The notes under the pieces were generated by a model that had not been told where the DNA came from, searched no databases, and saw only the letters and a program-made list of their open reading frames with translations. The position numbers and the translations under genes are program-made. Of a stretch of 35,791 nucleotides of DNA, positions 1 to 35,791 are shown one piece after another (position 1 is the first letter of the stretch; every line of letters starts with the position of its first letter). Source of the DNA: Desulfobacteraceae bacterium (GTDB taxonomy: Bacteria; Desulfobacterota; Desulfobacteria; Desulfobacterales; Desulfosalsimonadaceae); assembly GCA_011390415.1 (NCBI GenBank), contig JAABSL010000022.1, forward strand, positions 1 through 35,791. Direction: 5' to 3'.

Positions 1-518
<518 letters not shown>

Positions 519-592
519 ATATGTCAAGTACCCTTTCGAGCACTCATTAATCCTGAAATTAACTTAGACCCAATTTTATTCGTCACTATTTA

Positions 593-606
593 GTTTTCAA
601 AGATCA
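593..606 (-). promoter_or_regulatory. boxA-like antitermination element in the rrn leader
   Basis: The minus strand reads TGATCTTTGAAAAC about 75 nt upstream of the 16S 5' end. It resembles the bacterial rRNA boxA core (TGCTCTTTAACA type), which recruits NusB/NusE so that polymerase resists Rho in the untranslated rRNA. Position and sequence fit; function is inferred from the family. Confidence 0.6.
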
Positions 607-732
607 AAGGCGTCATTAAAAAAAACTGTTGCCCTGAATTTACCTTAACTGAAAAAAATGATCAGTCAAGTTTTTTTCAAACGGTTGTTAATCAGAATTG
701 GAAATTGATTATGTGTGTTTGAGAAAGTGTAA

Positions 733-761
733 TTAATATAGAAAGAGAAACCCTTTGTCAA
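733..761 (-). promoter_or_regulatory. rRNA operon promoter
   Basis: On the minus strand a perfect -35 TTGACA (761-756) is followed after 17 nt by TATTAA (738-733), about 215 nt upstream of mature 16S. This is the best sigma70-type promoter in the 519-770 interval. A second possible -35 (TTGACT, 669-664) lies nearer the gene but lacks a convincing -10. The -35 begins only 9 nt after the tyrS stop codon and no terminator lies between, so the rRNA operon could also be read from the tyrS side. Confidence 0.75.
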
Positions 762-770
762 CAGGTTTTG

Positions 771-2066
771 TTACATTTTTATTTTTATTTTGTGAATTTT
801 TTTCTTGCCGGCTTTTAACAGGATTTCCTCATTTTCAATATCACCTGCGTCAATTATATAATCGATTGATTCAATACGATTTCCGTTCAGGTAAGCCCCG
901 CCCTGGGCAATCAGGCGACGGGCCGCACTGCCGGACTGGGCGAGCCCCACTTCATGATATAATTTAAATGCCGGGATGCCGGACTCGAATATAGCCATTT
1001 CAAACGTACTCTGAGGGGTTGTGTCGTCGGATATGCCGGCTCCCCTGGTGCGGCCTCTTGAAATGTCACTGGAGGGTAAAATCGAATCCGGTATGATCCG
1101 ATCCCCGAAATTGGCGGACGCACTGTGTTTGGCTTTCTGCGATTCCTCCTGACCGTGACATAATTTGGTGGCTTCATAGGCTAAAATGGATTTTGCACTG
1201 TTTAAATCAGCTCCTTCCAGGTTTTTAACTTCGCCAATCTCTTCCATGGGCAAAAAAGTAAACAAGGCCAAAAACCGGGCCACATCATTATCGTCCGTAT
1301 TTACCCAGAATTGATAATAATCATAAGGAGAAGTCCGTTCTGAATCCAGCCAGACAGCACCATTGGCTGTTTTTCCCATTTTAGCGCCCGTACTGGTAGT
1401 AATTAGCGGAAATGTGATACCGAATGCGGTCTGCTGCAGTTTTCGGCGCACCAGGTCGACTCCGGCCACAATATTGCCCCACTGGTCACTTCCCCCCATC
1501 TGCAGGCGGCAGCCGTGAGATTCAGCCAGTTTCATAAAATCATAGGCCTGAAGGAGCATGTAATTAAATTCAATAAAACTTAAGCCCTCATCCGATTCCA
1601 GCCGCAGTTTGTAGCTTTCGGCCTTTATCATCCGGTTGACTGAAAAAAAGCGGCCGATGTCCCTCAAAAAATCAATATACCCTAATCCGGTCAGCCAATC
1701 GGCGTTATCCACCATTTCGGCACTGTGATCTGAAAAATTGATAAAATTGGCCAATTGTTTTCGGATGCCGACTTTGTTAAATTCAACATCTTCTTTGGTG
1801 ATAAGCTTCCGCATTTCCGTTTTACCGCTGGGATCACCGATTAGACCTGTTCCGCCGCCGACAAGGGCAATGGGATGATGACCGTTTCGCTGCATATGGG
1901 CAAGAGACATAATGGGAACCAGGCTCCCCACGTGAAGACTGGCCGCGGTTGGATCAAAACCGATATAACACGACGCACTGCCGGCTTCCAGATACTCATG
2001 AAGCTCCTCTTCATGCGTCATATTTTCAATAAAACCGCGTTCCCGGAGTATATTAATCACATTCAT
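771..2066 (-). CDS. tyrS: Tyrosyl-tRNA synthetase
   Basis: Cytoplasmic class I aminoacyl-tRNA synthetase that charges tRNA-Tyr with tyrosine. The 431 residues match the usual TyrRS size. The HIGH-type motif is HVGS at residues 45-48 and the KMSKS-type loop is KMGKT near residue 230. The C-terminal 60 residues form an S4-like RNA-binding domain (SAARRLIAQGGAYLNG). Between the catalytic and S4 domains lies a Ser/Arg/Thr-rich stretch (DISRGRTRGAGISDD), probably a linker. I chose the ATG at 2066 because AGGA lies 10 nt upstream; an in-frame TTG at 2072 sits too close to that AGGA. The gene follows rny by 12 nt in the same direction, so the two are probably co-transcribed. It is directly followed by the rRNA promoter. 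Confidence 0.97.
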   Translation of the reverse strand: MNVINILRERGFIENMTHEEELHEYLEAGSASCYIGFDPTAASLHVGSLVPIMSLAHMQRNGHHPIALVGGGTGLIGDPSGKTEMRKLITKEDVEFNKVGIRKQLANFINFSDHSAEMVDNADWLTGLGYIDFLRDIGRFFSVNRMIKAESYKLRLESDEGLSFIEFNYMLLQAYDFMKLAESHGCRLQMGGSDQWGNIVAGVDLVRRKLQQTAFGITFPLITTSTGAKMGKTANGAVWLDSERTSPYDYYQFWVNTDDNDVARFLALFTFLPMEEIGEVKNLEGADLNSAKSILAYEATKLCHGQEESQKAKHSASANFGDRIIPDSILPSSDISRGRTRGAGISDDTTPQSTFEMAIFESGIPAFKLYHEVGLAQSGSAARRLIAQGGAYLNGNRIESIDYIIDAGDIENEEILLKAGKKKIHKIKIKM

Positions 2067-2078
2067 GTGCAACGATTC

Positions 2079-3641
2079 CTATTTGTTTGCGTATTCCACT
2101 GCCCGGGTCTCACGGATCACGGTCACTTTTATCTGGCCGGGGAATGTCAGCAATTCTTCAATTTTTTTAACAATATCCTTGCTCAGCATGGTTGATTCGT
2201 CATCCGAAAGCGATCCGCCATCCACAATGACCCGCAGCTCCCTGCCCGCCTGAATGGCATATGAATTGGAAACCCCCTTAAATCCATTGGCGATGGCTTC
2301 CAGTTCGTCCAGGCGTTTGATATAACTTTCCAGCAATTCTTTCCGGGCGCCGGGACGGGCACCGGAGAGACTGTCTGCCGCCTGCACCAGAAGGTCATAA
2401 ACACTTTCCGGTGGCACTGCTTCATGATGGGCGGCAATGGCATAAACCACCTTTGGGGATTCCCCGCATTTTTTGGCCAGTTTGGCCCCCAGGTCCGCAT
2501 GGGCGCCATCCACTTCATGATCAATCGCTTTTCCAATATCATGAAGCAGGCCCATCCGTTTGGCCAGTTTTACGTTCAGACCCAGTTCCGCCGCCATAAC
2601 GCCGCATAAAAAACCCACTTCAACGGAATGCTGCAACACATTTTGGGCATAACTGGTCCGGAATTTCAACCGGCCCAGTACCTTGATTAATTCATTGCTG
2701 ATCCCGTGAACCCCGAGATCAAATGCCGCCTGATCGCCGGCTTCCTTGATTTCGATTTCCACTTCTTCCGTGACTTTTTTAACAACATCCTCAATTCGGG
2801 CCGGATGAATGCGTCCGTCTTCAATTAACCGGATCAGGGACAGGCGGGCCACTTCCCGCCGGACCGGGTTGAACCCCGAGAGAATAACCGCTTCCGGTGT
2901 ATCATCGATAATCAAGTCAATGCCGGTGGCGGCTTCCAGCGCCCGAATATTTCTGCCTTCACGGCCGATGATGCGGCCTTTCATTTCATCATCCGGAAGC
3001 TGAACAACAGATACAGTACGTTCAGCAACAAAATCACCCGCATAGCGCTGCATGGCGGTGGCCATAATCTTTTTGGCTTCCTTGTCCGCATTCTCTTTCG
3101 CTTCTGCTGTGATCCGTTTAACAATTTTTGCCGCGTCGTGCCGGGCTTCATTTTCCATGGACTGAATCAGCAGTTCTTTTGCCCCCTCCGCCGTGAGTCC
3201 GGATATCGTTTCCAGCTGCTGTTTCTGAGTTTCAATTAACTCTTGATAATTCTTTTCCATGGCAGACAGTTTACTGTCTCTTTTATTAAGTTCCTTTTCC
3301 TTGCGAAAGACTTCCTTTTGCTGAAGTTCCACCTGTTCATTTTTTTTCTCTATGTTTTCTTCTTTTTGCTGTAACCGGTTTTCAAGTTTTTTCAATTCAG
3401 CCCGGGCTTCAACCGTCTCGGCATCAAAATCGCTTTTCATTTTGAAAAGGCGGTCTTTGGCCTCAAGCTGTGCTTCCTTTACAAGGGCTTCCGATTTACG
3501 CTCGGCGGACTCAACAATCATTCGGGCTTTATCATCCGCATCCTTCATCTTTTGCGAAACGATTCGCTCACGAAAGAAATAAGCGCCCACACACCCGCAT
3601 ATCGCGCCAATCATAATTAATAAAATATATGTTCCATCCAT
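2079..3641 (-). CDS. rny: Ribonuclease Y
   Basis: Membrane-anchored endoribonuclease that starts decay of many mRNAs. The 520-residue protein shows the family layout: one N-terminal membrane helix (about 4-22), a long charged coiled coil (about 25-200), a KH RNA-binding domain with [15 protein letters not shown] at 222-236, and an HD phosphohydrolase domain with the metal-binding His-Asp pair at 367-368 (LLHDIGK) plus AHHEAVP near 404. The start is supported by AGGAGAG ending 5 nt before the ATG. It lies downstream of the 6S RNA gene and upstream of tyrS. The stretch between rny and the 6S gene (3642-3792) is AT-rich with a possible -10 TATAAT at 3668-3663 but no good -35, so read-through from the 6S promoter is possible. 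Confidence 0.97.
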
Positions 3642-3792
3642 TCATTCTCTCCTGCATATGTTATTATAGATATAACTATAAAGATAAGACGACAATGAGA
3701 TATAAACAAAAAAATTGATTTGGGTAAAAGGCTGGAAAGATGAAGTAAATTTAAACAATGGAGGGACGACCGCTGTTGCCGGGAAAAAGCAA

Positions 3793-3982
3793 CCGCTGAT
3801 GAAATGAATACCCCCGCCCGAAGCCGTGTTGGATAAACCTTGAACCTGACCGTCAAGGTGGGCGCCCTATAGCTTCTTTAGGCTTTTCCGTACAAGCGGA
3901 ACTTGCTCACCAAAACCAGTGAAGGCTCCCTTAATGTTAGTGTTGGGTCAAGGGACATAATCCAATCACGAAAACAGCAGGG
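3793..3982 (-). ncRNA. ssrS: 6S RNA
   Basis: The minus strand carries landmarks of bacterial 6S RNA in the right order: GTCCCTTGACCC on the 5' side, then GGTGAGCA, GGAAAAGCCTAAA, and CACCTTGA followed by the TCAGGTTCAAGG hairpin arm. E. coli 6S has GGUGAGCAUGCUCGG, AAGCCUUAAAA and CACCUUGAAcc...GGUUCAAGG at matching places. CTGCTG (3980-3975) can pair with CAGCGG (3798-3793) to close the rod, giving about 188 nt, close to the E. coli length of 184. 6S RNA mimics an open promoter and sequesters sigma70 RNA polymerase in stationary phase. The position just after zapA matches the widespread zapA-ssrS linkage in Proteobacteria. The ends are estimates to within roughly 10 nt. Confidence 0.9.
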
Positions 3983-3989
3983 GTAAAAC

Positions 3990-3995
3990 ATCATA
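3990..3995 (-). promoter_or_regulatory. -10 element for 6S RNA
   Basis: TATGAT on the minus strand lies 7 nt before the predicted 6S 5' end at about 3982, which is correct -10 spacing. No good -35 is visible at 16-18 nt upstream, so this element is only moderately supported. Confidence 0.45.
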
Positions 3996-4071
3996 TCAAT
4001 TTATTCGTTACCAAGATATCGCGTGAGAGCAATCCTAATATTTTCAAAAACTTCGGCAAAACAGGAAAAAC

Positions 4072-4359
4072 TTATCGCTTGTCAATCATTTCATCCAGTT
4101 TCAGTGTCCGGGATGAAACAGTCTCTAAAAAATCAGAATGACTGTTGGTCAACTCAATATATTGTTTGGATATATTTAATGCAGTCATGACAACTATGGC
4201 TAATTTGTTGGTTTTTAATGCGTGGGGAGGAAACTGTTCTTCAACTTTGTGGAGTTCACTCATTAAATAGGATAAGATCTCTTTTAAATTTTTACGGTTT
4301 TCTTCGGACTTAAACTTAAAAGTCTCCCCCAGAAGTTCAATCTTTATTACCTGCTCCAC
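4072..4359 (-). CDS. zapA: Cell division protein ZapA
   Basis: Small cytoplasmic protein that binds FtsZ and bundles its filaments at the division site. The 95 residues match the family: an N-terminal beta segment (VIKIELLGETFKFKSEEN), then LSYLMSELHKVEEQFPPHALKTNKLAIVVMTALNISKQY, the conserved dimerisation core, and a C-terminal helix. The start codon is GTG at 4359; no in-frame ATG exists nearby and the Shine-Dalgarno is poor (GGGGGAAG lies about 15 nt away), so translation may depend on zapB 36 nt upstream. 6S RNA follows about 90 nt downstream. Confidence 0.93.
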   Translation of the reverse strand: MEQVIKIELLGETFKFKSEENRKNLKEILSYLMSELHKVEEQFPPHALKTNKLAIVVMTALNISKQYIELTNSHSDFLETVSSRTLKLDEMIDKR

Positions 4360-4395
4360 GGATTTATTACCACTTCCCCCACCGGAAAATTTGTT

Positions 4396-4644
4396 TTACC
4401 CGGTTTTATTATCATTAATATTGTTAAGTTTTGCCAAAATGCTGTCTACCTTAGAACGAATCAATGCCTTTTGTTCCGAATGTTTATTTTCTACTTCAAC
4501 TTTGTTTTTAAGCTCAGCCTCCAGGCCTTTTACTTTGTCGGAAAGTTCCAAGTTTAAATTTTCAAGAGCGTTACACCGCTTAATTAAATTTCCAACCTTT
4601 TGTTCAATTTGATCAAATTGGAGCATTACATTATCGTTATCCAA
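4396..4644 (-). CDS. zapB: ZapB-like cell division coiled-coil protein
   Basis: An 82-residue, almost wholly helical coiled-coil protein. Heptad-like leucines and charged residues run through DQIEQKVGNLIKRCNALEN and SDKVKGLEAELKNKVEVEN. Size, coiled-coil character and position directly upstream of zapA point to ZapB, which binds ZapA and links the FtsZ ring to the chromosome terminus in enterobacteria. The start is TTG at 4644, supported by GAGG 6 nt upstream. The call rests on context as much as sequence, because short coiled coils have weak signatures. Confidence 0.75.
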   Translation of the reverse strand: MDNDNVMLQFDQIEQKVGNLIKRCNALENLNLELSDKVKGLEAELKNKVEVENKHSEQKALIRSKVDSILAKLNNINDNKTG

Positions 4645-4668
4645 TTTTTACCTCACTTATTTGATTTA

Positions 4669-4698
4669 GTTATAATATTTGCAACGTTTTAAAGTCAA
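4669..4698 (-). promoter_or_regulatory. Likely promoter of zapB-zapA
   Basis: Minus strand: -35 TTGACT (4698-4693), 18-nt spacer, -10 TATAAC (4674-4669), about 25 nt upstream of the zapB TTG start and just after the glmU-domain stop codon. Both hexamers are one base off consensus. Confidence 0.6.
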
Positions 4699-4705
4699 GA
4701 TATTT

Positions 4706-5461
4706 TCATGATCCCGTCAGTATGGATTCTATATTCCGCAATTCGTCAAGGGTATTTACGCCCATCACTTCTGTTGGCTCATCACAGATTTTTAATCCGA
4801 TTTTTTTGTGAGACTGACTGGCAATTTGCACAATGTCCGTCAAATAAATCTCATTTTGATTATTGTCAGCAGTCACCTCAGACAATGCCTGTCCCAGAAA
4901 ATTTTTATTAACACAATATATGCCGGAATTCACAGTATTTATTTTTTTTTCTGATTCATCAGCATCTCTTTCTTCCACAATTTTTTCAATGCCGTTGGGC
5001 CCGCTTTCCACCAGCCGGCCGTATCCAAAAGGATTTTCAAGACAAACGCCTAAAACGGTCACTGCATTTTCAGAATGTATATGGTCTTCGATGAGATCCA
5101 GAATCGTCGCGTGCCGGATCAACGGAACATCTCCGGATAATATGACAACATGCCCGCAGTCTTCTGATAAATGCGGCAATGCGCACAAAACCGCATGCCC
5201 GGTACCTTTTTGCTCATTTTGCAATGCAAATTTAACATCTGCATTTTCAGAAACCACTTCTTTGACTCTTTTGGCCTCATGCCCCACCACCACAATAATA
5301 TCTTTTCCTTCAACTTTTGCGGCTGTTTCAACAACATGCAGGATTAACGGCCGGCCGGAAAGAAGATGCAGCACTTTTGCCTTATCTGACTTCATGCGGG
5401 TTCCCTTGCCTGCGGCCAGGATAATAATTCCAATCGTGTCATTTACGTTTTTCATCATCAT
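4706..5461 (-). CDS. Stand-alone GlmU-type UDP-GlcNAc pyrophosphorylase domain
   Basis: Nucleotidyltransferase expected to make UDP-N-acetylglucosamine from GlcNAc-1-phosphate and UTP, the start of peptidoglycan and LPS synthesis. The fold signature is LAAGKGTRMKSDKAKVLH near the N terminus, followed by GlmU landmarks NEQKGTGHAV, LSGDVPLI, GYGRLVE, VNSGIY, NQNEIYLTDIV and VMGVNTLDEL. Normal bifunctional GlmU has about 455 residues with a C-terminal left-handed beta-helix acetyltransferase; this protein stops at 251, exactly after the pyrophosphorylase domain, and nothing nearby encodes the missing half. Three ATG codons occur in a row (5461, 5458, 5455) behind GGTAGAAG; the third has the best spacing. 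A possible promoter (TTGCCT-17-TAATTT) overlaps the preceding terminator. Confidence 0.9.
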   Translation of the reverse strand: MMMKNVNDTIGIIILAAGKGTRMKSDKAKVLHLLSGRPLILHVVETAAKVEGKDIIVVVGHEAKRVKEVVSENADVKFALQNEQKGTGHAVLCALPHLSEDCGHVVILSGDVPLIRHATILDLIEDHIHSENAVTVLGVCLENPFGYGRLVESGPNGIEKIVEERDADESEKKINTVNSGIYCVNKNFLGQALSEVTADNNQNEIYLTDIVQIASQSHKKIGLKICDEPTEVMGVNTLDELRNIESILTGS

Positions 5462-5491
5462 CTTCTACCAGAAAAATTATTTAAATTTCAT

Positions 5492-5528
5492 AAAAAAAGG
5501 CAAATCAAATCATGATTTGCCTTTTATT
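5492..5528 (-). terminator. Intrinsic terminator of the atp operon
   Basis: Perfect 12-bp inverted repeat (5496-5507 with 5513-5524) around a 5-nt loop, with A/T runs on both sides. On the minus strand the stem is followed by seven U residues, so it should end the atpC transcript about 60 nt after its stop codon. It could work in both directions. Confidence 0.9.
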
Positions 5529-5585
5529 TATGATCAGATATTGCCAAAAGAGAAATTCGGCAACCTGCAAATGGTGTTAAATATC

Positions 5586-6002
5586 TTACATGCCCTTGGT
5601 TTCAGCAATTCGAATTCTTTCAATGGCACGGTACATCGCAGCTTTGGCTCGCTCAAAACTTATATTCTCAGCTTTTTCCTCAGCCAGGCGCTGCTGGGCG
5701 CGTTCCAATGCCGCACGTGCCCGATCGATATCAATATCCCGTCTTCTTTCAGCGGACTCCGCTAAAATAGTCACCCGATCCGGAAGCGCTTCCGAAAAAC
5801 CCCCACTAACAAAAATTGTTCTTTCTTTGCCGGAGCTGTCTTTATAATTAATTCTGCCGGGTTTCAGTGATGTTAAAAAGGGGGTATGACCGCTTAACAC
5901 GCCAAATTCACCGAGCGTTCCGGGCGCCATAACTATTTCAACATCTTCGCTGACAACATATTTTACCGGGGTTACGACTTCTAATTTTAATAATCCAGCC
6001 AT
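5586..6002 (-). CDS. atpC: F1 ATP synthase epsilon subunit
   Basis: Central-stalk subunit of the F1 motor that links gamma to the c-ring and restrains ATP hydrolysis. The 138 residues show the N-terminal beta-sandwich (LKLEVVTPVKYVVSEDVEIV, GEFGVLSGHTPFLTSLKPG, VSGGFSEALPDRVTILAESA) and a C-terminal helical hairpin (residues about 88-138, DIDIDRARAALERAQQRL). It is the last gene of the operon, 20 nt after atpD, and is followed by a strong terminator. GGGGAAA precedes the ATG at good spacing. Confidence 0.97.
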   Translation of the reverse strand: MAGLLKLEVVTPVKYVVSEDVEIVMAPGTLGEFGVLSGHTPFLTSLKPGRINYKDSSGKERTIFVSGGFSEALPDRVTILAESAERRRDIDIDRARAALERAQQRLAEEKAENISFERAKAAMYRAIERIRIAETKGM

Positions 6003-6022
6003 GAGTTTCCCCTACCTTTATA

Positions 6023-7447
<1,425 letters not shown>

Positions 7448-7483
7448 CTAAAAGACTATATAATGCAAATATTGTTTTGCGGG

Positions 7484-8374
7484 TTATCCCTTCAGTGCTT
7501 CGGCGCCGCCGATAATATCCATCAGCTCCATTGTAATTGCCGCCTGGCGGGCTTTATTGTATGCCAGTGTCAGATTCTCGATCATATCGTTACATGCCTT
7601 GGTCGCATTGTCCATTGCCTTCATGCGCGCCGCATGTTCACTGGTCGATGTCTCAAGCAATGCATTGAAAATCTGAATAAAAACATTTTTCGGGAGCATT
7701 TCATTTAATAATTCGTTGGGTGAGGGTTCAATAATATGCTCCGCCAGATAGGGTTGATCTTCATCCGTATCCGTTTCAGCTGTTTCAATGATCGGGATCG
7801 GCAACAGCTTTTTGATGACCGGCGGCTGTGCCGCAATTCCCTGAAAAGTGGCATAGACGACATAAACCTCATCAAAGCTGCCGTCCAAGAACCCGTCAAT
7901 TAACTCCTGACCGGATGTGGACGCCACATTAAAACCGAATTTACCGCCCACAACGTTCAGATATTGATTGGTGATCTGGAGCTTGTTGTTGCGGCACCGG
8001 TCACGGCCTTTTTTCCCGAAATTGGTGAATGAGACATCAATTCCCTGGCTCACCTTTTCATTCATCAATTCTTCGGCAGCTTCCATCAGATTTACATTAA
8101 ATCCCCCGCAAAGACCGCGGTCAGAGGTCATTAAAACAATATTCACACTGTTAACTTCATTACGGGGAGTTAACAGGGGACTTGCGTTGCCTCCTGCCTT
8201 GTCGGCAATATTTCCCAGTACTTCGGAAAATTTTTCCGCATAGGGCCGAAACGCTTCCATTGCAGTCTGGGCACCGCGTAACCGGGACGTTGCCACCATA
8301 TTCATGGCTTTTGTAATCTGCCGGGTCTTTTTAACGCTGGATATTTTTTGTTGTACTTCTTTTAGTGATGCCAT
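7484..8374 (-). CDS. atpG: F1 ATP synthase gamma subunit
   Basis: Rotor shaft of F1. The 296 residues begin with the conserved N-terminal helix (SLKEVQQKISSVKKTRQITKAMNMVATSRLR), include DRGLCGGFNVNL in the middle, and end with the C-terminal helix (DNATKACNDMIENLTLAYNKARQAAITMELMDIIGGAEAL). AAGGGCAG precedes the ATG. It is separated from atpA by 58 nt, the widest gap in the operon, in which no terminator is seen. Confidence 0.98.
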   Translation of the reverse strand: MASLKEVQQKISSVKKTRQITKAMNMVATSRLRGAQTAMEAFRPYAEKFSEVLGNIADKAGGNASPLLTPRNEVNSVNIVLMTSDRGLCGGFNVNLMEAAEELMNEKVSQGIDVSFTNFGKKGRDRCRNNKLQITNQYLNVVGGKFGFNVASTSGQELIDGFLDGSFDEVYVVYATFQGIAAQPPVIKKLLPIPIIETAETDTDEDQPYLAEHIIEPSPNELLNEMLPKNVFIQIFNALLETSTSEHAARMKAMDNATKACNDMIENLTLAYNKARQAAITMELMDIIGGAEALKG

Positions 8375-8432
8375 ATATTTACTGCCCTTATCAGCATAAT
8401 TTATTCAATGTTAGGTATGAAACCATCAACAA

Positions 8433-9950
8433 TTACTTGATGGTGTCCTTGAACTCGTCACCATACTCGGTCAGTGCTTTGTTCAATAACGCTTCCATAT
8501 CATCTGATATCTTTTTCTCATCTGCAATACCGGAAAAAATCTGCGGGTACCGGCTTTCAATGAACTGGTAGAGTCCGGCTTCATATTTGGCCAGAACCGT
8601 CAACGGCAGTGCATCCAGATATCCCTGGGTGCCGGCAAACATGATTGCAACCTGTTTTTCAAGCGGAAGCGGCTGGTACTGGGGCTGCTTCAGGATTTCA
8701 ACCAGGCGTGCACCACGGGTCAGCTGTTTCTGAGTCGACGCATCGAGATCCGAGCCGAACGCGGCAAATGATTCCAGTTCCCGGTACTGAGCAAGATCCA
8801 GTCGAAGGGTACCGGCCACCTGCTTCATGGCTTTTTCCTGGGCAGCGCCGCCGACGCGGGAAACGGAAAGGCCGACGTTGATGGCAGGACGAACACCGGC
8901 AAAAAACAGGCTGGGCTCAAGATAAATCTGACCGTCAGTAATAGAAATAACGTTTGTCGGAATAAAAGCGGAAACGTCACCGGCCTGGGTTTCGATAATC
9001 GGCAGTGCGGTTAATGATCCGGCGCCAAGCTCGTCATTTAACTTAGCGGATCGTTCAAGCAGACGTGAATGGTTATAGAAAATATCTCCGGGGAATGCTT
9101 CGCGTCCCGGCGGCCGGCGCAGGAGCAGTGAGACCTGGCGATAAGCGACCGCCTGTTTGGAAAGGTCATCATAGACAATCAAGGCGTGTTTTCCGTTGTC
9201 ACGGAAAAATTCGCCCATTGATGTTCCGGCATACGGCGCAAGATACTGCTGAGCAGCCGGGTCACTGGCACAGGCGGCGATGACGGTGGTGTATTCCATG
9301 GCACCGTGTTTTTCCAGAACTGAGATCACCTGGGCAACGGTTGATTTTTTCTGGCCGCAGGCAACATAAATACAGTAAATATCCGTATTTTTCTGAGCCA
9401 GAATGGCATCTACCGCAACCGCGGTTTTGCCGATCTGACGGTCACCGATGATCAGCTCGCGCTGTCCGCGTCCGACAGGTGTCATTCCGTCAACCGCTTT
9501 AAGACCGGTATAACAGGGTTCATGAACACTCTTACGTGCGATAACACCGGGGGCGACCATTTCGATACGTCTGGTTTCCGTCGCTTCAACCGGTCCCTTG
9601 CCATCCAGAGGCTGGCCCGCTGCATCCAGAACACGTCCCAAAACGGCATCGCCAACGGGAACTTCTGCAATCCGGCCGGTTCGTTTGACGATATCCCCTT
9701 CTTTGATGTGGATATCCTCGCCCAGAATAGCAACGCCCACGTTGTCTTCTTCAAGGTTCAATGCAAGCCCGAGAATACCACCAGGAAATTCAACGAGTTC
9801 CAATGCCTGAACTTTTTCAAGGCCATAAACACGGGCAATCCCATCACCGATTGACAAGACGGTACCGGTTTCACTAAGTTCGATTTTCTTGTCAAAATCC
9901 TGAATCTGATCTTTAATAATCTGACTTATTTCTTCGGCTTTAATTTCCAT
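8433..9950 (-). CDS. atpA: F1 ATP synthase alpha subunit
   Basis: Non-catalytic nucleotide-binding subunit of the F1 hexamer. The 505 residues carry the P-loop GDRQIGKT near residue 170, the N-terminal beta barrel with [20 protein letters not shown], and the alpha-subunit signature [17 protein letters not shown]. Its ATG overlaps the atpH stop codon by one base (TAATG), which favours coupled translation. Length and order match typical F-type operons. Confidence 0.99.
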
Positions 9951-10501
9951 TAGACACTCTCACCCCTTTTTAATGATTCTCTCATATTTTGTAATTGTGT
10001 TTTGATGCTTCCATCCAACACAAGGTCTCCTATTCTGGTTACGATCCCGCCAATGAGACTGATATCTGTTTTCGCTTCCAGCGAAACACTTTTACCGGTC
10101 ATTTCGGACAGAGATTTACGAATCTGTTCCAGTGTTTCTTCCGTCAGGTCGGTTGCCGTGGTCAGGTCCGCCCGGACAATACCTTTCAGTTCGTCGGCAA
10201 AAACGCTGTAATTTGCGGTAACATCACGCAAAAAATTGATCCTTGCTTTATCAAACAGCAATAAAACAAATGATTTTATAACTTTAGATAACTCAAGCTT
10301 ATCAATCACAGCTACCAATACATTTCGACGGCTTGCTGCATTATATAAAGGATTGCTGACTGCCTGCTCCAGCATCGATTCTTTATCCAGCAGGGCGACA
10401 ATTGTTTCCAGTTCCTGCCTGTATGTCTCTGCATTGCCGTCTTCTTTACCAATCAAAATCAATGCTTTCGCATATCGTCTTGCAATAGCTGAAGTTCTCA
10501 C
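9950..10501 (-). CDS. atpH: F1 ATP synthase delta subunit
   Basis: Peripheral-stalk connector between the top of F1 and the b/b' stalk. The 183 residues start with the typical helical domain ([28 protein letters not shown]) and end with the C-terminal [24 protein letters not shown], the diagnostic delta/OSCP tail. Translation begins at GTG (10501), overlapping the last codons of atpF (GTGA), so the pair is probably translationally coupled. Confidence 0.97.
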
Positions 10502-11106
10502 TTTGTCACCACCTTGGTTAAGTATTCATCCACAAGCTTGTTCTGGTCCTGATCAGTAATGCTCTTTTTCAGTTTTTCCTCAGCCTTTGCAATGGCCTTT
10601 TCAAAAACCTCTTCTTCAAGCTGCTGCCGGGCCTGGGCAAACTCATGATCGATGGTGCGACGGGCCTGTTCTTCCAGCTTATTCGCGGCAGACGCGGCTT
10701 CTTCAAGAATTTTATCCCGTAATGCCATGCCCTGCTGTTTGTATTGATCGATTATTTTCTCAGACTCACCGCTCAACGCGGACAATCTTCCTTCATACTC
10801 GGCCAGCTTTTTTTCCGCTTCGACTTTCTTGGCCTCCAGATCTTCAAGCTGCTCCTGGATATTTTGAATCCGGTCATTTAAAAACTGGGACGCCGGTTTT
10901 CTTAAGAGAAAAAATAATGCAATCGCCAGAACGGCGAAATTCATGACACGATAGGTATCCGTGGCAGCCCAACCCTTTCCGCCACCGCCCCCGTGTTCCC
11001 CGCCGCCCGAAGCGGCCAATACCACTTCCGCCGACACCATAAGCAGAAATACCGCCGGAGCGACAACGGCAGAAAAATTTTTCCGGGTCCATTTTAATAA
11101 TTTCAT
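10498..11106 (-). CDS. atpF: F0 ATP synthase b subunit with signal-like N terminus
   Basis: Stator stalk subunit of F0. The 202 residues have two hydrophobic stretches instead of one: a signal-peptide-like segment (VVAPAVFLLMVSAEVVLA, about 14-31), a Gly/His-rich linker (SGGGEHGGGGGKGW), then the usual membrane helix (VMNFAVLAIALFFLL) followed by a long coiled coil rich in Glu/Lys/Ala. The family's conserved Arg after the helix is present (RKPASQFLNDRI). The ATG overlaps the b' stop codon by one base. The extra N-terminal segment may be cleaved or may be a second membrane anchor; the sequence cannot decide. Confidence 0.95.
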   Translation of the reverse strand: MKLLKWTRKNFSAVVAPAVFLLMVSAEVVLAASGGGEHGGGGGKGWAATDTYRVMNFAVLAIALFFLLRKPASQFLNDRIQNIQEQLEDLEAKKVEAEKKLAEYEGRLSALSGESEKIIDQYKQQGMALRDKILEEAASAANKLEEQARRTIDHEFAQARQQLEEEVFEKAIAKAEEKLKKSITDQDQNKLVDEYLTKVVTK

Positions 11107-11531
11107 TAAACTGTCCTCCCTAAAATGCGCCGGCTGATATCTTCAGCAAAACTGTCCACTTCCTTTAAAAGAGCCAGACGCGCCTCATTCGCCTCTTTTG
11201 CGATTTTCTCCCGAATTTCCGCAAGGTCCGTTCGCGCTTTTTCATTAATCTTTTCAATGATTTTGGCTTCTTCTGCTCTGGCTTCGTTTTCCAGGGCTTC
11301 CTTTTCTTTAAGACCGTTTTCGCGCGCCTTTTTGATTCCGGATTTTAGTGCCAGATCTTTTTCAAGCGCGCTGTTCTCAGATTGATCAATGCCGTCTTCA
11401 AGTCCAGTAATTTTTTCATTTCTTTGCGACAGGATACGTCTGATGGGTTTATATAAAACCGCATTTAAAGCCCATATCAGAAATAAAAAATTAATAATCT
11501 GGATCACCACAGTGCCATTCAAACTTACCAT
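11106..11531 (-). CDS. atpF': F0 ATP synthase b' subunit
   Basis: Second stator-stalk subunit, expected to pair with the b subunit as a heterodimer. The 141 residues have one N-terminal membrane helix (VVIQIINFLFLIWALNAVLY), the conserved LYKPIRRILSQRNEKI after it, and a long Lys/Glu/Ala coiled coil. It is the first gene of the operon. GGAGG sits 5 nt before the ATG. Split b/b' stalks are known from deltaproteobacteria, cyanobacteria and alphaproteobacteria. The a and c subunit genes are not in the window. Confidence 0.95.
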   Translation of the reverse strand: MVSLNGTVVIQIINFLFLIWALNAVLYKPIRRILSQRNEKITGLEDGIDQSENSALEKDLALKSGIKKARENGLKEKEALENEARAEEAKIIEKINEKARTDLAEIREKIAKEANEARLALLKEVDSFAEDISRRILGRTV

Positions 11532-11613
11532 AAAAACCTCCGCCCGAACTCGCTATCCCTAATTATATAATTGTTGATGTCAACTCATCATTTCTAATAT
11601 TTAAACAAAAGGC

Positions 11614-11641
11614 ATTATCACCTATAGATATTGTTTGTCAA
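11614..11641 (-). promoter_or_regulatory. Promoter of the atp operon
   Basis: Minus strand: perfect -35 TTGACA (11641-11636), 16-nt spacer, -10 GATAAT (11619-11614), about 85 nt upstream of atpF'. A second TTGACA at 11583-11578 lies nearer the gene but has no clear -10. The whole 11532-11772 interval is very AT-rich and contains no gene and no clear rodA terminator. Confidence 0.75.
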
Positions 11642-11772
11642 AATATTTTTAAAAATTTATACATTTTTTATAGTGCGGATTCTTCACCTGTGCGTCAATT
11701 CAGATAATCAAACTCAAATTGAATAATTTTTCAAGTTTTTTCGAAAAGATAATTGTAATTTTTATATCCATA

Positions 11773-12876
11773 CTACTGTTTGGTAAACCGTCTCATGCTG
11801 ACATTCATTAACAAGCCGATGCCCATAAAAATTGTCAGCACCGATGACCCGCCATAACTAATCAGTGGCAAGGGCATGCCGACGACCGGCATCAGGCCCA
11901 TGACCATCCCCATGTTGATGAACACCTGCCAGAAAATCATGGCCGCCACCCCCACACACAGGATGGTGCCAAAAGAATCCCGACATCCGTGGGCAATGTT
12001 TAATGCAAACGCAATCAACAGTAAAAACATAAACAGCAAAAACACGGAGCCGGCAAATCCCCACTCTTCGGCCAGTACGGAAAATATGAAATCCGTATGC
12101 TGCTCGGGCAAAAATGACAATTTTTTCTGGGTTCCCTGAAGATAGCCTTTGCCAAACGCCAGTCCGGATCCCACCGCAATTTTGGACTGACGGATATGAT
12201 ATCCGGCGCCGAGCGGGTCACTGTCCGGAGACAATAAGGTCATCAGGCGTTCTTTCTGATACGGTTCCAGGATCTTCCAGCCCATGGGAATTGCAATCAC
12301 TGAAACAAGGATGAGCGCAATAAACGTTTTGCGATCAATTTTTGCAAATACGGCCATGGAAGCGGCAATCAGCAGTATGGTTCCCGCGGTGCCGAGGTCG
12401 GGCTGTGTTGCCACCAAAAAAAACGGGACCGCCGCTAAAAGCATGGGGATAAACAGCCGCCGAAAATCCAGGCCGGTCTTTTGCACATTATACGAAAAAT
12501 ACCGGGCAAACATGATAATGACGGCAATTTTTACAGGTTCGGAAGGCTGGAGGGTAAAGGGGCCCAGAACCAGCCATCGGGTGGACCCGCCGGCCTGTTT
12601 ACCGACAATATGAACGCAGACCAGAAGCATTATGCTGACAAAATAGATCACCGGCGCCCATTTATCCAGGTGCTTGTAATTAAAAACAAACGATAAAAAC
12701 ATAACCGTCAGGCCCAGACCGAGCCAGAATATCTGTTTGTAAAAGACAGACATCTGAACCACGGATTCATCCACATGAACCGCGCTGTAAAGCAAAATCA
12801 GCCCGATGCCGCAGATCATGGAAGTGATGCCCAGCAGGCCCCAGTCAAAATAATTTATCAGCCGTCGATCAAACAT
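11773..12876 (-). CDS. rodA: Rod-shape peptidoglycan polymerase RodA
   Basis: SEDS-family glycosyltransferase that polymerises lipid II during cell elongation together with PBP2. The 367 residues hold about ten membrane helices and the SEDS signatures GGSTRWLVLGPFTLQPSEPVKI, LVATQPDLGTAGTILL (with the catalytic-loop Asp), and the C-terminal LMPVVGMPLPLISYGGSSVLT. RodA is preferred over FtsW because of its length and the elongasome genes nearby. It is separated from mrdA by about 5 kb containing glnS, an acyl-CoA dehydrogenase and a DUF362 gene, although mrdA and rodA are usually adjacent. No Shine-Dalgarno precedes the ATG. Confidence 0.95.
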   Translation of the reverse strand: MFDRRLINYFDWGLLGITSMICGIGLILLYSAVHVDESVVQMSVFYKQIFWLGLGLTVMFLSFVFNYKHLDKWAPVIYFVSIMLLVCVHIVGKQAGGSTRWLVLGPFTLQPSEPVKIAVIIMFARYFSYNVQKTGLDFRRLFIPMLLAAVPFFLVATQPDLGTAGTILLIAASMAVFAKIDRKTFIALILVSVIAIPMGWKILEPYQKERLMTLLSPDSDPLGAGYHIRQSKIAVGSGLAFGKGYLQGTQKKLSFLPEQHTDFIFSVLAEEWGFAGSVFLLFMFLLLIAFALNIAHGCRDSFGTILCVGVAAMIFWQVFINMGMVMGLMPVVGMPLPLISYGGSSVLTIFMGIGLLMNVSMRRFTKQ

Positions 12877-12919
12877 TATAATTATCGCGTAATGATGGTG
12901 AATCGTATTGTGGTGTTTT

Positions 12920-12938
12920 TTTACGCTCAGGGCGTAAA
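12920..12938. repeat. Short inverted repeat upstream of rodA
   Basis: TTTACGC and GCGTAAA are perfect 7-bp arms around a 5-nt loop, 44 nt before the rodA start and about 200 nt before the plus-strand DUF362 gene. It could be an operator or a leader hairpin. The rest of the 265-nt interval (12877-13141) shows no other clear signal. Confidence 0.4.
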
Positions 12939-13141
12939 CAGCGGCAGATGAGAACGCGCTGGAAATCTTTCGCAGAAAAATCTGTCCGGCATTTTCCGTG
13001 ACGTGGCCAAAAAATATGAAATTTGAAAATTTAAATCAAGTTATTTGCACATTTTTTCATCTTTTACATCTTCACAACTTATGGTAGGAATACGGCTTAA
13101 AGATGACCTTTGTTTTTGAACCCCATATTTAAGAGGATATC

Positions 13142-14251
13142 ATGGCAAGTCCTGTCTACTTTATTAACTTCCGGGCCACATATAAAAAAAATTTTATTTC
13201 CAGACTGCATGACCTGTTAATTGCGGCCGGCATCAACGACCGGATTCAAAAAAGAGATCTGACAGCGGTGAAACTTCATTTCGGCGAACTCGGCAATACG
13301 GCATTCATTCGTCCGGTTTATATCCGCCAGGTGGTTAAAACCATTAAATCAACCGGCGCCATCCCTTTTCTGACAGACGCCAATACCCTGTATGCCGGCA
13401 CCCGGGGAGACGCGCCCCATCATCTGCTCACGGCCATCCAAAACGGATTTGACTATTCCGTTATTGAAGCACCGCTCATTATTGCCGACGGTCTGCGCGG
13501 ACGAACGGAAACAGCGGTGACCGTTAACCAGAAGCGATTTGAAAAAGTCTTTATCGGCAAGGAAATTGTGAATGCCGACGCGCTTATTTCAGTGGCCCAT
13601 TTCAAGGGCCACGAATTATCCGGTTACGGCGGGGCAATTAAAAATATCGGCATGGGATGTGCGTCACGGCGGGGAAAAATGGAACAGCATTCTGATGTTG
13701 CGCCCAAAGTGATAAAGAAAAAATGTATCGGGTGCGGAGAATGTGTGGTGCATTGTTCCCAGAAAGCCCTTTCCATGGCGGAAAAAAAAGCACAGATTGA
13801 CCCGGAAAAATGTATCGGGTGCGGGGAATGTATTATCGTCTGCGAAAATAACGCGATCCAGATCCAGTGGAATCAATCCGTACCGGTTTTTCTGGAAAAA
13901 ATGGTGGAATACACCAAAGGCGTGCTGGATTCAAAAACCGGTAAGTCTTTCTTTGTTAATTTTATCAATCATGTGTCCCCCGGATGTGACTGCCTTCCTT
14001 ACAACGACGCCCCGATTGTCGGCGATATCGGTGTGGTGGCTTCCACCGATCCGGTGGCCATTGATCAGGCCAGTGTGGATCTTGTCAACGAGGAACCGGC
14101 ATTGCATCACACATGCCTGACAACCCATACCGGACCAGGCGAAGACAAATTTAAAGGGGTCTATCCCGATATCGACTGGGAGCACCAGCTGAAGTATGCC
14201 GAAGAAATCGGTCTGGGTTCCAGAAAATATGAGCTGATCCGGCTGGAATAA
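13142..14251 (+). CDS. DUF362 protein with two 4Fe-4S clusters
   Basis: Predicted cytoplasmic iron-sulfur protein of 369 residues. A DUF362 domain surrounds an inserted ferredoxin module with two 4Fe-4S motifs: Cys 195/198/201/205 (CIGCGECVVHC) and Cys 224/227/230/234 (CIGCGECIIVC). DUF362 features include VKLHFGELGNTAFIRP, TDANTLYAGTR, HFKGHELSGYGGAIKNIGMGC, and a C-terminal GCDC with DIGVVASTDPVAIDQA. No enzymatic reaction is established for this family; an electron-transfer role is inferred. The start is supported by GAGGATATC before the ATG. It is the only plus-strand gene between 1 and 28 kb and is probably transcribed alone. No signal peptide is seen. Confidence 0.9.
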   Translation: MASPVYFINFRATYKKNFISRLHDLLIAAGINDRIQKRDLTAVKLHFGELGNTAFIRPVYIRQVVKTIKSTGAIPFLTDANTLYAGTRGDAPHHLLTAIQNGFDYSVIEAPLIIADGLRGRTETAVTVNQKRFEKVFIGKEIVNADALISVAHFKGHELSGYGGAIKNIGMGCASRRGKMEQHSDVAPKVIKKKCIGCGECVVHCSQKALSMAEKKAQIDPEKCIGCGECIIVCENNAIQIQWNQSVPVFLEKMVEYTKGVLDSKTGKSFFVNFINHVSPGCDCLPYNDAPIVGDIGVVASTDPVAIDQASVDLVNEEPALHHTCLTTHTGPGEDKFKGVYPDIDWEHQLKYAEEIGLGSRKYELIRLE

Positions 14252-14255
14252 TCAA

Positions 14256-14338
14256 TAGTGCCACGTCAAGGATCAAATGACGTGACACTAGCGGATTTTG
14301 CCATGCCGGGCACGGGAAAATACATTTACCCGTGCCCG
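14256..14338. terminator. Two hairpins between convergent genes
   Basis: The 91-nt gap between the DUF362 gene and the converging dehydrogenase gene holds two strong inverted repeats: 14256-14268 with 14278-14290 (12 of 13 pairs, 9-nt loop), and 14307-14316 with 14329-14338 (10 perfect pairs, GC-rich, 12-nt loop). Neither is followed by a clear U-run, so termination may be imperfect or factor-assisted. The first is oriented to serve the plus-strand gene and the second the minus-strand gene. Confidence 0.6.
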
Positions 14339-14342
14339 CAAT

Positions 14343-15680
14343 CTACTCAGTTTTTTTAAACGAGGCTTTGGGGAAAAAGCAGTACGGACATTGTTCCGGG
14401 GCCTCTTTTCCGTAATGAACATGGCCGCATATCTTGCAGCGCCAGGCAGTTGAGTCTTCCGCTTCCGGCTGGTTTACCTCTTCGGGATTCTTTTTCCAGT
14501 GCAGGGAAAGATCTTCCAATGGGGGCATCACAGCCTGATAACTGTTGAGCACATACCCGGAGACAATCATCCGCTGAATTTCGCTGGTCCCTTCGTAAAT
14601 CCGATATAACCGGACATCCCGATACAGTTTTTCAATGGGATACATCTTGGTATAGCCATATCCCCCGAAGATCTGCAGGGCCTCGCTTACCACTTCCAGG
14701 GCCACTTCCGTGGCATAAAACTTGGCAATGGATGCTGAAATCGTCGGATCAATGCCATTGTCAGCTTCCCAGGAGGCTTTCCATACCAGCAAGCGCGATG
14801 TTTCAACTTTTTGATACATTTCGGCCAGTTTAAACTGGATGGATTGGAAATCGGAAATTTTGGCCCCGAATGCCCGGCGTTTTTTTGCATAGTCCAGGGC
14901 ATACTCCATTGCGGCCCGGGCAGCGCCGACAGCAAATGCCCCGATGGCTGCGCGGGTTCGGGAAAATGTTTTCATGGCCAGGACAAAGCCTTTTCCCGGC
15001 GGGGCCAGAATATTTTCTTTGGGAACGCGGACATTGTTGAAATGAATGCCGACCGTATTGGAGCATCGCTGGCCCAGCTTGGGGATTGTTGCGCCGATTG
15101 ACACTCCCTCCCATTCTTTTTCAACCAGAAACGCACAAATTCCCTCATGTTTGGACTTTGGATCTTCAGTGGCAAAAATAGAAAAATAATCGGCAATCCC
15201 TCCGTTGGTCACCCAGTATTTTGTTCCGTTTAATATGTAGTCCTCCCCGTCTTTGGTGGCCGTGCATCGAATGCCGGAGACATCCGAACCCATCATGGGC
15301 TCGGATGTCGCAAAACTGATCAGTTTGAATTCTTTGGCGATTTTCGGAAGATAGGTTTGCCTGGCCTGTTCATTATCGGACAAAACTAACGGTTCCAAGC
15401 CCAGCGAATTATCAAACACGGAGGTGGCAATACCCGGACAGGCGGCGGCGATTTCTTCGGTAATAACAACGCCTTCGATGATGCCATAACCTTTCCCGCC
15501 ATATTTGGTCGGAATATCCCCATTGGTGAGCCCGGCTTCAAAGGCTTTTTTTAATACGGCAACCGGTGTTTTGTCGATTTCATCGTAATATGCGGCAACC
15601 GGCAGGACATTTTTTAAAGAAAACTCACGGGCCTTTAATTTAAGTTCGGTCTGTTCCTCGGTAAGGGTAAAGTCCAGCAT
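14343..15680 (-). CDS. Acyl-CoA dehydrogenase fused to a C-terminal rubredoxin
   Basis: FAD flavoenzyme that introduces a trans-2 double bond into acyl-CoA, as in fatty-acid or short-acyl-CoA oxidation. Residues 1-385 form a normal acyl-CoA dehydrogenase: LTEEQTELK start, ATSEPMMGSDVSGI, YWVTNGG, FGGYGYTKMYPIEKLYRD, and the catalytic Glu at 363 in RIYEGTSEIQ. A linker then leads to a rubredoxin-like iron site, Cys 415/418 and 431/434 (CKICGHVH...CPYC). In the ordinary enzyme electrons leave through ETF; the tethered rubredoxin suggests a different or added acceptor. The ATG at 15680 is fixed by GGGAGG 7 nt upstream; a GTG at 15686 is less likely. Substrate cannot be told from the sequence. 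Confidence 0.93.
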   Translation of the reverse strand: MLDFTLTEEQTELKLKAREFSLKNVLPVAAYYDEIDKTPVAVLKKAFEAGLTNGDIPTKYGGKGYGIIEGVVITEEIAAACPGIATSVFDNSLGLEPLVLSDNEQARQTYLPKIAKEFKLISFATSEPMMGSDVSGIRCTATKDGEDYILNGTKYWVTNGGIADYFSIFATEDPKSKHEGICAFLVEKEWEGVSIGATIPKLGQRCSNTVGIHFNNVRVPKENILAPPGKGFVLAMKTFSRTRAAIGAFAVGAARAAMEYALDYAKKRRAFGAKISDFQSIQFKLAEMYQKVETSRLLVWKASWEADNGIDPTISASIAKFYATEVALEVVSEALQIFGGYGYTKMYPIEKLYRDVRLYRIYEGTSEIQRMIVSGYVLNSYQAVMPPLEDLSLHWKKNPEEVNQPEAEDSTAWRCKICGHVHYGKEAPEQCPYCFFPKASFKKTE

Positions 15681-15784
15681 ACACACACCTCCCTGACATT
15701 AAATGGATTATGGAATGGGTTAACGCTTTCGATGGTGCTTTATTGAATTTTTTTGTTTCACTTTAAACTATTTTTATCCGTTTA

Positions 15785-15829
15785 TAAATAAAAAAGGCGA
15801 CGGGCTTTTTTACAAACCCGCCGCCTTTT
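15785..15829 (-). terminator. Terminator of the 37-codon gene
   Basis: Inverted repeat 15792-15804 with 15817-15829. Read as minus-strand RNA the 13-bp stem is complete with a single G-U pair and is followed by a run of six U residues. It ends 31 nt after the stop codon of the small gene at 15861 and closes its transcript before the acyl-CoA dehydrogenase gene. Confidence 0.88.
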
Positions 15830-15860
15830 CAAGTCGAGCGACATATAAAATCAGATTTAT

Positions 15861-15974
15861 TTAGATCCAGAGCAGTTCATCACCGATCAGATCATCGTTT
15901 AATTGCGCCAGCGCTTCACTCAATTCAGGGAGAATATCTTCATAATCTTTTACTTCGATGCATATTTCGTTCAT
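15861..15974 (-). CDS. Small acidic protein of 37 residues, unknown function
   Basis: I do not recognise this protein. It begins MNEICIEVKDYEDILPEL and ends DDLIGDELLWI. It has 11 Asp/Glu and one Lys, so it is strongly acidic. It has one Cys near the N terminus, no membrane segment and no signal peptide; most of it could form one amphipathic helix (LPELSEALAQL). The reality of the gene is supported by a perfect GGAGG (15985-15981) 6 nt before the ATG, an AT-rich upstream region with a near-palindrome, and a strong terminator just downstream. It lies alone between glnS and the acyl-CoA dehydrogenase gene. It could be a small regulatory or chaperone-like protein, but nothing in the sequence fixes a role. 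Confidence 0.75.
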   Translation of the reverse strand: MNEICIEVKDYEDILPELSEALAQLNDDLIGDELLWI

Positions 15975-16007
15975 AATACACCTCCATGTTTAGAGGGTTT
16001 TGTTTTC

Positions 16008-16031
16008 AATGATCAATTAATTATCATTGTC
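16008..16031 (-). promoter_or_regulatory. Operator-like near-palindrome before the small gene
   Basis: Positions 16008-16028 form an AT-rich near-palindrome (minus strand AATGATAATT then AATTGATCATT, with one extra G). The 19 bases 16031-16013 match the classical Fur box at about 13 of 19 positions, including GATAAT in register. It lies about 35-55 nt upstream of the small gene's ATG. A poor -35 TTGATA lies upstream. Binding by Fur or another dimeric repressor is only suggested. The remaining 16032-16188 shows nothing I can name. Confidence 0.35.
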
Positions 16032-16188
16032 AGCTGAATATCAAAGCAGATAATCAGTAAACCATGGCCTAAAAGTAATTATGAACCCGTGCCGGTCAAG
16101 TATCAATTTGATTTCCGCAATTCAGCGGACAACCCTGTTCGTATTCAACTATCTGAATTTAAGTTTAAATTTATCGAAAATAAAATAT

Positions 16189-17907
16189 TTATTTTTTTTG
16201 CTGCTTTTTAATTTTTGCCCACATGTCCCGCAACGTGACAATGCGGTTAAAAACAAGATTGTCCGGTGCCGAATCCTTGATATCCGCACAAAAATAGCCC
16301 AACCGTTCAAACTGGCAGCGGAATCCCGGTTCCGCAGACCCAAGGCCGGGCTCGAGTTTACAGTCTTTTAATATCCGGACTGAATTGTCATTTAAGGTGG
16401 CTTTGAAATCGTCGGCAGCGGCCGGGTTTTCTGCTTCAAATAAATTTTCATACAACCGGACTTCCGCGCTTGCGGCATGCTGCGCCGATACCCAGTGCAG
16501 GGTCGCTTTTACCTTTCGGCCGTCCGGGGCGTCCCCGCCGCGGGTTGCCGGATCATAGGTGCAGCGCAGCTCAACCACCTTGCCGCTGTCATCTTTAATA
16601 ACATCCGTGCAGGTGATAAAATAGGCATACCGCAGGCGCACTTCCCGGCCGGGCCCCAACCGGAAAAATTTTTTGGGCGGATCTTCCATAAAATCATCCT
16701 GTTCGATGTACAATACTTTGGAGAACGGTATTTTGCGGGATCCCATGGTTGGATCTTCCGGATTATTCACCGCATCCATCTCCTCGGTCAGGTCTTCCGG
16801 AAAATTTTCAATCACCACCCGAAGGGGATTTAAAACCCCCATGACACGCGGTGCTGTTTTGTTTAAATCTTCACGAATGCAGTATTCCAGCAATGCCACA
16901 TCAACGGTACTGTCCCGTTTGGCCACTCCGATGCGCTCGCAGAAATTCCGGACAGACGCAGGCGTGTAACCGCGACGACGCAAGCCGGAAATGGTCGGCA
17001 TTCGGGGATCATCCCATCCGGAGACGTGATTCTGCTGCACCAGTTCAATGAGTTTTCTTTTGCTTAAAACCGTATAGCTGAGATTCAGCCGGGCAAACTC
17101 GATCTGCTGGGGGTGATAAACATCCAGGGCATCTAAAATCCAGTCATAGAGTTCCCGGTTGTTCTTAAATTCCAGTGTGCAGAGAGAATGGGTTATTTTT
17201 TCAATGGAATCCGACAAACAATGGGCAAAATCATACATCGGGTAAATGCACCACTGGTCGTTTGTCCGGTGATGATCCAGTTTTCGGATGCGGTACAAAG
17301 TCGGATCTCTCATGATGATGCTGGGGGAGGCCATATCGATCCTGGCCCGGAGCACACAGGCGCCTTCGTCAAACTCACCGTTTTTCATTTTCTGAAACAG
17401 CGCAAGATTTTCCGCCACGGTCCGGTTGCGATAGGGACTGTTGCTTCCCGGCTCTTTCAAGGTGCCGCGGTTTTCCCGGATCTGCTCTGCGCTCTGGCTG
17501 TCCACATAGGCTTTGTTCATTTGAATCAGCTGCACCGCGTATTCAAATAGCCGGTCAAAATAATCGGATGTAAAATAAAGATGATCGTTCCAGTTAAACC
17601 CCAGCCATTTCACATCTTCCTGAATGGAATTGACATATTCAATATTTTCCTTGCCCGGGTTCGTATCATCAAATCTTAAATGACAGGTCCCGTTGTATTC
17701 TCTGGAAAGACCGAAATTCAGGCATATGGATTTTGCATGGCCGATATGCAGATACCCGTTGGGTTCCGGGGGGAACCGGGTGACCACGCGCCCGTCATAT
17801 TTGCCGGTGGCCATGTCTTCTTCTATGATGTACCGGATAAAATTGGGCGGAACGGTTACTTCACTGGTATCGCTGGTATGGTCGCCATTGGTTTTTGAAC
17901 CTGACAT
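16189..17907 (-). CDS. glnS: Glutaminyl-tRNA synthetase
   Basis: Class I synthetase that charges tRNA-Gln directly. The 572 residues show the GlnRS/GluRS catalytic domain with [16 protein letters not shown] (HIGH at 54-57), [10 protein letters not shown], and the KMSKS-type loop VLSKRK near 280, where GluRS would differ. The C-terminal half is the GlnRS-type anticodon-binding beta-barrel pair. AAGGAGA precedes the ATG. It follows mrdA by 13 nt and is probably transcribed with the mre-mrd genes. Many deltaproteobacteria use GatCAB instead of, or beside, GlnRS; that cannot be judged here. Confidence 0.97.
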
Positions 17908-17920
17908 CTAAAGGATCTCC

Positions 17921-19789
17921 TTATTTTTTCGACATAATCGTTGTATTATCTACCATATTATTTAAGTAAGACACAATCATTTCCTTGGCAATGGGGCCGG
18001 CACCGCTGGAGCCGTGCTTTCCGTGTTCCACCAGCACCGACACCACAATTTCAGGTTTTTCCGTGGGCGCATATCCCACAAACCAGGCATGGGAATCATA
18101 TGAAACGGATTTTTTCTTGTTTTCCATTTCTTTTTCCGTTTTCAGGCTGACCACCTGGGCCGTGCCGGTTTTGCCGCTGATATCGATTTCTTTATCATAA
18201 ACATACCAGTGGGCAGTGCCGTGACGGTCGTTTACCACCTCTCTTAAGCCGTTTTGGATAAGATCCAGTGTTTGCGGGCTAACCGGCAGCTTTCCGATGA
18301 TTTCCGGCTGCCCGGTTTTGACAATCTGACCGCCCACCGTTTGAACTTTTTTTAAAATCCGGGGCCGGTATTCAGTGCCGCCGTTGGCTACGGCACCGAA
18401 CAGTACCGCGATTTGAAGCGGGGTGACCAGGTTGTAGCCCTGCCCGATGGCGATGGATAAATTTTCTCCTCCCTGCCATGAAATCCCGGTCCGTCTTTTT
18501 TTCCAGGCCGCCGTGGGTATCAATCCGTCTGACTCATTCTCAAGATTAATTCCGGTTCGGGAGCCCAGGCCGCAGCCCTTTGCATACCAGGCCATTCGAT
18601 CCACGCCAAGCTTTCTGCCGACCTGATAGAAAAAAACATCACAGGACTGGGCGATCGCATCGGTAATATTGACTTTTCCGTGTCCCTCCTTTTTCCAGCA
18701 GCCATAGCTCCGGTTTCCATAGGAATAACTCCCGGGACAGTAGAAGGTCGTATTTTCATCAATCAGCCCTTCTTCAAGGGCGGCAATGGCCGTCACAATC
18801 TTATATGTTGATGCCGGCGGATATAAGCCTTGGAGCGCTTTGTTCATCATGGGCCGATGCGGATCGGAAACCAGCTGCTGCCACTGGTCCGAAGAGATGC
18901 CATTGATAAAATCATTCTGGCTGTATGTGGGACTGCTGGCCATTGCCAGAATTTCTCCGGAATTTGGATCCATGGCGACAATGGCGCCGATTTGATCCTT
19001 TAACTGGGCTTCGGCGATTGTTTGCAGCTCAAAATCAATGGTCAGGTAAATATTGTTTCCGGGTTCCGATTCCACGGTATCCAGAATTTTTACCACCTGC
19101 CCGATGGCATTCACCTGGACAATCCGGCCGCCGGGAACACCGCTTAAATCGGCATCATAAGATTTTTCAATCCCGTAGCGCCCGATAAAATCGCCGCTTT
19201 CCTTGTACCTGTAGGTATCGTTTTTAAGTTCCGCTGCATTGATTTCTCCCAGATACCCGATGAGATGAGACGCCAGGGAATCATAAATATAATTCCGGCG
19301 GGAATTTATATCAATCATGACCCCGGGGATTTCAAACCGATGGGCGGAAACAGGCGCCAGGGCATCCCGGCCGATGTCTTTTTTCAACAGCTGCGGCCGA
19401 TAGCCGTATTTGATTTTACCGGCACTGACCTTTTCACAAATTTCGTCTGCAAATTCGGGAACATGGCGCAGGAGCTTATCGATGGTCTTTTCGATGGGCT
19501 TGGCATCGCAGGGAATAATACTTAAATCAAATGAGGGCCTGTTTTCCACCAGCAGATTACCGTTGCGGTCAAAAACAAGGCCCCGGACCGGTTTAACGCG
19601 CTGAATCCGGATGCAGTTATTCTTGGACATTTTATAATAGTGATCACCGGCAATGATCTGAAGGTAAAACAGCCGGGCCGCTAAAAGGCTGAACGCGGCA
19701 AAAACGACCATCATAATGCCGAACAGGCGCTTTCTGAACCACTCGTTGTCCACATTATAAAAAAACTGGTGGAAATTATTCGAAGCCAT
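17921..19789 (-). CDS. mrdA: Penicillin-binding protein 2 (elongasome transpeptidase)
   Basis: Class B PBP that cross-links new peptidoglycan along the cell side wall with RodA and MreBCD. The 622 residues have one N-terminal membrane helix (about 22-42), a dimerisation/pedestal domain with RGLVFDRNGNLLVENRPSFDLS, and a transpeptidase domain with catalytic Ser327 in PPASTYK, SCD at 382-384 and KTGT in SGKTGTAQ. The ATG at 19789 is preferred to a TTG three bases upstream, given AAGGG six bases before it. It follows mreD by 50 nt. The beta-lactam target motifs are all intact. Confidence 0.97.
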   Translation of the reverse strand: MASNNFHQFFYNVDNEWFRKRLFGIMMVVFAAFSLLAARLFYLQIIAGDHYYKMSKNNCIRIQRVKPVRGLVFDRNGNLLVENRPSFDLSIIPCDAKPIEKTIDKLLRHVPEFADEICEKVSAGKIKYGYRPQLLKKDIGRDALAPVSAHRFEIPGVMIDINSRRNYIYDSLASHLIGYLGEINAAELKNDTYRYKESGDFIGRYGIEKSYDADLSGVPGGRIVQVNAIGQVVKILDTVESEPGNNIYLTIDFELQTIAEAQLKDQIGAIVAMDPNSGEILAMASSPTYSQNDFINGISSDQWQQLVSDPHRPMMNKALQGLYPPASTYKIVTAIAALEEGLIDENTTFYCPGSYSYGNRSYGCWKKEGHGKVNITDAIAQSCDVFFYQVGRKLGVDRMAWYAKGCGLGSRTGINLENESDGLIPTAAWKKRRTGISWQGGENLSIAIGQGYNLVTPLQIAVLFGAVANGGTEYRPRILKKVQTVGGQIVKTGQPEIIGKLPVSPQTLDLIQNGLREVVNDRHGTAHWYVYDKEIDISGKTGTAQVVSLKTEKEMENKKKSVSYDSHAWFVGYAPTEKPEIVVSVLVEHGKHGSSGAGPIAKEMIVSYLNNMVDNTTIMSKK

Positions 19790-19839
19790 CAAGTGCCCTT
19801 ATACGCATAAACAACGCTTTCATCCAAAACACCACCGGG

Positions 19840-20355
19840 TTAAACCTTCTCCCGCAATCCGCCGGTAATCAGCTTATCAATTTCATTGAACAGATAATCA
19901 AACAGATGATACACCAGCGGACTGGATATCAGCGCCCATATAAGCTGCACGGCCACTATACCTGCGGCATAAATGGATAGATTAAAACTGACGGTCTGCA
20001 ACGAAATCACCATGCCGAAAATCAGATTTTCCAGAAGCACGGACAAAATCACGACAATTTGAAACAATACGGAATTGTTAAAGTGGAAATAAACGGTTGT
20101 GGTTCTGAAGCAAATGAGAATTAACAGATAGGTAATAATATAGACCCCGACATGTCCACCGGATAAGAGATCCATCAGGCATCCGGATATTAAAATCACC
20201 GGCAGAATACCGATGCTGGACCTGAAAAGCGTCAGATACACCACAAACGGAATGAACAGATCATATTGAGCAAAAAGCCGCGGAAAATTCGGCAGCAGTG
20301 CGGTCTGAATGCAGATCAGCATAATGGAAAAAATAAAATATACGAAAAAATGCAT
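19840..20355 (-). CDS. mreD: Rod shape-determining protein MreD
   Basis: Inner-membrane component of the elongasome. The 171 residues are mostly hydrophobic, with about five or six membrane helices and a short acidic/basic C-terminal tail. The pattern PNFPRLFAQYDLFIPFVVYLTL and LMDLLSGGHVGVYIITYLLI fits MreD, whose primary sequence is weakly conserved. Its ATG overlaps the mreC stop codon by one base (TGATG). Position between mreC and mrdA makes the call secure. Confidence 0.92.
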   Translation of the reverse strand: MHFFVYFIFSIMLICIQTALLPNFPRLFAQYDLFIPFVVYLTLFRSSIGILPVILISGCLMDLLSGGHVGVYIITYLLILICFRTTTVYFHFNNSVLFQIVVILSVLLENLIFGMVISLQTVSFNLSIYAAGIVAVQLIWALISSPLVYHLFDYLFNEIDKLITGGLREKV

Positions 20356-21191
20356 CAGTCCTCCACAAGGTCGGGGTGTGGAGCATCCAATATTATCATG
20401 ACTTCTTCAAGTTTGGTAAAATCCACATACGGGGTCAGTTCAACATCCTGAAAAAGTCCCGAATTTCTGCGAAGCACCTTTGATATATGCCCCACCCGAA
20501 ACCCTTTGGGGTATATATTGTCAAATCCGGAAGTCACCACGGTGTCTCCGATTTTGATATCCAGTTTCCGCAGCGCATAATCAAACCGGCACAGGCTTCC
20601 GGTTATGCCCTGGGCAAGACCGCGGGCACGGGTGCGCTGAACCAGCGCATCCACTGAACTGTTGCGGTCGATGATCAAAAGCACTTTTGAATCTTTATCC
20701 GCTGCGGTAAGGACGTACCCGACAATTCCTTCCGGCACAATCACCGGGCATCCGGCAACGACCCCTTCGTCGGTTCCTTTATTGATAACAATTGTCTGAT
20801 ACCAGGGGGACGGATCCTTGGCGATCACTTCAGCGGATTCGAGATTAAACGGACTTTGCTGTTTCAGTTTGACAAATTCCCTGAGACGCGCATTGGCCAG
20901 TTCAATTTCCCGGCATTCGTTGTTTTTATTGATCGCCCAGGCCAGTTGTTCCCGCAGCTGATCATTTTCTTTGGCAACGGAAATTAAAAAAAAATAATGC
21001 GACCAGATGTCGTCCATGGCATTGATGGAAGATGAAAATGCCGCCTGAAAGGGCGAGGCAATAAATAAAGCCGATCGGGTAGCGATATCTCCGACGGAAG
21101 ACTTCCGCAGATAGGCAAAGGAGAAGACAATTATGTAGAGGGCAATCAAAATCACCGCCCCCACAGTTACCATCGTTTTCTTGGAAAACAT
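20355..21191 (-). CDS. mreC: Rod shape-determining protein MreC
   Basis: Periplasmic scaffold of the elongasome that activates PBP2. The 278 residues have an N-terminal membrane helix (about 7-28), a coiled coil around 70-100 (SVAKENDQLREQLAWAINKNNE), and the MreC beta-barrel domains with VIAKDPSPWYQTIVINKGTDEGV, GIVGYVLTA and DTVVTSGFDNIYPKGFRVG. It follows mreB by only 3 nt and overlaps mreD by one base, so the three genes form one operon. Confidence 0.96.
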   Translation of the reverse strand: MFSKKTMVTVGAVILIALYIIVFSFAYLRKSSVGDIATRSALFIASPFQAAFSSSINAMDDIWSHYFFLISVAKENDQLREQLAWAINKNNECREIELANARLREFVKLKQQSPFNLESAEVIAKDPSPWYQTIVINKGTDEGVVAGCPVIVPEGIVGYVLTAADKDSKVLLIIDRNSSVDALVQRTRARGLAQGITGSLCRFDYALRKLDIKIGDTVVTSGFDNIYPKGFRVGHISKVLRRNSGLFQDVELTPYVDFTKLEEVMIILDAPHPDLVED

Positions 21192-21194
21192 TGA

Positions 21195-22277
<1,083 letters not shown>

Positions 22278-22344
22278 CTAACTAACAGCGTCGGGAAATC
22301 CGCCGTGATTGGATAAATGTATTGGCTACCAGAATTAGTCTTTC

Positions 22345-22372
22345 ATTACAAGAACAAAATCCTGTTGTTCAA
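22345..22372 (-). promoter_or_regulatory. Likely promoter of mreB operon
   Basis: Minus strand: -35 TTGAAC (22372-22367), 16-nt spacer, -10 TGTAAT (22350-22345), about 110 nt upstream of mreB. Four of six bases match in the -35 and five of six in the -10. Confidence 0.5.
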
Positions 22373-22406
22373 CCCGCAAAACGCTTTTCGTTCCTGACCA
22401 TGGTTT

Positions 22407-22432
22407 CGGCCGATTGATGATGAATTCGGCCG
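22407..22432. repeat. GC-rich hairpin after the hydrolase gene
   Basis: Two copies of the self-complementary CGGCCG (22407-22412 and 22427-22432) can pair across a 14-nt AT-rich loop, 10 nt after the stop codon of the upstream hydrolase gene. No U-run follows, so this is at best a factor-dependent terminator or an mRNA 3' end stabiliser. Confidence 0.4.
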
Positions 22433-22441
22433 GAAAAAGGA

Positions 22442-23539
22442 TCAGGACCCGCTTCTCAGTCGATGCATTACCTGGTTGTGAATCAGGGGCCTGAATTGTT
22501 TTATCCGGTCATTTTCGCGCGACGGATGAATGCGATTGGTCAGCAGGACAACAATCACCTGCTGTTTCAGATCCATCCAGAAGGAAGTACCGGTAAAACC
22601 CAGATGTCCGACCGTATGTTGCCGGTCAAACAATTCTCCGCTGCTGGAACCCTGCGGTGAAGGCGTATCAAACCCGGGTGTGCGTTCATGGGACGGATTT
22701 TTTTGAAGAAACAAGTGAACCACATCCGGCTGAAAAATTTTTGGGGGCGATTTTTCATAAAAGGCATTGAACAGTTCCATAAGAATGGCGTGCACGGATT
22801 CCGATGTGCCGAACAAACCGGCATGCCCTGCCACACCGCCCATCACATAAGCATTGTCATCATGGACCTGACCGGAAAGCAGTTTCTGCCGCCAGGGACA
22901 AAATTCAGTTGCCGCAAAATGCTTATCCGGAAGGTCCGCTTTTGTCTGCGGGTGACGCGCAATATAAAACAGATCTTTCATCCCCAAGGGCGCATATACT
23001 TTTTCCCGGACAAAGGCGTCGAGCCCCTGTCCGGATAATTGCTCAATCACCCATTCCAGAAGCATGAAACCGATATCGGAATACCGGGTGGTTTTACCGA
23101 TTTCAGACACCAGCGGTTCTGAAATCAGCCGGTTTCGCAGCGCATCCTTCCGGCGGTCAAAAGCCAGGTGCCTGATGTCGATATAATACGGGCGGTAATC
23201 CGGCAAACCGGCGGTATGATACAGCAGGTGCTGAATTTGGATTTCGGCCTTGGGTGTATTGCAAAAATCAGGAATAATGGCACAAAGGCGCTGATCCAGG
23301 GTGATTTTTTCCTCCTGCACGAGTACCATCACGGCCAGGGCCGTTGCCAGGGGCTTGGTCAAAGACGCCAGGTCAAACAGGGTATCAAGGGCAACCGGCC
23401 GGCCGGTGTATATATTGGCCAGTCCGTAGGCCCTGTTGAAAATCATGCGGCCGGCTTGGGAAACCAGCAGCTGGGCCCCGGGGAAGATATTGTCGGCAAC
23501 TGCCTGCCGCATCAGCCCGTCAATGTCGATGGAATCCAT
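22442..23539 (-). CDS. Serine beta-lactamase-fold hydrolase, possible muropeptide amidase
   Basis: Class C beta-lactamase/EstB-type serine hydrolase of 365 residues without a signal peptide, so probably cytoplasmic. The SxxK nucleophile motif is SLTK (Ser59), the second motif is YSD at 153-155, and the third region has HLGFTGTSFW near 305. LLYHTAGLPDYRPYY is typical of the family. Its place right after ldcA suggests peptidoglycan recycling: B. subtilis AmiE, a muramyl-alanine amidase, belongs to this same fold. An esterase is the main alternative. The ATG at 23539 is preferred since GGGTGAG precedes it; an in-frame ATG at 23551 has no ribosome site. Confidence 0.85.
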   Translation of the reverse strand: MDSIDIDGLMRQAVADNIFPGAQLLVSQAGRMIFNRAYGLANIYTGRPVALDTLFDLASLTKPLATALAVMVLVQEEKITLDQRLCAIIPDFCNTPKAEIQIQHLLYHTAGLPDYRPYYIDIRHLAFDRRKDALRNRLISEPLVSEIGKTTRYSDIGFMLLEWVIEQLSGQGLDAFVREKVYAPLGMKDLFYIARHPQTKADLPDKHFAATEFCPWRQKLLSGQVHDDNAYVMGGVAGHAGLFGTSESVHAILMELFNAFYEKSPPKIFQPDVVHLFLQKNPSHERTPGFDTPSPQGSSSGELFDRQHTVGHLGFTGTSFWMDLKQQVIVVLLTNRIHPSRENDRIKQFRPLIHNQVMHRLRSGS

Positions 23540-23570
23540 ATACTCACCCATAACTTACGCCGAAAGGCTG

Positions 23571-24473
23571 TCAGGAAAACAGCGATTCGGAAAAGGAAAG
23601 CAGACCGCTGTCTGTGTCCAGGGTGGCCCGGATGCCAAACGGAACGGATAAATTCGGTTCATCATGCCCGATGCTGAACCCTGCCAGAACCGGGATCGAA
23701 TCTTTTGCAAAATTGTCGTAAAAGATCTGATAAACGTCTGCCGGATCACCGCAACCGGTAAAAGCGCCCAGCACAATGCCGTAAATTTGCTCAAAACATC
23801 CTGCCATTTTCATTTGCGTCAGCATGCGGTCAATCCGGTAAGGCGATTCCCCGATGTCTTCAAGCAGCAGTAGGTGTCCGGAAAAATCCGGCGCAAACGG
23901 CGTTCCCACCAAATGGCATAATGTGGTGAGATTGCCGCCGGTCAGTGTCCCGGATGCCCGGCCGGCATGGACGGTTACCGGATCGGCGGACGGGATGGAC
24001 AGGTTCTGATCGGTTAACAGGATTTCAGAAAACGCGTGTTTGGTCGGTTCAGTGGCATTGGCAAGGGATTCGATCATCGGGCCGTGGAGTGAAACAAGTC
24101 CGCACCGGCTAAACAGCGAATTCAGCAGAACCGTTATATCACTGCACCCGACTAGCAGTTTCGGATTTTGGGCAATCTGATTAAAATCAATTAAGGAAAG
24201 CAGCCGGAGCGACCCATAGCCGCCCCGGGCACAGATGATGCCTTTGATATCGCTGTCCGCGAACATGGCATTTAATGCCCGGGCACGAATAGCATCCGTC
24301 CCGGCCAGATATTTTTTCTGCTCAAAAATCGTTTCCGGGAAAAAGACCCTGAATCCAAGGTCTTTAATAAAGCTGAGGCCTTTTTGAAATTTGTCTTTGT
24401 CAAAAGGGCTTGATGGCGCAATGATTCCCAGTGTATCGCCCGGAACGGGCCGGGCCGGTTTTTGGGGATGCAC
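23571..24473 (-). CDS. ldcA: LD-carboxypeptidase (S66 family)
   Basis: Cytoplasmic peptidase that removes the terminal D-Ala from muropeptide tetrapeptides during wall recycling. The 300 residues show PVPGDTLGIIAPSSPFD at the start, RGGYGSLRLL, the nucleophile Ser in VGCSDITVLL, the Glu in LLLLEDIGESPYRIDRML, and the His in FSIGHDEPNLSVPFG, which together match the Ser-Glu-His triad of the family. The start is uncertain: a GTG at 24473, four bases after the pyrG stop, gives a normal N terminus; a TTG at 24518 would overlap pyrG by 41 nt. Neither has a good ribosome site, so coupling to pyrG is likely. Confidence 0.93.
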   Translation of the reverse strand: MHPQKPARPVPGDTLGIIAPSSPFDKDKFQKGLSFIKDLGFRVFFPETIFEQKKYLAGTDAIRARALNAMFADSDIKGIICARGGYGSLRLLSLIDFNQIAQNPKLLVGCSDITVLLNSLFSRCGLVSLHGPMIESLANATEPTKHAFSEILLTDQNLSIPSADPVTVHAGRASGTLTGGNLTTLCHLVGTPFAPDFSGHLLLLEDIGESPYRIDRMLTQMKMAGCFEQIYGIVLGAFTGCGDPADVYQIFYDNFAKDSIPVLAGFSIGHDEPNLSVPFGIRATLDTDSGLLSFSESLFS

Positions 24474-24477
24474 GGGC

Positions 24478-26142
24478 CTAGCTGCCGCTTTCAGCCGGTT
24501 TTCCGATTTTTTTTTCAAGGGATGCCCGGATAAAATCTTTAAACAGCGGATGGGGATTCATGGGCCGCGATTTAAATTCCGGATGGAACTGACACCCGAG
24601 AAACCAGGGATGATCTTCCAATTCGACAATTTCAACAAGGTCTTCTCGAGGCGACAGGCCGGTAATGCGCAGGCCGCTTTGCTCCAGGACTTGCATAAAT
24701 GCATTGTTGAATTCATACCGGTGCCGGTGCCGTTCTGAAATTTTTCCCACCTGATATGCCTTGAATGCATGGGAATCTTTTTTGGTCAGCTTGCACGGAT
24801 AAGCGCCAAGCCGCATGGTCCCGCCCTTTTCAGAGTTGCCATCCCTTTTTTGCACGGACTGGGTTTTTTCATCAAACCATTCCCGCATCAGATAGATTAC
24901 CGGGGATGCGGTATCCTCATCGAATTCAGAACTGTGGGCATCCTTGATGTTGGCAACATGCCGGGCAAACTCGACCACCGCAAGCTGCATGCCCAGACAG
25001 ATGCCAAAATACGGGATCTTGTTTTCCCGGGCATATTTAACGGACAGAATTTTACCCTCAACCCCCCGGGAACCAAAACCGCCGGGCACTAAAATGCCAT
25101 CCGCGTCTGAAAGCATTTCTTCAAAATTGCCTTCATCCATGGTACCGGAGTCGATGAACAGCAGATCAACCACGGTATCATTATCCACGCCGCCGTGGAA
25201 CAGGGCCTCGTTTAAACTCTTATATGATTCGGTCAGGTCGGTGTATTTACCCACAACAGCGATTTTTACCGAATGCTTCGGATTCTGAATTTTTTCAATA
25301 AGCTTCCGCCAGGGGTCAAGGCGCGGGGCGCCGGTCCAAACGTTTAACAGCTCAAGAATCTTCTGATCCAGGCCTTCCTGGTTAAATACCAGGGGCACTT
25401 CATAGATGCAGTCCACGTCTTTGGCGGTAATAACCGCATCCTTGCTGACATTGCAGAACAGGGCGATCTTTGACTTTATTTCATCCGACAGAAAGCGATC
25501 GGTCCGGCAGAGCAAAATATCCGGCTGAATACCGATACTTCGGAGTTCCTTGACGCTGTGCTGGGTGGGTTTTGTCTTTACTTCCCCGGCTGTGGGGATA
25601 TACGGTACAAAGGTCAGGTGGATGTAAAGCACATTTTCCTTGCCCACGTCAAACCGGAACTGCCGGATCGCTTCAAGAAACGGAAGGCTTTCGATATCGC
25701 CGATGGTGCCGCCGATTTCAACAATCACGATATCCACGTCATCCACGCACAGCTTGATGCTGTTTTTGATTTCATCCGTGATGTGCGGTATCACCTGAAC
25801 CGTTCCGCCGAGATAATCTCCGCGTCTTTCCTTGGTGATCACCGAATTATAAATTTTACCCGTGGTAAAATTATGGTCAACGGTTAACCGGACATTCACA
25901 AACCGCTCATAATGCCCCAGATCGAGGTCTGTTTCGGTGCCGTCATCGGTTACAAACACTTCCCCATGCTGAAACGGATTCATGGTTCCGGGATCCACAT
26001 TAATATACGGATCCAGTTTCAGCAAAGAGACCTTCAGCCCCCTGCTTTCCAAAAGCGCGCCGATGCATGCGGAAGCAAGCCCTTTTCCCAGAGATGATAA
26101 CACCCCGCCCGTAACAAATATGAACTTTGTCTTTTCTGCCAT
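24478..26142 (-). CDS. pyrG: CTP synthase
   Basis: Makes CTP from UTP, ATP and glutamine, the last step of pyrimidine nucleotide synthesis. The 554 residues carry the N-terminal synthetase domain ([45 protein letters not shown]) and a class I glutamine amidotransferase domain with [13 protein letters not shown] (nucleophile Cys) and the C-terminal GCQFHPEF His with its following Glu. The ATG at 26142 lies 8 nt after GAGG and is preferred to a TTG at 26148. It follows the LolA-like gene by 44 nt and precedes ldcA. Confidence 0.98.
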
Positions 26143-26186
26143 TTGCAAGTCCTCAATAATTAAATCGCATTCAGTTATTCATATAC

Positions 26187-27041
26187 TTATTCATATATCC
26201 GGTTAAATTCTTTGATGCGTCTTTGAATGTCGTTTTGTCTGATCACGTCCTTATCTTCGATGATACCCGGAGAATAAATTGTTTTTAAATTGTCGATATC
26301 AAACAGGTCTCCTGCAAACTGCGGATTGGTTTGCACCTCCTGAACCGTCATTGTCCGGATCAGTTGCCTGGCCTGATAAAACTCAATTTTATCCGGATAC
26401 CGCGAGTTGTAATGACTTTTCCAGTCGGAATATATAATCTCCTTATGTTCTGCAATCCCCTGCACAGTTGAAGTTTCAACAATCCATCGCACCGGCTGGA
26501 ACGTGTCTTTGGCAATCCAGAGCTGGGGGACCGATTCGTCAGGATATTGGGCACCGATGATATAGCAGATCATCCCCTGATACCGTCCCAGACTGGTAAC
26601 GGAAAAATTAATCCCCAGAGATTCGAGTTTTTTGACCAGTTGTTTTCGTGAGCGGTAAAAAAAAACATCCTTGTAATGATCCGCCCATATTTCAGATTCC
26701 GCAACAATCCGGCCGTCAATCACCGTCAGGGCCTTATCCGACGAGACCACATGAATCCGCTGCAGGTCCTTCGCGTCAATGTCTGCCCGGAATTCTTCCG
26801 GAATACGATAATAGACCCGCTGCTCATATACTTTATTAATGATTTCAATATGAGAATCAAAAAAAGCCACCTGCTGTTGGAGCGAAAGCGTTCCGGGAAA
26901 ATTATTTTCAGCGATCATCAGCTGAATAATATGTTCACCTTTAAGGACATATGCATTTGCCGGACCCGCCATCAGCAATACCAGAAACAACAAACCGGCA
27001 TAAAAAGGAATCTTCATTTTAAAGGTACGGATCCGGTGCAT
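26187..27041 (-). CDS. LolA-like exported protein, uncharacterised
   Basis: A 284-residue protein with a clear signal peptide: a basic start (MHRIRTFKMK), a hydrophobic core (IPFYAGLLFLVLLMAG) and a cleavage site after ANA near residue 30. There is no lipobox Cys. The mature part is beta-rich with a late segment (VPQLWIAKDTFQPVRWIVE, EIIYSDWKSHYNSRYPDKIEFYQ) that resembles the LolA/LolB sorting-protein fold, where substrate lipid acyl chains sit in a half-barrel. This is a fold-level impression, not a motif match. It starts 10 nt after the eno stop; no strong ribosome site is visible, and an ATG at 27017 is the alternative. A periplasmic role in lipoprotein or lipid handling is inferred. Confidence 0.65.
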   Translation of the reverse strand: MHRIRTFKMKIPFYAGLLFLVLLMAGPANAYVLKGEHIIQLMIAENNFPGTLSLQQQVAFFDSHIEIINKVYEQRVYYRIPEEFRADIDAKDLQRIHVVSSDKALTVIDGRIVAESEIWADHYKDVFFYRSRKQLVKKLESLGINFSVTSLGRYQGMICYIIGAQYPDESVPQLWIAKDTFQPVRWIVETSTVQGIAEHKEIIYSDWKSHYNSRYPDKIEFYQARQLIRTMTVQEVQTNPQFAGDLFDIDNLKTIYSPGIIEDKDVIRQNDIQRRIKEFNRIYE

Positions 27042-27051
27042 TGGCAAAAGA

Positions 27052-28359
<1,308 letters not shown>

Positions 28360-28385
28360 TTAAGGGGCTTGGCGTTGTGATGATC

Positions 28386-28413
28386 TTGACAAAAATTTGA
28401 CAAATGATACGAT
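28386..28413 (+). promoter_or_regulatory. Promoter of the plus-strand unknown gene
   Basis: Perfect -35 TTGACA (28386-28391), 16-nt spacer, -10 TACGAT (28408-28413), about 58 nt upstream of the ATG at 28471. A second TTGACA overlaps at 28397-28402 with a weaker -10. No equally good minus-strand promoter for eno was found in the same interval. Confidence 0.6.
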
Positions 28414-28470
28414 TTAAATATTTTAGTGTCAAGTTATCAAACATGCTTTTTTACTATCGGGTTTATATTA

Positions 28471-28875
28471 ATGAAAAAAGACAATCTGTATTCGCTGGCA
28501 CATCTTGTGGTCGCCGCTATAAGAATTCATGAACATACCCATTGCGTACCGCCGACCATCGAAAATATCTGTGATATTCTTTCAATTTCCTTAGAGGAAG
28601 GAAACCGCCTGTGTCTGAAGCTAAACGACATGGGAATTATTGATGCACTGCAAAAACCCGGCGGCACCCGTCTTTTTATTAAAAACCATCTGGCCGTCGA
28701 AGAAATTCCCGACCAGCCGGAAAGCAACAACCTGCAATCCGAACTGGATCAGTTCAAAAAAACCCGAGAGGCGCAAATCAAAAAGATTAAATCCATTCAG
28801 TCGGAAGCGGCGGAAAAGAAAAAAAAGCTTCATGAAGAACTTGAACAAAAGCTTAAAAGTATAAAAAAATATTAA
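28471..28875 (+). CDS. Unknown winged-helix plus coiled-coil protein
   Basis: I do not recognise the family. The 134 residues fall into two parts. Residues 1-75 look like a small winged helix-turn-helix: LAHLVVAAIRIHEHTHCVPPT, then ENICDILSISLEEGNRLCLKLNDMGII, then a basic wing (KPGGTRLFIKNH). Residues 85-134 are a highly charged coiled coil rich in Lys, Glu and Gln, ending KLKSIKKY. No signal peptide or membrane helix. A frame extends upstream to GTG at 28426, but the ATG at 28471 gives a better N terminus. The gene has its own promoter and is divergent from eno. A DNA-binding or ribosome/RNA-associated role is possible but unproven. Confidence 0.8.
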   Translation: MKKDNLYSLAHLVVAAIRIHEHTHCVPPTIENICDILSISLEEGNRLCLKLNDMGIIDALQKPGGTRLFIKNHLAVEEIPDQPESNNLQSELDQFKKTREAQIKKIKSIQSEAAEKKKKLHEELEQKLKSIKKY

Positions 28876-28895
28876 TAAATATGATATTAATCATC

Positions 28896-28968
28896 GGGCG
28901 AGCGCCCTCCCCCGCCTGATAAAATTGGCCAACGCCTCCCAACCCGTGCGGGCGAATGGCATTCGCCC
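28896..28968. repeat. Two small GC-rich palindromes (REP-like)
   Basis: GGGCG-AG-CGCCC at 28896-28907 and GGGCGAATG-G-CATTCGCCC at 28950-28968. The second shares the core ATGGCATTC with two sites near 34.1 kb. They lie just after the unknown plus-strand gene and before the MITE-like element. They may form mRNA 3' hairpins. Confidence 0.7.
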
Positions 28969-29006
28969 CTTTATGCATCCCCCCGCATTCCAGCCGAAGC
29001 CTCATC

Positions 29007-29149
29007 AGCAGGGTATTGAAAAACGTGATGAGCGCCGCCAATGCAAGGCAAAATTAAACGAAAAAGCGGAATTTATGCTCATAAATGAGCATTTTGAGGA
29101 GAATTTTAACGCCGCAGTGGCAAGCGCAATAGTTTTTCAACATCCTGCT
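29007..29149. mobile_element. MITE-like element, 143 bp imperfect palindrome
   Basis: Terminal inverted repeats of 18 bp match at 16 positions: AGCAGGGTATTGAAAAAC (29007-29024) and the complement of 29132-29149. Inside, the two halves are also partly complementary (29031-29056 region with 29108-29126), and the centre is a perfect 18-base palindrome (29075-29092). The whole can fold into one long hairpin. It has no coding capacity, as expected for a miniature element moved in trans. The right end overlaps the uvrD stop codon. No target-site duplication is obvious. No second copy is in this window. Confidence 0.75.
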
Positions 29150-31022
29150 ATCCGGCATACGGATCAATCTCGGAAAGTTCCGCGATAAACCGGCTGGTGT
29201 TGTTATACTGACCTTTCCGGTAACTGGCAGAGGATATATAAAGATACTGTTCCGCCCGGGTCATTGCCACATACATCAGGCGCCGTTCTTCCTGTATTTC
29301 GCTTTCCGAATCCTTTGATTTCCAGTGGGGAAGCAGATTTTCCTCGCATCCCACCACAAATACCGTATAAAATTCCAGCCCTTTGCTGGCATGCATGGTG
29401 GAAAGGCTGACAGCGTTGCCGGCATCTTTTTCATCGTCTTTGTCTTCTTTTACCAGGGAAGCGTCTTCCAGGTAATCCAGCAGGGTGGGATATTGCGATG
29501 CGGAATAAATCAGCTGATCCAGGTTTTCTTCCCGGGCCGTATAATCATTGGCGGTTTTTGAATACTTTTGCAGGTAATCCAGATAATTGGCGCGATCCAG
29601 CACTTCCCGGACCGCGGCATCCGGCAGCATGTTTTTAATGTCATCGAGCAGCGCCAGCAAGGTTTTCATGGCCCGGTATACTTTGTCCGGCAGCACTTTG
29701 TGCTCAATGGCTTTGCGTACGGCGTCCTGAAGACTCATGTCCCCTTCCCGCAGGGCGTGAATTTTTTTGATCGTTCCCGGTCCGATGCCGCGCTTGGGCG
29801 TATTGAGCACCCTTTCAAACGCTGCATCGTCTTTTTCAAACACCGCGGCCGTGAGATAGCAGGTAATATCCAAAATTTCCTTGCGTTCGAAAAACCCCTT
29901 GGCGCCCAGCATTTTATACGGAATCCCCGCGCTCCGGAATGCTTTTTCAAAGCTCAGGGAACAGAATTTGGTCCGGTACAGAACCGCCATATCCTCATAC
30001 CGGATCCCGCCGCCGGCCAATAATTTAATTTTTCTGGCCACCCATCCGGCTTCTTCATCGTCACTGTAAAAATCATGGATTTCAATCAATCCGCCGCTCT
30101 TTTCAGAATAGCATTCCTTGTCCACACGGTGCTTGTTAAAACGGATCAGCTCATTGGCCGCATGGACGATTTCGTCCGCGGATCGGTAATTCTGTTCCAG
30201 ACGGAAAATCTGCGATCCTTTATAGTTGTTTTCAAATTTAATGAAATGATCCACATTACTGCCCCGGAATCCGTAAATCGCCTGCCAGTCGTCTCCCACA
30301 CAAAAAATATTCCCGTTGCCCAGCAGCAGCCGGGTTAGTTCCTCCTGCAGGTTATTGGTATCCTGGTACTCGTCCACGAGAAGATATTTAAACAGGGTCT
30401 GATACTGACTCTGGATTTCCGGATAATCGCGAAGCAGATTCCGGGTCTTTAACAGAATATTGTCAAAATCCACCGCGTTTTTTTGAAACAGTTCTTTTTC
30501 ATACGAATCATAGATGTCCCGAAGATCGCCGTACATCATCCGCCGCTGGGCATCAAAATAAGCACCCAGGTTTCCGTGATTTTTGGCATTGGAAATATGC
30601 GACCGGATGGGATAGAGATATTTCTTGTCAATATTGCGTTTGGCCAGAATTTCTTTCACGATTTTCTGCTGCTGGTATTCGGAATAAATCTGAAGCGGTG
30701 TCTGATATCCCAGAACATGACAATGCTGCTTCAAAATCCTGAAACAGGCGGAGTGATAGGTCCGGACCCAGGGAAACCGGTCGGCGGAGAACCCGGTCAA
30801 CTCCACCAGCCGCGATTTCATCTCTCCGGCCGCTTTGTTGGTAAAGGTAATGGCCAGAATGCTTTCCGGGGCATATCCGTTGTCAATCAGATAGGCAATT
30901 TTGGCAGTCAGGGTTCTGGTTTTTCCGGAACCCGCACCGGCAACCACAAGTGCCGGGCCGATATATTCAACTGCGGTTTTCTGCTCAGGAGACAATTCAA
31001 TGCCGGTGCTGCCATATGTCAT
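29148..31022 (-). CDS. UvrD/Rep-family DNA helicase
   Basis: Superfamily 1A 3'-5' helicase of 624 residues, similar in size to Rep and shorter than UvrD/PcrA. Motifs in order: Q motif LSPEQKTAVEY, Walker A AGAGSGKT (28-35), ITFTNKAA, Walker B LVDEYQDTN (about 215-223), motif III region CVGDDWQAIYGFRG, EQNYRS, STMHASKGLEF, and motif VI YVAMTRAEQYL. The role is unwinding in repair or replication restart; Rep, PcrA and UvrD cannot be told apart here, so no symbol is given. ATG at 31022 is chosen over an upstream GTG at 31058; neither has a clear Shine-Dalgarno. The TAG stop is formed at the edge of the MITE-like element, so the native C terminus may have been altered. Confidence 0.93.
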   Translation of the reverse strand: MTYGSTGIELSPEQKTAVEYIGPALVVAGAGSGKTRTLTAKIAYLIDNGYAPESILAITFTNKAAGEMKSRLVELTGFSADRFPWVRTYHSACFRILKQHCHVLGYQTPLQIYSEYQQQKIVKEILAKRNIDKKYLYPIRSHISNAKNHGNLGAYFDAQRRMMYGDLRDIYDSYEKELFQKNAVDFDNILLKTRNLLRDYPEIQSQYQTLFKYLLVDEYQDTNNLQEELTRLLLGNGNIFCVGDDWQAIYGFRGSNVDHFIKFENNYKGSQIFRLEQNYRSADEIVHAANELIRFNKHRVDKECYSEKSGGLIEIHDFYSDDEEAGWVARKIKLLAGGGIRYEDMAVLYRTKFCSLSFEKAFRSAGIPYKMLGAKGFFERKEILDITCYLTAAVFEKDDAAFERVLNTPKRGIGPGTIKKIHALREGDMSLQDAVRKAIEHKVLPDKVYRAMKTLLALLDDIKNMLPDAAVREVLDRANYLDYLQKYSKTANDYTAREENLDQLIYSASQYPTLLDYLEDASLVKEDKDDEKDAGNAVSLSTMHASKGLEFYTVFVVGCEENLLPHWKSKDSESEIQEERRLMYVAMTRAEQYLYISSASYRKGQYNNTSRFIAELSEIDPYAG

Positions 31023-31286
31023 TTTATATAACCATTTCCATTTATTATAAACGCCCACACCAGAAGTTATCGCATGAGCGCCCGGGGTTTAAGGGATTGG
31101 AAGAACTAATCAGACGTTTTCACAGAGGTCAACATAAATTTAAAATCAGAAAACGACTTGCCTGGTCACACGTTACTTGGTATCACCAAAACTGATCAGG
31201 GATCAATCCGATTCTTAAATTTCAGATGAACCAAAAGCATCAATTGTTTATGGATCTCACAACCGGCTGCTTCGAGAGGAATTTAA

Positions 31287-32393
31287 ATGACAGTGAAAAA
31301 TAAAAAAATAATTGCACTCATCGGTCTTTTTGCCATCATTTTTTTGATCGGGTACTGGCTTTTCCCCAAAGATCAGGAAAAGACCGAATATATATTTGAT
31401 AAAAGCTATAATATCAGCCTGGAAGACGTCAAAAAAGCCAGGCAATCATTGCCAAAAGACACTTCTGTTGGTGAAACAGCGCCACCGGAAGCCGCAGCTG
31501 TTGATTCCCAAAACTCACAGGACAAAGTAACGCCGCAGGAACCGGGACTGGATCTCAGACAGATATTCGGCGAAGGCCTGATCAATTCCTATACCACTTT
31601 AAAATATTTTAAACATATTGAACATCTTTTCAGGAAATCCTCCACCCTTGGCGAACACTTTGATGAAGTGAAAAAATATTTATTTGATCAATTTTCCGAA
31701 AAAGAGGCCCAGACGCTTTTTGATACCTACAGAACCTATTTGCAATGCGAAATGGATCTGATGGACGAATTCCGGAATCTGACCAGCGCCAAATCCACGG
31801 AAGAAGCCATTGAAACATTAAAACAGATCCAGGCCTTCCGGCGGGACCGAATGGGGACTGAACTTGCGGACAAGCTGTTCGGCGCGGACGTAAAAGCAAA
31901 GGAATATGCGTTCCGGCGGGCGGATATTGTGGGTGATGATACACTTTACGGTGAAACCAAAGAAGAAATGTTGAAAAATTTAAACCAGGATATGTGGGGA
32001 GAAGACGCCCTTGCCATTGAAGAGCACCCGAATGACTATAATCGATACAAGGAAAAACTCCTGATATACGAAAAAGACCTTGAAGAACTGGAATCCGAAG
32101 AACTGCGTCAGGCAAAAATCAAGGAATTCAGAAGTGAATTTTTCACACCGGAAGTCGTTAAACGGCTCGATGAAGTGGATCAGCAGATTGCCACTGAAGA
32201 GCAAACGGAAATGGCGTATCGGGAAAAAGAAAAAAAGATTCTTGAAAATACCGGCCTGACGGAAGAAACAAAGAACCAGAAAATTGAAGCCCTGCGCAAG
32301 GAAATGTTCGGAGAAGAAGCCGAAGCGTTTGGCCGCCGGGAAACCATGCGGCTGGAACTTGAAAGAATGGTCCGGGAGAACCAGAAAAAATAA
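31287..32393 (+). CDS. Lipase chaperone (Lif/LipB-type foldase), divergent
   Basis: Inner-membrane-anchored periplasmic foldase of 368 residues. An N-terminal membrane helix (about 8-25) is followed by a Pro/Ala/Glu-rich linker (to about 85) and a wholly helical domain. Residues about 190-240 (RRDRMGTELADKLFGADV, YAFRRADI) and the C-terminal KNQKIEALRKEMFGEEAEAFGR match the repeated helical blocks of Lif, where LRxxxFG-type motifs recur. The family hallmark RxxFDYxLSA near residue 105 is degenerate here (KYFKHIEHL), with the Asp-Tyr pair lost. Lif genes usually sit next to their lipase; no lipase is found within this window. GAGAGGA precedes the ATG. The upstream gap 31023-31286 shows no strong promoter. 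Confidence 0.75.
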   Translation: MTVKNKKIIALIGLFAIIFLIGYWLFPKDQEKTEYIFDKSYNISLEDVKKARQSLPKDTSVGETAPPEAAAVDSQNSQDKVTPQEPGLDLRQIFGEGLINSYTTLKYFKHIEHLFRKSSTLGEHFDEVKKYLFDQFSEKEAQTLFDTYRTYLQCEMDLMDEFRNLTSAKSTEEAIETLKQIQAFRRDRMGTELADKLFGADVKAKEYAFRRADIVGDDTLYGETKEEMLKNLNQDMWGEDALAIEEHPNDYNRYKEKLLIYEKDLEELESEELRQAKIKEFRSEFFTPEVVKRLDEVDQQIATEEQTEMAYREKEKKILENTGLTEETKNQKIEALRKEMFGEEAEAFGRRETMRLELERMVRENQKK

Positions 32394-34040
32394 TTATTCT
32401 TTTCTGACAACCACCCGGATCAATGCCATTACCAGGGCCAGGGCCGCTCCGGCCAGTACCAGATTCCCGTGACGGGTATAAAAACTTAACTGATCCATGT
32501 TAACGAACTCACCGTCAACGCGCTCTTTTGTAAAAAGGCCGCTCCGGGCCGCGATTTCACCGGTCGGTGCAATCACCGCAGATATCCCGCTGTTGGATGC
32601 ACGCAGCAGAAACCGCCGGTTTTCAATGGCCCGCAAACGGGCGGCGTTTAAGTGGATGTACGGCATGGGGGAATCGCCGAACCATGAGTCATTGGAGATG
32701 TTGACCAGATAAACCGCACCGTCTTTGACCGCCTGACGGATAAAACCGGAATATAAAATCTCAAAACAAATGGATGTGCCGGCCATTCCGCCGGGGGCAT
32801 CAATGCTGACAGGCGTTTGCCCCGGTTTAAATTCAGCGGGGGCGTTATAATAGGTATCCAGCAAATCAATCAGCGGAGAGGTTTCGGCATACGGCAGCAG
32901 AATATGCTTGTCATAGCGGAGCAGGCGGCCGGCACCGGAAATAAAATAGGCTGAATTATACACCGCATCCTGTTCATGGTCGGTTTTTAAGCCGCCGGAT
33001 ATGAGCAGGGTATTTTTTCCGATATACCGCATGATCTCGACAAACAGGGCATCATTAACCTGGGATGATGAATTTAATATGGTTTCCGGCCATACAATGA
33101 CCCGCCGGGTGGCGGACGTGTCAGGCTTGCCTGCCGGGTCAAACGGTTCACCGGATATTTTTTTTTGCGGTTCCAATGCCGCACTGCCGGACAGTTCAAG
33201 ATAGCTCTTTATCCGCTGATAAAAACCCATGCCGCTCCAGCGTTCTTTGGTACTGAAATTTCCCTGAACCAGAACCGCCGGCACCGAATTGCCGGCTTTA
33301 AACTCATCTGCCGCCATTTTTTCGATTTGCCCCAACCGGTAACTGCCATAAACCGGCGGCCCCGCGACAAACAACACAACCAGCCCCATGGCAAACACCG
33401 CATTAAAAGCAGAACCCTGATGATTATTTCCGGAATCTTGTCCCTGGTCGTGATCTGGGTGTTCATATTGACTGATCCGACGAGAAGGGGAAAAATTGAA
33501 CTGTTTAATAGCATAAACAAACAGGGAGTTAACAGCCACCGCTAAAAACATCACCCCGTAACCACCGGCTATGTCGGCGATCTGAATAAACGCCGTAAAC
33601 GGCACAAGGGCATATGCAATTGCGCCCCAGGGGATTAAAAACGAAAACAGGCTTTTTAAAAACTCCGCCAGCACCCAGAGCGACGGTACCACCAGGGCAT
33701 AAAAAAACAGATGATTTTGGTGCAGAAAACGATATACAACCGCAAATGCGGAATACAGAATGACCACGGGAAAAATAACGCACAGAAAAAAAAATAAAAC
33801 CGATTTGGCAAACGGAACTTCATAATGATTTAAAAGGGTAAAAAAAACCCAATGTCCCATTCCCAGGGCATGCCCCACGCCCCATAAAATGCCGTATACA
33901 AAATTTTTGAACCCCGAGTCCGCATTGTCCAGTGCCCAAAAAAACGGGGCCAAAGAAATAAAGGCCAGCCACCACCAATCAAATTTTGGAAATGATGCCG
34001 CATACAGTGTGGCGGAAATAAGGATAAAGAAAATATTCAT
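32394..34040 (-). CDS. lnt: Apolipoprotein N-acyltransferase
   Basis: Inner-membrane enzyme that adds the third acyl chain to the N-terminal Cys of lipoproteins, the last maturation step before Lol sorting. The 548 residues have about six N-terminal membrane helices, a periplasmic nitrilase-like domain and a C-terminal helix. The catalytic Glu-Lys-Cys triad is visible as E319 (VWPETIL), K378 (YDKHILLPYAE) and C425 (TSICFEI). A hydrophilic loop at about 183-210 (His/Asp/Gln-rich) precedes the last helix of the membrane part. The start is fixed by an in-frame TAA 9 nt upstream, though no Shine-Dalgarno is seen. Its stop codon directly abuts that of the convergent lipase chaperone gene. Confidence 0.97.
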   Translation of the reverse strand: MNIFFILISATLYAASFPKFDWWWLAFISLAPFFWALDNADSGFKNFVYGILWGVGHALGMGHWVFFTLLNHYEVPFAKSVLFFFLCVIFPVVILYSAFAVVYRFLHQNHLFFYALVVPSLWVLAEFLKSLFSFLIPWGAIAYALVPFTAFIQIADIAGGYGVMFLAVAVNSLFVYAIKQFNFSPSRRISQYEHPDHDQGQDSGNNHQGSAFNAVFAMGLVVLFVAGPPVYGSYRLGQIEKMAADEFKAGNSVPAVLVQGNFSTKERWSGMGFYQRIKSYLELSGSAALEPQKKISGEPFDPAGKPDTSATRRVIVWPETILNSSSQVNDALFVEIMRYIGKNTLLISGGLKTDHEQDAVYNSAYFISGAGRLLRYDKHILLPYAETSPLIDLLDTYYNAPAEFKPGQTPVSIDAPGGMAGTSICFEILYSGFIRQAVKDGAVYLVNISNDSWFGDSPMPYIHLNAARLRAIENRRFLLRASNSGISAVIAPTGEIAARSGLFTKERVDGEFVNMDQLSFYTRHGNLVLAGAALALVMALIRVVVRKE

Positions 34041-34109
34041 AGGAAATTACACGGCACGTTCCGAAACCGGCCTTGATCATCGTCTCGGCCAGGGATGATT
34101 AATATAGTG

Positions 34110-34206
34110 GGGACAAATGGCATTCGTCCCGCTTCAAAATTCCAAAACGCCCCAACGGAAAACGCGGATGGCATTCCCTGTTATTGCGGGCGTATTCCAT
34201 ACGCCC
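34110..34206. repeat. Cluster of hairpin repeats beside ugd
   Basis: Three related sites in 97 bp: an inverted repeat 34110-34130 (GGGACAAATG-G-CATTCGTCCC, one mismatch), a degraded copy around 34165-34177 holding ATGGCATTC, and a perfect hairpin 34188-34206 (GGGCGTAT-TCC-ATACGCCC). The first two share the ATGGCATTC core with 28950-28968. The last one touches the ugd stop codon and could act as its mRNA 3' end. The whole interval 34041-34206 lacks a gene. Confidence 0.7.
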
Positions 34207-35535
34207 CTAAAGCCTTCCGACACCGAAATAACTGAACCCGGCTTCTTTCATCTGCCGGGGGGAGTAGAGGTTTCTGCCGTCAAAAATCACCGGCGCGTTA
34301 AGCTGTTTTTTGATTGTCTTAAAATCCGGATTCCTGAACTGGTTCCAGTCCGTGGCAACTGCCAGGGCATCGGCGCCGGCCAGCACGTCATACTGATCAT
34401 CCAATATTTCCACCAGCGGATTGTCCGCAAGCAGTTTGCGGCTGTTTTCACCGGCTGCCGGATCATAGGCCCGGACTTTCATTCCCGCGTCCGTCAGGTT
34501 TTTTATAATGACCAGAGACGCGGAATCCCGGATATCATCGGTATTGGCTTTAAAGGCCAGGCCCCACAAACCCAGAACTTTATTTTTTACGCCGCCGAAA
34601 GCTTCAAAATAATTATGAATCTTTGCCGCCAGCTTGAGCTTCTGCCGGTTATTGACTTCATCCACCGCGGTCAGCAGGGTCGGGGTATAATCGCGGCTTA
34701 CCGCCGTCTGGATCAGCGCATTTACGTCTTTGGGAAAGCAGGAACCGCCGTACCCGACCCCGGGATAGATAAAGTGATAACCGATCCGGTGGTCCGCGCC
34801 GATGCCGATCCGCACATCCTTGATGTCCGCCCCCACGGCTTCGCAAATATTGGCCATTTCATTTATAAACGAGATCTTGGTGGCCAGCATGCAGTTGGCC
34901 GTGTATTTTGTCATTTCTGCGCTTCGGATGCCCATGGTAATAAATTTGTCCCGGCTCCGGGCAAAGGGCGCATATATCTCTTCAAGGACTTCAATCGGCC
35001 GGGGGTTATCGGTCCCGATAATAATCCGGTCCGGTTTCATAAAATCGCCGATGGCATCCCCTTCTTTTAAAAATTCCGGATTGGACACCACATCAAAATC
35101 AATATCAACGCCGCGTTTCTGCAATTCATTTTTGATGATCTCACGAACATTATCCGCCGTCCCCACCGGCACGGTGGATTTATTAATGATAATTTTATAT
35201 TCTTCCATATGCCGGCCCACCTGGGCGGCCACATCAAAAACATAGGACAGATCACAGGATCCGTCCGGGTTCGGCGGGGTTCCCACACAATTGAAAACCA
35301 CCAGGGAATCTTTCATGCCTTCTTCGATACTGGTTGTAAAATTCAATCGCTTGTCGGCCAGGTTGCGTTTGACAATGTCTTCAAGGCCGGGTTCATAAAT
35401 ATGAATGCCGCCGTTGGTCAATGTCTCGACCACCGCATGATTAATATCCACGCAACACACCTGATTTCCCATTTCAGCAAAACACGCGGCAGTCACCAGA
35501 CCGACATAACCGGTGCCGACAATACAAATATTCAT
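34207..35535 (-). CDS. ugd: UDP-glucose 6-dehydrogenase
   Basis: Oxidises UDP-glucose to UDP-glucuronate with two NAD, supplying precursors for surface polysaccharide or LPS. The 442 residues show the N-terminal Rossmann GTGYVG (7-12), NCVGTPP, INKSTVPVGT, SNPEFLKEGD, the Lys210/Asn214 region (MTKYTANC) and the catalytic Cys266 in GYGGSCFPKD. GDP-mannose dehydrogenases share this plan; UDP-glucose is the likelier substrate from GVGYGGSCFPKD and overall similarity. AGGAGA lies upstream of the ATG at 35535. The TAG stop is followed at once by a hairpin repeat. No sugar-polymer gene cluster is visible in the window. Confidence 0.93.
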   Translation of the reverse strand: MNICIVGTGYVGLVTAACFAEMGNQVCCVDINHAVVETLTNGGIHIYEPGLEDIVKRNLADKRLNFTTSIEEGMKDSLVVFNCVGTPPNPDGSCDLSYVFDVAAQVGRHMEEYKIIINKSTVPVGTADNVREIIKNELQKRGVDIDFDVVSNPEFLKEGDAIGDFMKPDRIIIGTDNPRPIEVLEEIYAPFARSRDKFITMGIRSAEMTKYTANCMLATKISFINEMANICEAVGADIKDVRIGIGADHRIGYHFIYPGVGYGGSCFPKDVNALIQTAVSRDYTPTLLTAVDEVNNRQKLKLAAKIHNYFEAFGGVKNKVLGLWGLAFKANTDDIRDSASLVIIKNLTDAGMKVRAYDPAAGENSRKLLADNPLVEILDDQYDVLAGADALAVATDWNQFRNPDFKTIKKQLNAPVIFDGRNLYSPRQMKEAGFSYFGVGRL

Positions 35536-35791
35536 CCGAAAAATTCTCCTTGTAAAAAATATTTTTAAACGATCAGTTCAGGCAAAAGAAATTTGCAGAA
35601 AACCGTACAACATCCGCCGTATTTTGAAAAGATTTTTAAAATTGTAATCTGGTCATGCACTCAAGTTGACCAAAAAACAGAAAAAATCATGCCATCACCG
35701 GCAGGCACGGCGGCCCGCCCTGCATGGCGTTGTGACAGCTTCCCAGAGTCGGCCACCGTGCCGGCTGGCCGGACTTATCGAAGCTGAAAAA
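35536..35791. other. Upstream region of ugd, no supported gene
   Basis: The half next to ugd (35536-35690) is AT-rich, while 35690-35785 is distinctly GC-rich. The GC-rich part holds an imperfect 13-base inverted repeat (GCAGGCACGGCGG near 35701 with CCACCGTGCCGGC near 35753, two mismatches) around a long loop. Two minus-strand frames run in from beyond the window and stop near 35660-35700, so the end of another gene is possible, but neither translation looks like a protein I know. Confidence 0.3.

Follow-up and report, generated by a model that had tools for sequence, protein, structure and literature searches.

The window, by which we mean the whole stretch of 35,791 nucleotides that was analysed, carries a 37-codon open reading frame on its minus strand, between glnS and the gene of an acyl-CoA dehydrogenase (Table 1). 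Its product, MNEICIEVKDYEDILPELSEALAQLNDDLIGDELLWI, contains 11 acidic residues, one Lys and one Cys, and has a net charge of -10. The ATG start and the GGAGG sequence at a 6-nt spacing, which a preliminary description of this DNA had reported, are both correct, the latter appearing as CCTCC on the plus strand. A purine-rich site 5' of the start is found in the homologous small genes too, with the exception of that of genome G011.

The same description had credited the gene with a strong terminator of its own. Indeed, a stem of 17 pairs followed by a T run begins 30 nt 3' of the stop codon, with a minimum free energy of -30.2 kcal/mol and a z-score of -6.2, and none of the shuffled sequences folds as well. 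By eye, a hairpin and a T run also follow the stop codon in the homologues of G008, G005 and G011. The further claim, that the frame forms a complete transcription unit, holds for this 3' end but not for the other: no good terminator was found between the glnS stop codon and the frame, and the sigma-70-like matches upstream of it, which include the unproven candidate of Table 1, are at chance level (3 observed versus 2.9 expected). Since a good terminator is missing there, read-through from glnS is possible, and the glnS transcript may have the frame as its last gene, in addition to or in place of a separate unit. The AT-rich near-palindrome that had been listed among the signs of a real gene has lost that standing. 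A perfect 7-bp arm such as it has is reached in 26% of shuffles of the intergenic region (67% A+T), and the near-palindrome was not seen in the homologous loci, G008 and G005 included; on these two grounds it was also ruled out as an operator.

Table 1. Position of the small gene, its signals and neighbours, and other features of the window
Feature	Position	Strand	Basis and remarks
37-codon protein gene (focal small protein, group A)	15974..15861	minus	ATG 15974-15972, TAA 15863-15861; open frame, homologues, purifying selection, conservation peak
Shine-Dalgarno sequence GGAGG	15981..15985	minus	by sequence; 6 nt 5' of the ATG
Intrinsic terminator	15781..15830	minus	fold and sequence; 17-pair stem 15830..15791, T run 15790..15781
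Acyl-CoA dehydrogenase with C-terminal rubredoxin-like domain	14343..15686	minus	Pfam Acyl-CoA_dh_N/M/1, RUBY_RBDX; start probably the ATG at 15680
glnS, upstream neighbour at 215 nt	16189..17907	minus	open frame (stop at 16189); name from the preliminary description, fits the sequence
Candidate sigma-70-like promoter TTGATA-17-CATAAT	16106..16078	minus	unproven; such matches at chance-level number
AT-rich imperfect palindrome CAATGAT-N9-ATCATTG	16007..16029	.	probably chance
6S RNA gene	3807-3986	minus	Rfam RF00013, 114.8 bits
Partial 16S rRNA	1-518

A family of conserved small proteins

When the 37 residues were compared with 60 relatives, full-length homologues appeared with 68% identity in G008, 57% in G005 and 52% in G011, together with a more distant set, and profile searches were carried through the family, the order, the class, the phylum and the family of G161. 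In all, full-length, start-to-stop homologues occur at 12 loci in 10 Desulfobacterales genomes, which are of the sulfate-reducer type. Eight of these genomes are in the family of the window (36 genomes searched), and two, G161 and G221, are in a different family of that order. The gap in E-values is sharp, the weakest accepted locus standing at 5e-16 and the next match at 0.009, most accepted loci being already inside the profile when this gap was measured; before their inclusion, the values were 3e-17 for an additional copy carried by the window's genome (G000), 6e-10 for G161 and only 0.008 for G221. The loci of G161 and G221, which were found by profile, have their own ATG and ribosome binding site. 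Chance matches (L009, L011, L018, L019, L022-L028) and the weak profile matches were rejected, as they lie within longer frames or lack full-length colinearity. The G011 copy (L035, G011:C221, 1808-1906, minus strand), which lies between glnS and the dehydrogenase gene, keeps the frame and has no in-frame ATG, GTG or TTG; it may be decaying, misassembled or using an unusual start.

The product had been said to resemble nothing that could be named, and this stands: no model of Pfam or NCBIfam matches it, no relative was found in the PDB, and the best Pfam match, DUF6382, is below threshold (E = 0.085) and concerns one group B member only. The plasmid collection gave no match either, and nothing specific to the protein was found in the literature. 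The family is thus undescribed in the libraries searched (Pfam, NCBIfam and PDB), lineage-restricted, unannotated small proteins being in themselves a known kind.

In a tree of the 12 proteins, three groups separate, which track genomic context: A (support 60/75), B (89/83) and C (79/89). These modest values are expected with 37 columns. A profile made from group A alone gives every B and C locus a better rank than any non-member in a set of 13771 six-frame segments. One made from group B alone recovers all A loci as well as G161, with G221 ranking among the noise. This reciprocal test, which is lenient because the loci were first chosen by similarity, supports the homology of the three groups.

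The substitutions do not ignore codon position. Where dS is estimable and unsaturated, dN/dS lies between 0.03 and 0.25 (0.03-0.15 for pairs within group B), and the G000/G008 pair shows 24 differences, 14 of which are at third positions (dN 0.176, dS 0.708). A BLOSUM permutation null is exceeded in 10 pairs out of 10, with p from 0.0005 to 0.0035. Nucleotide identity is 63-89% in the frame versus 35-71% in the 150 nt on each side, the shuffled baseline being 43-45%. The other two forward frames contain stops in every member examined, and some reverse frames are open by chance. The focal frame has, therefore, both the homologous start-to-stop frames and the coding pattern of substitution that characterize conserved small open reading frames (smORFs). 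The preliminary description had named two outcomes that would have spoken against a gene, the lack of a conserved frame in relatives and substitutions blind to codon position; with homologues at 12 loci, a low dN/dS and conservation that peaks within the frame only, its claim has survived both, and the focal frame is almost certainly a real, translated gene. That status rests on the ribosome binding site, the terminator and, decisively, conservation. The acidic character, equally part of the original claim, is true of the window protein but is not a trait of the family: some members have a net charge as high as +1, against -10 for the window protein.

Genomic contexts and a sigma-54 switch

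Group A consists of the window gene and the copies of G008, G005 (contig C67) and G011. At all four loci the small gene lies directly upstream of a 447-residue, RUBY_RBDX-tailed acyl-CoA dehydrogenase. glnS is the upstream neighbour in G011 too but not in G008, where the small gene and the dehydrogenase gene are still together without it. The rubredoxin-tailed dehydrogenase is present in 22 of the 36 genomes of the family, mostly without the small gene, which makes the latter an accessory. The adjacency of glnS and the dehydrogenase gene without the small gene is also common in the family, and the linkage seen in group A could be inherited synteny. Of the two group C loci, that of G161 has the end of the small gene about 20 nt ahead of a gene for a CoA-disulfide-reductase-like FAD enzyme with a rhodanese domain. 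In G221 the small gene is flanked by the genes of a type II/IV secretion ATPase and a chemotaxis receptor.

Group B comprises six loci (G003, G005:C149, G015, G021, G024 and G000:C77, where the window's own genome has its second copy). In the last of these (L029, G000:C77:20000-33311), the small gene and the adjacent sigma-54 activator occupy positions 7416-7517 and 7803-9290 of the minus strand. An activator of this kind, carrying PF00158 and the GAFTGA motif, lies directly upstream of the small gene at all six loci, with one enoyl-CoA hydratase gene between the two in G003. Between activator and small gene, a -24/-12 element, TGGCAY-N5-TTG, scores 9-10 out of 11 in each of the six, whereas the best scores in groups A and C are 6-8, within those of shuffles. 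Upstream of the focal gene in particular, the -24/-12 promoter (TGGCAC-N5-TTGCA) is absent, the best score being 6/11, which 90% of shuffles equal; lacking this promoter, the focal gene was not classed as sigma-54-dependent. Transcription of group A would instead be of the housekeeping kind, starting from a weak promoter of its own, reading through from glnS, or both, and stopping at the strong terminator.

A tandem site, TGNACAT-N4-TGTACA, is located 114-117 nt before the -24 box at five of the six group B loci (L030-L034); in G015 there is one half-site only, at -113. This site is probably the activator's binding site. With the strict pattern, its sole match in the window's own genome besides group B is the operator of a Phd/PIN pair, and no wider regulon was seen in that genome. 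The group B paralogues thus have an apparent -24/-12 promoter and an adjacent activator, as sigma-54-dependent genes do, and the small gene is most probably the single, dedicated output that its neighbouring activator is predicted to control. The promoter and the tandem site, like the reality of the gene, its family and its contexts, are computed results. The signal to which the activator would respond is one that we infer.

The N-terminal domain of the activator, of about 190 residues with the motif NPFSDER, is modelled as all-helical (pLDDT 83) and has no Pfam match and no fold match in the PDB. Its relatives occur in Desulfobacterota, Myxococcota, Nitrospirota, Dependentiae, Verrucomicrobia, Kiritimatiellae and Lentisphaerae. 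Beside members of this activator family, sigma-54-like promoters face, by eye, VIT-like genes (L048, L055, L085, L087), rhomboid-like genes (L046, L052) and an LplT-like transporter (L061, L062); half-sites similar to those of group B were seen, again by eye, at the last two loci, which are from Verrucomicrobia/Kiritimatiellae. That envelope-type genes face these promoters in other lineages suggests a membrane-related signal. At two loci (L090, G003:C39; L092, G015:C244), a sigma-54-like promoter divergent from a second activator paralogue precedes two to three tandem tiny frames that encode hydrophobic peptides of 19-23 residues (METLLTFGHIVFYAILWIA, MESLLTFGHTIIYALFRII, MEFLNAIVDAVIYFTAGWIRWPV), with an RBS-like site before most of them.

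Proposed role and competing explanations

The members of the family are 37-38 residues long. Their conserved core begins with a strand-like N-terminal x-I-x-[IV]-[KR]-[DE]-[FY], after which comes one amphipathic helix with the pattern E-I-x-x-E-L-x-x-[VT]-L; groups A and C also share a tail of the form [L]-I-G-D-E-L-L. AlphaFold2, run on five sequences, gives a lone helix (residues 11-33, pLDDT 72.5), which is amphipathic in all members tested (individual p values of 0.0015-0.07). Foldseek found nothing with this model, and the PDB gave no convincing relative by sequence. By sequence, the window protein is a genuine, lineage-restricted, cytosolic protein of 37 residues. A single helix with no room for a catalytic site and no transmembrane stretch makes the binding of a larger partner the default reading, and we favour, with a probability of about 40%, a helical regulator that binds a partner and acts in trans. 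In this proposal, for which we infer both the partner and the direction of regulation, the amphipathic helix would dock on a larger partner, or on itself, and tune that partner in trans. The most plausible partner in group A would be the rubredoxin-tailed acyl-CoA dehydrogenase, or else a further enzyme from the CoA/redox metabolism to which it belongs. As for group B, the small protein would be made on a signal, as the dedicated output of an orphan sigma-54 activator. The neighbours hint, circumstantially, at acyl-CoA/CoA-redox metabolism, since CoA-linked enzymes are encoded next to the small gene in group A (the dehydrogenase), at two group B loci (enoyl-CoA hydratase) and in G161 (the CoA-disulfide-reductase-like enzyme); G221 does not fit. 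The diversity of the contexts, among them a sigma-54 activator, a CoA-disulfide-reductase-like enzyme and a chemotaxis receptor, argues against one fixed partner.

Four other explanations were weighed against such a trans-acting regulator. The order of ribosome binding site, short frame, strong terminator and enzyme gene on one strand, which recurs in G005, G008 and G011, is what one would expect of a leader peptide whose translation controls termination at the hairpin and hence the expression of the downstream acyl-CoA dehydrogenase. Leader peptides, however, typically conserve runs of codons; here there is no run of regulatory codons, selection at the amino acid level spans the whole frame, and the group B homologues have a terminator with no enzyme gene immediately behind it. 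Homologues in other contexts and amino-acid-level conservation led us to leave the frame out of the leader peptide/attenuator class, and this explanation is unlikely. The short, stand-alone transcript with its strong terminator might also be that of a dual-function small RNA, in which the transcript would matter more than the peptide, but conservation is confined to the codons and goes with synonymous change, while the flanks, including the 5' leader and the hairpin, diverge, and no Rfam family is found at the focal frame. We therefore judge this very improbable.

The strand-then-helix pattern and the small, acidic character recall a minimal antitoxin-like or DNA-binding protein of the ribbon-helix-helix or Phd-like type. 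Several members of the family are not acidic, though, no Pfam model matches, hhalign detects no profile similarity to a Phd-like antitoxin from the window's genome, and no toxin-like gene lies beside any copy in the neighbourhoods examined; without an antitoxin profile match or an adjacent toxin gene, the family was not placed among toxin-antitoxin systems (Phd/RHH), and the idea has little in its favour, if marginally more than the RNA explanation. Finally, the idea of a chance ORF has in its favour that the frame is short and that the six-frame lists of the region hold many ORFs of similar length; it is contradicted by the 12 homologous loci, the low dN/dS and the conserved start and stop, to the point of being barely credible.

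A broader proposal, a little more tentative than the regulatory role itself, sees these proteins as a new class of helical small regulators and as all that an undescribed sigma-54 switch puts out. The activator of this switch would have a novel all-helical sensor, with a range from Desulfobacterota to Verrucomicrobia, a tandem TGNACAT site of its own and a single target. In this view, the window gene would be a copy that has left the switch and joined an acyl-CoA dehydrogenase locus.

Significance and comparison with known systems

This case shows that sequence alone can suffice to validate a gene of 37 codons, a size under the usual limits of gene calling. As the sister copy of the family brings its own regulator, promoter and binding site, all three predicted, the function is directly testable. 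The case also points to an uncharacterised sensor domain that sigma-54 activators of several phyla share.

The family resembles other unannotated bacterial small proteins, such as the smORF families of the Global Microbial smORFs Catalog (PMC11364881), in that its genes stand alone, have fewer than 50 codons and their own ribosome binding site, are missed by size limits and are under protein-level selection. What sets it apart is the specific regulatory context of group B, with a dedicated sigma-54 activator and an upstream site. Sigma-54-dependent genes that lie beside the gene of their own enhancer-binding activator are well known, and are of the PspF/psp, RtcR/rtcBA or NorR/norVW type. Group B resembles these systems in its PF00158/GAFTGA activator, its adjacent -24/-12 element and its tandem sites about 115 nt upstream. 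It differs from them in that the output is a single protein of 37-38 residues and in that the N-terminal domain of the activator is all-helical and unmatched in Pfam and the PDB. The group A copy of the window departs further from the PspF, RtcR and NorR systems, having no -24/-12 promoter.
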